Positions 1 through 51,198 of a stretch of DNA of 51,198 bases are shown in pieces. Origin of the DNA: Verrucomicrobiota bacterium. GTDB taxonomy: Bacteria > Verrucomicrobiota > Verrucomicrobiia > Opitutales > Opitutaceae. Below the pieces are notes generated by a model. It made no database searches and was not told the origin of the DNA. It worked only from the letters and a program-made list of their open reading frames with translations. Numbering within the stretch: the stretch's first letter is position 1; each line of letters begins with the position of its first letter. A program made the translations under genes and the position numbers. The stretch lies in NCBI GenBank assembly GCA_030601755.1, contig JAUWBF010000015.1, forward strand, positions 1 to 51,198, given 5' to 3'.

Positions 1-186
<186 letters not shown>

Positions 187-390
187 GGGGAAATGCGTTT
201 CTAGGAAAGGACGAGGTGCCGAGTCTGCCCCGGCGGGGAAGAATCGAAAATCCGCGCCGAGGGAATGGAGTCAAAGACAATTTCCCACGCTACCATGCGT
301 AAGATTTGCGTTGCTCCTGCATCCTTTTGATGGATACGTCGACAATCCTTCCGCTTTCCATCCAACAACGTCTACTCAGCTGATTTCACC

Positions 391-702
391 ATGGCCAAAA
401 AATCCACGCCCGCCCCGGCACCGCTCACCTTCGACCTGCCGGTTTCCCTTCTCGCCAAGCTCGAGGCCCAGCGCAAGAAGCTTGGTCTCGGTTCCATCAG
501 CGAAGTCGTTCGCCAGGCCGTGGATGCCTTCGACCTCGCGGCCTACGAGTCTTCCGCCGAGGAACACCGTCAGGTCTCCGTCCGCCTCAGCGCCCAGGCC
601 AAGACCGCGCTGAGCAAGGCCGCCCGCAAGCAGAAGGTCAGCATCGGCGAGCTCGTGCGCGCCGCCGTCGACGCCCTGCCGGCCAAGAAGGCCCGCAAGT
701 AA
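391..702 (+). CDS. Small protein with two ribbon-helix-helix-like repeats
   Basis: A 103-residue basic protein. After a flexible start rich in Ala, Pro and Lys it shows two similar segments, roughly residues 12-48 and 61-96. Each has a short beta-strand-like stretch (LTFDLP; QVSVRLS), a charged helix, and a second helix beginning with [13 protein letters not shown] or [13 protein letters not shown]. This is the pattern of a ribbon-helix-helix (MetJ/Arc) DNA-binding fold. RHH proteins normally dimerise, so two copies in one chain could form an intramolecular pair. It is a lone gene followed at once by a hairpin terminator. No toxin gene lies next to it, so an antitoxin role is not supported; a transcription regulator or nucleoid-type protein is more likely. 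The target is unknown. Confidence 0.7.
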
Positions 703-713
703 GGGACCCCGCA

Positions 714-742
714 CCCCGCCGGATTCGAAGCGGGGCTTTTTT
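714..742 (+). terminator. Intrinsic terminator after the RHH gene
   Basis: CCCCGC (714-719) pairs with GCGGGG (730-735) around a 10-base loop. The right arm is followed by CTTTTTTG. It sits 12 bases after the stop codon of the RHH gene. Confidence 0.85.
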
Positions 743-802
743 GCGCCCGTTTGTCTCCGGCTACTCCCCGCCATTTACCGTCCTACTTTACCGTTTCCGT
801 CC

Positions 803-1990
803 ATGAGTTCAGCGCCCGCGCCCCTCTCCGTCTGGTCCCGCAACATCTCGCCTTCGCCGACCCTCGCGGTCGACGCCAAGGCCAAGGCCCTGCAGGCGGC
901 CGGCGAGGACGTCTGCGGCTTTGCTGCCGGCGAGCCCGACTTCGACACGCCCGAGCACATCAAGGAGGCCTGCGCCGCGGCCCTCCGCTCCGGCAAGACC
1001 AAGTATGCGCCCACGCCCGGTATTCCCGCCCTGCGCGACGCCATTGCCGCCAAGTATGCCGAGGACTACGGACTGAAGGTCTCCGCCGGCCAGGTCATTG
1101 TTTCCCCCGGTGGCAAGTTCTCCTGCTACCTCGCGATCCTCGCGGTCTGCTCGCCCGGCGACGAGGTGATCATCCCCGCGCCCTACTGGGTCAGCTACCC
1201 GGAGATGGTGAAGCTCAGCGGCGCCACGCCGGTCTGCGTGCTGGCCGACGACACCACGGGCTTCAAGCTCACGCCCGCCCAGCTCGAGGCCGCGATCACC
1301 CCGCGCACCCGCCTGCTCATCCTCAACTCGCCCTCCAATCCGACCGGCGCGCTCTACACCAAGGCCGAGATGGAGGCGATCATCGCGGTCGCGCTGAAGC
1401 ACAACCTCTACGTGATGTCGGACGAGATCTATGAGCACCTGCTCTACGACGGAGCCGTGCATGTCTCGCCCGCGACCTTCTCGAAGGAGGCCGCCGACCG
1501 CACGATCATTGTCTCGGGTTTCTCCAAGACCTACTCGATGACCGGCTGGCGTCTCGGCACCACCGTCGCCCCCGCGCCCATCGCCAAGGCCATCGCCGAG
1601 CTGCAAAGCCAGATGACCTCCAACGCCACGACCTTCGCGCAGTTCGGCGCGCTGGCCGCCCTCACCGAAAAGGCCAAGACCCGCGCCGCGCTCGACCAGA
1701 TGCTGGTCGCCTTCGACCGTCGCCGCCGGTTCCTGCACGCCGAGCTCAACAAGATCGACGGCATCAAGTGCCTGCTCGCCGAGGGCGCGTTCTACCTGTT
1801 CCCCAACATCTCGTCCTTCGGCCTCAGCTCCGAGGAGTTCTGCACCCGCCTGCTCGACACGCAGAAGGTCGCCGCCGTGCACGGCAGCGCGTTTGGAGCC
1901 GAGGGCTACCTGCGCCTCAGCTACGCCACCAGCGACGAGATCATCGCCAAGGGCGTCACCCGCCTGGCGGAGTTCTGCAAGGGGCTCTGA
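803..1990 (+). CDS. Pyridoxal-phosphate aminotransferase, class I (aspartate/prephenate type)
   Basis: A 395-residue fold-type I aminotransferase, the usual length for the Ib subgroup (aspartate aminotransferase of Thermus/Bacillus type). It probably transfers an amino group between aspartate or prephenate/arogenate and a 2-oxo acid in the cytoplasm. The PLP lysine is K242 in [14 protein letters not shown]179 in NSPSNPTG, D207 and Y210 in SDEIYEHL and the late RLSYA segment match cofactor- and carboxylate-binding sites of the family. The ATG at 803 gives the standard N-terminus ([20 protein letters not shown]). It is a single gene between two hairpin terminators. The family is certain; the preferred substrate cannot be read from sequence alone. 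Confidence 0.93.
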
Positions 1991-2014
1991 GTTTTTAAAA
2001 TAACGACACGAGGA

Positions 2015-2051
2015 AGCACGGAATCGGCGTTGGGCCGGTCCGTGCTTTTTT
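2015..2051 (+). terminator. Intrinsic terminator after the aminotransferase gene
   Basis: AGCACGGA (2015-2022) pairs with TCCGTGCT (2039-2046), followed by TTTTT. It begins 25 bases after the stop codon. Confidence 0.8.
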
Positions 2052-2058
2052 GTTATCA

Positions 2059-2232
2059 CCGCGGAAGGGCGGAAATGGGGAATGGGTTAATCACGGAAGC
2101 ACGGAAACACGGAAGGGGAAGGGGCCGATCAACAGGGCAAGAAGATCCGGGTTCCCGGTCCGCCTCCGTGCTTCCGTGTTTCCGTGATTAAAAACTCCGG
2201 GTTCAGCGCTTCCGCCCTTCCGCGTTTCCGCG
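2059..2232. repeat. Nested inverted repeat built from CACGGAA-type heptamers
   Basis: The spacer between the aminotransferase and cls genes is a two-layer palindrome. The outer arms are CGCGGAAGGGCGGAA (2060-2074) and its exact complement within 2206-2232. The inner arms begin and end with TTAA: a left arm 2087-2115 made of repeated CACGGAA units, and a right arm 2164-2191 made of TTCCGTG units. The element contains no gene and is not an insertion sequence. It lies between the 3' ends of two convergent genes, so its transcripts from either side would fold. Similar intergenic palindromes recur elsewhere in the window. Confidence 0.8.
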
Positions 2233-2252
2233 ATGAAAAGACTGGCTGCACC

Positions 2253-3695
2253 TCACAACAGCGGGGCGAGCAGGCGGCTGAGGTCCTCGGCGATGTTGCC
2301 GAAGACGCCGCGGCGCTTGAGGCGCTTCGGGTGCTGGGCCTCGCAACGACGCACGAGGTCGCCCGCCCACATGCGCAGCCGGCCGACGTCGTCGGGACTG
2401 TAGAGCACGACGCCGATTTCGAAATTCACGAACAGGCTGCGCATGTCGAAGTTGGCCGAGCCGATCAGGCCGATGCGGTCGTCGACGATGACGGCCTTGG
2501 CGTGCAGCATGCCGGGCTGGAAGAGCAACACGCGGGCTCCGGCACCCATGAGGTCGCGCAGGTAGGGACGGCGGGCGGCGTCGGTCACGGGGTGGTTGGA
2601 CTTGGCGGGCACGATCAACGTGACGTCGCGTCCGGCGCGGGCCTGCACGACAAGCATGCGCAGGAGCACCTCGTCGGGGATGAAGTAGGGCGTGACCACC
2701 CAGATGCTGCGGCGGGCGGTCTGCACCATGGCGATGATGCCTTCGTAGAGCGGGTCACCCTTGATGTCGGGGCCGCTGGCCACCACGTGCAGCGCGCTGT
2801 CGCCGACGGGATGCATGGAGTCGGGGTTGGTCTCGCGGGCGAGGCGGTCGTGGTCCTGCCCGCTGGCGAAACACCAGTCGGCGAGAAAAACCTCGTTGAG
2901 CTGAAACGCGCCGGGGCCGCGGATGATCGCGCCGAGGTCGGTCCAGCGTTTCGCCCACGGGCTCGCGCCCATGTATTCGCGGGCGAGGTTGTGACCGCCA
3001 ACGAAGGCGGTGCGGCCGTCGATGATCGCGAGCTTGCGGTGATTGCGGAGGTTGGCCGAGCTGCGCGGCGAGAGCGGCAGCATCGACATGAAGCGGGCGA
3101 CCTCGCCGCCGGCGTCGGTGAGCGGCCGGAGGAAGCGGCGCGAGACGAAGATGCAGCCGAGCGAGTCGAGCAGGAGGCGGACCTTCACGCCCTGGGCGGC
3201 GCGTGCGGCGAGCAGTTGAATGATGCGGCGGCCGGTGTCGTCGCGACCGAGGATGAAGGTGGTGATGTGAATGGACTCGCGGGCCGTGGCGATGGCGGTG
3301 ACGAGCTCGGCGTAGGCCTCCTCGCCGTCGGTGAGCAGGCGCACGGTGTTGCCGGTGACGGCGGGGCCGGCGCCGTTGGTGAGGATGGTCTGGGCGACGG
3401 GGTCGTTGCGGATGGCCTCGTCGATGGGCGGCAGGTCGTGTCGGCCGGGGGGCAGGGTGATCTTGCGCGCGGCGATTTGGGCGATCTTGCGTCCGCCGAA
3501 GAGCAGGTAGAGCGGCACGCAAATGTAGGGGATGAGCAGGATGCCGAAGAGCCAGGCGAGCAGGTTGCCGGGCTGGCGGCGTTCGCTGAGCAGGCGGGCC
3601 ATGGCGAAGATCGCGAGCAGGAAGCCGCCGACGGTCAGCAAGTGCGACCAGAGGCTGGTGCTGACGGCAGGGTCCAAGGTGAGCGATTCGTCCAT
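2253..3695 (-). CDS. cls: Cardiolipin synthase, phospholipase D superfamily
   Basis: A 480-residue membrane enzyme that joins two phosphatidylglycerols into cardiolipin and glycerol. Two N-terminal membrane helices lie within about residues 14-65, as in bacterial Cls. They are followed by two phospholipase D catalytic motifs, HRKLAIID with H219 and HAKAVIVD with H398 (HxKxxxxD in both), and GSANFDMRS after the second. The start was placed at the ATG at 3695 (MDESLTLDPAV) because the helices follow directly; a further in-frame ATG at 3761 would add 22 polar residues not expected in the family. Transcription runs towards the repeat at 2059-2232. Confidence 0.93.
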   Translation of the reverse strand: MDESLTLDPAVSTSLWSHLLTVGGFLLAIFAMARLLSERRQPGNLLAWLFGILLIPYICVPLYLLFGGRKIAQIAARKITLPPGRHDLPPIDEAIRNDPVAQTILTNGAGPAVTGNTVRLLTDGEEAYAELVTAIATARESIHITTFILGRDDTGRRIIQLLAARAAQGVKVRLLLDSLGCIFVSRRFLRPLTDAGGEVARFMSMLPLSPRSSANLRNHRKLAIIDGRTAFVGGHNLAREYMGASPWAKRWTDLGAIIRGPGAFQLNEVFLADWCFASGQDHDRLARETNPDSMHPVGDSALHVVASGPDIKGDPLYEGIIAMVQTARRSIWVVTPYFIPDEVLLRMLVVQARAGRDVTLIVPAKSNHPVTDAARRPYLRDLMGAGARVLLFQPGMLHAKAVIVDDRIGLIGSANFDMRSLFVNFEIGVVLYSPDDVGRLRMWAGDLVRRCEAQHPKRLKRRGVFGNIAEDLSRLLAPLL

Positions 3696-3761
3696 GCGGC
3701 GGCGGTTGGGTCGCGTCGAGTTAAGCCGCGCGGGCCGGTCGCGCAAGGGGATGTCGGCCAA

Positions 3762-3793
3762 TAAAAAAACCGGTCCCGTTGGGCGGGACCGGT
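3762..3793 (-). terminator. Intrinsic terminator after clpP
   Basis: On the minus strand ACCGGTCCCG (3793-3784) pairs with CGGGACCGGT (3778-3769) and is followed by a run of seven T. It lies just beyond the clpP stop and before cls. Confidence 0.9.
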
Positions 3794-3841
3794 GAGAGGA
3801 GTTGCGGTGGCGGCGGACGGCGGGGCGGCGCCGCGCGGTGC

Positions 3842-4495
3842 TCAGACCTTTTCGATGATCTTGTCGGCGAGGCCGTATTCGATCGCTTCCTTTGCGTTGA
3901 GGTAGAAGTCGCGGTCGGTGTCCTTGTCGATGCGCTCGAGCGGCTGGCCGGAGGCCTTGGCGAGGATCTGGTTGAGCTCGGAGCGGAGCTTTTCCATTTC
4001 CTTCGCCTGAATGTTGATGTCGGTCGCCGGGCCGATGAAGCGGCCGGAGATCAGCGGCTGGTGGATGAGCACGCGGGCGTGCGGGTAGATGAAGCGGCGG
4101 CCCTTCTTGGCGCCGGAGAGCAGGATCGAGCCCATCGAGGCGGCCATGCCGGTGACGATGACGGTGATGGGCGAGGTGATCATCTGCATGGTGTCGTAGA
4201 CGGCCATGCCGGCGGTGATGGAGCCGCCCGGGGTGTTCATGTAGAAGGTGATCTCCTTGCCGGGGGCGTCGGCTTCCAAGTAGAGCAGCTTCTCGGTGAG
4301 GTCCTTGGCGGTCTCGTCGGTGACGGCGCCCCAGAGGAAGATCTTACGCTGGTCGAGGAACTTCTTCTGGATCAGTGCGGCGACGGGAGCGGCGCTCTTG
4401 CGGGCGGTTTCGTTGCTCTCCTTGTCATCGTCGTCCTCGTCGTCGAGGTGCGGCTGGGTGGCTTGGAGACCGGGCTGAAGATTGGAGAAATGCAT
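3842..4495 (-). CDS. clpP: ATP-dependent Clp protease proteolytic subunit
   Basis: A 217-residue serine peptidase that forms the two-ring chamber for ClpX/ClpA-fed protein degradation in the cytoplasm. The catalytic triad is visible: S120 in GMAASMGSIL, H145 in VLIHQPL and D196 in DTDRDFYLN. The C-terminal AKEAIEYGLADKII is also typical. The first 35 residues are unusual: an acidic run (DDEDDDDKE, about 18-26) precedes the usual start of the fold at KKFLDQRKIFLWG. It could be a propeptide or a linker. No Clp ATPase gene is adjacent. The cupin gene upstream ends 52 bases before this ATG and may share the transcript. A hairpin terminator follows. Confidence 0.95.
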   Translation of the reverse strand: MHFSNLQPGLQATQPHLDDEDDDDKESNETARKSAAPVAALIQKKFLDQRKIFLWGAVTDETAKDLTEKLLYLEADAPGKEITFYMNTPGGSITAGMAVYDTMQMITSPITVIVTGMAASMGSILLSGAKKGRRFIYPHARVLIHQPLISGRFIGPATDINIQAKEMEKLRSELNQILAKASGQPLERIDKDTDRDFYLNAKEAIEYGLADKIIEKV

Positions 4496-4547
4496 GTGGC
4501 GGAACGTTGGGCGCGCGGCGGGCGTTTGGCAAGAGGGCGGGCGCGGT

Positions 4548-4895
4548 TTAACGCGTAGCCTCGCCGTCCGCGGCCGGCTCGAAGTGGAGCGCCATCCACA
4601 CCGCGTCGGCGCTCGTGCGCGCCACGCGATGCCGCAGTCCGGCCGGGATCAGCAGGCAGTCGCCCGCACGCAGCTCCAGCGAACCGTCGGGGAACTCCAG
4701 CCCGGCCTCGCCGCACAGCAGCGCGACCCACTCGGGTTGGCCCTGATCATACCAGAAGCCCTCTGCGCCGGCGGAGCCGCGCGAGACGATGTGCTCGAGG
4801 CGAAAGCGTCTGCCTGCGAGCAAAGTCGTGAACGTTTCCCGGCCGGTCGGACCGTCGCCGTCAGCGGAGAAGAGCGAATGAACCTCGGGCGGCAT
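4548..4895 (-). CDS. Small cupin-domain protein
   Basis: A 115-residue single-domain cupin (small beta-barrel, often metal-binding). Conserved-looking parts are EWVALLCGEAGLEF (first cupin motif area) and ELRAGDCLLIPAGLRHRV (second motif, with the usual His near its end). The first motif lacks the full GxHxH signature, so metal binding may be altered. The start was chosen at the ATG at 4895 (MPPEVHSLF) because upstream sequence is not cupin-like; the reading frame is open to 4982. It stands 52 bases upstream of clpP on the same strand. Function is unknown; small cupins can be isomerases, phosphatase-like proteins or sugar/effector sensors. Confidence 0.7.
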   Translation of the reverse strand: MPPEVHSLFSADGDGPTGRETFTTLLAGRRFRLEHIVSRGSAGAEGFWYDQGQPEWVALLCGEAGLEFPDGSLELRAGDCLLIPAGLRHRVARTSADAVWMALHFEPAADGEATR

Positions 4896-5139
4896 CGTGA
4901 AGATCGTTGGGTGTTGGCGGTGGCGTGGTGAGGAGATAAATTGAGGTAGCCCAACGTGCCCGCCGTCCAAGAACGAAGGCAACCCAAACGGCGCACCTTA
5001 CGAGGCCGTGCCGTGCTCGCTACTGGGTAAAGTCGGACCGGTATGTCCTAGGGATAATGCCTTAGTTTTTGGTAAATGACGGATAAAAAACCGCTAACGG
5101 CTTGAGCTGTCATTGGGGCGTGTATCAAACCGATGCCAC

Positions 5140-6684
5140 ATGCGCCGTTCCGACGCTTCTGACAATCCAGCCATCGACGTAGTCGGAGACGAACTTCCCG
5201 CGGAGTTTCCCCGGGTGCCGTTCTGGAGGGGCTTTCATTTTCGCCTGTTGCTCGCGTTGGGTCTGCCGCTCTTGGCGGTCATCGTGGTGATGGGCCTGTT
5301 CACTTATCGAACGCTGGTGGACTCGCGGCTGGCCACGTTTCGCCAACGTCTCGCCAGCGTGGCGCTCGCGTTGTCCCAGACTGTGGACATCAGCCGCGCG
5401 GACGAGGTCGACCTCGACTCGCCGGATTCTCCGGAGTGGGTGAAGGACCTTCACGACCGGCTGCGCCACATCGCCGAGCGCGAGGGCGACATCGAGTCGA
5501 TCTACATCATGTTGCCCACCGCGGAGCTGGGCCGTCTGCGGTTCCTGCTAGACGCGTCAATCCTCACGCGCGTGGCCTCGAAGGGAGAATACTACGACGC
5601 GACCGACATTCCCTATATGCTCAAGGGCTTCGAGGAGGTGACGGTCGAGGATCGCATTTACAGCGACGGGTTTGGCGACACCCAGTCGAGTTACGCGCCG
5701 CTGCGCGACGAGACCGGCGCGGTCGTCGGCGTGCTCGGCGTGGACGTGCTGGCGGTGCGGATCGAGGCCATCCGCGACCGCGTGCTGAGCCTGTGCCTGC
5801 TGATCTTCGGGCCGGCCGCGCTCGTCGTGGTGGTGCTCACGGTGTTGATCGGGCGCTGGGTGCGCTCGCCCTTGCAGCGACTCTTCGCCGCCGCCAACGC
5901 GGTCGCCGCCGGCGATCTCGACGTGCGCCTGTCGTTGGATCGCCGCGACGAGTTTGGCGTGGTGGCCGGGCAATTCGACCGCATGACCAATCGCCTCCGG
6001 CACCAACGTTGCCTGCGCGACACCTTTGGCCTCTACGTCAGCCGCGAACTTGCCGAGCGCCTGCTCGACCCGGCCCGCCTGCCTGCGCTTGGCGGCGAGG
6101 AGTGCGAAGGCACGATCCTTTTTCTCGACCTCTGCGGCTACACCCGCGTCAGCGAGCAACTGACGCCCAAGGAGACCATCGACATGCTCAACCACTACCT
6201 CGGCGCGGTCATCGCGATCATCGAGGAGCACAAGGGCTGCGTGCTCGACATCATGGGCGACGCCATCATCGCCATCTTCGGCGCGCCGCTGCCGCTGCCC
6301 GACCACGCGCCCAAGGCGCTCGACTGCGCCCTGCGTGTGCGCAAGTGTCTCGACCGACTCAACGCCGACTGGGAACGCCAGGGCATCGCGCGCCGCTGGC
6401 AGGACGAGGGCATCGCCCGCATCGAGGTCCGGCTCGGCCTGCACACCGGCCTCCTGATCGCCGGCAACATCGGCTCCGCCTCGCGCATGAAGTTCAGCGT
6501 CGTCGGCGACACTGTGAACGTCGCCGCGCGCCTTGAGCAGCTCAACAAGGAGCTCAACACCGGCATCCTCTTCACCGAGGAACTCCGCTCCCGTTTGCGC
6601 CCCGAGCAAACCGTCGGCCTCACCGATCACGGCCAGGTCGCCGTGCGCGGCCGCAGTCAACCCATCCGCGTCTGGTCCGCCTGA
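5140..6684 (+). CDS. Membrane adenylate/guanylate cyclase with Cache-like sensor and HAMP
   Basis: A 514-residue protein whose likely role is to make a cyclic nucleotide in response to an outside signal. Order of parts: a membrane helix near 30-52, an extracytoplasmic region to about 215 ending in SYAPLRDETGAVVGVLGVDV (a Cache-type pattern), a second helix near 225-245, a HAMP linker, and a class III cyclase domain from about 320. Two metal-binding aspartates are D330 (LFLDLCGY) and D374 (MGDAIIAIFG); N460 and R464 lie in DTVNVAARLE. ATG 5140 was chosen; an in-frame TTG at 5113 would add nine residues. It is a single gene, convergent with the ABC operon. Product specificity (cAMP or cGMP) is not settled by sequence. 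Confidence 0.9.
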   Translation: MRRSDASDNPAIDVVGDELPAEFPRVPFWRGFHFRLLLALGLPLLAVIVVMGLFTYRTLVDSRLATFRQRLASVALALSQTVDISRADEVDLDSPDSPEWVKDLHDRLRHIAEREGDIESIYIMLPTAELGRLRFLLDASILTRVASKGEYYDATDIPYMLKGFEEVTVEDRIYSDGFGDTQSSYAPLRDETGAVVGVLGVDVLAVRIEAIRDRVLSLCLLIFGPAALVVVVLTVLIGRWVRSPLQRLFAAANAVAAGDLDVRLSLDRRDEFGVVAGQFDRMTNRLRHQRCLRDTFGLYVSRELAERLLDPARLPALGGEECEGTILFLDLCGYTRVSEQLTPKETIDMLNHYLGAVIAIIEEHKGCVLDIMGDAIIAIFGAPLPLPDHAPKALDCALRVRKCLDRLNADWERQGIARRWQDEGIARIEVRLGLHTGLLIAGNIGSASRMKFSVVGDTVNVAARLEQLNKELNTGILFTEELRSRLRPEQTVGLTDHGQVAVRGRSQPIRVWSA

Positions 6685-6700
6685 CCCGCCGATGAACAAA

Positions 6701-6731
6701 ATAAATGCTAACGTAGCTGGTTAGCATTTAT
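6701..6731. terminator. Perfect hairpin between convergent genes (possible bidirectional terminator)
   Basis: ATAAATGCTAAC (6701-6712) and GTTAGCATTTAT (6720-6731) form a perfect 12-bp stem with a 7-base loop. It lies 16 bases after the cyclase stop and about 70 bases beyond the permease stop on the other strand. There is no long T run, so termination is likely but not certain. Confidence 0.55.
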
Positions 6732-6802
6732 CCGGCGTGACACTTGCCGCTGCCCGCTCTCCGCCGCCTGCTTTCCGGCTCTCCGCGACAGCGGGCTGCG
6801 GC

Positions 6803-7951
6803 TCACTGCAGGATGCGGCCGACCGGCTGGCGCAGGGCCAGCGCGACCGGAGCCACCGACAGCGCCGCGCCGAGCAACAACCAACGGAGCTGCGACCACA
6901 CGTCGGCCCAGCCGTAGGGATCGAGCGTCGCGCGGTCCAGCAGACCCGCCTCGAAGCCCGCGAAGCCAAACACCCGCCCGTGCAACCCGCCCGCGACCAG
7001 CCACGCGGCCGCGCCCGCCAACCCCAGCAGCAACACCGCCTCCACCGCGTAGCGCAGCAGCACCAGCGTCGAGGGCGCGCCGAAGCTGCGCAGCAACGCC
7101 ACGATGTATCGGTTTTGCCGATACTCGAGGCCGGCGATCGCGCCGAACACCAGCGCCAGCACCAGCCCGCCGCCCAACCCGGCCGCGGCTTGGGCGCGAC
7201 GACGCGTGAGGTCGAGCTGGCGGATCTCCGCGAGCAGGTTCTCGGGGCTTTGCAACTGGGCGGTGTCGCGCCGCTCGACCAGCAGCAACGTGCGCACGCC
7301 CTCCGCCAACGCCGCGACCTCGCCGGGCCGCGAGGGATCGGCGAGCACGAGGCAAAACTCCAGGTGGCCGGCGCGGGTCCAGTCGGCGGCGGTCTCCTCG
7401 GGCACGATCAGCAACGGGTTGAACAACGGCAGGCGCGCCAGCCACGCGGGCGGCGCCACCGTGACCACCGGGCGCGGCACTCCGTCGAGCTCCACCTCGA
7501 GCGGCAGGCCCGCGGGCAGGTCGGCGGTCACGTAGTGGATGCCGGCGGGCGGCACGCCGGCCAGCGCGGGCGCGAGGGCGACCGCGGTCGCGCGGTTGTA
7601 GGTCAGCACGAGCAGGTCGCCGCGCAGCGGATCGCGCGCCGGCACGGGCAGTTGGCGAAACGCGATCAGCTCGGCGCGCCCGGCCAGGGGCGCGAGCAAC
7701 TCGCCCAGCGGCGCGCGGCCGGTGCGGTCGGGACCGGCGACCTCGGTCACCAGCAGCGTGCCCGCGCCGAGACGCGCGACGCGCGTTTCCAACGAGCGAC
7801 CCGCGAGCGCGAAGCCCGCCTGCGCGAAGAGCAGCAGCGCGGCCAGCAACACGCCCACCAGCAGGCGGGCGAGCACGGCGCCGGGGTGCTCAAGCCAGCG
7901 CGACCAGATGTCTTTCGACAGGTAGAAAGCGATTAAAGTCCAGGCCTTCAT
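6803..7951 (-). CDS. ABC transporter permease, FtsX/MacB type
   Basis: A 382-residue permease. One membrane helix near residues 22-44 is followed by a large extracytoplasmic domain to about 240. Three more helices follow (about 248-270, 290-320 and 350-375), which is the four-helix FtsX/MacB topology. It would work with the ATPase encoded just upstream, whose reading frame overlaps this start by 62 bases, and with the adaptor and outer-membrane factor of the same unit. MacB-type exporters do not pump through the membrane helices; they drive a periplasmic adaptor and OMF to expel lipoproteins, peptides or antibiotics. The cargo is unknown here. Confidence 0.85.
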   Translation of the reverse strand: MKAWTLIAFYLSKDIWSRWLEHPGAVLARLLVGVLLAALLLFAQAGFALAGRSLETRVARLGAGTLLVTEVAGPDRTGRAPLGELLAPLAGRAELIAFRQLPVPARDPLRGDLLVLTYNRATAVALAPALAGVPPAGIHYVTADLPAGLPLEVELDGVPRPVVTVAPPAWLARLPLFNPLLIVPEETAADWTRAGHLEFCLVLADPSRPGEVAALAEGVRTLLLVERRDTAQLQSPENLLAEIRQLDLTRRRAQAAAGLGGGLVLALVFGAIAGLEYRQNRYIVALLRSFGAPSTLVLLRYAVEAVLLLGLAGAAAWLVAGGLHGRVFGFAGFEAGLLDRATLDPYGWADVWSQLRWLLLGAALSVAPVALALRQPVGRILQ

Positions 7952-8555
7952 GGGTCAGGGCTTCGAGGCGTTGATCGTGCGTGGCCACCAGGCACACGCA
8001 GGCCGGCGGCAGATGCTCGCCGAGCAGTTTCATGATGACGCGGCAATTGAGGTCATCGAGTCCGGAGGTGGGTTCATCGAGCAACAGGACGGACGGTTCC
8101 TTGAGGAGGGCGCGGGCGATGGCGGCGCGCTGCTGCTGCCCGCCCGAGAGGGTCGACGGCAGGCGGTCGGCGAGCGCGTCGAGGCCGAGCAGCGAGAGGT
8201 ATTTTTCGGTGCGCGCGCGCACGACGGACCGCGGCAGGCCGGCGAGCGCGCCGACCAGCTCGAGGTTGCGCCGCACGCTGGCCAGCGGGAGCAGGTTGAG
8301 CTGTTGGAATACGAAGCCCAGCGCGCGGCGTTGAAACGCGGCGTCGGGCCGTCCTCCGCCGGGCACGGTGATCGCGCCGGCCGTCGGCGCGAGGTAGCCG
8401 GCGACGAGCTTGAGCAACGTGCTCTTGCCGCAGCCGGAGAAGCCCTTGACGAGCGTCAGCCCGGGCGCGAAGCGCGCGTCGAACCGGTCGAGCACGCGCA
8501 CGGAGCCGTAGCCGAAGCCCAGGCCGGAACAGACGATGTCGGGCGAGGCGGTCAC
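7890..8555 (-). CDS. ABC transporter ATP-binding protein, MacB/LolD type
   Basis: A 221-residue ATPase with Walker A GFSGCGKST, Q-loop VFQQLNLLPL, signature LSGGQQQR, Walker B VLLLDEPTSGLDD and H-loop ATHD. These are features of the LolD/MacB/FtsE group. The start is a GTG at 8555 whose last two bases belong to the TGA stop of the adaptor gene (GTGA overlap), so the two are translationally coupled. An open frame runs further upstream to 8921 but is only the adaptor gene in another frame. The 3' end overlaps the permease gene by 62 bases. Confidence 0.92.
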   Translation of the reverse strand: MTASPDIVCSGLGFGYGSVRVLDRFDARFAPGLTLVKGFSGCGKSTLLKLVAGYLAPTAGAITVPGGGRPDAAFQRRALGFVFQQLNLLPLASVRRNLELVGALAGLPRSVVRARTEKYLSLLGLDALADRLPSTLSGGQQQRAAIARALLKEPSVLLLDEPTSGLDDLNCRVIMKLLGEHLPPACVCLVATHDQRLEALTHEGLDFNRFLPVERHLVALA

Positions 8556-9685
8556 TGGTTTTTGGATACGACGGCCACGTGGGTCTCGCCCATCGCGAGG
8601 ATGCGGGCGCCGGGCGCGAGGGAGTCGACGCCGGCGTCCCAGCCCGCGTCGCGGAAGACGGCGGGCGCGGCCAGCAGCAGGTCGATCTTGGGCACGATGC
8701 GGGCGGGCTGGCCGAGACGCAGCACCAGGTCCATGACGACCTGACCGCCGGCGAGCGGACGGGCGAAAGCGCGCTGCTCCTCGGGGAAACGGAACACGTA
8801 GACCAGTTCCTCGCGGCCGGCGACGTCCTGGGTGAGCTGCCGGTCGTAGACGGCCTGCAGGCCGGCGCGGCCGAAGCGCGCGTGGCGCAGCACCAGCGCG
8901 GCGGGTTCGAGCAACCGCCACTCGGCGCGCCGCAGGGGCACGCGGGCCTCGATCACCGAAAAGTCGCGCAGCAACGCGAGGTCGGCGCCGAGCGGCACGC
9001 GCAGCGGGCGGCCGTCGGCGGGCGGCGGCGGGATGAGCGTGAGCTCGCCGGCGAAGGGCATCGCGAGGCGGAACTCGCCGAGGCGTCGTTGGAAGTCGAG
9101 CTCCTGCGCGCGGATTTTCAGGTCGAGGGCGCGGAGCTCAAGTTCGCGTTCGCGCTCGGTGCCGGAGAAACGCAGCACCTCGTCGACCAGCGCGAGTTGC
9201 GCGCGCAGGCGCTTGGCGACGGCGGTGACCTCGTCCGTGCCGGCGGTGCCGAGCGTCTCGTTGGCGTAGAGTTCGGCGAGGGCCGGGTCGGCGGCGATGC
9301 GTTCGAGCATGCCGGCCTGACGCTCGAGTTCGGCGCGGCGTTCGGCGAGTTCGCCGGCGGTGCGGGCCAGGTCGAGCGCGAGTCGGGGCTGCTCCTTTTC
9401 CTCGAGCAGGGCGCGGGCGAGGGCGACGGCCTCGCCCTCCAGCTTCAGGCGCTCGGGGTCGAACTCGCCCCAGACCGTGCCCTCGGCGAGGCGGCTGCCG
9501 GCGGGCGGCAGGTCGAGCGTGAGCAGGCCGTCGGTGGGCGACTTGACGCGCACGCTGCGGATGGGCTGCACATCGGCGGGCAGGGCGGCGAGCACGAGGT
9601 CGGACGACTCGGGATAACGCGCGAGGTCGAAGGCGGCGAGCGGCCCGACGAGTGGCACGATCAACAAAAGAAACAGCGTTCGCAT
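8552..9685 (-). CDS. Periplasmic adaptor (membrane fusion) protein of the exporter
   Basis: A 377-residue protein with a cleavable-looking signal at 1-18 (MRTLFLLLIVPLVGPLAAF). It has a short lipoyl-like segment (VKSPTDGLLTLDLPPAGSRL), a long helical hairpin rich in Glu, Arg, Ala and Leu (about 80-190), and a returning barrel portion (AMPFAGELTLIP). This order fits HlyD/MacA-like adaptors, which bridge an inner-membrane pump and an outer-membrane factor. It lies 12 bases downstream of the outer-membrane-factor gene and overlaps the ATPase gene. Similarity to any named adaptor is weak by eye, so only the general role is claimed. Confidence 0.75.
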   Translation of the reverse strand: MRTLFLLLIVPLVGPLAAFDLARYPESSDLVLAALPADVQPIRSVRVKSPTDGLLTLDLPPAGSRLAEGTVWGEFDPERLKLEGEAVALARALLEEKEQPRLALDLARTAGELAERRAELERQAGMLERIAADPALAELYANETLGTAGTDEVTAVAKRLRAQLALVDEVLRFSGTERERELELRALDLKIRAQELDFQRRLGEFRLAMPFAGELTLIPPPPADGRPLRVPLGADLALLRDFSVIEARVPLRRAEWRLLEPAALVLRHARFGRAGLQAVYDRQLTQDVAGREELVYVFRFPEEQRAFARPLAGGQVVMDLVLRLGQPARIVPKIDLLLAAPAVFRDAGWDAGVDSLAPGARILAMGETHVAVVSKNQ

Positions 9686-9697
9686 GGACGTGGGTGG

Positions 9698-11029
9698 TTA
9701 GCGGGCGGTGTCGGCGGTCTCCCACTCGGGGTGTTCCCAGCGGGATTCGTCGAGGATCCAGAAGAGGTGTTCGAGGCGGGCGCGTTCGAGCACGAGGGTG
9801 GTGCGTTGTTCGTCGAGCCGCAGGAGGCGGTCGAGGTTTTGGCGCACGGCCTCGGGCGACTGCGTGAGGGGCAGGGCGCGGAGGTTTTCGAGGCGGATCT
9901 CGGCGATGCCGAGGCGGCGCGAGGTGAGGGCGAGGGCGTCGCGGGCGGCGGCGAGTCGCTGGAGCGTTTGGTCGAGCTGGTCCTGCATGCGCGCGAACTG
10001 GAGGTCGCGGGCGCGGCGGGTCTCGCGGAGCTGGCGCGCGATGTTGCCCTGGATGTCGATGGGCACGGAGGTGGTGGCGGTGAACAGGACCTGGTCCACG
10101 TCCCACGAGGTGGTGGCGCCGCCGTTGTTTTGGTAGAGGGGCGGGCTGGTGAGGCTGAGGCGGATGTCGGGCCAGTATTGCAGCTTCACGCCGCGTTCGC
10201 GCAGGTGCATCGCCTCGATGTCGAGGGCCTGGAGCCGGCGGAAAAGTTCGCCGTAGCGGGTGGTGTCGGCGAAGTCGGGCGGGTTGGTCGCGTAGTCGAG
10301 CGCTGGCAGGTCGGCGAGGTCGGGTTGCCAGAGCGCGGAGTCGTCGCCGATGAGCTGGGAGAGGGCGAGCTGGAGGGCGTCGGCCTCGGTGCGCAGCGAG
10401 TAGAGGAGCGACTCGCGCTCGATGCCGCGGGGATCGGCCTCGAGGCCGGCCAGCGCGGAGGCGCCGGGTTCCCATTGCAGCGAGGCGAGCAGGCCGCGTC
10501 GGCGGGCGGCGAGCAGCTCGGCGCGGAGGAAGGCCTCGCGCAACTGGACGACGAGTTCGCGTTCCTTGAGTTCATACGACCAGCGGGCGCGAATCAGCTC
10601 GAGCTCGGCGGAATAGCGGCGCAGGCGCAGCTGGATGAGGCCGGGGAGGTTGACGTAGGCGAAAGCCGAATACGCGAGGTCGCTGCGCGAGAGGTTGCCG
10701 AGGTCGGTGACCGAGCGGGAGAGGTTGGCGGTGAGGTTGGCGCCGGGCAGCAGGTCCTTGAGGACCTGGCGGCGGTTTTCCTCGGCGGAGACGATGCCGA
10801 GCCGGGCGGCGCGCAGCTCGAGGTTGTGCTCGCGCAGGGAGGCGAGGGCGGCGGTGAAGGCGAGGGGCGCGGGCTCGCGGGCGGCGGCGCGGGCGGAGGC
10901 TTCGCGATAGGCCTCGGCGCGATCGGCTTCGCGCACGGCGAGGCGGGCGGAGGGGGATTGGCAGGCCGCGAGCGCGAGGGCGGCGAAGGCGGCGCTGGCC
11001 GGGAGGCGGAGACGCTGGAGGAGGGTCAC
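9698..11029 (-). CDS. TolC-like outer-membrane efflux lipoprotein
   Basis: A 443-residue outer-membrane factor. The N-terminus ends in a lipobox LAAC (Cys at residue 23), so it should be lipid-anchored like NodT/OprM. Two long coiled, Ala/Leu/Arg-rich stretches (about 55-200 and 270-420) match the internal duplication of TolC proteins. The start must be the GTG at 11029 to keep the signal peptide; no ATG is available. No clear Shine-Dalgarno sequence precedes it, and a strong hairpin ends only 10 bases upstream. It begins the four-gene exporter unit (OMF, adaptor, ATPase, permease). Confidence 0.82.
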   Translation of the reverse strand: MTLLQRLRLPASAAFAALALAACQSPSARLAVREADRAEAYREASARAAAREPAPLAFTAALASLREHNLELRAARLGIVSAEENRRQVLKDLLPGANLTANLSRSVTDLGNLSRSDLAYSAFAYVNLPGLIQLRLRRYSAELELIRARWSYELKERELVVQLREAFLRAELLAARRRGLLASLQWEPGASALAGLEADPRGIERESLLYSLRTEADALQLALSQLIGDDSALWQPDLADLPALDYATNPPDFADTTRYGELFRRLQALDIEAMHLRERGVKLQYWPDIRLSLTSPPLYQNNGGATTSWDVDQVLFTATTSVPIDIQGNIARQLRETRRARDLQFARMQDQLDQTLQRLAAARDALALTSRRLGIAEIRLENLRALPLTQSPEAVRQNLDRLLRLDEQRTTLVLERARLEHLFWILDESRWEHPEWETADTAR

Positions 11030-11067
11030 AAAGTCAAAAGCCCTCCGCGTCGGGTGACGCGGAGGGC
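11030..11067 (-). terminator. Intrinsic terminator after the large lipoprotein gene
   Basis: GCCCTCCGCGTC (11051-11040 on the minus strand) and GACGCGGAGGGC (11067-11056) form a 12-bp stem. It is followed on the minus strand by TTTTGACTTT. It separates the lipoprotein gene from the exporter genes but leaves only about 10 bases before the GTG of the TolC-like gene. Confidence 0.85.
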
Positions 11068-11099
11068 GGTCGGGTGCCGGTTGTCTTGAGGCGGGACGA

Positions 11100-12305
11100 T
11101 CAGCGCGGGATCTCCACGTCGAGGGTGTAGGTGACTTGGGTGGTCCGCGTGCCGGTGCGAACGGAGTAGATGGTGAGCGAGACGGGGAGCTCGTTGCCGT
11201 CCTTGGCGATGGTGATGGTGTCGGAGACGGCGGGGGTGTCGGTCGGGCGAATCTGGAGGTAGGTCGAGGACGCGGCGTTGCTGTTGGAGAAGTTGAACAC
11301 GCCGAAGAGGTCGGGGCTGAGCAGGTCGCCGTTGTTGGAGAAGCTGATGTTGATGGTCTGGCCCATGGTGAGCTCCTGGACGGCGAGGTGGGCGCCGTCG
11401 GGCAAGGTGTCGGGGCCGGTGACGCCGGTGACGGTGGCGTTGAAGCCGCCGCCGACGTAGCCGCCGTTTTGGCCGATGCCGAGGCTGTTGTAACCGCCGT
11501 CGCCGCCGCCGGAGCCGTCGCGGTCGTTGTATTGGCCGTAGAAGGCGATGGACGGGGCGGAGTAGGGGCCCTGGACGTTGATTTCGTTGAGGCCGCCGTT
11601 CACGGCCTCGGAGACGGCCCACCAGATGTTGCCGTCCTTGAAGATCCACTCGAAGGGATTGTCGTTGTAGTGGATGGGATTGGTGAGGGTGCGGCCGTCG
11701 AAGGAGAGGGTGCGGGCGCCGATGGTGAAGGTGGTGACGGTGCCGTCGGCGGGGACGCCGGTGATGGGCGAGGTGTCGCTGATGTGGAAGGTGAGCTCGT
11801 AGGTGCCCTGCATGCCGGCGGGGATGTCGGGAGCGCGCGATTCGCCGGAGCCGCCACCGCCGTCGGCGGGCGGTTGATAGGCGGCGAGGGAGCCGGTGAC
11901 GCTGACGGGGTAGCTTTGGCCGCCGGAGCGGGCGGTGAAGCCGGTGACGTTGGCGCCGGAGCGGCGGAAGTTGGAGATTTCCAACACGAGCGGCGAGCCC
12001 ACGCCGTCGAGGGTGAGCGTGAGGGTGCCGGCGGTGAAGGTGGCGTTGGGCGTGTAGGTGTAGGTGCCGTTGATGGCGGGGTTGGCGGCGGGGAAGGGAG
12101 TGCCGGCCTCGTCGTTGAAGTAGGTGAGGGTGCTCGCGGTCAGGAAGTTGACCGTGGGGTTGAAGGATATGGAGGTGCCGGCGAAGGCGGAGGCGGCGGC
12201 GGGGCCGGCGGGAGCGGAGCTGTCGCCGCCTCCGCAACCGGAGATGGCGAGGGTGAGGATGCCGGCGGTAAGGATGGCACCGAGCTGTTTTAGATATGCT
12301 TTCAT
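11100..12305 (-). CDS. Secreted lipoprotein of unknown function
   Basis: A 401-residue protein with a classical lipoprotein signal: MKAYLKQLGAILTAG, then AISGC with the Cys at residue 24 and a Gly/Ser/Ala linker. The rest is Thr-, Gly-, Asn- and Ser-rich and looks all-beta, with no catalytic motif I recognise. A Gly/Asp run near residue 155 (PPADGGGGSG) splits it into two halves, each with NxT-rich beta segments. Such proteins are common in Verrucomicrobiota as surface or periplasmic lipoproteins. It has its own terminator, and the exporter genes follow on the same strand, so a link is possible but unproven. Confidence 0.7.
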   Translation of the reverse strand: MKAYLKQLGAILTAGILTLAISGCGGGDSSAPAGPAAASAFAGTSISFNPTVNFLTASTLTYFNDEAGTPFPAANPAINGTYTYTPNATFTAGTLTLTLDGVGSPLVLEISNFRRSGANVTGFTARSGGQSYPVSVTGSLAAYQPPADGGGGSGESRAPDIPAGMQGTYELTFHISDTSPITGVPADGTVTTFTIGARTLSFDGRTLTNPIHYNDNPFEWIFKDGNIWWAVSEAVNGGLNEINVQGPYSAPSIAFYGQYNDRDGSGGGDGGYNSLGIGQNGGYVGGGFNATVTGVTGPDTLPDGAHLAVQELTMGQTINISFSNNGDLLSPDLFGVFNFSNSNAASSTYLQIRPTDTPAVSDTITIAKDGNELPVSLTIYSVRTGTRTTQVTYTLDVEIPR

Positions 12306-12605
12306 TTACGATTTATTAGCTATTATGGGTCAGTGGGTTGGCTTAAATCTCTAGCAGAGGTGGCCATTGTGGTAACTCTATCAGGCTCAATATCCTCGGG
12401 GTATCCCCTGTTCGCGGTATATGCGAACGGGTGGCGATATAATCGCTTCGGGGTGTTCAATCTGACAAAGCATCCTTGATGTAATTAGGTATAAGCCCCT
12501 ACCTCTTGAGACAAGAAAGAGTTGGTAATACCTCGATGAAAGATCGCTCATGAGTCCTCGTTTTTGTTTTTGGCCCGCCGGTTCGTCCATGGGGGACCCG
12601 GGACG
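12306..12605. other. Divergent intergenic region, AT-richer than its surroundings
   Basis: The 300 bases separate the lipoprotein gene (minus) and the sensor kinase gene (plus). The region is visibly less GC-rich than the genes. It holds a short hairpin GTTCGC-7-GCGAAC near 12410-12428 and a TATAAT hexamer at 12438-12443 inside GCGATATAATCGC. No convincing -35 box is found at the right distance, so no promoter is claimed. I see no gene in it. Confidence 0.5.
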
Positions 12606-14765
12606 ATGATGCGCCGGTGGTTATTGCCGGGCCGCCTGTTGGTCGTCGCGGTGCTTTATGCGTTTTTGGTGGCCGGGAGTATGATCCATTTGGCGGCAAA
12701 CCGGCCATGGTTGGGCTTGCGATTCGTCTATGACGGGGTGACGGGCGCGGCCCGGGTGGTTTCCGCGGAGGGGCCCGGTGTCGGCGTGCCGACGGGAACT
12801 GCGATACGTGAGATCAGAGCCGGCGAGGAGCGCATGGAGCTGAGAGCCGACGACTTCATCCTGGAGACGGACGGGGCCTTGCAGACGTATGACCTCTACG
12901 AGGAATTCCTGAGACGTCAGTCCGCCTTGGCGGAGATTCAGGACTTCGCGGAAGTCGTCTTGGTCGACGCGGAGGGGGGCGAGTGGCCCGTGCGTCCGGA
13001 AAAAGAGCGACCGGTCTCGTCCCTGCCGGTCGAGTTCTGGGTGCAGGTCGCCGTGGGCGTGGTCGCCTGGCTGATCTGCGCGGGCGTATGGGTCTTTCGT
13101 CGATCCGATCCGAGCGCGGGTTATCTTTTGCTGAGCGGATGGGCCACGGCGACCTTCGCTCCCTTCGCGGCGGTGTATTCGACGCGCGAGCTGGCGTTGC
13201 CCGGCGAGTTGTTTCGCTGGCTGACCGACCTGAACTTCATGGGCGGCAGTCTGTTCGCGGGGGCGCTGGTGGCGCTGTTGACGTGTTATCCGCGCCGGGT
13301 GGGGCCGCGCTGGGTGGGCTGGGTCGCGGTGTTGATGCAGCTGGCCTGGTTCGTCGCGCAGGAGGTCGGCGCCTTCGAATCGATGGTGATGGCGCGGCGG
13401 CTTCTGGTGATGATCGCGCTGGCCGCGACCTTCGTGCTCGCGGTTATCCAGTGGCGGGGCACGCGGCGCGACCCGGTGGGGCGGGCGGCGCTGCGCTGGT
13501 TACTGCTGTCGTGGCTGATGGGGTCGGCGGTATTTGTTTTGTTGATACTGCTGCCGCAGATGTTCGGCGTGGATACGTCGGCGATGCAGGGCTACGCGTT
13601 CCTGCTTTTCCTCTTGGTGTATGTGGGGTTGGCGTTCGGCATCTTGCGTTTCCGGCTGTTCGGCCTCGACGAATGGTGGGTGCGGATCGCGGCCTGGCTG
13701 GGCGCGCTGGCCTTGCTGGTGGTGCTGGACCTGCTGTTCCTGATGGGACTCGGCCTGTCCGCAGGCATGTCGATGAGCCTGACTCTGGTGATCTGCGGCC
13801 TGTTGTGGCTGCCGTTGCGCGGGTGGCTGTCGGGGTTGTTCATCCCGAAGGCGGCGGGCAGCCGGCAGGGCGCTTTCAAGGCGGTGGTCGACGTGGCCCT
13901 GTCGCCGCGCACGGAGGACCGCATGGCCCTGTGGAGCGAGTGCCTGCGTGGTGCCTTTGACGCGCTCCATGTGGAGCCGGCGGAAGACGCGGGCGCGGCC
14001 GTGCGCCTGGAAGACGATGGCCTGAGCCTGTGCCTGCCGGCGGTCGGCGATGTCGGCGGCGTGAGACTGAAGTATGCCCGTGGCGGTCGCGCGCTGTTCG
14101 CCCCGCGTGACGTCGAGTCCGCGAACGGTCTCGTGGACATGCTCAGGCACGTGATCGAGAGTCGCCACGCCTATGAACGGGGAGTTCGGGTGGAACGCGA
14201 CCGCATCGCGCGCGACATCCATGACAACATCGGCGCGCAATTGCTGAGCGCACTGCACAGCCGCGAGGCCGACCGGCGCGAGGAGGCCTTGCGGGGAGCG
14301 CTGGCCGATTTGCGGGGCATCATCAACGACGCCTCCAATCCGGGGCTGCGATTGGACGAGGCGCTGGCCGACCTGCGTCACGAGACCGCCGACCGCGTGG
14401 AGGCCGCCGGGCTCGCGCTGGAGTGGACGGCCGGGGACGACTACGACGGGGAGGTGATGCCGGCGAAGGTTCTGCACGCGTTGCGTCCGCTGATCCGCGA
14501 GGCCGTCAGCAACGCGCTCAAGCATGCGCGCGCCTCGCGGATCTGCGTGCGCGTGCGCCGCGAGGCGACCGCGGTGGCGGTCGAGGTCGAGGACGACGGA
14601 GTCGGATTTGATCCCGCGGCCGTCCGACGTGGCAACGGGCTGGGCAACATGCAGGCGCGGACCGCGTTGCTGAACGGCAGCGCCCACTGGTCTCCGGGGG
14701 CGGGTGGAAAAGGCGCGCGAGCAACCTTTATCTTGCCGCTGAAATCATCCAAAAAGGTGTCATGA
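12606..14765 (+). CDS. Multi-pass sensor histidine kinase, NarL/ComP-like
   Basis: A 719-residue kinase. Layout: helix 1 (about 5-24), an outside loop of some 100 residues with a PDZ-like pattern (GTAIREIRAGEERMEL, DDFILETDG), then about nine membrane helices to around 420. A cytoplasmic HisKA_3 region has DIHDNIGAQLLSALH (H539), and the ATPase domain shows EAVSNALKHA, DDGVGFD and GNGLGNMQAR. Bacillus ComP has the same overall order. ATG 12606 was chosen because GGGGGA stands 10 bases upstream; an in-frame TTG at 12564 is possible. The stop overlaps the regulator start by ATGA, so the two are co-translated and surely partners. The signal is unknown. Confidence 0.88.
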   Translation: MMRRWLLPGRLLVVAVLYAFLVAGSMIHLAANRPWLGLRFVYDGVTGAARVVSAEGPGVGVPTGTAIREIRAGEERMELRADDFILETDGALQTYDLYEEFLRRQSALAEIQDFAEVVLVDAEGGEWPVRPEKERPVSSLPVEFWVQVAVGVVAWLICAGVWVFRRSDPSAGYLLLSGWATATFAPFAAVYSTRELALPGELFRWLTDLNFMGGSLFAGALVALLTCYPRRVGPRWVGWVAVLMQLAWFVAQEVGAFESMVMARRLLVMIALAATFVLAVIQWRGTRRDPVGRAALRWLLLSWLMGSAVFVLLILLPQMFGVDTSAMQGYAFLLFLLVYVGLAFGILRFRLFGLDEWWVRIAAWLGALALLVVLDLLFLMGLGLSAGMSMSLTLVICGLLWLPLRGWLSGLFIPKAAGSRQGAFKAVVDVALSPRTEDRMALWSECLRGAFDALHVEPAEDAGAAVRLEDDGLSLCLPAVGDVGGVRLKYARGGRALFAPRDVESANGLVDMLRHVIESRHAYERGVRVERDRIARDIHDNIGAQLLSALHSREADRREEALRGALADLRGIINDASNPGLRLDEALADLRHETADRVEAAGLALEWTAGDDYDGEVMPAKVLHALRPLIREAVSNALKHARASRICVRVRREATAVAVEVEDDGVGFDPAAVRRGNGLGNMQARTALLNGSAHWSPGAGGKGARATFILPLKSSKKVS

Positions 14766-15397
14766 ACCGAATCCTTTTGGTCGAAGACATGCCCGAGGAG
14801 CGGAGCCGTCTGGCTGCGGTCAGCCGCGCGGCCTTCCCCGATGCCGTCGTCGACGACGTCGGCACGCGCCGGCAGGCGATCGAATTGAGCGCCGGGCAGG
14901 CCCACGGATTGGCCTTGGTGGACATGGGGCTCCCGGATGGATCTGGAGTGGATGTGCTGAGGGAACTGCGCTCGCTTTGTCCGGACATCGTGTGCGTGGT
15001 GGTCACGGTCATGGGTGACGACGCGAGCATTGTGACAGCCCTGTCGGCCGGCGCGCATGGCTATCTGCTCAAGGAGCAGGCGGACGAGGTGTTGATCCGG
15101 CTGCTCAGGCAGATCAACGACGGCGTGCCTCCGCTCTCCCCGTCGGTCGCCCGCCGGATCATGGATCATTTTCGGCTCACGGGACCCTGTGAATGCCCCG
15201 AGGCCTCCAAGCTCACCGCGCGCGAAACGGAGGTGCTGGGCTTGGTCGCCCGCGGTCTGCGCATCGCGGACGCTGCCGTGGCCTTGGGCGTGGCGGAAGG
15301 CACCGTGGCCAGCCATGTGAAGTCCATCTATCGCAAGCTCAACATCGGCTCGCGCGCGGAGGCCGCGTTGCACGCCGCGCGCATGGGGCTGCTCTAG
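14762..15397 (+). CDS. Two-component response regulator, NarL/LuxR family
   Basis: A 211-residue DNA-binding regulator. The receiver domain (1-120) carries the acidic pair ED at 8-9, the phosphorylated D54 in LALVDMGLPDGSG and the K of YLLKEQ. The C-terminal LuxR-type helix-turn-helix is LTARETEVLGLVARGL, then GTVASHVKSIYRKL. It overlaps the kinase gene by four bases and should be activated by it. Targets are not visible: the next gene is convergent, and the nearest gene on the other side is the divergent lipoprotein gene at 11100-12305. Confidence 0.93.
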   Translation: MNRILLVEDMPEERSRLAAVSRAAFPDAVVDDVGTRRQAIELSAGQAHGLALVDMGLPDGSGVDVLRELRSLCPDIVCVVVTVMGDDASIVTALSAGAHGYLLKEQADEVLIRLLRQINDGVPPLSPSVARRIMDHFRLTGPCECPEASKLTARETEVLGLVARGLRIADAAVALGVAEGTVASHVKSIYRKLNIGSRAEAALHAARMGLL

Positions 15398-15454
15398 GCG
15401 GCAGACGATGCTGAGCGGAAGGGCCTGTGCCCAACGGCGGCGCGGGCCGATTGA

Positions 15455-17659
15455 TCACATCGCCCGCAGATGCCACTGCACGCTGTGAAAATCACCCAGC
15501 GCGACCGGCACGGGCAGGCCGGCGTGCATGAGCACGTCGCCGGCGACGCATGTCTCGGTGTCGCCGCGACGCACGCGGTAGGTCTTGCTCGGGTCGAGTC
15601 CGCGGAGCTTGAGACGAGCGCAGGGCGCGTTGGGTTCGGCCAGCACGGTCACGTGCGTGACGAGCGCCTCGGCCTTGTCCGTCGACACGATCATCCAGGC
15701 GGTCTCCTGCGAATCGTAGGGGCTCTTCAGCCGGTAAAGATCGCCGCTCATCAGCAGGCCGCGGACCTGCTTGTAGAAGGTCGTCTGACGTCTGACCTCG
15801 GCCTTCTCGTCGTCGGTCATCGCGCCGAGATCGAGCTCATAGCCGAAGGTGCCGGTGAAGGCGACGTCGCCACGCGTGCGCAGCGGCGTGACGCGGCCGA
15901 CCTGGTGGTTGGGCACGGCCGACACGTGCGCCGCCATCGTGCTGAACGGATAGGCGAGGCTGGTGCCGTATTGGATGCGCAGCCGTTGGATGGCGTCGGA
16001 GTCGTCGCTGGTCCAGATCTGCGGGAAATAGGCCAGGATGCCCGGATCGAAGCGCCCGCCGCCGCCCGAGCAGCCCTCGAAGAGGATGTGCGGGAAGTCG
16101 CGCGTGAACCGGCCCATCAATTCGTAGAGCCCAAGCACGAAGCGGTGCGCGGTCTCCTGCTGGCGATCGGCGGGCAAGGCGGCCGAGCCGACCTCGGTGA
16201 GGTGGCGGTTCATGTCCCACTTCACGTAGGTGATGGGCGTCTCGCGCAGGATCTTTGAGACGCTTTCGTAAATGGCCTCGCGCACCTCGGCGCGGGAAAA
16301 ATCGAGCACCAGCTGCTGGCGTCCCTCGGTGCGCGGGCGACCGGGCACGTGGATGCACCAGTCGGGGTGCGCGCGGTGGAGTTCGCTTTCGACCGAGATC
16401 ATCTCGGGCTCGAACCACAGGCCGAACTCGACGCCGCGGGCCTTGATGCGTTCGGCGAGATCGGTGAGGCCGCCCGGCAGTTTCTTGCGGTCGACGAACC
16501 AATCGCCGAGCGACGTGTGGTCGTTGTCGCGTTTGCCGAACCAGCCGTCGTCGAGCACGAACAACTCCACGCCAAGCTCGGCGCCGGCGGTGGCGATGGC
16601 CTCGAGCTTGGCCGCGTCGAAGTTGAAATACGTGGCCTCCCAGTTGTTGACGAGAATGGGCCGCTCGCGGTCGCGCCACGCGGCCGGCAGCAGGTGACGG
16701 CGATAAAATCGGTGCAGCGCGCGCGACATGCCGCCAAGACCGTCGGCCGAGTAAACGAGCACCGCCTCGGGCGTCTGGAACGCGTCGCCGGGCGCGAGTC
16801 GCCACGCGAAGTCGAACGGATTGATGCCGATCTGCGCGCGCGTGCAGGCGAACTGGTCGAGCTCGGCCTGCGCGAGAAAGTTGCCGCTGTAAACGAGGTT
16901 GAATGCACGCACCTCGCCGTGCTCCTCGTCGGCCCCGCGCTCGGCGAGCGCGATGAAGGGGCTGTGCTGATGACTGCTGGTGCCGCGCCGGCTGTCGACC
17001 GCCTGCACGCCCGGCCGCAGCTTGGAAAAATGCGCGTCGCGTTCCCGCGCCCATGCGCCGGAGAGCTGGATGAACTCATGTCCGGCGACGTCGGTGTCGA
17101 AGTCCACCGACGCCGACAACGCGCGCCGGATCTCCAGCGGCGCCGTGCCCGCGTTGACGATGCGCGCTGAGCGCGTGATCACCGGATGGTCGTTGAAAAC
17201 CGTGTAGAGCAGCTCCACGCGCAGGCCGATGAGTTTGTCCTCCAGCGTGATGGTCAACGTGTCCGCCGCGTCGCTTGACTCGATATGGGTCGAGGGCAGG
17301 CCGTCGAGCGCGGGTTTGCCGGCCTCGATGCGATGCCCCGCGTAGCGCAGCGACACGATGCGCGAGCCGTCGGTCGGCTGAAAAACCTCCAGCGCGGGCT
17401 GACGAAAATCGGAGCTGCCGTGGGTCGGGTATTCCTGCGGGAGCGTGTCGAGGCTGACGCCCTTGGGAGCGCCGGCCAGCGTCGGGCTGAACGCGCGGTC
17501 CAGCACGCGGCAATGGTCGACGCCGTCCAGCGGGCCGCCGAGCGCGGAGCCCCAGTAGAGGTGGAGCAGCACGCCGTGCTCGGAAATTTTCAGGACGTAG
17601 GTGGACGCGCCGGCCTGCAAAACAAACAGGGAACGGTCCTCGATATGACGGATGGACAT
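15455..17659 (-). CDS. Alpha-galactosidase, glycoside hydrolase family 36
   Basis: A 734-residue enzyme of the usual GH36 length. It would release terminal alpha-galactose from raffinose-type oligosaccharides or plant galactosides. The nucleophile is D482 in YVKWDMNRHL. The acid/base aspartate is D552 or D553 in IWTSDDSDAI, about 70 residues later as in the family. Other GH36 stretches are FVLDDGWFG, GLWFEPEMIS and EGCSGGGGRFDPG. No signal peptide is seen, so it is probably cytoplasmic and needs a transporter encoded elsewhere. The start was set at ATG 17659 (MSIRHIEDRS); an in-frame ATG at 17689 adds ten Pro/Ser residues. Confidence 0.93.
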   Translation of the reverse strand: MSIRHIEDRSLFVLQAGASTYVLKISEHGVLLHLYWGSALGGPLDGVDHCRVLDRAFSPTLAGAPKGVSLDTLPQEYPTHGSSDFRQPALEVFQPTDGSRIVSLRYAGHRIEAGKPALDGLPSTHIESSDAADTLTITLEDKLIGLRVELLYTVFNDHPVITRSARIVNAGTAPLEIRRALSASVDFDTDVAGHEFIQLSGAWARERDAHFSKLRPGVQAVDSRRGTSSHQHSPFIALAERGADEEHGEVRAFNLVYSGNFLAQAELDQFACTRAQIGINPFDFAWRLAPGDAFQTPEAVLVYSADGLGGMSRALHRFYRRHLLPAAWRDRERPILVNNWEATYFNFDAAKLEAIATAGAELGVELFVLDDGWFGKRDNDHTSLGDWFVDRKKLPGGLTDLAERIKARGVEFGLWFEPEMISVESELHRAHPDWCIHVPGRPRTEGRQQLVLDFSRAEVREAIYESVSKILRETPITYVKWDMNRHLTEVGSAALPADRQQETAHRFVLGLYELMGRFTRDFPHILFEGCSGGGGRFDPGILAYFPQIWTSDDSDAIQRLRIQYGTSLAYPFSTMAAHVSAVPNHQVGRVTPLRTRGDVAFTGTFGYELDLGAMTDDEKAEVRRQTTFYKQVRGLLMSGDLYRLKSPYDSQETAWMIVSTDKAEALVTHVTVLAEPNAPCARLKLRGLDPSKTYRVRRGDTETCVAGDVLMHAGLPVPVALGDFHSVQWHLRAM

Positions 17660-17731
17660 GGAGGGAAGTGGGTGGGGCGGGGACGGCAAGTCGACGCCCG
17701 GACCCTCCAGGCTGTCAGTCCATTAAATGTT

Positions 17732-17746
17732 ATTCAGAATGTATTC
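17732..17746. promoter_or_regulatory. Short inverted ATTC/GAAT motif upstream of the galactosidase gene
   Basis: ATTC-A-GAAT-GT-ATTC lies 73-87 bases upstream of the galactosidase ATG. It forms two overlapping inverted repeats in the only AT-rich stretch there, and could be an operator for a sugar regulator. The motif is short, so chance cannot be excluded. Confidence 0.25.
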
Positions 17747-17762
17747 GGTGCCAACAGTCGCA

Positions 17763-17791
17763 TAAAAAAGGCCCGACGCGAGTCGGGCCTT
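17763..17791 (-). terminator. Intrinsic terminator after hisI
   Basis: AAGGCCCGAC (17791-17782 on the minus strand) and GTCGGGCCTT (17778-17769 side) form a 10-bp stem with a four-base loop, followed by TTTTTT. It lies 28 bases beyond the hisI stop. Confidence 0.92.
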
Positions 17792-17819
17792 GGAGAAGGG
17801 ACATGGACGGCCTTGCGCC

Positions 17820-18266
17820 TTACTTCTTCTTGTAGACGGTGGCCGGGTCGAAGAGCCGCTCGGCGACGTAGCCGAGCTTGAAGTCGGCGCCGGCGAGATC
17901 CTCGAGTTTGCGGTAGAAGCAGCTCTTGTATCCGTTGTGGCAGGACGCGTTGGCGGCGCCGCTTTGCTCGACCTTGATGAGGAGCACGTCTTGGTCGCAG
18001 TCGGTGTAGAGTTCCTTGACCCACTGGACGTTGCCGGACTCCTCGCCCTTGCACCAGAGCTTGTTGCGGGAGCGGGACCAGTAGGTGGCCTTTTTGGTTT
18101 TGAGGGTGTGCTGGAGCGACTCGGCGTTCATGAACGCGAACATCAGCACCTGGCCGGTGGCGATGTCCTGCGTGATGCAGGGGATGAGGCCGTCGGGGCC
18201 GAACTTGGGTTGAAGCGTGGTGCCGAGTTCGATCTCGGCGGAGGTGGTGCGGGCGGGAAAGGACAT
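17820..18266 (-). CDS. hisI: Phosphoribosyl-AMP cyclohydrolase (histidine biosynthesis)
   Basis: A 148-residue enzyme that opens the purine ring of phosphoribosyl-AMP, an early step of histidine synthesis. Visible HisI motifs are MFAFMNAES, TYWSRSRNKLWCKGEESGN, DCDQDVLL and CHNGYKSCFYR. The cysteines and aspartates that bind zinc and magnesium are all present. It is the monofunctional form; no HisE domain follows. No other his gene is near. The DUF971 gene ends 78 bases upstream on the same strand and may be co-transcribed. Confidence 0.95.
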   Translation of the reverse strand: MSFPARTTSAEIELGTTLQPKFGPDGLIPCITQDIATGQVLMFAFMNAESLQHTLKTKKATYWSRSRNKLWCKGEESGNVQWVKELYTDCDQDVLLIKVEQSGAANASCHNGYKSCFYRKLEDLAGADFKLGYVAERLFDPATVYKKK

Positions 18267-18344
18267 GTGAATGAAAGGGAAAAGTGAAAGGGAGGAGGGG
18301 GAGGCTGTCGGGAGCGCGCGGTGCGCCGGGGAGCGGGCGCGCTC

Positions 18345-18650
18345 CTAGGGATGTCGTTTCGCCAGCTCGCGCAGGTAGTCGAAGCTGTAGAGGCCGGTGC
18401 GGTGGCGGTCGCTGAACTCGAAGCGCACCGCGTAGGTGCCGACGACTTCCCAGCCGAGCACGGTCACGCCGGGAAACTGCCGCGGGCCGTCGCCGCCGTA
18501 TTGGTTGCCGAGGATGTCGCGCTCGCCGATGTTTTCCGCGCTCGGCGAGTTGGCGCGCAGGAACTCCGCGGGAAAATAACTCTCCGCGCCGTCATCCCAG
18601 AGGATGGCGACTTCGTTGCCGATGAGCTGAATGTTGGTCGGGCGTTGCAC
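18345..18650 (-). CDS. DUF971 (gamma-butyrobetaine hydroxylase N-terminal-like) protein
   Basis: About 101 residues with the pattern of the DUF971 family: NEVAILWDDGAESYFPAEFL, then an AEN segment, and near the end GTYAVRFEFSDRHRTGLYSFDYLREL. The family is a small domain found alone or at the N-terminus of gamma-butyrobetaine hydroxylases; stand-alone members are often linked with iron-sulfur or Mrp-type proteins. The frame has no ATG. A GTG at 18650 just before the first conserved strand is the best start; a GTG at 18779 would add 43 low-complexity residues. It precedes hisI on the same strand. Confidence 0.75.
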   Translation of the reverse strand: MQRPTNIQLIGNEVAILWDDGAESYFPAEFLRANSPSAENIGERDILGNQYGGDGPRQFPGVTVLGWEVVGTYAVRFEFSDRHRTGLYSFDYLRELAKRHP

Positions 18651-18793
18651 GGGTTGGACTGGAGACTTTGCAGGGCGGGGCCGGCCGGCGAAAGGCAAAA
18701 AACCGCGCGGATGTTGCCAAGGACCGTGCACGGGTCGCTGCCGGGCGGTTTGGCTGGACGGGGCGAGCACGAGGCGCACGATTCCGGTTTCCC

Positions 18794-19096
18794 ATGCTTA
18801 TTCACTCCGTCTTCTTCTACCTGCGTCCCGACCTTACCCCCGCCCAGCGCGAGGAGTTTTTGAAGGAGGGTCTCGAGTCCCTGCTGCCGATCACCTCGAT
18901 CACCAAGGCCTACATCGGCCGCCCCGCCGCCATCCCGCCGCGGCCGGTGGTCGATTCGTCCTACGACTTCGCGCTCAACGCGCTGTTCGAAAACATCGAG
19001 GCGCACAACGCCTACCAGGTCGACCCGGTGCACAAGGCCTTCGTCGAGCGCTTCAAGACCTACTGGAGCAAGGTCCAGATCTACGACGCCGAGTAA
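18794..19096 (+). CDS. Dabb (stress-responsive alpha/beta barrel) domain protein
   Basis: A 100-residue protein matching the Dabb domain, a small dimeric ferredoxin-like barrel. It starts MLIHSVFFYLRPDLT with the family's early His, contains EGLESLLPI and YIGRPA, and closes with DPVHKAFVERFKTYW, in which the HxxF segment is typical. The biochemical role of bacterial Dabb proteins is poorly known. ATG 18794 is the natural start; the frame is open upstream but out of character. It is divergent from the DUF971 gene, with a 143-base gap. Confidence 0.85.
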   Translation: MLIHSVFFYLRPDLTPAQREEFLKEGLESLLPITSITKAYIGRPAAIPPRPVVDSSYDFALNALFENIEAHNAYQVDPVHKAFVERFKTYWSKVQIYDAE

Positions 19097-19176
19097 GGCG
19101 CGCCGCGTGCGTCGCGGCCGGTGAATTTCCCGGCCGCGGTGGCAACTTCCGGCGTTTCGCGCAGTCTTTTCCGAGC

Positions 19177-19449
19177 ATGGGTATCGTCAAAATCATCATC
19201 GGGGGCGTGTTCGTCCTCGTGGGCCTGCTGGTCGCGGTGTTCGCGATGCTGCTCGGCGTGGTCGCGTATCTTTTGCAACGCCTCTTTGGCAAACCCGGCC
19301 GTCGTCCGGCGTTCCAGTTTCAATACTCCTTTTCCCGCGGCCGCGCCACGCCGCCGAGGTCTCCGCGCTCTGCGCCGCCCGGCGATGTGATCGACATCGA
19401 GACGACCGACGTGGAGACCATCGAGTCCAAGCCGGAGCGGCTGAAGTAG
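19177..19449 (+). CDS. Small single-pass membrane protein, unknown function
   Basis: A 90-residue protein. Residues 3-33 are a long hydrophobic helix (IIIGGVFVLVGLLVAVFAML). The rest is a basic, Ser/Arg/Pro-rich tail that ends with an acidic stretch (DVIDIETTDVETIES). It follows the Dabb gene by 80 bases on the same strand. I do not recognise a family. The stop codon TAG at 19447-19449 lies inside the first arm of the palindromic repeat, so the last residues may have been set by insertion of that element. Confidence 0.65.
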   Translation: MGIVKIIIGGVFVLVGLLVAVFAMLLGVVAYLLQRLFGKPGRRPAFQFQYSFSRGRATPPRSPRSAPPGDVIDIETTDVETIESKPERLK

Positions 19450-19532
19450 GGGCCGAGCTTGCTCGGCCCGTCGGCGGAGGGAAAACCGACCCTCGGACTG
19501 CGACCAACGGGCGTCGCGAGCGACGCCCCTAC
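19446..19532. repeat. Two-armed palindromic repeat, copy A
   Basis: The left arm (19446-19474) starts GTAGGGGC and contains the stem CCGAGC-TT-GCTCGG. The right arm (19503-19532) is its approximate inverse and, read on the minus strand, also starts GTAGGGGC with its own stem (GTCGC/GCGAC). A spacer of 28 bases lies between the arms. The TAG in each outer GTAGGGGC is the stop codon of a neighbouring gene: the small membrane protein on the plus strand and the acyl-CoA dehydrogenase on the minus strand. A second copy lies at 21451-21529. Confidence 0.85.
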
Positions 19533-21427
19533 GCCTTGGCGGTCGGAAACGGCGGCCGCGACAGGCCGGGGTCCTTGGGCCGCAGGTAGGTGTGGCGTCC
19601 GTCGAGCAGCTCGCGCGAGAGCGCGTGGTGCGCGTCGTCGGTGTTGGTCGCCAGGTCGCGGTGCAGCGCGTCGATGCGCAGGCGGGCGCGGCGGTGCAGG
19701 CAGACCACCAGCCTCAGCAACTCCTCGCGCGGGTGATTGGGGCAAAGACCCTTGATCAACGCGTCCGCGCGCAACGTCGACGCGGTCAACGCGAACAGCT
19801 CCGTGCCGATGTCCACGATGCGGCCGAGCGTGAGCTGGCGTTTCTCCAGCGCCGGGCCGTGCAGGGCCATCGCGTGAAAGAGCGTGCGGGCGAGCCGGCG
19901 CGAGGCGCGGCGCGCGTAGGCGAGCACGGGGGCGAGCTCGGGCGTGAGTCCGGCGGGCGTGCCGTTGGCCGGCAGCCAGACCGACGGATACCAGAGCGCG
20001 TAAAAACCGCCGGCCTTCATCGCGGCGGCGGCGCGTTTGCCGAGCGGTAGTCGTGTGTCCAATACGGCGCCGGCGACCTTCAGGTGCGGGTCGAGCGCCT
20101 CGCGGGCGAGGAACAGGTGCATGATCTCGGTGGAGCCTTCAAAAATGCGATTGATACGGCTGTCGCGCAGGTAGCGCTCGACCGGCACGGGGGTCTCGCC
20201 GCGGGCGCGTTGCGAGGCGGCGGTTTCGTAGCCGCGTCCGCCGCGGATCTGCAACGTGTCGTCGACCGCGCGCCAGCCGGCTTCGGAGCCGTAGAGCTTG
20301 CACATGGCGGCCTCAAGGCGGATGTCGGCGTGCGGGTCGCGGTCGACCAGCGCGGCGGTGAGCAGGACCATCGACTCTGTGGCAAAGATGTCGGCGGCGA
20401 GCTGCGCGAGTTTTTCCCCGATGGCGGCGTGTTTGCCGATGGGCGCGCCCCATTGTTCGCGGGTCTCGGCCCAGTCGAGCGCGTGGTCGAGGCACTTTTG
20501 CATGAGGCCCACGCAGGCGGCGGGGATGGTGAGGCGGCCGGTGTTGAGGGTCGTCAGGGCGACCTTGAGGCCGCGGCCGACGCCGCCGACGATGTTGGCC
20601 GCGGGCACGCGCACGTTGGTAAAACGAACGACGCCGTTGTAGAGCGCGCGCAGACCCATGAAGCGGCAACGCGTGACGACCTCGACGCCAGGGGTGTTCA
20701 TCTCGACGATGAAGGCGGTGATGCGCCGGCGGGGCTTGCCGTTGACCACCTCGTCGGGCGTGCGCGCCATCACGATGATGACGCCGGCCTTGGTGCCGTT
20801 GGTGCACCAGAGCTTTTCGCCGTTGATGACGTAGTGCCGGCCGTCGGCCTCGGGCTCGGCGGTGGTCTTCATGCGTGCCGGGTCGGAGCCGACGTCGGTC
20901 TCGGTGAGCGCGAACGCGGAGATCTCGCCCTTGGCGACGCGGGGCAGAAACTTGCGCTGCTGTTCCTCGGTGCCGAAGAGCTTCAGCGGCTGCGGCACGC
21001 CGATCGATTGGTGCGCGGAGAGCAATGCGGTGAGGTTGGCGTCGGTCGCGCCGAGCAGGCGGGCGGCGTGGCAATAGTTGGTCTGCGAGAGGCCGAGCCC
21101 GCCGAGGTGCTTGGGAATTTTTATCCCGAACGCGCCGATGGCCGCGAGGTGTTGGATCACCGGCTCGGGGATCTCGCCGTCGGCGTCGATCTGGTCGGCG
21201 TCGACTTCGTCGCGCAGGATGCGGGCGAGTTCGGTGAGAAACGGCTGTCCGGCCTCGATGTCGGCGGGGCTCTGCTCGGGAAACGGATACACCTGGTCCC
21301 AAGCGCAGCGGCCCATGAACAGGCCGCCGGCGAAACTGCGGTCCTCGTCGTTGCCGCGGGCGGCCTCGGTCAGCTCGAGGGCCTCACGCTGACCGGCGGA
21401 CATTTTGGACGTGTCGATGTTGCTCAT
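19529..21427 (-). CDS. Acyl-CoA dehydrogenase, long-chain type
   Basis: A 632-residue flavoenzyme that introduces the first double bond into acyl-CoA in beta-oxidation. The length and a C-terminal extension of about 170 residues resemble the VLCAD/ACAD9 group rather than 380-residue short-chain forms. FAD/substrate signatures are FALTETDVGSDP, EKLWCTNGT, QIRGGRGYE and RIFEGSTEIMHLF, in which the Glu aligns with the VLCAD catalytic base. It is the last gene of the operon, 55 bases after fadJ. Its TAG stop at 19529-19531 is supplied by repeat copy A. Confidence 0.93.
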   Translation of the reverse strand: MSNIDTSKMSAGQREALELTEAARGNDEDRSFAGGLFMGRCAWDQVYPFPEQSPADIEAGQPFLTELARILRDEVDADQIDADGEIPEPVIQHLAAIGAFGIKIPKHLGGLGLSQTNYCHAARLLGATDANLTALLSAHQSIGVPQPLKLFGTEEQQRKFLPRVAKGEISAFALTETDVGSDPARMKTTAEPEADGRHYVINGEKLWCTNGTKAGVIIVMARTPDEVVNGKPRRRITAFIVEMNTPGVEVVTRCRFMGLRALYNGVVRFTNVRVPAANIVGGVGRGLKVALTTLNTGRLTIPAACVGLMQKCLDHALDWAETREQWGAPIGKHAAIGEKLAQLAADIFATESMVLLTAALVDRDPHADIRLEAAMCKLYGSEAGWRAVDDTLQIRGGRGYETAASQRARGETPVPVERYLRDSRINRIFEGSTEIMHLFLAREALDPHLKVAGAVLDTRLPLGKRAAAAMKAGGFYALWYPSVWLPANGTPAGLTPELAPVLAYARRASRRLARTLFHAMALHGPALEKRQLTLGRIVDIGTELFALTASTLRADALIKGLCPNHPREELLRLVVCLHRRARLRIDALHRDLATNTDDAHHALSRELLDGRHTYLRPKDPGLSRPPFPTAKA

Positions 21428-21450
21428 GGGAGGGCGTGGTTGGTGAGAGT

Positions 21451-21529
21451 GTAGGGGCCTCGCTTGCGAGGCCCGTTGAGCGTCATGGCGGAGATAGCGT
21501 CGAACGGGCGTCGCTCGCGACGCCCCTAC
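21451..21529. repeat. Two-armed palindromic repeat, copy B
   Basis: The left arm begins GTAGGGGC with the stem CTCGC-TT-GCGAG (21451-21480). The right arm (21501-21529) is inverted and, on the minus strand, begins GTAGGGGC with the stem GTCGC/GCGAC. It is the same kind of element as copy A and lies in the gap between fadJ and the acyl-CoA dehydrogenase gene. Here the minus-strand TAG is out of frame with fadJ, so translation runs into the element and stops at 21483-21485. Confidence 0.85.
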
Positions 21530-23573
21530 TGGATGCTGAATGAAATGCAGAGGTCGTCTTCAGGTAATCACAGGGCGCGAAGTGCGCGCCGTCGCTGGCG
21601 GCGAGGGCTTCGAGGTGGCGCACGATCTCGGGCAGGCCGACGCTGTCGGCGTAGCGCAGCGGACCGCCGCGGAACGGCGCCCAGCCGGTGCCGAGGATCA
21701 TGGCGAAGTCGAGGTCGTCGGCGGACGCGGCCACCTGCTCGGCGAGGCAACGCGCGGCCTCGTTGACCTGCACGAGCACTATGCGGTCGACGTAGTCCGC
21801 CGGTGCGGGCGGCGGCAGGCCGAGGTTGATCGGCTGGTGCGCGGCATGGTCATAAAAACCACGTCCCGATTTTTTCCCGAGGTGACCGTCGGCGACCATC
21901 TTCGCGAGCAACGGATCGGGGCCGGGCAAATGCGGTAGGCGGGCGGCGAGGTCGTTGGCCACGTGCAACGCGACGTCGAGGCCGACCTCGTCGGCGAGGC
22001 GCAGCGGGCCCATCGGCAGACCGAAATCAAGGAGCGCCTGGTCGATCGCGGCGACGGAGTGGCCGGCGGCGACGAGGCGCACGGCCTCGACCAGGCCGGG
22101 CAGGAGCACGCGGTTCACGAGGAAGCCGGGCGAGTCCTTCACGATGACCGGCAGTTTCCCGAGTCGATGAGCAAAGGCCAACGTGGTGGCGACGGTGTCG
22201 TCGTCGGTGCGCGGGCCGCGCACGATCTCGACGAGCTGCATGCGGTGGACCGGGTTGAAGAAATGCAGGCCGATCACGCGGCCGGGGTGCGCGAGGTTTT
22301 GCGCGATGGCGTCGATGGACAGCGCTGAGGTGTTGGTCGCCAGCACGGTGTCTGCGCGCACGCGGCGCTCGAGGTCGGCGAAGATGGCGCGTTTGGCGTC
22401 GAGTTTTTCAACGGCGGCCTCGACCACGAGATCGACGTCGCCGAGCGGCACCGGCGCGTGGGCGGGCGTGATGCGGTCCATGCCGGCGGTGGCCTCGGCG
22501 GGCGTGAAGACGCGGCGCTTGGCCGCCTCGCGGTAAACGGTCTCGATCGTGCGCAGGCCCTTGGCGAGCGCGTCGGGGGCGACGTCGCGCAGGACGACCG
22601 GCAGGCCGCGCGCGCTGGTCCACTGGGCGATGCCCGCGCCCATGACGCCCGCGCCGACCACGGCGACCTTGCGCACGGGTCGCGCGGTGCCGGCGGGCAC
22701 GGAGAGTTTTTTGGCGCGGTCCTGCTGAAAGAAAATGTTGAGCAGGCTGGCGCACTCGGGCGTGCGGATGAGTTCGAGGAAAGCGGCCTTTTCCAAGGCG
22801 AGCGCCATGTCGACGGGTTGGCCGAGCGCGGCGGTGCAGACTTCGAGCGCCTTGAGCGGCGCTGGGTAGTGGCCATGGGTCTTGGCGAGCACATCGCGGC
22901 GGGCCTTGGCCGCGACGAGATCACGGATCAGCGGCAAATGCAGGGGACGGAAGGAAGGGGGCGGGCGTTTGCCGCGGGCGAGCAGGGCGCGGGCGGCGTC
23001 GGCGAGGTATTCGGGGTGGGCGATGTCGTCGACGAGGCCGACTTTGCGGGCGGGAACGGCGGCGAGTTGTTTGCCCGTGAGAATCAGACCGAGCGCGGCG
23101 GGCAGGCCGATCAGGCGCGGCAGTCGGACGGAGCCGCCCCACGCGGGCAGGATGCCGAGCTGGGTCTCGGGCAGGCCGATCTTGGTGGCCTTGCCATCGG
23201 TGGCCACGCGCCAGTCGCAGGCGAGGGCGAGTTCGCAACCGCCGCCAAGGCACGCGCCGTGGATGGCCGCGACGGTCGGCACGGGCAGGCGTGAAAGCCG
23301 TGTGAACACGCGGTGGCCGAGGTCGATGATGCCGGCGAGCGCATCGGGGTCAGGCGAGCTGACGAACGCGTGCAGGTCGGCGCCGGCGATGAATATCTTG
23401 TCCTTGGCGCTGATGAAGACAACGCCGCGCAGGCCGGCGTGGCTCTCGAGCGCGGCGAGGTGGCCGTCGAGTTCCTCCAGCGTGGGACGGTCAAAGACGT
23501 TGGCCGTGGAACCGGCACGGTCGAAGGTCAGCGTGGCGACGTGGTCGGCGTCGATGTGTAATTGAATATTCAT
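21483..23573 (-). CDS. fadJ: Fatty oxidation complex alpha subunit: enoyl-CoA hydratase / 3-hydroxyacyl-CoA dehydrogenase
   Basis: A 696-residue bifunctional enzyme for the two middle steps of beta-oxidation. Residues 1-190 are a crotonase domain with the oxyanion parts IAGADL and HGACLGGGCELALACD. From about 300 comes an NAD-binding dehydrogenase domain: VAVVGAGVMGAGIAQ, NTSALS, GLHFFNPVHRM, DSPGFLVNR and a second helical domain with GHLGKKSGRGFY. Start ATG 23573 overlaps the fadA stop (ATGA). The last 20 or so residues (…SSRGVASDARSTLSPP) are translated from palindromic repeat B and are not part of the family. FadB/FadJ cannot be distinguished with certainty; the fadJ symbol is by similarity. 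Confidence 0.93.
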   Translation of the reverse strand: MNIQLHIDADHVATLTFDRAGSTANVFDRPTLEELDGHLAALESHAGLRGVVFISAKDKIFIAGADLHAFVSSPDPDALAGIIDLGHRVFTRLSRLPVPTVAAIHGACLGGGCELALACDWRVATDGKATKIGLPETQLGILPAWGGSVRLPRLIGLPAALGLILTGKQLAAVPARKVGLVDDIAHPEYLADAARALLARGKRPPPSFRPLHLPLIRDLVAAKARRDVLAKTHGHYPAPLKALEVCTAALGQPVDMALALEKAAFLELIRTPECASLLNIFFQQDRAKKLSVPAGTARPVRKVAVVGAGVMGAGIAQWTSARGLPVVLRDVAPDALAKGLRTIETVYREAAKRRVFTPAEATAGMDRITPAHAPVPLGDVDLVVEAAVEKLDAKRAIFADLERRVRADTVLATNTSALSIDAIAQNLAHPGRVIGLHFFNPVHRMQLVEIVRGPRTDDDTVATTLAFAHRLGKLPVIVKDSPGFLVNRVLLPGLVEAVRLVAAGHSVAAIDQALLDFGLPMGPLRLADEVGLDVALHVANDLAARLPHLPGPDPLLAKMVADGHLGKKSGRGFYDHAAHQPINLGLPPPAPADYVDRIVLVQVNEAARCLAEQVAASADDLDFAMILGTGWAPFRGGPLRYADSVGLPEIVRHLEALAASDGAHFAPCDYLKTTSAFHSASSRGVASDARSTLSPP

Positions 23574-24856
23574 GACGCGGCCTCCAGCCAGAGGGCGCCG
23601 CCCTGGCCGCCGCCGATGCAGAGGGTGACGAGCGCGCGGCGGGCTCGGCGGCGGGGCAGTTCCTTCAGCGCGGTGAGCACGAGGCGGGCTCCGGTCGCGC
23701 CGACCGGGTGGCCGAGGGCGACGGCACCGCCGTTGACGTTGAGGATTTCGTCGGGGATCTCGCCGAGCGGCGTTTCGCGGCCGAAGTGCTTCTTGGCATA
23801 GTCGGCGGAGCGGGCGGCGGCCTGGCAGGCGAGCACCTGCACGGCGAAGGCTTCGTTGAGCTCGATGAGTTCGGCGTCGGCGAGCTTGAGGCCGGTGGAC
23901 TGCTCGGCGCGGGCGATGGCGTGCACGGGGCCGAGCCCCATGCGAGAGGGCTCGCACCCGGCGTAGGCGTGGCCGACGAGGCGGCCGAGCGGCGTGATCC
24001 CGGTGCGGCGCAGGCCGGCCTCGCTCATGACGAGCAGCGCGCAGCCGCCGTCGGTGACCTGCGAGGCGTTGCCGGCGGTGACGGTGCCGCCGTGGCGGTC
24101 GAAGAACGGGCGGAGCTTGGCGAGGGCGTCGGGCGTCTGGTTTTCGCGCACGCCGTTGTCGAGCGTGACGGCTGCGCCGGTGCCGCGCGGGTATGCGGGG
24201 GTGATCTCGTCGGCGAGTCTGTCGCGGGCGGCGGTGGCGCGCTGGTGCGAGCGCAGGGCAAAGGCGTCCTGCGCGTCGCGGGAGATGAGGAAGTCGCGCG
24301 CGAGGTTTTCGGCGGTCTGGCCCATGTTGAGTCCGCAGACGGGATCGGTGAGGCCAAGGTGAAGGCTGATGCGCGGCGAAAAATCACGCGGACGAAAGCG
24401 CGCAAACGCGGCGAGTTTTTGCAGCGGGGTCTTGGCCTTGGCGAGATGGGTGAATTTTTTGACCGCGCCGTCGTTATAGAGCAGCGGGTAGTGGCTCATG
24501 CTCTCGGTGCCGCCGACGAGGTAGATGTCGCCGCGGCCGGCGGCGATGCGGTCGGCCGCGGTGGTGAGCGACTCGAAGCCGGAGGCGCAGTTGCGGTGCA
24601 CGGTCATGGCGGGCACGTGCGCGGGCACGCCGGCGCGCAGGGCGATGACGCGGCTGAGGTTGACGGCGTCGATGGGCTGGCCGACGCAGCCGAAGATGAT
24701 CTCGTCGATGAGCGCGGGATCGAGGCCGGTGCGGGCGAGCAACGCCGCGGCGGCGGTGCGCGCGAGGTCGACGGCGTCGGACGCCGCGAGGTCGGTGCCC
24801 ATCTTGCAAAACGGGGTGCGCAGGCCGTCGACGATGTAGACCGGGGTGTTGTTCAT
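23570..24856 (-). CDS. fadA: Acetyl-CoA acyltransferase (3-ketoacyl-CoA thiolase)
   Basis: A 428-residue thiolase that performs the last step of beta-oxidation, releasing acetyl-CoA. The acyl-accepting C90 is in HRNCASG, H383 in GGAVALGHPVG and the second cysteine C413 in LCIGGGQGGA; NEAFA is also present. It is part of the operon: its ATG overlaps the PaaK-like gene stop, and its stop overlaps the fadJ start. It should form the beta-oxidation complex with the fadJ product. Confidence 0.95.
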   Translation of the reverse strand: MNNTPVYIVDGLRTPFCKMGTDLAASDAVDLARTAAAALLARTGLDPALIDEIIFGCVGQPIDAVNLSRVIALRAGVPAHVPAMTVHRNCASGFESLTTAADRIAAGRGDIYLVGGTESMSHYPLLYNDGAVKKFTHLAKAKTPLQKLAAFARFRPRDFSPRISLHLGLTDPVCGLNMGQTAENLARDFLISRDAQDAFALRSHQRATAARDRLADEITPAYPRGTGAAVTLDNGVRENQTPDALAKLRPFFDRHGGTVTAGNASQVTDGGCALLVMSEAGLRRTGITPLGRLVGHAYAGCEPSRMGLGPVHAIARAEQSTGLKLADAELIELNEAFAVQVLACQAAARSADYAKKHFGRETPLGEIPDEILNVNGGAVALGHPVGATGARLVLTALKELPRRRARRALVTLCIGGGQGGALWLEAAS

Positions 24857-26376
24857 GGCGTGGAGCGGTGAACGTCCCCGGCCTCACGCCCGGGGCCACT
24901 TCCGGACGGGCGGTTGTCGACGACTTTCTGTTCCTTGAGGGCGACGCCGACTTTTTGCAGGGCACGCATCTCCTCGGCGGTGTGGGTGACGATCTTGTTG
25001 GGCGTGACCTCGAAGTGCGCGTGGAGCAGCTCGCGTATGGCGTGGTCAAGGTGCCCGGCGGAGGCGTCGCCGGTGGTGGTGACGTGGACGTTGATCTCGT
25101 CGAGCGCGAGCGGGTCGTCGTGGGCCTTGCGCAGCTCGATCTGCCAGGCGCCGAGGCCGGGGAGGTCGTCGAGGGCGCGCTCGAGTTCGTTGAAGTCGAC
25201 GATGGTGCCCTTGATCTTCTGGAAGCGCAGCGAGTGCACGTCGGACACGCGGGAGATCTTGCCGACGAGGCGGGGCAGGCGGCGGCCGCAGCAGGGGCAC
25301 GGGTCCCAGGTAATGCCTTTTTCGATACGGTCGCCGGTCCGGTAGCGCAGGACAACGGTGCCGCGCTGGTCGAGCGGGGTCCACACGATCTCGCCGCCGA
25401 CACCGTCGGGCTGCGGTTCGCCGGTCTCTGGGTCGATGACCTCGATGATGCCCTGGTCGGCGTAGAGGTGATAGCCGGGCGGCTCGGTGCCGGGAACGAT
25501 GGGGCACTCGGTCCAGGCGAACTTGGCCTCGGTGAAACCGTAGGTGGCCATGATGCGCACGCCGGGCGAGCCGAGCTGCTCGCAGAGCGCACCGAGCTTG
25601 CGGCGGGTGCCGTCGGGAACCTTGTCGCCGCCGAGCACGAGGATGCGCAGGCCCTCGATGCGTAGCTTCTGCTCCACGGCCTGTTGGAGCACGTGGTAGA
25701 GGAAGGTCGGCATGGAAACGAGCACCTGCGGCTTGAGCTTCGTGATGGCGCGCAGGTTGCCCTCGGTGCCCATGACCTTGCCGCCGCCGGTGGCGAGGGC
25801 GAAGATGTTCCGGTCGAGGCCGGAGTAATACATATACCAAAACGCCAGGTGGGGCGCGAAGGGGAACATGTTGATCATGCGTTCCTCGCGCTGCACGCCG
25901 CCGATCTCGACGATGCGCCCGGAGCCGAGGCCGAGGTGGGCGATGTCGTGCTGGGTGTAGAGGAACGGCACGGGCTCGGTGGAGCGTCCGGTCGTGCTGG
26001 TCATGAAGACCGGGCGCCACTCGCGGTCGAGTTCGTCGCGCACGCGGGCCTTGCCGCGAAGCAGCGCGCGCAGGATGACCGATGGGCGGCGGGAGAGCGC
26101 GGCGGGCTCGGGCTTGAGCACGAAGTCGAGCGTGCGGCGCGGGTTGTCCTCGGTGGGCAGCAGGTCCTCCTTGGAGGTGAATGGGATTTTTTTGAGGTCG
26201 TCGACCGTGCGGATGTCACCGGCGGCCAGGCCGTGTTCCGCGAAGAGGTTTTTGTAGTGTAGTGAAAACGGCAATACGCAGTCGCGCAGGTAGCGGTGGA
26301 GGCGGCGGCCCTGGGCGGCGCGGGTGGCGTCGCGGTCGAGGTGCTGCCAGGCGGGGTTTTTGGCGGGGTTCGGCAT
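24853..26376 (-). CDS. PaaK/CapK-like adenylate-forming ligase, probably an acyl-CoA ligase
   Basis: A 507-residue member of the phenylacetate-CoA ligase-like branch of AMP-forming enzymes. Motifs: TSTTGRSTEPVPF (phosphate-binding loop), ATYGFTEAKF, YRTGDR and a Cys cluster CPCCGRR before LPRLVGKISRVSD. It would activate a carboxylate with ATP and perhaps form its CoA thioester. Its place between the lipase gene and fadA suggests a fatty or aromatic acid feeding beta-oxidation, but the substrate is an inference. The C-terminal 20 residues are Gly/Pro/Arg-rich and probably disordered. It overlaps fadA by four bases and lies 73 bases after the patatin gene. Confidence 0.82.
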   Translation of the reverse strand: MPNPAKNPAWQHLDRDATRAAQGRRLHRYLRDCVLPFSLHYKNLFAEHGLAAGDIRTVDDLKKIPFTSKEDLLPTEDNPRRTLDFVLKPEPAALSRRPSVILRALLRGKARVRDELDREWRPVFMTSTTGRSTEPVPFLYTQHDIAHLGLGSGRIVEIGGVQREERMINMFPFAPHLAFWYMYYSGLDRNIFALATGGGKVMGTEGNLRAITKLKPQVLVSMPTFLYHVLQQAVEQKLRIEGLRILVLGGDKVPDGTRRKLGALCEQLGSPGVRIMATYGFTEAKFAWTECPIVPGTEPPGYHLYADQGIIEVIDPETGEPQPDGVGGEIVWTPLDQRGTVVLRYRTGDRIEKGITWDPCPCCGRRLPRLVGKISRVSDVHSLRFQKIKGTIVDFNELERALDDLPGLGAWQIELRKAHDDPLALDEINVHVTTTGDASAGHLDHAIRELLHAHFEVTPNKIVTHTAEEMRALQKVGVALKEQKVVDNRPSGSGPGREAGDVHRSTP

Positions 26377-26449
26377 GGCGGGGCGGGGTTGGCTGGCCGA
26401 TGGGTTTTATTTAAGCGCAGGGCGGACAAAGCTCAAGCGCCGCGGGTGG

Positions 26450-27592
26450 TCATTTTATATGGAGGAAGGCGGCGATTTCGTCGCGTCGGGCGGCGGCGTC
26501 GCGCGCGCCAAGTTCTAGCAGGCGGGCGATGTAGCGAGGTTGGAAGAGCAGGGTGGCGAGCAGGTCGGCGCGGGGGGACTCGCGAGTGCCGAGGCCGCGG
26601 GTGGCGAAACGGAAGGCGAAGGGAAGCTCGCGCTCGAACTCGTTGGCGATGCGGCCGAGATCCTCGGAGGGGCGGATCATGAGCAACTCGACGGGACGCA
26701 GGTCAGGCTCGTGGGGATTGGGCGAGGCGCGCACGAGGCGGTTGATGCGCTCGAGGGTGCAGGCGTCGTAGTCGAGCATGTCGAGGAAGATGGCGTCGAG
26801 GACCACGCCGAGCACGGTGGCGGGCGGCGGATAGGCGTGGGTGGCGGCGCCGTTGGGGTGCGTTTCGGCCGGCCGGTGCCGCGTGGAGATGGCCAGCATG
26901 CGGTCGGCGCGCAGGTGCAGGGCGGGGGAAAGCGGCGCGGTCAGGCGCACGCCGCCGTCGCCATGCCAGTCGGAGCCGAGCTCGACCGCGGGGAAAAACA
27001 ACGGCAACGCGCACGACGCGAGGATGTGATCAACGCTGAGCACGCAGTTGCGGCTGGCGCGCTCGGCGCGTTCCCACGTTTTGAGATTGGCACCCTGCAC
27101 CCAGGTTACGGACTGGCCGGTGCGGTAGTTGGTGGTGGTGATGCCGACGGCGGAGAGTCGTCCGCTCTGGAGGTTGGCCTCGATGCCGTGGAGCAGGCCG
27201 GAGTCGGTGCGATAGCCGTGCTTGAGGAAGTGTTTGAGCGGGCCGGTGTCGACGAGACCGCGCGTGGGCTGGGCGACTCGGCTGCCGCCGGTGGTGAGCC
27301 GCAGCGCCCAGTGGAGCATGTTTTTGAGCAGCGCGGGGAAGTCCGTGCGAAAGACCTGGTCCACGGTGATGGCGCGCCAGAGCGCCTCTAACTGGTCGAC
27401 CGCGCGTGGGAAGGGATCGTGGGCGTTGGCGAGGAACGCGGCGTTGATCGCGCCGGCCGAGACGCCGGTGAGCACCGGGAAGTTGAGCTCGGGAAAGTCC
27501 TTGGCGAGCGAGCGCAAAAATCCCGCCTGGTAGGCGGCGCGAGCACCGCCTCCGCCTAAGACCAACGCCAGCTTGGGGACCGAGGGGTTCAT
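26450..27592 (-). CDS. Patatin-like phospholipase
   Basis: A 380-residue patatin-family hydrolase. The glycine-rich oxyanion loop is GGGGARAAYQAGFL. The nucleophile serine is in GVSAGAINAAF (GxSxG), and the catalytic Asp is in DGGVRL. No signal peptide is seen, so it probably acts on membrane or storage lipids from the cytoplasm. It is the first gene of the beta-oxidation operon, so it may release the acids that the downstream enzymes burn. The 5' leader carries a hairpin and a palindrome (27605-27650) that could control the whole operon. Confidence 0.88.
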   Translation of the reverse strand: MNPSVPKLALVLGGGGARAAYQAGFLRSLAKDFPELNFPVLTGVSAGAINAAFLANAHDPFPRAVDQLEALWRAITVDQVFRTDFPALLKNMLHWALRLTTGGSRVAQPTRGLVDTGPLKHFLKHGYRTDSGLLHGIEANLQSGRLSAVGITTTNYRTGQSVTWVQGANLKTWERAERASRNCVLSVDHILASCALPLFFPAVELGSDWHGDGGVRLTAPLSPALHLRADRMLAISTRHRPAETHPNGAATHAYPPPATVLGVVLDAIFLDMLDYDACTLERINRLVRASPNPHEPDLRPVELLMIRPSEDLGRIANEFERELPFAFRFATRGLGTRESPRADLLATLLFQPRYIARLLELGARDAAARRDEIAAFLHIK

Positions 27593-27604
27593 CGGTTTAC
27601 GGGC

Positions 27605-27626
27605 TTCGGACGGGGTAACGTCCGAA
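27605..27626 (-). promoter_or_regulatory. Leader hairpin before the patatin gene
   Basis: TTCGGACG (27605-27612) and CGTCCGAA (27619-27626) form a perfect 8-bp stem with a six-base loop. It ends 13 bases before the patatin ATG, on the transcript's 5' side, where it could affect ribosome access. Confidence 0.5.
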
Positions 27627-27635
27627 CCTTAGCGT

Positions 27636-27650
27636 CTTAATCGGATTAAG
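27636..27650. promoter_or_regulatory. 15-bp palindrome, candidate operator of the beta-oxidation operon
   Basis: CTTAATC-G-GATTAAG is a perfect inverted repeat 44-58 bases upstream of the patatin ATG. It is an AT-rich island in GC-rich DNA. Size and place fit a TetR- or GntR-type operator. Confidence 0.45.
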
Positions 27651-27874
27651 CGAACGGTTCTTGAAATGAACGTGCGCAAAACTGCTCGCGCATAACCGCA
27701 CCAAGCTCCGGTGTCGTGCAAGGCCCCGCCGGTCCGCACGGAGCGCCGGGTGTGCAATCATGTGCAGGAGGCCGCCGACGATTCGTGGGGGAGCGACTCG
27801 GTGGGTTGGCAGACAGGCTCGTTGGCGGCCAGTCATCAAACCTCACGACGCCGCGGTTGGCGCGTTGTGAACAA

Positions 27875-27890
27875 CTTTCCGGCCGGAAAG
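27875..27890. promoter_or_regulatory. 16-bp perfect palindrome upstream of mraZ
   Basis: CTTTCCGGCCGGAAAG reads the same on both strands and lies 91-106 bases before the mraZ ATG. A regulator site is possible. The rest of the 388-base divergent gap (27593-27980) holds the other sites listed here and no gene that I can support. Confidence 0.35.
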
Positions 27891-27922
27891 CGCTGATTTC
27901 ATGGGAGTTTTCTTGACCAAAG

Positions 27923-27956
27923 TGGGTCAAAGTGGGACGAAATGGGGCATCGTGGG
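27923..27956 (+). promoter_or_regulatory. MraZ-type operator: four TGGG boxes, 10-bp period
   Basis: TGGG occurs at 27923, 27933, 27943 and 27953, exactly ten bases apart, ending 24 bases before the mraZ ATG. MraZ is known to bind direct repeats of TGGGN with about this spacing at its own promoter. A TTGACC hexamer at 27913-27918 could be the -35 box, which would put the repeats over the promoter; no clear -10 box is seen. This is the likely autoregulatory start of the dcw operon. Confidence 0.8.
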
Positions 27957-27980
27957 GGAACTCGCGGACTAACCGTATCC

Positions 27981-28433
27981 ATGGCACAGCTCGGCAAACC
28001 GTTTTACACCGGCCTCTTCAGGCACGGTCTGGACGACAAGAATCGCATGACGATTCCGTCGGCCTGGCGGTCTGCGCACGAAGCGAGCGACACGTTCCTC
28101 GCGACCCCGCATCCGGACGGTTACATCGCCATCCTGCCTCCCGCCGAGGTGGAGAAGCTCCATGCCAAGATCGCCGCCATGGCCCTCACCGACAGCGAGG
28201 CCCAGGACGTCGCCGCCAGCTTCTTCGCCGCCACCCACGCGTTCACTTTCGACAAGTCCGGCCGCATCGCGCTGACCGACGAGCTGCGCAAGCACGCCGG
28301 CATCGACAAGGACGCCGTCCTCGTCGGCTCGATGACCAAGTTCAACATCTACAGCCCCGAGCTGTGGGAAAAGCGCCAGCAGCGCATGTCTGGCGAAAAC
28401 CTCGGCGCCGCGATGCGCCGCATCGGAATCTGA
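27981..28433 (+). CDS. mraZ: Transcriptional regulator MraZ
   Basis: A 150-residue protein with two AbrB/MraZ-type swapped-hairpin repeats. The first is FRHGLDDKNRMTIPSAWR, with the DxKxRxxxP signature; the second is FDKSGRIALTDELRKHAG. MraZ oligomerises into a ring, binds TGGG repeats upstream of itself and controls the dcw operon. Such repeats are present here. ATG 27981 was chosen because the MAQLGKPFYTG start fits the family; an in-frame ATG at 27942 would lie inside the operator. Confidence 0.95.
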   Translation: MAQLGKPFYTGLFRHGLDDKNRMTIPSAWRSAHEASDTFLATPHPDGYIAILPPAEVEKLHAKIAAMALTDSEAQDVAASFFAATHAFTFDKSGRIALTDELRKHAGIDKDAVLVGSMTKFNIYSPELWEKRQQRMSGENLGAAMRRIGI

Positions 28434-28435
28434 GC

Positions 28436-28612
28436 ATGAACGCCTTCAACTCAGACCACCCGAACCGCGCCAAGGCCGCCCGTTCCGGGTCGGCTGTCCG
28501 CATCCGCGCCGCCGCCTCGGCCCTCGTCATCCGCCAACGCCCGCTGCCCGCCCTGCGCCGCGTGGGTCAACCGCAACAACCGGAGCCCGCCCATGCGCTG
28601 CGCGCCGCCTGA
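28436..28612 (+). CDS. Small basic ORF between mraZ and rsmH, unknown
   Basis: A possible 58-residue protein beginning [18 protein letters not shown], with many Arg, Ala and Pro and no membrane helix. It starts three bases after the mraZ stop and ends 14 bases before the rsmH ATG, filling an otherwise empty 190-base gap in a tightly packed operon. That position is the only support. There is no recognisable motif and only a weak ribosome site, and open frames arise easily in DNA this GC-rich. Confidence 0.35.
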
Positions 28613-28625
28613 ACCCGTTGCCACG

Positions 28626-29549
28626 ATGACACCCGGCCACACCTCGGTTTTGCTGCGCGAGTGCGTCGACCTGCTCGCCCCCCGGGCCGGCGCGCGTTTC
28701 CTCGACGGCACCTTCGGCGGCGGCGGTCACACCCGCGCCCTGCTCGAGTCGGCCGCCGGCGTGCAGGTCATCGCGCTCGACCGCGACCCGGCCGCGCAGC
28801 CCCGCGCCGCCGCGCTCTCCGCCGAGTTCGGCGACAACTTCCGCCTCATCGACTCCGACTTTGGAGACCTCGCCCGGCTCGACACCGGCGCCAAGCTGGA
28901 CGGCGCCCTCTTCGACCTCGGGGTCTCTTCCTTTCAACTCGACGACGCCGAGCGCGGCTTCTCCTTCCGCAACGACGCCCCCGCCGACATGCGCATGGAC
29001 CCCCGCCGCGGCGTCTCCGCCGCCCAATGGCTTGAGACCGCCGCCGAGGACATGCTCGTGCGCGCCGTGCGCGACTTCGGCGAGGAGCACCACTGGCGCC
29101 GCGTCGTGCGCGCCATCGTCGCCGCCCGCGGCACCGGCGCGCTCGCCCGCACCGCCTCGCTCGCCGAGACCATCGCCGCCGCCATTCCCGCCAAGGATCG
29201 CTTCGGCTCCCGCATTCATCCGGCCACCCGCGCCTTCCAGGGCATCCGCATCGCGGTCAACGACGAGATCGGCGCCATCGAGCGCGCGCTCCCCGTCGCC
29301 TTCGACCGCCTCGCGCCCGGCGGCGTGCTCGCCGTCATCAGCTTCCACTCCCTCGAGGATCGTCCCGTCAAACAGCTCTTCCGCCGCCTCTGCGGCCGCC
29401 CCGAGGGCAAGCAGGACAACCGCCCCGCCGACCTGCGCGTGCAGCTCGCCGAGGACCTCACCCGCAAGCCCGTGACCCCCGGCGACGACGAACTCGCCGC
29501 CAACCCCCGCAGCCGCTCCGCCAAACTCCGCGCCATCCGCAAACTTTAA
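28626..29549 (+). CDS. rsmH: 16S rRNA (cytosine(1402)-N4)-methyltransferase
   Basis: A 307-residue SAM-dependent methyltransferase (formerly MraW) acting on C1402 of 16S rRNA. Motifs: [14 protein letters not shown] at the start, the SAM loop [44 protein letters not shown] and, near the end, [14 protein letters not shown]. The position after mraZ is standard for dcw clusters. ATG 28626 ([10 protein letters not shown]) fits the family; an in-frame ATG at 28593 is less likely. Confidence 0.95.
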
Positions 29550-29586
29550 CCGACCTCCCACGACCGTCCTCCGCGACACTCCCGCC

Positions 29587-29994
29587 ATGAACACCACCGG
29601 CAAAAACGCCTTCATCAACCAGCTCTTCGTCTACGTGCTGGTCGGCGTCTGCCTGAGCGGCAGCGCCGGCCTCGGTGCGGTCTGGCTGCGTCACCAGATT
29701 TCCATTACGGCCAACCACACCCGCCGCCTCGAGGTCCGCCTCGCCGAGGCCGAGCGCCGCCTGGCCGAGGTCACCACCTACGTCGCCGCCGAGCAGTCGC
29801 CCGACGCCCTCGAGCGCCGCAACCGCGAGATGCAGCTCGGCCTCGTCATGCCGCGCGAGCCCCAGGTCGTGCGCGTCGCCGAGTCCCCCGAGCGCCGCCT
29901 CGCCGCCAAGCGCAACGCCGATCTCTTCGCCGACGAGTCCGTCGCGACCCCCGTCCGCTTCACGCTCACTGGAGGAGCGCGCCAACGCCAATGA
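29587..29994 (+). CDS. FtsL-like division protein
   Basis: A 135-residue protein of FtsL type. It has a short cytoplasmic end, one membrane helix (about 13-35, LFVYVLVGVCLSGSAGLGAVWL), then a charged coiled-coil-like stretch (about 40-80, RRLEVRLAEAERRLAEV). FtsL works with FtsQ and FtsB to activate septal wall synthesis. Sequence identity in this family is low, so the call rests on size, topology and place between rsmH and ftsI. The stop overlaps the ftsI start by four bases. Confidence 0.75.
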   Translation: MNTTGKNAFINQLFVYVLVGVCLSGSAGLGAVWLRHQISITANHTRRLEVRLAEAERRLAEVTTYVAAEQSPDALERRNREMQLGLVMPREPQVVRVAESPERRLAAKRNADLFADESVATPVRFTLTGGARQRQ

Positions 29995-31796
29995 CCCAGC
30001 GCGGCTTCGCCAGCAACTACCGGATCGTGCTCGTGGCGGGCGCCCTCTTCGCGTCCCTCGGCTGCGTGGCCCTCCGCCTGGCCGACCTCCACGTCTTCAG
30101 CCGCGACTACTACGTCTCCCAGATCGAGCGCGCCCGCTACCGTATCGACGTCGAGACCGCCCGTCGCGGCGACATCCTCGCGTCCAACGGCGACGACATC
30201 CTCGCCACCTCGCGCAGCCTCATCCAGCTCGGCGTCGACCCGCAGTCCCTCCGCGAGGAGGACCGCGCCAAGTGGCCCGAGCTCGCCCGCCTGGTCAACA
30301 TCCCGCTCGCGCAGCTCACCGCCGTCTTCGAGACCAAGACCCGCCCCGTCGCCGACGAGAACGCCGGCGACTCCGGCCGCCTCATCCGCTGGGCCAAGCT
30401 CAGCGACTCCGTCGAGGAGTCCGTCTACGCCGAGATCCTCAAGCTCGGCGTCAAGGGCGTCTACGGCAACCGCACCTACACCCGCGCCTACCCGCACAAC
30501 AGCCTCGCCTCCCACGTCATCGGCTTCGTCAACAAGGAGGGCCAGCCCTCCGGCGGCGTCGAGGCCTTCGCCGACTTCTATCTGCGCGGCCGCGACGGCT
30601 GGCGAGAGTCCGAGAAGGACGGCCTGCGCCGCGAGCTCGCCCAGTTCCGCACCCGCGAGGTGCCCGCCGCAGACGGTTACAGCGTCGTGCTCTCCATCGA
30701 CTCGGTCATCCAGCACATGGTCGACGAGGAGCTCGCCGCCATCGCGCAGAAATTCAAGCCCCAGAAGGCCACCATCATCGTCTCCGATCCGCACACCGGC
30801 TTCATCCTCGCGCTCGGCAACTACCCGACCTTCGACCTCAACGCGTTCTCGACGACCCCCATCGCGCACCAGCGCAACATCGCCGCCGCCGACCTCTACG
30901 AACCCGGCTCCACCTTCAAGATCGTGCCCGCCGCCATGGCGCTCAACGAGGGCCTCGTCGCCCCCGGCACGCGCCTGCCCTGCAACCAGGAGACCGTCGC
31001 CTACAACGGCCGCGAGCTGCGCCTCATGCGCGACGACCACGCCTCGCCCATTCCGCTCACCGTCGCGCAGATCATCAGCCACTCCAGCAACAACGGCGCG
31101 GCCCGCCTCGCCATGCTCGCCGGCGACCGCAAGCTCTACGACTACGCGCGCGCCTTCGGCTTCGGCGAGCAGACCGGCTTTCCCCTCGGCTACGAGGGCT
31201 CCGGCCTCTTCAACCCGGTCAACAAGTGGAGCGGCATCGACATCACCCGCATCCCCGCCGGCTACTCCATCGCGGCCACCCCGCTGCAAATCCACTACGC
31301 CATGGCGACCATCGCCAACGACGGCGTGCTCATGCGCCCGCAGGTCATCCGCGAGGTGCGCGACACCTCCGGCGAGACCGTCTTCCAATTTGGCCCCGCC
31401 ACCCGCCGCGCCGTCGTCTCGCCCGAGACCGCCCGCGTGATGGCCCGCATGCTCGAGGGCGTCGTCACCGAGGGCACCGGCAAGGTCACCAACATCCCCA
31501 ACTTCGAGGTCGCCGGCAAGACCGGCACCGCTCAGAAGCTCATCGACGGCCGGTATTCAAACCGCAACCACGTCGGCTCCTTCGTCGGCTTCTTCCCCGC
31601 GACCAATCCCCGCGCCGTCATCAGCGTCATCGTCGACGACGGCCGCCCGCCCTCCGGCGGCAACGCCTACGGCTCGGTCGTCGCCGCGCCCAGCTTCAAG
31701 CGCATCGCGGAGCAACTCATTCAGTATCTCGACATCAAGCCCGCCGCGTCCTCCGCCAGCGGCGGCCTGCTCGCCATGCAAGGAGGCCGCCAATGA
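29991..31796 (+). CDS. ftsI: Division-specific peptidoglycan transpeptidase (PBP3)
   Basis: A 601-residue class B penicillin-binding protein that cross-links septal peptidoglycan. It has an N-terminal membrane anchor (about 10-30) and a dimerisation domain with ARRGDILASNGDDILATS. The transpeptidase domain has S307 in EPGSTFK (SxxK), S365-S366-N367 (SxN) and K510 in AGKTGTAQK (KTG). ATGA overlaps join it to the ftsL-like gene before and murE after. It partners FtsW, encoded further on. Confidence 0.96.
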   Translation: MTQRGFASNYRIVLVAGALFASLGCVALRLADLHVFSRDYYVSQIERARYRIDVETARRGDILASNGDDILATSRSLIQLGVDPQSLREEDRAKWPELARLVNIPLAQLTAVFETKTRPVADENAGDSGRLIRWAKLSDSVEESVYAEILKLGVKGVYGNRTYTRAYPHNSLASHVIGFVNKEGQPSGGVEAFADFYLRGRDGWRESEKDGLRRELAQFRTREVPAADGYSVVLSIDSVIQHMVDEELAAIAQKFKPQKATIIVSDPHTGFILALGNYPTFDLNAFSTTPIAHQRNIAAADLYEPGSTFKIVPAAMALNEGLVAPGTRLPCNQETVAYNGRELRLMRDDHASPIPLTVAQIISHSSNNGAARLAMLAGDRKLYDYARAFGFGEQTGFPLGYEGSGLFNPVNKWSGIDITRIPAGYSIAATPLQIHYAMATIANDGVLMRPQVIREVRDTSGETVFQFGPATRRAVVSPETARVMARMLEGVVTEGTGKVTNIPNFEVAGKTGTAQKLIDGRYSNRNHVGSFVGFFPATNPRAVISVIVDDGRPPSGGNAYGSVVAAPSFKRIAEQLIQYLDIKPAASSASGGLLAMQGGRQ

Positions 31797-33397
31797 TCGG
31801 TTACCTCACGCAAAACCACGGACTCATCCAGGCCTTCACCCAGCAACCGCGCGCCGTCTCCGCCGCCGCCGGCAAGCGCCGCGCCCGCTCCACTTCCAAC
31901 CGCGTCTTCAAAATGGCCCCCCAACTCTCCGACCTGTTTCCCGAGGGCGAGGTGCTCGCCGTGCGCGGTGAGCTCGCGCGCCCCATCTCCGGCATCGTGA
32001 TGGACAGCCGCCGCGTCGTGCCGGGCAACGTCTTCTTCGCGCTCCCCGGCCTGCGCACCACCGGCGCCGGCTACATCGACGAGGCCGTCAGCCGCGGCGC
32101 GGTCGCCGTCATCGTCGCCGACATCCCCAAGCACACGCCCTCCAAGGTCACCTTCGTGCAGGTCGCCGACCCGCGCGCCACGCTCGCCCGCGTCGCCCGC
32201 CGCTACTACAAGACCCCCGACCGCGACCTCGAGGTCGTCGGCGTCACCGGCACCAACGGCAAGACCACCGTCTCCCACCTCACCAAGCTCTTTCTTGAGG
32301 AAGACCGCCGCGTCGGCCTGCTCGGCACCATCAACTACGACCTTGGCGCCCGCACCGTGCCGTCGTTCAAGACCACGCCCGAGTCGATCGACATCTACGG
32401 CATGCTCGCCCAGATGCGCGACGCCGGTTGCCGCGAGGCCGTCATGGAGGTCAGCTCCCACGGCATCGACCAGAAGCGCGTGCTCGACCTCGATTTCCGC
32501 GTCGCCGTCTTCACCAACCTCACCCGCGACCACCTCGACTACCACCCCGACATGGAGTCGTATTTCGAGGTCAAGAGCCGCCTCTTCACCGGCGTCTCCG
32601 GCCGCCCGCCGCAGCTCTGCGTCATCAACCGCGACGACGCCCACGGCCGCCGCCTCCTCGGCATGGTCCCCGCCGGCGTGCGCACGCTCACCTATGGCGA
32701 GTCGACCGAAGCCGATGTGCGCGCGGAGAATATCGAACTCGGTTTCAAGCACACCGCCTTCACCCTTGTCTGGGCCGACGGCCGCGCCGAGGTCCGCTCG
32801 CCGCTCGTCGGCCGCTACAACGTCGCCAACATCCTCGCCGCCGCGGCCGCCGCCATCGGCATGGGCCGCGACCCGCACCGCTTCCTCGCCAAGCTCGCCG
32901 ACTTCGGCGGCGTCGCCGGCCGCATGGAGCGCATCGAGGAAGGCCAGGAGTTCAACGTGCTCGTCGACTACGCGCACACCGACGACGCCCTCGACCACGC
33001 CGTCGGCATGCTCCGTGCCATCACGCCCGGCCGCCTCTTCGTCGTCTTCGGCTGCGGCGGCAACCGCGACCGCGCCAAGCGCCCGCTCATGGTGGGTGCC
33101 GTGCAAAAGCACGCCGACTTCGCCTTCGCCACCGCCGACAATCCCCGTGGCGAGTCGCTCACGCAGATCTTCGACGACATGAAGACCGGCGTCACCCAGC
33201 CAGGCAAAATCACCTGGATCGAGGACCGCCGCCGCGCCATCAGCCTGGCGCTCGACATGTGCAAGCCCGGCGACTCGCTCCTCGTGGCGGGCAAGGGACA
33301 CGAGACGTATCAGGAATTCGCCGACACGGTCACCCCGTTCGACGACCGCCAGGTCGTGCGCGAGCTCCTCGACATCAAGCAACTTCGAAACGGGTGA
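31793..33397 (+). CDS. murE: UDP-MurNAc-tripeptide synthetase, meso-diaminopimelate adding
   Basis: A 534-residue cytoplasmic Mur ligase. The ATP loop is VTGTNGKTTVSHL; EVSSHGID and TNLTRDHLDYH follow. DNPR in ATADNPRGES is the signature for meso-diaminopimelate, so the wall should be of the A1-gamma type. The start is ATG 31793, overlapping the ftsI stop and preceded at six bases by AGGAGG, a strong ribosome site. This gives about 40 extra N-terminal residues compared with most MurE proteins; a later ATG at 31913 (MAPQLSDLF) would give the usual length but lacks such a site. Confidence 0.95.
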   Translation: MIGYLTQNHGLIQAFTQQPRAVSAAAGKRRARSTSNRVFKMAPQLSDLFPEGEVLAVRGELARPISGIVMDSRRVVPGNVFFALPGLRTTGAGYIDEAVSRGAVAVIVADIPKHTPSKVTFVQVADPRATLARVARRYYKTPDRDLEVVGVTGTNGKTTVSHLTKLFLEEDRRVGLLGTINYDLGARTVPSFKTTPESIDIYGMLAQMRDAGCREAVMEVSSHGIDQKRVLDLDFRVAVFTNLTRDHLDYHPDMESYFEVKSRLFTGVSGRPPQLCVINRDDAHGRRLLGMVPAGVRTLTYGESTEADVRAENIELGFKHTAFTLVWADGRAEVRSPLVGRYNVANILAAAAAAIGMGRDPHRFLAKLADFGGVAGRMERIEEGQEFNVLVDYAHTDDALDHAVGMLRAITPGRLFVVFGCGGNRDRAKRPLMVGAVQKHADFAFATADNPRGESLTQIFDDMKTGVTQPGKITWIEDRRRAISLALDMCKPGDSLLVAGKGHETYQEFADTVTPFDDRQVVRELLDIKQLRNG

Positions 33398-33403
33398 TGC
33401 CAA

Positions 33404-34798
33404 GTGCCGCGCTTCGATCCTCAACTCCTCGCCAACTGGACGTCCGGTAGCTGGACGTCTTTTCCTGTGAAGCCCGTCACCGGCTTCACGATGGACTCGC
33501 GCTCCCTGCGCGCGGGCGAGGTGTTCGTGGCGATCCAGACCGCGAAGCGTGACGGGCATGACTTTCTCCCGCAGGCCGCGGCCGCCGGCGCCGCCGCCGC
33601 GCTCGTCGCGCGCGCCGTGCCTGGCGTCGACCTGCCGCAGCTCGTGGTCGCCGATCCGCTCAAGGCCTTTCAAGCCATCGCCCGCGCGCATCGCTGCGCG
33701 TTCAAGGGACCGGTCGTCGGTATCACCGGCAGCGCCGGCAAGACCTCGACCAAGAACCTGCTCGCGCTCCTGCTCGGCGGTGTGGAGGGCGGCGTGCTGG
33801 CCACCGAGGGCAACCTCAACAACCATCTCGGCGTGCCGCTCACGCTCACCAAGCTCGACCACGACGCGCATCGCTTCGCCGTGATCGAGGCCGGCATCAG
33901 CGAGCCCGGCGACATGGTCCCGCTGGCGGACATGATCCTGCCCGACATCTCCATCGTCACGCTGGTCGCGCCCGCGCACATCGAGGCGCTCGGCTCGGTC
34001 GAAGGCGTCGCCGAGGAGAAGGCCCGCCTGCCCGCCGCCACCCGCGCCGGCGGCGTCGCGGTTTTCCCGCGCCAGTGCGCGCAGTTCACCCCGTTCCGCA
34101 AGCTCGGCGTCGACACCATGATCGTCGAGCCCGCCGACGTCATTCGTCCGGCCCGACCGCCCGAGGACCGCGTCTATTTCACCGTCACCCACCGCGGCGC
34201 CGAGACCGCGCTGGCCATCGCCTACGGCGAGCCTCCGCCCCTCGTGTTCACCTGCCGGCGCGTGTCCGAGGGCATGGCGCAGAACGCCGTGCTCGCCGTG
34301 TGCGCCGCGCTTTGGCTTGGCGTCGATCCGGCCGACATCCGCGCGCGCCTCGCCGGCTGGACACCCGCCGCGCTGCGCGGCGAGATCCGCCGCGACGCCG
34401 ACGGACGCTTTCTCTACCTCGACTGCTACAACGCCAACCCCGCCGCCATGACCGACGCGCTCGACGCCTTCGCCGGCGTCGCGCCCGCCGAGGAGCCGCG
34501 CCTCTACGTGCTCGGCTGCATGGGCGAACTCGGCGCGCAGAGCCCGATGCTCCACCGCGCGCTCGGCCGCAGCCTCCGCCTGCGTGAGGAGGATCGCGTG
34601 ATCGTGATCGGCGACGACGCCGAGCAGGTCCGCCTCGGCGCGCTCGAAGGCGGCGTCGCCGGTGACCAGATCGCCGTCGCGGCGGACCTCGGCGCCGTTC
34701 GTGAGCGATTGGTAAATTTCCACGGCGCGGTTTTCATCAAGGGCAGCCGGCGTTACCAACTCGAGACCCTGGTGGCCGGCGAGGCCGCCGCCCACTGA
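33404..34798 (+). CDS. murF: UDP-MurNAc-tripeptide D-Ala-D-Ala ligase
   Basis: A 464-residue Mur ligase that adds D-Ala-D-Ala to the peptide stem. Visible parts: FTMDSRSLRAGEVFVAI, the ATP loop GITGSAGKTSTKNLL, ATEGNLNNHLGVPLTL and YLDCYNANPAAMTDALDAF. The start is GTG 33404, six bases after the murE stop; an overlapping ATG at 33397 is out of frame. It ends ten bases before mraY. Confidence 0.95.
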   Translation: MPRFDPQLLANWTSGSWTSFPVKPVTGFTMDSRSLRAGEVFVAIQTAKRDGHDFLPQAAAAGAAAALVARAVPGVDLPQLVVADPLKAFQAIARAHRCAFKGPVVGITGSAGKTSTKNLLALLLGGVEGGVLATEGNLNNHLGVPLTLTKLDHDAHRFAVIEAGISEPGDMVPLADMILPDISIVTLVAPAHIEALGSVEGVAEEKARLPAATRAGGVAVFPRQCAQFTPFRKLGVDTMIVEPADVIRPARPPEDRVYFTVTHRGAETALAIAYGEPPPLVFTCRRVSEGMAQNAVLAVCAALWLGVDPADIRARLAGWTPAALRGEIRRDADGRFLYLDCYNANPAAMTDALDAFAGVAPAEEPRLYVLGCMGELGAQSPMLHRALGRSLRLREEDRVIVIGDDAEQVRLGALEGGVAGDQIAVAADLGAVRERLVNFHGAVFIKGSRRYQLETLVAGEAAAH

Positions 34799-34808
34799 TC
34801 CATTTTCG

Positions 34809-35930
34809 ATGCTCAGCTACCTTTCCCAATTCGAGGAGTTTTTCGGCCCGCTGCGTTTGCTGCGGTTTATCACCGTGCGCGCGTTGCTCGCGGCGGGCGT
34901 GGCCACGGTGTTCGGTTTTATCATCGCGCCGTTCCTCATCGCCAAGCTCCGCCAGCTCAAGTTCGGCCAGCACTACGACGACGACCGCACCGGCGATCTC
35001 GCGTCGCGCTTCGACAAGAAAAACACGCCGACGATGGGCGGCCTGTTGATTTTCTTCTGCGTGTTCTTCGCGACCGTGCTCTGCGCCGCGCCCAACATCT
35101 GGGTGATCGTCGCGCTGTTCGTTTACTCGGCCCTGACCGCGGTTGGCTTTCGCGACGACTACCTGAAGGCGGTAAAGAAAAACCGCGACGGCATCTCGTC
35201 GAAGGAAAAGATGTTTTGGCAGACGTTGACGACGGTCGTCGCGCTCGGCGCGCTCATGTGGCACCCCGACAGCGCCGACAAGATCCGCGAGTTCTGGGTC
35301 CCGTTCTTCAAGGAGCCGGTTTACATCTTCGCCGGCGTGTTCGGCGTGATCGCGTTGTTCATTTTTGTGTTCTTCTGGTTGGTCGGTTTCAGCAACGCCA
35401 TCAACCTCACCGACGGCCTCGACGGGCTCGCCATCGGTTGCACGATCACCGTCGCGCTCGTCTACGGCCTCATGGCCTACGCGGCCGGCAACACCAAGAT
35501 CGCCGACTACCTGCTCATCAGCTACGTTCCCGGAGTGGGGGAGTTGGCCATCATCTGCTCGGCGCTGGTCGGCGCTGGCATGGCGTTCCTGTGGTATAAC
35601 TCGCACCCGGCCGAGGTCTTCATGGGCGACACCGGCTCGCTGGCCATCGGCGGCCTCATCGGCGTGATCGCCTTCATGGTGCAGCAACCGCTGACCCTCG
35701 TGATCGTCGGCGGCGTGTTTGTCGTCGAGGCCGTGTCGGTCATCATCCAAGTCGGCTGGTTCAAATACACCCGCAAGACCACCGGCACCGGGCAGCGCTT
35801 CTTCCTGATGGCGCCGATCCACCACCACTTCCAAAAAAAGGGCTGGCCCGAGACCAAGGTCGTTTTGCGCTTTTGGGTGATCTCGCTCATGTGTGCGCTG
35901 GCCGGCCTCGCCACGCTGAAGCTCCGCTGA
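34809..35930 (+). CDS. mraY: Phospho-MurNAc-pentapeptide transferase (lipid I synthase)
   Basis: A 373-residue, about ten-helix inner-membrane enzyme that transfers phospho-MurNAc-pentapeptide to undecaprenyl phosphate, giving lipid I. Conserved parts: KKNTPTMGGLLI, FRDDYLKAVKKN (aspartate pair), NAINLTDGLDGLA, FMGDTGSLAIGG and HHHFQKKGWPE. All the catalytic Asp and His residues of the family can be seen. A palindromic repeat separates it from murD. Confidence 0.96.
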   Translation: MLSYLSQFEEFFGPLRLLRFITVRALLAAGVATVFGFIIAPFLIAKLRQLKFGQHYDDDRTGDLASRFDKKNTPTMGGLLIFFCVFFATVLCAAPNIWVIVALFVYSALTAVGFRDDYLKAVKKNRDGISSKEKMFWQTLTTVVALGALMWHPDSADKIREFWVPFFKEPVYIFAGVFGVIALFIFVFFWLVGFSNAINLTDGLDGLAIGCTITVALVYGLMAYAAGNTKIADYLLISYVPGVGELAIICSALVGAGMAFLWYNSHPAEVFMGDTGSLAIGGLIGVIAFMVQQPLTLVIVGGVFVVEAVSVIIQVGWFKYTRKTTGTGQRFFLMAPIHHHFQKKGWPETKVVLRFWVISLMCALAGLATLKLR

Positions 35931-35954
35931 ATTCAAACCCCATGGAAACGAATC

Positions 35955-36055
35955 TTAACGCAAAGACGCAAAGGCGCGAAGATCGCAAAGGTTTCGGAAT
36001 CACCGCATCCGACTGCTTTCCTTGCGACCTCTGAGCCTTAGCGCCTTTGCGTTAA
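35955..36055. repeat. TTAA-ended inverted repeat of CGCAAAG units inside the dcw cluster
   Basis: The left arm (35955-35991) begins TTAACGCAAAG and repeats the unit three times (ACGCAAAG, GCGCGAAG, TCGCAAAG). The right arm (36016-36055) ends in GCGCCTTTGCGTTAA. The arms form an imperfect hairpin between mraY and murD. It resembles the repeat at 2059-2232 in design (TTAA ends, tandem heptamers) but not in unit sequence. Confidence 0.8.
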
Positions 36056-36076
36056 AACTCCGATCATCTCTTCGTC

Positions 36077-37369
36077 ATGAAACCCACCGTCCCCGTCTTT
36101 CTCCAACCGCTGCTCGCCGACCATCCGGTCGCCGTGTTCGGCGGCGGCGTGAGCGGACGCGGCGTGGTCGCGCTGGCCGGGTGGCTGGGCGCCAAGAGTA
36201 AGGTCTTCGACCAGGCGGCCGGCGACGCGTTTCACGCCGCCGACGCGCAGGCGCACCGGCTCGTGGTGTTTTCGCCCGGCTTTGCGCCGACCCACCCGTG
36301 GCTGACCGCCGCGCGCTCGGCCGGCTGCGTTTGTATCGGCGAGCTGGACTTCGCCTCGCTGTTCTGGCGCGGGCCGGTCGTCGCCGTCACCGGCACCAAC
36401 GGCAAGACCACCCTCGTCGAGTTCCTGACCCACGCGCTCAAGTCTATCGGCGTCGACGCGACCGCGACCGGCAACATCGGCCGCTCCTTTTGCCAGCTCG
36501 TGGTCGACCGCTCCGGCGGCGGACCCGACTCGACCGCCGTGTGCGAGGTCAGCTCGTTCCAGGCCGAAACACTGCGCCACTTCCGCGCCGACTCGGTCAT
36601 CTGGACCAACTTCGCCGAGGACCACCTCGAGCGTCATGGTTCGATGGATACGTATTTCCTCGCCAAGTGGCGCCTGTTCGAGCGCGCCATCGGCGGCCAC
36701 GTCTACGCCGGCTCCAGCGTGTGGCGCCACGCCGAGCGGGTGGGGCAGCCGTTGCCCGCCGAGGCCATGGTCGACACCGAGGAACAGTCGGGCGACCTGC
36801 TGCTGCAAGGCACGGCCTTCGCCGCCTATCCGCAGCGCGAGAACTTCCTGTTGGCCGACGCCTGGTGGCGCGGGCAAAACCTCCGCGAGGGCGCGCTCTA
36901 CGCCGCCGCGCACACCTTCCGGCTCGCCGATCACCGCCTGCAAAAGGTCGCCATCACTCCGCCGGGCGTCACCTGGTGGAACGATTCCAAGGCCACCAAT
37001 TTCCACGCCGTCGAGGCCGCGCTCGGCTCCTTCGCCGAGCCCGTCGTGCTCATCGCCGGCGGCAAGTCCAAGGGCGGCGACGTCGGCGCGTTCGTGAAGC
37101 GCATCGTCCCGCGCGTGCGCCACGCCCTGCTCATCGGCGAGACGCGCAACGTGCTCGCGCTCTTCTGCGCCCAGCACGGCGTCGCCTACACGTTGTGCGA
37201 CGATCTCGCCGCCGCGGTGACCGCCGCCGCCGGGCTCGCCGGACCCGCCGGGCACGTGCTGCTCAGCCCCGGTTTCGCCAGTTTTGATCAGTTCTCCGGT
37301 TACGCCGATCGTGGCGAGCGCTTCGTGAAGCTCGTCAACGACTTGGGCGTCGATTCCGTTTTGGTATAG
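36077..37369 (+). CDS. murD: UDP-MurNAc-L-alanine:D-glutamate ligase
   Basis: A 430-residue Mur ligase that adds D-Glu. It has FGGGVSGRGVVALA (UDP-binding N-domain), the ATP loop VTGTNGKTTLVEFL, CEVSSFQAET, TNFAEDHLERH and WWNDSKATNFHAVEAAL, all usual for MurD. It follows the repeat element after mraY and precedes the LysM gene by 34 bases. Confidence 0.94.
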   Translation: MKPTVPVFLQPLLADHPVAVFGGGVSGRGVVALAGWLGAKSKVFDQAAGDAFHAADAQAHRLVVFSPGFAPTHPWLTAARSAGCVCIGELDFASLFWRGPVVAVTGTNGKTTLVEFLTHALKSIGVDATATGNIGRSFCQLVVDRSGGGPDSTAVCEVSSFQAETLRHFRADSVIWTNFAEDHLERHGSMDTYFLAKWRLFERAIGGHVYAGSSVWRHAERVGQPLPAEAMVDTEEQSGDLLLQGTAFAAYPQRENFLLADAWWRGQNLREGALYAAAHTFRLADHRLQKVAITPPGVTWWNDSKATNFHAVEAALGSFAEPVVLIAGGKSKGGDVGAFVKRIVPRVRHALLIGETRNVLALFCAQHGVAYTLCDDLAAAVTAAAGLAGPAGHVLLSPGFASFDQFSGYADRGERFVKLVNDLGVDSVLV

Positions 37370-37403
37370 CTCTCAACAACCCACCGCACCTACACTCACC
37401 GTC

Positions 37404-38537
37404 ATGAAAATCCTCCAGATCTTCGGAATCGTCGCCGCCGTGCATGCGGGACTCTTCCTCTTCCTTTTCGCCGTTCCCGGCTGCCGTTCCTCGGGCAAGG
37501 CCCCCGCCGCCAACACGCCCCCGGCCACCGTCGAGACCCTGCCCGCCTACAACTCCGAGCCGATCACGCCGTCGCTCGTCGGCACGCCCGCGCTGGACGA
37601 CGCCTCGCTCAACCCCGCCGTCGCGCCCGCCTACTCCTCGTCGGTCACTCCGACCACCCCCGGCCGCTACGCGCCGACCCGCCCCGGCAGCACCGCAGCC
37701 GCCACCGTCACCACGCCCTCCACCCCCTCGGCCGACGTGCAGCCCGTCTCGACCTACACGGTCGCCAAGGGTGACAGCCTCTGGGCCGTCGCCAAGAAGC
37801 ACGGCGTCACCGTCGCCGAGCTCGCCGCCGCCAACAACCTCTCCGAGAAGGCCGGCCTGCGCATCGGCCAGACCCTCATCGTCCCCGGCGGCGAGCCCGA
37901 CCTCGCCCCCTCCGCCGCGGAGACCGCCGCCGTGGCCGTCAACGGCAAGTCCTACACCGTCATGCCCGGCGACACCCTCAGCGGCATCGCCAAGAAACAG
38001 GGCACCAGCGTCACCGCCCTGCGCGCCGCCAACGGTCTCAAGAGCGACATGCTCCGCGCCGGCCAGACCCTGATCGTGCCCGCCGGCTCCGCCGCTCCCG
38101 CCGCGGCCGCCGCCACAACCTCCGCTCCCCGGTCCGTCGCGACCGGCTCGCTGACCCACAAGGTCATGCCCGGCGACACCCTCGGCGCCATCGCCCGCAA
38201 ATACAACGTGACGGTCGGCGAGCTCGCCACCGCCAACAACATCACCGACCCGACCCGTCTGCGCGCCGGTCAGGACCTGCGCATCCCGGGTTGGCAGGCC
38301 CCGCCGTCCGGCGCCGCCGGCCGCCCCGCCGCCGTCACGCCGGTGACCCCGGCCCCGACGCCCGCGCCCACGCCCTCGGTCTTCACCCCCGAGCCCGTCG
38401 TGCCCGAGACCTTCGTGCCCTCCGAGGCCGTCGTCCCCGAGGAAACCGTGGTTCCGGAGGCCGTCGTGCCCGCGCCGATCGACGAGGACGCGCCCATCGT
38501 GCCCGTCGAGTCCAGCGAGGCTCCCCGCGTTTACTGA
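37404..38537 (+). CDS. Three-LysM peptidoglycan-binding protein, probably envelope-anchored
   Basis: A 377-residue protein. It begins with a hydrophobic signal (MKILQIFGIVAAVHAG) and a possible lipobox VPGC with Cys 27, followed by a Pro/Ala/Thr linker. LysM domains lie at about 117-161, 183-226 and 251-295 (YTVAKGDSLWAVAKK, YTVMPGDTLSGIAKK, HKVMPGDTLGAIARK). The tail is Pro/Val/Glu-rich, like a spacer. There is no catalytic domain, so it probably anchors or guides wall enzymes at the septum. Its place between murD and ftsW is unusual. The -3 position of the lipobox is weak; it could be secreted rather than lipidated. Confidence 0.85.
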   Translation: MKILQIFGIVAAVHAGLFLFLFAVPGCRSSGKAPAANTPPATVETLPAYNSEPITPSLVGTPALDDASLNPAVAPAYSSSVTPTTPGRYAPTRPGSTAAATVTTPSTPSADVQPVSTYTVAKGDSLWAVAKKHGVTVAELAAANNLSEKAGLRIGQTLIVPGGEPDLAPSAAETAAVAVNGKSYTVMPGDTLSGIAKKQGTSVTALRAANGLKSDMLRAGQTLIVPAGSAAPAAAAATTSAPRSVATGSLTHKVMPGDTLGAIARKYNVTVGELATANNITDPTRLRAGQDLRIPGWQAPPSGAAGRPAAVTPVTPAPTPAPTPSVFTPEPVVPETFVPSEAVVPEETVVPEAVVPAPIDEDAPIVPVESSEAPRVY

Positions 38538-38610
38538 CGCCGCCCGGCCGCTCCTCGCCGTATTCAGTTTTTAACCACCCAACCGCCACCGCCGACCCGC
38601 CCGCGCCGAC

Positions 38611-39777
38611 ATGGTCCGATCCGCCTCCGCGTCCGTTTCCGACGAACGGCCGCGTCTCGCCCTGACACCCGCCGCCGTCATCGTGATGTGCGCGGTCGCG
38701 CTGGCGATCCTTGGTCTGACCACGCTCTTCAGCGCCACGATCTCGTTTCAGCAGGGCCCGTTTTCGTATCTGGCCAAGCAGATCGTCGGCATGTTCCTCG
38801 CGGTGGGCGCGGCGTGGGTGACCAGCCGGCTCAACCTCGACTTCCTGCGCAACTACGTCTGGCTGCTGGCCATCGCGACCATCGTGTTGCTGATCGCGGT
38901 GCTGATCCCCGGCATCGGCGTGTCGGTCAACGGCAGCCGGCGCTGGCTGGGCCTCGGGCCGCTGCGGTTGCAGATCTCGGAGTTCGCCAAGATCGGCATG
39001 GTCTTCTGCCTGGCGCACTACCTGGCGCTCAACCAGAGCCGCATCGAGTCGTTCAAACACGGCTACGTGATCCCGCTGGGCATCATCGGCGCGTTTGCTG
39101 GCTTCGTGTTTTTGCAACCCGACTTCGGCACCACGGCGCTGATCGGCGCGGTGGGCTTGGTGCTGTTGTTTTTGGCCGGCGCGCGCTGGCGCTTCATCCT
39201 GCCGACCGTGGCGCTGGGCGGCGCGTTCTTCACCATCGCGGTGATGCTCAACCCGAACCGCCTGCGACGCTTCCTCGGGTTTCTTGACGTCGAGGAGAAC
39301 AAGCTCGGCACCGCCTATCAGCTCTACCAGTCGCTGCTGGCCTTCGCCGCGGGCGGACTCGAGGGCGCCGGGCTGGGGCAGGGGAGGCAGCAGATGCACT
39401 TCCTGCCCGAGGCGCACACCGACTTCATCTTCGCCGTCATGGGCGAGGAGCTGGGCCTGATCGCCACGCTCGGCGTGGTCGTGTTGTTCACGGTTATCCT
39501 GATCGCCGGGCTCATGCACCTGCGCAAGGCGCCCAATCTCTTCGACTACCTGCTGGTCGCCGGTTGCATCAGCATCATCACGCTGCAGGCCATCATCAAC
39601 CTTGGCGTCGTCACCGGCCTGCTGCCGACCAAGGGCATGTCGCTGCCGTTCATCAGCGCGGGCCTCTCGAACCTTTTGCTCATGGGCATTCTGATCGGCA
39701 TCATCCTCAACACCCAGCGCCGCTGGTCGGGCGTGCGCCTCGGCCACGACCGCCAGCTCGGAGGAAGCCGCCGATGA
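38611..39777 (+). CDS. ftsW: Septal peptidoglycan polymerase, SEDS family
   Basis: A 388-residue, about ten-helix membrane protein. SEDS signatures: NGSRRWLGLGPLRLQISEFAKIG (read in parts), QPDFGTTALIGAVGL, GGLEGAGLGQG and HTDFIFAVMGEELGLI. FtsW polymerises lipid II at the septum with FtsI. It ends in an ATGA overlap with murG. Confidence 0.95.
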   Translation: MVRSASASVSDERPRLALTPAAVIVMCAVALAILGLTTLFSATISFQQGPFSYLAKQIVGMFLAVGAAWVTSRLNLDFLRNYVWLLAIATIVLLIAVLIPGIGVSVNGSRRWLGLGPLRLQISEFAKIGMVFCLAHYLALNQSRIESFKHGYVIPLGIIGAFAGFVFLQPDFGTTALIGAVGLVLLFLAGARWRFILPTVALGGAFFTIAVMLNPNRLRRFLGFLDVEENKLGTAYQLYQSLLAFAAGGLEGAGLGQGRQQMHFLPEAHTDFIFAVMGEELGLIATLGVVVLFTVILIAGLMHLRKAPNLFDYLLVAGCISIITLQAIINLGVVTGLLPTKGMSLPFISAGLSNLLLMGILIGIILNTQRRWSGVRLGHDRQLGGSRR

Positions 39778-40868
39778 GCGAGCGCGGAGTTGTCTTGCTT
39801 TCCTGCGGTGGCACCGGCGGGCATCTCTCGCCGGGCATTGCCATGGCCGAGGGACTCGCCGCGCGCGGCCACACGCCGGTGCTGATCATCAGCCGTAAGA
39901 AGGTCGACGCGCGCCTCGTCGAAAAATACCCGCACCTGCGCTTCGAACGCCTGCCGGGCGCGCCGCTGGCGTGGGACCCGAAGGGCTTTTGTCGTTTCGT
40001 CGGCACGCAGACGCAGGCCTTCGCCGCGGGCGTGAAACTGGTGCGTTCGCTCAAGCCCTCCGCGGTCGTCGGCTTCGGCGGCTTCACCACCGCGGGCGTG
40101 ATCATCGCCGGCTGGCTCTTCCGCGTGCCGGTCGCGTTGCACGAGGCCAACCGCGTGCCCGGCCGCGCCATCCGCCTGATGTCGCGTCTGGCGAAGCGCG
40201 TGTGGCTGCCGCCCGGCGTTGCGCTGCCCGGCGTGAAGGCGGAAAAAATTCGCCCCGCCGGCCTGCCGGTGCGCGCCGAGATCACCCGCCGCGACCGCGC
40301 CGCCGCCTGCGCCGCGCTCGGGCTCGATCCGGCGTTCAAGGTGATCGTCATCTTCGGCGGCAGCCAGGGCGCCGCCTCGCTCAACGACTGGGCGCGTCGC
40401 GAGGCCGCCGCGTTCGCCGCCGACGGCGTGCAGATTTATTGCGTCACCGGCCTCGGCAACGGCGAGCCCGGCGTCGTGGCCAACCCCGGACCCGGCGGCG
40501 CGACCGTGCGCTCCGTGTATTCGTCTTTCTGTGACACGGTGGCCGACCTGCTTTCCGCGGCCGATCTGGTCGTCGGGCGCGCCGGCGCCGGCACCATCGC
40601 GGAGTGCACCCGCTGCCGCGCGCCCGCGGTGTTGGTGCCGTATCCGTTCGCGGCCGACAACCACCAGCAGGCCAACGCCGCCTACTTCGTCGAACACGGC
40701 GGCGGCGTGCTGTTGCCGCAGGAGCGCCTCGGCGAACTGACCGCCACCGTGCGCGGCGTGATCTTTGACGACGCGAAGCTCGCCGCCTTTCGCGACAACC
40801 TCGCCCGCCTCGACGGCGAACACGGTCTCGACGCCCTGCTCGACGACCTCGACACGATCCGCCGATGA
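39774..40868 (+). CDS. murG: UDP-GlcNAc:lipid I GlcNAc transferase
   Basis: A 364-residue peripheral glycosyltransferase that converts lipid I to lipid II. It contains GGTGGHLSPGIAMAEGL, GFGGFTTAGVI, HEANRVPGRAIRL, GGSQGAASLND and GRAGAGTIAEC with PYPFAADNHQQ. ATG 39774 overlaps the ftsW stop and follows GGAGGA by about ten bases; the frame is open upstream to 39564 but inside ftsW. Its stop overlaps murC-murB. Confidence 0.95.
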   Translation: MSERGVVLLSCGGTGGHLSPGIAMAEGLAARGHTPVLIISRKKVDARLVEKYPHLRFERLPGAPLAWDPKGFCRFVGTQTQAFAAGVKLVRSLKPSAVVGFGGFTTAGVIIAGWLFRVPVALHEANRVPGRAIRLMSRLAKRVWLPPGVALPGVKAEKIRPAGLPVRAEITRRDRAAACAALGLDPAFKVIVIFGGSQGAASLNDWARREAAAFAADGVQIYCVTGLGNGEPGVVANPGPGGATVRSVYSSFCDTVADLLSAADLVVGRAGAGTIAECTRCRAPAVLVPYPFAADNHQQANAAYFVEHGGGVLLPQERLGELTATVRGVIFDDAKLAAFRDNLARLDGEHGLDALLDDLDTIRR

Positions 40869-43222
40869 CCGCTGCCGCCGCCACGACCAACGCCACCAAC
40901 GCCAAGACCCTGCGGCTTTTCGACCGCGACGTGCGCTCTGTGCACGCGCTCGGCGTGGGCGGCATGGGGTTGGGGCCGCTGGCGATTTACCTGGCCGGAC
41001 TCGGACTGCGCGTGTCGGGCGGCGACGACGGCATGAGCGCGCCGATGCGCCGCCAACTCGTGCGTGCGGGCGTGGAGTTGACCGCGACCGACGCGTTGCC
41101 GGACGGCGTCGACCTCGTGGTGATTTCCTCGGCGATTCATCACGGTCATCCCGGTTTGGCGCGGGCCATCGCGCACGGCACGCCGGTGGTGCGGCGCGGC
41201 GAGTTGCTCGCCGAGGTCGCGAAGGGTCGCAAGCTGGTCGCCGTCTGCGGTTCGCACGGCAAGACCACCACCAGCGCGATGCTCGCCATGGCGTTGCGCG
41301 CGGTCGGCGGCGTGGCCGGTGACGACGCCGGCTACGTGCTCGGCGGCCTGCTCGCCGACGAGTCGATCCCGCCCGCGCGCGCCGGCGCCGGCGACTGGCT
41401 GGTCGCCGAGATCGATGAGAGCGACGGCACGATCAAGCACTTCAACCCCGAGCTCACGGTGGTCGTGAACCTCGACTGGGACCACCCCGACCACTACCGC
41501 CGTCCGGAGGACCTGGAGGCGGCGTTCGCGGGACTTTTTCAACGCACACGTGGCGACGTGCTCGTGCACGCCGGTTGCGCCTGGTCGACGCGCGCGCTGG
41601 CCGCGGCGGGGCGCGCGGGCGTGACGTTTGGCGCGGGTGGTGACTTCGCGTTGGAGTCGGTCGCGGCCGACAACCACGGCCTGAGCCTGCGACTCGGCGG
41701 ACGCTTCGCAGCCGACACCGCCAAGGTGCGCGCGTGGGGCGATTTCAACGCGCTCAACGCGGTCGCGGCCGGCGCGGCGGCATCGCTCATGGGCGTCGCG
41801 TGGCGGCAGGATTTGCTGGCGGCGTTTCCCGGTGTGCGTCGTCGCCAGACCGTGCTCGCGGCCGATCCCGGCGTGACCGTCATCGAAGACTATGCCCACC
41901 ACCCGGCGGAGATCCGGGCGCTGCTCGCGGGCCTGCGCGCCCGGCAGGGCGGGGGAGCGTTGCGCGTGGTGTTTCAACCGCATCGCTTCAGCCGCACGCG
42001 TCAGTTTCGGGACGAGTTTGCCCGCGCGCTCTCGGTCGAGGGCGTGGCCGAGTTGACGTTGTTGGAGGTTTACGGAGCGGGCGAGGCACCCATCGAGGGC
42101 GGCACGACCGCCGATTTGGCCGACTGCGTGCGGCGGATCGCGCCGGGGTTGCCGTTGACGGTCGCGCCGGCGGGCGACGAGGCCGGGGCGCTTGCCGCGT
42201 TGGGTGCGCGTGTGCGGCCCGGCGACCTGGTGGCGTTTGTCGGGGCGGGCGACATCGAGACGTTTGGGCGACGCTGGGCGGCTGCGCGGCGTTGGGACGC
42301 GTTGGCGGCGACGCTGGCGGCGGCGGTTTCGTCCGGAACGACGATCAAGCGCGAGGAACCGCTCGGCCCGAAGACCACCATGCGCGTCGGCGGCGCGGCG
42401 CGGCTTTATGCCGATCCGGCGGGCGTGGACGATTTGCAGGCGTTGTTGCGCGCGGCCAAGGCCGCCGGCGTGCCGGTGTGGCTGCTCGGTCGTGGGTCCA
42501 ACCTCATCGTGGTCGACGAGGGCGTGGACGGTCTGGTCATCAGCCTGCGCGACGCGGCGTGGGCGGGCTTCGAGCCGTTGCCCGACGGCCGCGTGCGTGT
42601 TGGCGCGGGTCTGCGCTTGAAGGAGCTGTGCGGCAAGGCGATCAAGGCCGGCCTCGGCGGCTTCGAGTTTTTGGAGGGCATCCCGGGCAACGTCGGCGGC
42701 GCGCTGCGCATGAACGCCGGCGCGATGGGCGGGTGGATGTTTGACGTCGTCGATTCGGTCGACCTGCTGACGTTGGATGGCGAACCGCTGACGCTGCGCC
42801 GCGAGCAGATGCATGTCGGCTACCGGCACTGCCACGAGCTCGAGTCGGCCATCGCCATCGGGGCGGTGCTGCGTCCGTCCGGCGAAAAACTCTCCGACGA
42901 GGTCTCGCGTCAGGTCGACGTCTACCGCGACAAGCGCAAGAGTTCCCAGCCGCGCGAGCCGAGCGCCGGTTGTATTTTCAAAAACCCCGACGGCGACTCC
43001 GCGGGCCGCTTGATCGACACCGCCGGCCTCAAGGGCACGCGGGTGGGGGACGCCGAGGTCTCGCCGGTGCACGCCAACTTCATCGTCAACCACGGCGACG
43101 CCACCGCCGCCGACATCATTGCGCTCGTCCGCCAGGTGCGCGCCCGCGTGCAGGCGGCCCACGGCGTGCTGCTCGAACCCGAGGCGCTGCTCTACGGCGG
43201 CGACTGGCCGGACGTGCTCTGA
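40865..43222 (+). CDS. murC-murB: Fused UDP-MurNAc:L-Ala ligase (MurC) and UDP-enolpyruvyl-GlcNAc reductase (MurB)
   Basis: A 785-residue fusion without frameshift. Residues 1-485 are MurC: GVGGMGLGPLAIYLAGLG, VCGSHGKTTTSAMLA, EIDESDGTIKHF, YAHHPAEIRALLAG and QPHRFSRTRQF. From about 495 begins MurB: KTTMRVGGAARLYADP, LLGRGSNLIVVDEGVDG (FAD site), GIPGNVGGALRMNAGAMGG, and the late glutamate in LLEPEALLYG. The position normally held by the catalytic Ser is C703 (SAGCIFKNP). The fusion couples two consecutive cytoplasmic steps of the wall precursor pathway. It starts by a four-base overlap with murG. Confidence 0.95.
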   Translation: MTAAAATTNATNAKTLRLFDRDVRSVHALGVGGMGLGPLAIYLAGLGLRVSGGDDGMSAPMRRQLVRAGVELTATDALPDGVDLVVISSAIHHGHPGLARAIAHGTPVVRRGELLAEVAKGRKLVAVCGSHGKTTTSAMLAMALRAVGGVAGDDAGYVLGGLLADESIPPARAGAGDWLVAEIDESDGTIKHFNPELTVVVNLDWDHPDHYRRPEDLEAAFAGLFQRTRGDVLVHAGCAWSTRALAAAGRAGVTFGAGGDFALESVAADNHGLSLRLGGRFAADTAKVRAWGDFNALNAVAAGAAASLMGVAWRQDLLAAFPGVRRRQTVLAADPGVTVIEDYAHHPAEIRALLAGLRARQGGGALRVVFQPHRFSRTRQFRDEFARALSVEGVAELTLLEVYGAGEAPIEGGTTADLADCVRRIAPGLPLTVAPAGDEAGALAALGARVRPGDLVAFVGAGDIETFGRRWAAARRWDALAATLAAAVSSGTTIKREEPLGPKTTMRVGGAARLYADPAGVDDLQALLRAAKAAGVPVWLLGRGSNLIVVDEGVDGLVISLRDAAWAGFEPLPDGRVRVGAGLRLKELCGKAIKAGLGGFEFLEGIPGNVGGALRMNAGAMGGWMFDVVDSVDLLTLDGEPLTLRREQMHVGYRHCHELESAIAIGAVLRPSGEKLSDEVSRQVDVYRDKRKSSQPREPSAGCIFKNPDGDSAGRLIDTAGLKGTRVGDAEVSPVHANFIVNHGDATAADIIALVRQVRARVQAAHGVLLEPEALLYGGDWPDVL

Positions 43223-43274
43223 ACAACCCCGCGCCTCAACGATCACCGCCCGTTCACCCATCTTCACGACGACC

Positions 43275-44213
43275 ATGCCCACCACTCCCATCATCACGGT
43301 CTTTTGCGGAGGCGTCTCGCCCGAGCGCGAGGTTTCGCTCGGCTCCGGTCTGGCGTCGGCGGTCGCGCTCTCGCGCCTCTGGCCGACGCGGCTGGTGCGC
43401 ATCGACGAGGCGGCGTTGCCCGCCGGCCTGGACTCCGACCGCGACGTGGTTTATTCGACGCTGCACGGCACCTTCGGCGAGGACGGCGGCATGCAGACGT
43501 TGCTCGACGAGGCGGGTTTTCACTACGCCGGCTGCCGGGCCGACTCCAGCGCGTTGACCATGGACAAGAGCCGCACCAAGGCCGCCTGCGGCGCCGCCGG
43601 CGTGCGCGTGGCCGCCGAGCTGACCTTTTCCGCCGACGCCAAGCCCACCGCCGACGCCGTGGCCGACGCCCTCGGCGAGCGCGTCGTCATCAAGCCCAAC
43701 GACCAGGGCAGCAGCGTCGGCCTCGTGCTCGCCACCGGCCGCGCCGAGATCGCCGCCGGACTCGCCGGCATCACCGCCGGCAACTGGATCGCCGAGCCCT
43801 GGCTCAAGGGCCGCGAGCTCTCCATCGGCGTGTTGGCGGGCAAGGCCCTCGGTGTCGTCGAGATCCGCCCCAAGTCCGGCGTCTACGACTTCACCAGCAA
43901 ATACACCAAGGGCATGACCGAGTATCTCGCGCCCGCGCCGCTCGACGCCGAGGCCACCGAAAACGTGCGCCGCGCCGCCGAGACCGCCTTCGCCGCCTGC
44001 GGCTGCCGCGACTATGCCCGGGTCGACTTCATTCTTTGCGGCCGCGACGAGCTTTATTTGCTCGAAATAAACACCCTCCCCGGCATGAAGGAAACCAGCC
44101 TGCTGCCGATGAGCGCACGTTGCGCGGGGTTCGATTTCACCGACTTGGTCCGGGAACTGGTCAGCCCGGCCGTGCAACGTTTTCGGGAGGGGCTGCAATC
44201 CGAGAATCCATGA
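43275..44213 (+). CDS. ddl: D-alanine--D-alanine ligase
   Basis: A 312-residue ATP-grasp enzyme that makes D-Ala-D-Ala for MurF. Motifs: FCGGVSPEREVSLGSG, TLHGTFGEDGGMQTLLD, DKSRTK, VIKPNDQGSSVGLV, RVDFILCGRDELYLLEINT and LPGMKETSLLPM. ATG 43275 (MPTTPIITVF) fits the family; the longer open frame upstream lies in murB. It joins ftsQ by an ATGA overlap. Confidence 0.95.
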   Translation: MPTTPIITVFCGGVSPEREVSLGSGLASAVALSRLWPTRLVRIDEAALPAGLDSDRDVVYSTLHGTFGEDGGMQTLLDEAGFHYAGCRADSSALTMDKSRTKAACGAAGVRVAAELTFSADAKPTADAVADALGERVVIKPNDQGSSVGLVLATGRAEIAAGLAGITAGNWIAEPWLKGRELSIGVLAGKALGVVEIRPKSGVYDFTSKYTKGMTEYLAPAPLDAEATENVRRAAETAFAACGCRDYARVDFILCGRDELYLLEINTLPGMKETSLLPMSARCAGFDFTDLVRELVSPAVQRFREGLQSENP

Positions 44214-45205
44214 GTTCAGCCACAGCCAACACCCAACGCACCCGCACGTGGCGCGACATCCAGCAGGAAGTCGCCCCCCGCTCGATGTCGCGCGAGGGCA
44301 AGAAGCGCCACCGGCTGGCCTCCCTGCGCCTGTTCCTCGGCGTCGTCGCGCTCGGTGCCCTCGGCTGGGGCGGTTACGAAATCTGGAAGCTCACCCGCGA
44401 GTCCCCGGCCGGCCTCGCCGCCGCCAGCCAAAGCGAACCCCTGCGCGAAATTCTTCTCAAGACCGACGGCGTGCTCGACCTCGCCCGCGTCGAGTCCGTG
44501 CTCGGCATTCCCCCCGGCACGCCGTTGATGAATCTCGACCTCGCCGCGCTCCATCGCGCACTCGTCGCCTCCGGCCAGGTGCGCACCGCCGTGCTCGCCC
44601 GCCAGTTCCCCGACAAGCTCTCCGTCACGGTCGAGGAGCGCACCCCCGTCCTGCGCGTCGTCGTGCGCGGCGACGACGGCAAGCCCGCCGCCCTGCTCGT
44701 CGCCCGCGACGGCACCGTGTATCAAGGCCACGGATACGACCACGCGCTCGTCTCCTCGTTGCCCTACCTCGACGGCGTTCGCCTCGTGCGCGACACCGCC
44801 GGCTACCAGCCCGTGCGCGGCATGGAGACCGTCGCCGACCTGCTTGGCACCGCGCTCGCCGGCACGCCCGCGCTCTACCGCGACTTCCAGGTCGTCTCGC
44901 TCGCCCGCCTCGCCACCGACGGCGAGATCGTCGTGAAGACCGGCCAGGTCGAGTCCGTCACCTTCGGCACCCGCGAGGACTTCTACCGCCAGCTCGCCAA
45001 GCTCGACCTCATCCTCGAGGAGATGCGCCGCCCCGCCGGCGCCGCGCCCATCAAGGCCATCAACCTCGCCGTCGGCGGACGCCAGGTTCCCGTCTCGCTG
45101 GCCGACGCCACGCCCGCCGCCTCGACCCCCGCCCGCCAGCCCGCCGCCCCGTCGTTTTTCGTTCCCTCCCAAACCGCTCCCGCCTCCCGCACCCGTGATT
45201 TCTAA
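44210..45205 (+). CDS. ftsQ: FtsQ-type division protein
   Basis: A 331-residue bitopic protein: a cytoplasmic start of about 37 residues, a membrane helix (about 38-58), then a POTRA-like region (about 75-145, ILLKTDGVLDLARVESVLGI…VRTAVLARQFPDKLSVTVEERTP read in parts) and a beta domain. The C-terminus is Pro/Ala/Ser-rich and ends SRTRDF. FtsQ recruits FtsL and FtsB to the divisome. The start overlaps the ddl stop, and the last 11 bases overlap ftsA. Confidence 0.88.
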   Translation: MSSATANTQRTRTWRDIQQEVAPRSMSREGKKRHRLASLRLFLGVVALGALGWGGYEIWKLTRESPAGLAAASQSEPLREILLKTDGVLDLARVESVLGIPPGTPLMNLDLAALHRALVASGQVRTAVLARQFPDKLSVTVEERTPVLRVVVRGDDGKPAALLVARDGTVYQGHGYDHALVSSLPYLDGVRLVRDTAGYQPVRGMETVADLLGTALAGTPALYRDFQVVSLARLATDGEIVVKTGQVESVTFGTREDFYRQLAKLDLILEEMRRPAGAAPIKAINLAVGGRQVPVSLADATPAASTPARQPAAPSFFVPSQTAPASRTRDF

Positions 45206-46394
45206 ATCCAAGTTCATCGGCGCCGTCGAAATCGGCACCTCCAAGGTCACCGTTCTGGTGGGCGAGCTCACCAACGGACGCAGCCTCCACATCATCGGCC
45301 TCGGCCAGTTCCCCTCCCGCGGCGTCATCAAGGGCAGCGTGGCCGACTTCAAGGCCGCCAGCGACGCCACCCACCGCGCCCTGCTCGACGCCGAGAAGCG
45401 TGCCGGCGTGCGCATCGACGAGGTCTACCTCGCCCAGAGCGGCGGCCACATCGACGGCTTCTACAACGAGGCCGCGGTCAACGTCGCCGCCGCCGACAAC
45501 ATGGTCAGCCAGGTCGACATCGACACCGTCTGCAAGCTGGCCATGTCCAAGAACCTCCCGGCCGGCCGCATCGTCGTCCACCACCTGCGCCGTCCCTACC
45601 GTCTCGATGGCCGCCTTGTGCCCGAGCCCGAGCATCTCGTCGGCCGCCGCCTCGAGGCCGCCTACTGGACCGTGCACGGCGAGGAGAGCAAGGTCGCCGA
45701 TCAGATGCACGTCATCCGCGGCTTCAACATCCACGTCTCCGAGCTCATCCTCAGCGGCATCGCCACCGGCACCTTTGTCACCACCCCCGAGGACCGCCAA
45801 AACGGCGTGCTCGTCATCGACATCGGCGCCGGCACCACCGACTACGCCCTCTACCGCGACGGCTGCGTGCAGGTCGCCGGCGTCGTTCCCGTCGGCGGGT
45901 CGCACCTCACCAACGACCTCGCCCTCGGACTCCGCCTCACCGAGGGACAGGCCGAGAAACTCAAGCACCTCTACGGCCGCGCCATGATCGCCACCAAGGA
46001 CAAGGCCGAAAAAGTCTGGCTCAACGGCGACTACGCCATCGGCGACCGCCAGTTCTCCCGCCAGACCATCGAGCAGATCACCTCCGTGCGTGCCTGGGAA
46101 ATCTTCGAGGTCGTGCGCAAGAAACTCGGCTCCGCCTACAGCCCCGAGACCACCGCCGCCGGCGTGCTCCTCACCGGCGGCACCGCCAAGCTCCCCGCCA
46201 TCGACGAGGCCGCCTCGCGCGTCTTCGGGCTGCACGCCCGCGTGGCCGAGGCGCCCTCCTGGGTCGCCGAAAACCTCCGCGATCCCGGCTACAGCACCGT
46301 GCTCGGCCTCCTTCACCACGGCCTCAGCTCCCGCGCCGAGGCCGCGCCCCGCCGCGAAGGCGTCGGCGGCATCCTGAAAAAGCTCTTCGCCTAA
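45195..46394 (+). CDS. ftsA: Cell division actin-like ATPase FtsA
   Basis: A 399-residue actin-fold protein that tethers FtsZ to the membrane. It has GAVEIGTSKVTVLVGE (phosphate 1), LVIDIGAGTTDYALY (phosphate 2) and GVLLTGGTAKLPAIDE (adenosine). The C-terminal EGVGGILKKLFA is the amphipathic membrane-targeting helix. It starts with GTG 45195, overlapping ftsQ by 11 bases, and is six bases before ftsZ. Confidence 0.93.
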   Translation: MISKSKFIGAVEIGTSKVTVLVGELTNGRSLHIIGLGQFPSRGVIKGSVADFKAASDATHRALLDAEKRAGVRIDEVYLAQSGGHIDGFYNEAAVNVAAADNMVSQVDIDTVCKLAMSKNLPAGRIVVHHLRRPYRLDGRLVPEPEHLVGRRLEAAYWTVHGEESKVADQMHVIRGFNIHVSELILSGIATGTFVTTPEDRQNGVLVIDIGAGTTDYALYRDGCVQVAGVVPVGGSHLTNDLALGLRLTEGQAEKLKHLYGRAMIATKDKAEKVWLNGDYAIGDRQFSRQTIEQITSVRAWEIFEVVRKKLGSAYSPETTAAGVLLTGGTAKLPAIDEAASRVFGLHARVAEAPSWVAENLRDPGYSTVLGLLHHGLSSRAEAAPRREGVGGILKKLFA

Positions 46395-46400
46395 AACGCC

Positions 46401-47699
46401 ATGCGGCCCGACTCCAACTCCTCCGAGCTGCCCCTCGCGCACTCCATCCTCACCGACCGCTCCGTCGCCATCAAGGTCCTCGGCGTCGGCGGCGCCGGCT
46501 CCAACGCCGTCGACCGGCTCAAGATGGAGAACCTCGACCGCCTGCAGATGGCCGCGCTGAACACCGACCTGCAGGCCCTCGGTGAGTCGCCCCTTCAGGA
46601 AAAAATCCTCATCGGCTCTAGCGTGACCCGCGGCCTCGGCGCCGGCGGCGACCCCGACCTCGGCCGCGAGGCCGCCGAGGCCGACCGCGAAAAGATCGCC
46701 GCCGCCGTCAAGGACTGCGACCTCGTCTTTCTCGTCGCCGGCATGGGCGGCGGCACCGGCAGCGGCGCCGCGCCCACCGTCGCCGAGATCGCCGCCGAGC
46801 AGGGCGCGCTCGTCATCGCCTTCGTCACCTTGCCCTTCAGCTTCGAGGGCGGCCGCCGCGCCCAGCAGGCCGAGGCCGGACTGCAGGCCCTGCGCAAGGT
46901 CTGCGACGCCGTCATCCCTCTGCCCAACGACATTCTTCTGCAGGAGGCCGAGGAAAACGAAACCGCCCTCGACTCCTTCGCCCGCGCCGACGAGTGGATC
47001 GGTCGCGGCATCAAGTCCATCTGGTCGATGCTCTTCCGCACCGGCCTGATCAATCTCGACTTCTCCACCCTGCGCCAGGCCTTCCACACGCGCGGCGGCA
47101 AGACCCTCTTCGGTCTCGGCGTCGGCGAAGGCCCCGACGCCGTCGCGCAGGCCGTCGACGGACTCAAGCTCTGTCCGCTCCTCGCCACGCCCGAGTTCGC
47201 CCGCAAGGCCGACCGCCTGCTCGTCAACATCGTCGGCGGCACCGATCTCACCCTGCCCAAGGTCAACGAGATCATGACCGCCGTCACCGAGCAATTTGGC
47301 CGCGACGCCCACGTCATCATGGGCGCCGTCATCGACGAGGACCTGCAGGGCCGCATCGAGGTCGTCGTGCTCGGCACCAGCGACATCGGCGCGCGCAACT
47401 ACGCCGGCCGCCGTCCCTCCGCCCGTTCGCGCACCGCGCCCGCGCCCTCGACCGACGAACTCATCCAGGTTCCTGCCGAGGAACCCGCCGCCCCGCGCGC
47501 GACCGCGACCCAGCCGGCCGCCGCGCCCGCCGGCCGCGCCGTGCACAAGAGCGCCCGCGTCGCCGCCGACCAGGACGAGTTCCGCTTTGGCCAGCTCGAG
47601 TCCCGCGGCACCTTCGAGCAGACCGACCGCAACCTCTTCGAAGGCCAGGACCTCGACGTCCCCACCTACCTCCGCAAGGGCATCAAGATCGCGCTCTGA
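46401..47699 (+). CDS. ftsZ: Cell division tubulin FtsZ, divergent
   Basis: A 432-residue GTPase that forms the division ring. The tubulin signature GGGTGSG is at 116-122, and VLGVGGAGSNAVDR near 25-40 is the first nucleotide loop. The C-terminus has the conserved partner peptide as DLDVPTYLRKG after an Ala/Pro linker. It departs from the family in two places: the stretch LPNDILLQEAEENETALDSF, and the T7 loop, which reads N218-L-D220-F-S-T223 so that the second catalytic Asp is Thr. It is last in the dcw cluster and is followed by a palindromic terminator. Confidence 0.94.
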   Translation: MRPDSNSSELPLAHSILTDRSVAIKVLGVGGAGSNAVDRLKMENLDRLQMAALNTDLQALGESPLQEKILIGSSVTRGLGAGGDPDLGREAAEADREKIAAAVKDCDLVFLVAGMGGGTGSGAAPTVAEIAAEQGALVIAFVTLPFSFEGGRRAQQAEAGLQALRKVCDAVIPLPNDILLQEAEENETALDSFARADEWIGRGIKSIWSMLFRTGLINLDFSTLRQAFHTRGGKTLFGLGVGEGPDAVAQAVDGLKLCPLLATPEFARKADRLLVNIVGGTDLTLPKVNEIMTAVTEQFGRDAHVIMGAVIDEDLQGRIEVVVLGTSDIGARNYAGRRPSARSRTAPAPSTDELIQVPAEEPAAPRATATQPAAAPAGRAVHKSARVAADQDEFRFGQLESRGTFEQTDRNLFEGQDLDVPTYLRKGIKIAL

Positions 47700-47717
47700 G
47701 CGCCCCGGACCGATCAA

Positions 47718-47794
47718 GGAGAACGGACATTCCTGTCCGTTTCTTTTTTCGCGCGCCTGTCACGGGTCTGAACGGACAGGAATGTCCGTTCTCC
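47718..47794. repeat. Perfect 24-bp inverted repeat after ftsZ, each arm itself a hairpin
   Basis: The arms at 47718-47741 and 47771-47794 are exact complements. Each arm also folds on itself: AACGGACA-TTCC-TGTCCGTT and AACGGACA-GGAA-TGTCCGTT. It is a further intergenic palindrome type in the window. Confidence 0.9.
47722..47749 (+). terminator. Intrinsic terminator after ftsZ
   Basis: AACGGACA/TGTCCGTT is an eight-bp stem with loop TTCC, followed by TCTTTTTT. It is formed by the left arm of the palindromic repeat and lies 22 bases after the ftsZ stop, closing the dcw operon. Confidence 0.88.
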
Positions 47795-47831
47795 GACGGT
47801 CTCCCGACTCCCCGTCAAAACGTTGAAAAAG

Positions 47832-47862
47832 AGCGGGCCACCCCCTTGGCAAGGTGCCCGCT
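47832..47862 (+). promoter_or_regulatory. Leader hairpin upstream of obg
   Basis: AGCGGGC (47832-47838) pairs with GCCCGCT (47856-47862), extended by ACC/GGT with one bulged base. It stands 18 bases before the obg ATG and is followed by TTTG, so it could be a weak terminator or attenuator. Confidence 0.4.
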
Positions 47863-47880
47863 TTGTGCACCATCGACCCA

Positions 47881-48909
47881 ATGTTCATCGACGAGTGTGT
47901 CATCAAGGTTAAGGCCGGCGACGGCGGGCGCGGTTGCGTAAGCTTCCGTCGCGAGAAATACGAGCCTTGGGGCGGACCCAACGGTGGCGACGGCGGCAAG
48001 GGCGGTGACATCATCCTGCTCGGCGACGACGACACCAACAACCTCATCGACTACAAATACAAGCCGCACTGGAAGGCCGACCGCGGCGAGAACGGCTCCG
48101 GCAAGGACCAGCACGGCCACGTCGGCAAGTCGACCTACCTCAAGATGCCCCTCGGCACCATCGTCATCGACGAGGAGACCGGCGAGGTCGTCGCCGAGGT
48201 CACCGAGGACCGCCAGGAAATCGTCCTCTGCGCCGGCGGCACCGGCGGTTGGGGCAACCTCCACTTCAAGTCCTCCACCAACCGCGCCCCCAAGCGTGCC
48301 AACGACGGCCTGCCCGGCGCCTCCGGCACCTACCGCCTCGTCCTCAAGAGCATCGCCGACATCGGCCTCGTCGGCTTCCCCAACGCCGGCAAGTCCTCGC
48401 TCACCCGCGCCATCACCAAGGCCCGCCCCAAGGCCGCCGCCTATCCCTTCACCACGCTCCACCCCCAGATCGGCGTCATCGACTACCCCGAGACCTACGA
48501 CCGCCTCCTGCTCGCCGACGTGCCCGGCCTCATCGCCGGCGCCAGCGAGAACCGCGGCCTCGGCCACCGCTTCCTCCGCCACATCGAGCGCTGCACCCTG
48601 CTCATGTTCCTCATCGACATGGCCGGCACCGACGAGCGCGACCCCCGCGACGACTTCGCCACCCTCCTGGAGGAACTCGGGGCCTACGACCCCGCGCTCC
48701 TGGAAAAGCCCCGCCTCGTCGTCGCCAACAAGGTCGACCTGCCCGAGGCCAAGGCCAACCTCACCAAGTTCAAGCGCCGCCACAAGGTCGACATCCTCAC
48801 CATCTCCTGCCTCACCGGCGAGGGCCTGCCCGAGCTCTGCCAGCAGCTCCGCAAACGCGTCATCAAGCACGGCGGCAAGCCCCGCGTGATGCCGCGCCCC
48901 CGCTCCTGA
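47881..48909 (+). CDS. obg: GTPase Obg/CgtA
   Basis: A 342-residue ribosome-associated GTPase involved in large-subunit assembly and stress control. The glycine-rich Obg fold covers about 1-155 (MFIDECVIKVKAGDGGRGC, GGPNGGDGGKGGDIIL). The G domain has VGFPNAGKSSLTRAI, YPFTTLHPQ, DVPGLIAGAS and NKVDLPEA. There is no C-terminal OCT domain; it ends in a short basic tail. ATG 47881 was chosen over an in-frame ATG at 47854 because the family starts at MFID. Confidence 0.95.
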   Translation: MFIDECVIKVKAGDGGRGCVSFRREKYEPWGGPNGGDGGKGGDIILLGDDDTNNLIDYKYKPHWKADRGENGSGKDQHGHVGKSTYLKMPLGTIVIDEETGEVVAEVTEDRQEIVLCAGGTGGWGNLHFKSSTNRAPKRANDGLPGASGTYRLVLKSIADIGLVGFPNAGKSSLTRAITKARPKAAAYPFTTLHPQIGVIDYPETYDRLLLADVPGLIAGASENRGLGHRFLRHIERCTLLMFLIDMAGTDERDPRDDFATLLEELGAYDPALLEKPRLVVANKVDLPEAKANLTKFKRRHKVDILTISCLTGEGLPELCQQLRKRVIKHGGKPRVMPRPRS

Positions 48910-48928
48910 TCCCGTCCCCGCATCCGCC

Positions 48929-49432
48929 ATGTCGCTCGAAACCCGCTCCATCCTCATGCGCGCCAACCGCCTCTTCGGCGCGGCGCTCGTCGAGGCCAAC
49001 CTCGTCAACATGGACCAGCTCGAGGCCGCCAACGAAAAGCTCCTCGAGGCCATCGCCAACGGCGACTCCCGCCAGAGCTCGCTGCTCGGCATCCTCGCCT
49101 ACGACATGAAGATCATCCAGGAAGGCGACATCCTCCAGCACTGCGTCGACGAGCACGGCAACGGCATGATCGAGCTGCGCAGCTACGAGGTGAACGAGGA
49201 CCTCCGCAAAACCCTCGACCCCGACGTCTGCTGGGCCACCTGGACCGTGCCCTTCGACCGCGAGGAGGACTTCACCTTCGTCGCCACCGCCTACTACCTC
49301 AGCCCCGCCGTGCGCAACTACTGGGAGAAACAACTCGGCGGCAACATCCTCTGGTATGGCACCACCATGGAGGAGATCGGCGAGTTCATCGAGAAACTCG
49401 AGGCCGACCGCGCCGCCCGTCCCAACGCCTGA
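48929..49432 (+). CDS. Stand-alone MshEN/GspE N-terminal-like protein
   Basis: A 167-residue protein with no ATPase domain. Its first half (RANRLFGAALVEANLVNMDQL, then LLGILAYDMKIIQEGDILQHC) follows the pattern of the N-terminal MshEN/T2SSE domain of PilB-type ATPases. The second half (YYLSPAVRNYWEKQLGG) recalls the end of the same fold. Some MshEN domains bind c-di-GMP; the residues for that are not clearly present. It lies nine bases upstream of pilB on the same strand and is probably co-transcribed as an accessory or regulatory partner. Function is inferred from context only. Confidence 0.6.
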   Translation: MSLETRSILMRANRLFGAALVEANLVNMDQLEAANEKLLEAIANGDSRQSSLLGILAYDMKIIQEGDILQHCVDEHGNGMIELRSYEVNEDLRKTLDPDVCWATWTVPFDREEDFTFVATAYYLSPAVRNYWEKQLGGNILWYGTTMEEIGEFIEKLEADRAARPNA

Positions 49433-49441
49433 TCCACCGCC

Positions 49442-51151
49442 ATGGCCCTCGGAAAACTCCAGACCCAGATCGTCGCCAACCTCGTCTCCACCGGACGCAT
49501 CACCGACGAGCAGTTCGACGCCATCATCTCCCATCCCGACGAGCTCAGCGGCGATGCCCTCGACAAGCTCCTGCAGGAGGAATACCTCGTCAGCTCCCTG
49601 CAGATCTTCGTGGCCAAGGCCCGCGCCTTCGGCATCGCGCCCATCAACGTCGCCCGCCACCGCACCACCCCGCAGAGCTTTGAGCGCATCGACCAGGAGT
49701 TCTGCCAGCAGAACCTCGTCCTGCCCGTCGGCCAGATCGGCGAGCACCTGCTCGTCGCCTTCGCCAATCCCTTCGATCTCTCCATCCCGGCCAAGATCCA
49801 GGAGATGACCGGTCTCAAGGTCGTGCGTCTGCTCGGCCGCGAGAAGGACATCAAGGACAAGTTCCAGAAGGAACAGGTCCGCCCCGCCGGCTTCGACGAC
49901 GTCGTCGACCAGCTCGGCGCCGAGTTCGCCGACGGCGTGGACAACGAGGACGGCGAGATCGACGTCACCGAGGACTCCGGTCCCATCATCCAGCTCGCCA
50001 ACCGCATCATCGAGGACGCCTACTACCTGGGCACCTCCGACATCCACATCGAGCCCTGGGAAAAGGAGATCATCGTCCGCTACCGCATCGACGGCGTCTG
50101 CCAGGAAAAGCTCCGCCTGCCCGGCAAGGTCGGCCCCTCGCTCGCCGCCCGCCTCAAGATCATGTGCAACCTCGACATTTCCGAGCGACGGTTGCCGCAG
50201 GACGGACGCATCGTTTTCAAGCAATACACCAAGAAGGGCATCGACATCGACCTCCGCGTGTCCACCGCGCCGCTCAATCACGGCGAGGGCCTCGTCATGC
50301 GTATTCTCGACAAGCAGAAGTCGACCCTGCCCATGACCGCGCTCGGCTTCTCCGAGGAAAACCTCCGGCGCTACCGCGAGGTCATCCAGCAGCCCTACGG
50401 CATGATCCTGCACTGCGGTCCCACCGGCTCCGGCAAGTCGATGACCCTCTACTCCGCGCTCAACGAGATCAACTCCCCCGAGCTCGTCATCCGCACCGCC
50501 GAGGACCCCATCGAATACACCCTCGCCGGCATCAACCAGATGCAGATGCACCGGCAGATCGGCCTCACCTTCGCCAGCGCACTGCGCGCCTTTCTCCGTC
50601 AGGACCCCGACATCATCCTCGTGGGCGAAATCCGCGACAAGGAGACCGCCAACATCGCCGTCGAGGCGGCGCTTACCGGTCACTTGCTCATCTCGACGCT
50701 CCACACCAACGACGCGCCCTCGACCGTCGCCCGTCTCACGGACATGGGCATCGAGCCCTTCATGATCTCCTCGTCGTTGCTCTGCGTGTGCGCCCAGCGC
50801 CTCATGCGCCGCGTCTGCAAGCAGTGCCGCGTGCAGCAGGAACCCTCCGAGCGCGAAAAGGAAATCCTCGAGAAAGCCATCGGCTGGAGCGGACCCATCT
50901 TCAAGGCCAACCCCAAGGGCTGCCCCAAGTGCGGCGGTTCCGGTTACAAGGGCCGCGTCGGCATTCACGAGCTCATGATCACCACCGCCGAGCTCATCGA
51001 AGGCATCAACAAGGGCCTCGAGTCCGCCGAGATCAAGAAGATCGCCATGGCCGCCGGCATGAAGACCCTGCACCAGGACTCGTTGCTCAAGGTCAAGGAC
51101 GGCCTCACCACCATCGAGGAAGCCATCGCCACCGTCCCGCCCGACCTCTGA
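49442..51151 (+). CDS. Type IV pilus / type II secretion assembly ATPase
   Basis: A 569-residue hexameric ATPase of the PilB/GspE family that drives pilin or pseudopilin assembly. The MshEN-like N-domain covers about 1-140. The ATPase core has [19 protein letters not shown], Walker A GPTGSGKS with K332, the Asp box TAEDPIEY, Walker [12 protein letters not shown] and the His box [12 protein letters not shown]. Late cysteines CKQC and [17 protein letters not shown] form the zinc element of GspE/PilB, which PilT lacks. No pilin or inner-membrane partner lies in the window, so pilus and secretion roles cannot be separated. Confidence 0.93.
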
Positions 51152-51198
51152 TCGGGCTCAGGGCGGCGTGTCCGTGGCCCGAGGCGTGAGCCGAGGGA

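Follow-up and report, generated by a model that had tools for sequence, protein, structure and literature searches.

Repetitive extragenic palindromes (REPs) tagged by GTAG are treated, along with those tagged by CGTC, in the 2013 survey of Di Nocera and colleagues (PMC3733652), whose text locates the GTAG repeats close downstream of ORFs and remarks in section 15 that their termini often provide the TAG stop—there called “opal”—of flanking ORFs, a remark given without a number. According to the same text GTAG repeats frequently form dimers, with spacers mostly of 20–100 bp, and one member of the Verrucomicrobia, Opitutus terrae, is highly enriched in them. The BIMEs or REPINs linked to RAYT (TnpAREP) transposases likewise consist of two GTAG-headed REPs in opposite orientation around a short spacer (PMC2817692, PMC8266576). 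For the enzymes of E. coli, Stenotrophomonas and Marinomonas the GTAG motif has been tied to recognition by the transposase and, as the authors suppose, to the choice of the cleavage site (PMC8266576 in its relevant passages), so that the conservation of the head can be understood without reference to stop codons. A search of PMC6006769 for Verrucomicrobia, Opitutus, PVC and stop codons found nothing, and a literature search on Opitutus palindromes or REPs returned no title on the subject among the matches listed.

The locus described here lies in a window of 51,198 nt—the whole stretch of DNA analysed—from the draft genome of a member of the Opitutaceae. An element that we call copy A is found there between two convergent ORFs:

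19177..19449, plus strand: ORF of 90 aa, putative membrane protein, weakly supported as a gene (codon score 22.3; no Pfam match; no match in 18 other genomes)
19446..19532, no strand: copy A, two-armed GTAG REP dimer, BIME/REPIN-like (sequence; among the 45 exact two-armed sites of the genome; fold)
19446..19469, plus strand: REP arm 1, with GTAG head, 9-bp stem and 2-nt loop (sequence; stem 9/9)
19447..19449, plus strand: TAG of head 1, stop of the plus-strand ORF (sequence and ORF list; offset 0)
19509..19532, minus strand: REP arm 2, inverted, with GTAG head, 9-bp stem and 2-nt loop (sequence; stem 9/9)
19529..19531, minus strand: TAG of head 2, stop of the acyl-CoA dehydrogenase ORF (sequence and ORF list; offset 0)
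19529..21427, minus strand: acyl-CoA dehydrogenase, 632 aa, with a C-terminal tail unlike those of its nearest orthologues (Pfam; orthologue tails)

Copy A is an inverted pair of GTAG-headed palindromes, 87 bp in length: GTAGGGGCCGAGCTTGCTCGGCCC opens the segment, a spacer follows, and the inverted second arm carries GCCCCTAC at its end, the GTAG head of each arm leading into the stem. The initial annotation had read GTAGGGGC at both outer ends of 19446–19532, pointing inward, and had seen the element as extending from stop to stop. Both statements are borne out and the coordinates are exact: the TAG of the plus-strand ORF ends at 19449, and that of the minus-strand ORF lies in the other head. 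As single strands the two strands of copy A fold at -49.5 and -50 kcal/mol (z of -3.85 and -3.88), and in either fold the two heads base-pair with one another. The minus-strand ORF contains the Pfam domains Acyl-CoA_dh_N, _M and _1; its nearest relatives carry the labels Verrucomicrobia and Opitutaceae.

The elements match, as far as their sequence allows to judge, the published GTAG class of REPs and REP dimers. They have a terminal GTAG at both ends, a palindromic stem-loop by the head and many dispersed, mostly intergenic copies; two inverted REPs are separated by a short spacer, as in a BIME or REPIN. With the repeats of the survey (PMC3733652) they share the GTAG head, the palindromic stem, the location downstream of ORFs and the TAG-supplying termini, and frequent dimers likewise. 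The GTAGGGGC family could not be matched to one of the numbered families there in a comparison with the main text of the survey, which contains no word starting GTAGGGG.

In the window GTAGGGGC has 7 matches where 0.79 are expected, a count reached by none of 100 shuffles, and in the 3.55-Mb draft genome this 8-mer occurs 232 times. The exact two-armed pattern is present 45 times in the genome and the reversed-pattern control not once; with three elements of slightly longer spacer, the genome contains at least 48 two-armed elements. The stretches of the own genome that we examined include 157 of the 232 sites, with all 45 exact elements and the three others, and in these stretches the stem is paired at 9/9 positions (G-U allowed) for 107 of the 157 heads. 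A stricter pattern removed 5 of 118 candidate heads, four of which resemble chance hairpins; the fifth, C74:369, has a 9/9 stem, follows a gene stop at a distance of 24 nt and is probably a genuine single REP. Three of the 113 accepted heads lie inside called genes and one is read through, the location being mostly intergenic. The two-armed pattern was found in 7 of the 29 genomes searched (the own counted), all seven of the same family. One locus (L010 1711–1918, contig C16 of G000) shows same-strand heads at 1718, 1818 and 1918, i.e. a small tandem array in 100-bp steps.

As to the enzyme of the RAYT-linked BIMEs and REPINs, no RAYT flanked by a GTAGGGGC repeat was found in the own draft genome. 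Three Y1_Tnp proteins are encoded there, all under the NCBIfam REP_Tyr_transpos cut-off, by RAYT-like Y1 transposase genes, two of them at contig ends:

L107, 2937–3536: RAYT-like Y1 transposase gene
L108, 3–929: RAYT-like Y1 transposase gene
L109, 2770–3954: RAYT-like Y1 transposase gene

These loci, two of which run into contig ends with one flank unseen, contain no GTAGGGGC. The inverted-repeat search round the genes yielded pairs of at most 31 nt, 71–94% complementary, and no GTAG-headed pair among those shown. The relative G017, given as 97% complete and carrying 11 two-armed elements, has no Y1_Tnp match.

Stop use was counted on genes called by a codon-score script that we wrote, for which the own genome was the only training set and which served for the relatives as well; it was run on 435,551 bases in the own genome and on the surroundings of the elements in six relatives. 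Among the 170 ends of 85 elements in the seven genomes, 12 are the exact stop of a gene running in; seven of these belong to the own genome and the other five to relatives (two in G017, two in G005, one in G002). At 65 ends a stop is placed 4–60 nt upstream of the head and at 28 ends 61–300 nt upstream; the frame continues past the head at 3 ends, and the remaining 62 lack a convergent gene end within reach, so that 158 of the 170 ends are not a called stop. Apart from the exact stops, the sole called stop less than 7 nt before a head is at offset -6, and 42 of 108 are situated 7–30 nt upstream.

No single offset is as common as 0, with 12 cases for 5 at the runner-up. Tested as a Poisson count against the 1.14 cases per position at the offsets around it, this peak has P = 3.5e-9, a value that is overstated because all in-frame insertions in the last codons collapse onto the same offset. 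The frame test is free of this problem, on samples that are small: 12 of the 15 coding frames reaching a head are in the TAG frame, for one third expected (P = 2.9e-4), and 7 of 9 in the own genome only (P = 0.008). TAG, normally named amber, is otherwise a rare stop in these stretches: it ends 24 of the 371 called genes of the own genome that are not ended by a GTAGGGGC head. Two of the three frames running past a head belong to elements deep inside long genes. In L098 (6444–6533, contig C135 of G000) and L269 (1982–2058, G002) the elements are within long called genes, whose frame continues beyond the head.

We consider it very probable that the GTAG REP dimers are tolerated insertions near the 3' ends of genes, retained where the head closes the reading frame. 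The element is a dimer of GTAG-headed REPs, a non-autonomous repeat of a kind believed to be mobilised by REP-associated tyrosine transposases; its head is intrinsic to the repeat, the class being named for it. Copies landing near gene 3' ends would survive best. If an insertion took place inside dispensable last codons, the gene might work on only if its frame were soon closed: in one of three frames the head would supply TAG at once, and in the other two translation would enter the hairpin. Because these other frames would be translated on into the hairpin, the surviving copies that touch a gene would be enriched for the TAG frame. Mobility, insertion and this selective step are what we infer; the anatomy, the copy number, the distribution of offsets, the frame bias and C-termini unlike those of relatives are observed directly.

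The double stop that the initial annotation attributed to both convergent genes stands in that the two TAGs do terminate both ORFs; it is less secure in that the case for the 90-aa ORF as a gene is weak. This ORF has no Pfam match, a search of the 18 other genomes gave no hit at E <= 0.001, and among the nine called genes listed around copy A it has the lowest codon score. On the other hand the score of 22.3 is over the threshold of the script, 12, and the translation opens with a long hydrophobic stretch. That the ORF is not a real gene, the double stop then being half an artefact, thus appears to us unlikely, though it deserves to be weighed. Once the ORF is discounted the stop ends number 11, no element terminates both neighbours, and the frame test gives 11 of 14 (P = 7e-4), with 6 of 8 in the own genome (P = 0.02).

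Where, then, did the genes end before? It had been proposed that the element either inserts at stop codons or has replaced the original gene ends, and we compared the C-termini of orthologues; for the dehydrogenase the nearest one is 72% identical, too distant to represent a true empty site. Its six nearest orthologues (L138–L142 and L159, 68–72% identity), whose loci all lack GTAGGGGC, end at query positions 620–622 for 632 in our protein, i.e. they stop 10–12 residues earlier, and five of the six do so in a TAG of their own. The dehydrogenase comparison rests on 79 of 80 loci, L160 being left out for a match that broke off too soon. At least five of the 79 (L144, L155, L156, L172, L177) have a local alignment that crosses a stop in frame, and the contig gives out before the end in L155 and L203, so that the printed ends of these loci are wrong; none of them is among the six nearest.

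Other genes closed by a head behave in a similar way. The glycosyltransferase on contig C80 ends at 423 and its four relatives at 424–431, the 73%-identical one in TGA and the other three in TAG, with the end of L223 just one residue away; the membrane protein on C128 ends 3 residues beyond its only relative. Two of the five exact-stop ends in relatives were compared with orthologues, those of a cytochrome c biogenesis protein (G005) and of a formyltransferase (G002). The former ends at 194 and its ten relatives at 183–200, none of them at 194; the latter ends at 358 and its ten relatives at 358–369. A P-type ATPase ends at 153, for five relatives at 149–173 and none at 153. The tails of these ten, ten and five relatives were picked by hand from the listed matches. 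Several relatives, of the dehydrogenase, the glycosyltransferase and other genes followed, stop in TAG. Left out of the argument are the 90-aa ORF, the C125 gene, for which the 18 other genomes gave no hit, and the phosphofructokinase-like gene of C45, whose tail is not alignable with that of its nearest relative, itself ending in TAG.

As the relatives end mostly at other columns, in variable tails, new gene ends are favoured over insertion at old stops. The replacement of original gene ends, for the dehydrogenase and five other genes, thus gains support: most likely, to judge from these alignments, the repeat sets a new gene end inside a dispensable tail. Insertion at stop codons fails as a rule, since only 12 of 170 ends are stops and 65 have a stop 4–60 nt upstream; the offsets and most orthologue ends rule it out as the main mode, and insertion exactly at an old stop may have occurred at single loci. 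Orthologues ending at the same TAG were looked for too, and mostly other columns were found, with two nuances: among the 79 dehydrogenase loci read, the distant L215 (53% identity) has the same end count and a TAG but a different tail, and one of the ten formyltransferase relatives, L298, shares the end column but stops in TAA.

The same data bear on a related explanation, in which the transposase would target TAG or GTAG and the element would insert at pre-existing TAG stops, the stop being target and not cargo. It could draw on the TAG of five of the six nearest dehydrogenase orthologues and of three of the four glycosyltransferase relatives (that of L223 one residue off), as well as on L215 and L298; but the relatives of the dehydrogenase, the glycosyltransferase, the cytochrome c biogenesis protein and the ATPase end mostly at other columns, stops are few among the element ends, and TAG is otherwise rare as a stop. 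We regard this explanation as quite improbable.

Outside genes, in the own-genome stretches, GTAGGGGC heads are stops in 7 of 119 cases and other GTAG tetramers in 11 of 226. With frequencies so close, no special part of the head in providing stops needs to be assumed, nor do the counts support one. The enrichment shows in the TAG frame and hardly in the rate per GTAG. It seems highly improbable that the GTAG head is kept partly for closing reading frames, the tolerance of the host for TAG-frame insertions maintaining the recognition motif of the transposase.

As to the double stop, convergent genes flank 34 of the 85 elements on both sides; from the rate of 12/108 per end, 0.42 element ending both neighbours is expected among these 34, and one is seen, which leads us to reject the double stop as a special feature. 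A dimer lying between convergent genes would at times terminate both. The idea that an element bringing its own stops would be tolerated between convergent genes remains plausible as regards tolerance (12 of 15 frames at TAG versus one third); a dedicated bidirectional stop finds no support, other GTAGs outside genes being stops about as frequently as the REP heads and the single double case being at chance level. Highly improbable is a selected bidirectional gene-end module, stopping translation both ways and ending or protecting transcripts by its hairpin: the strong folding of both strands of copy A, the 34 elements between convergent genes and the description of published REPs as mostly downstream of genes (PMC3733652) would suit it, but double stop use concerns one of 85 elements, GTAGs of the repeat outside genes serve as stops at a rate near background, and at 93 of the 170 ends the gene upstream is already closed by a stop of its own.

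That REP termini provide TAG stops is already in print, and the case of copy A, which is tidy but ordinary, leaves the knowledge of REP elements unchanged. Counts are now put on the unnumbered remark of the 2013 survey (section 15, PMC3733652). Besides, the tolerated insertions indicate that a small repeat, presumably mobile, can redefine the C-termini of proteins without obvious damage.

A second element is found on the other side of the dehydrogenase gene:

21451..21529, no strand: copy B, like copy A, between the start of the dehydrogenase gene and the end of the next minus-strand gene (pattern search)
21483..23573, minus strand: 3-hydroxyacyl-CoA dehydrogenase/enoyl-CoA hydratase gene (Pfam; gene call; codon view; orthologue ends)

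The reading frame of the 3-hydroxyacyl-CoA dehydrogenase gene crosses one arm of copy B out of phase with the TAG, and the gene ends in the spacer, at a TGA. Its C-terminal tail, absent from the printed tails of the orthologues, is encoded by copy B at 21483–21529 of the window.
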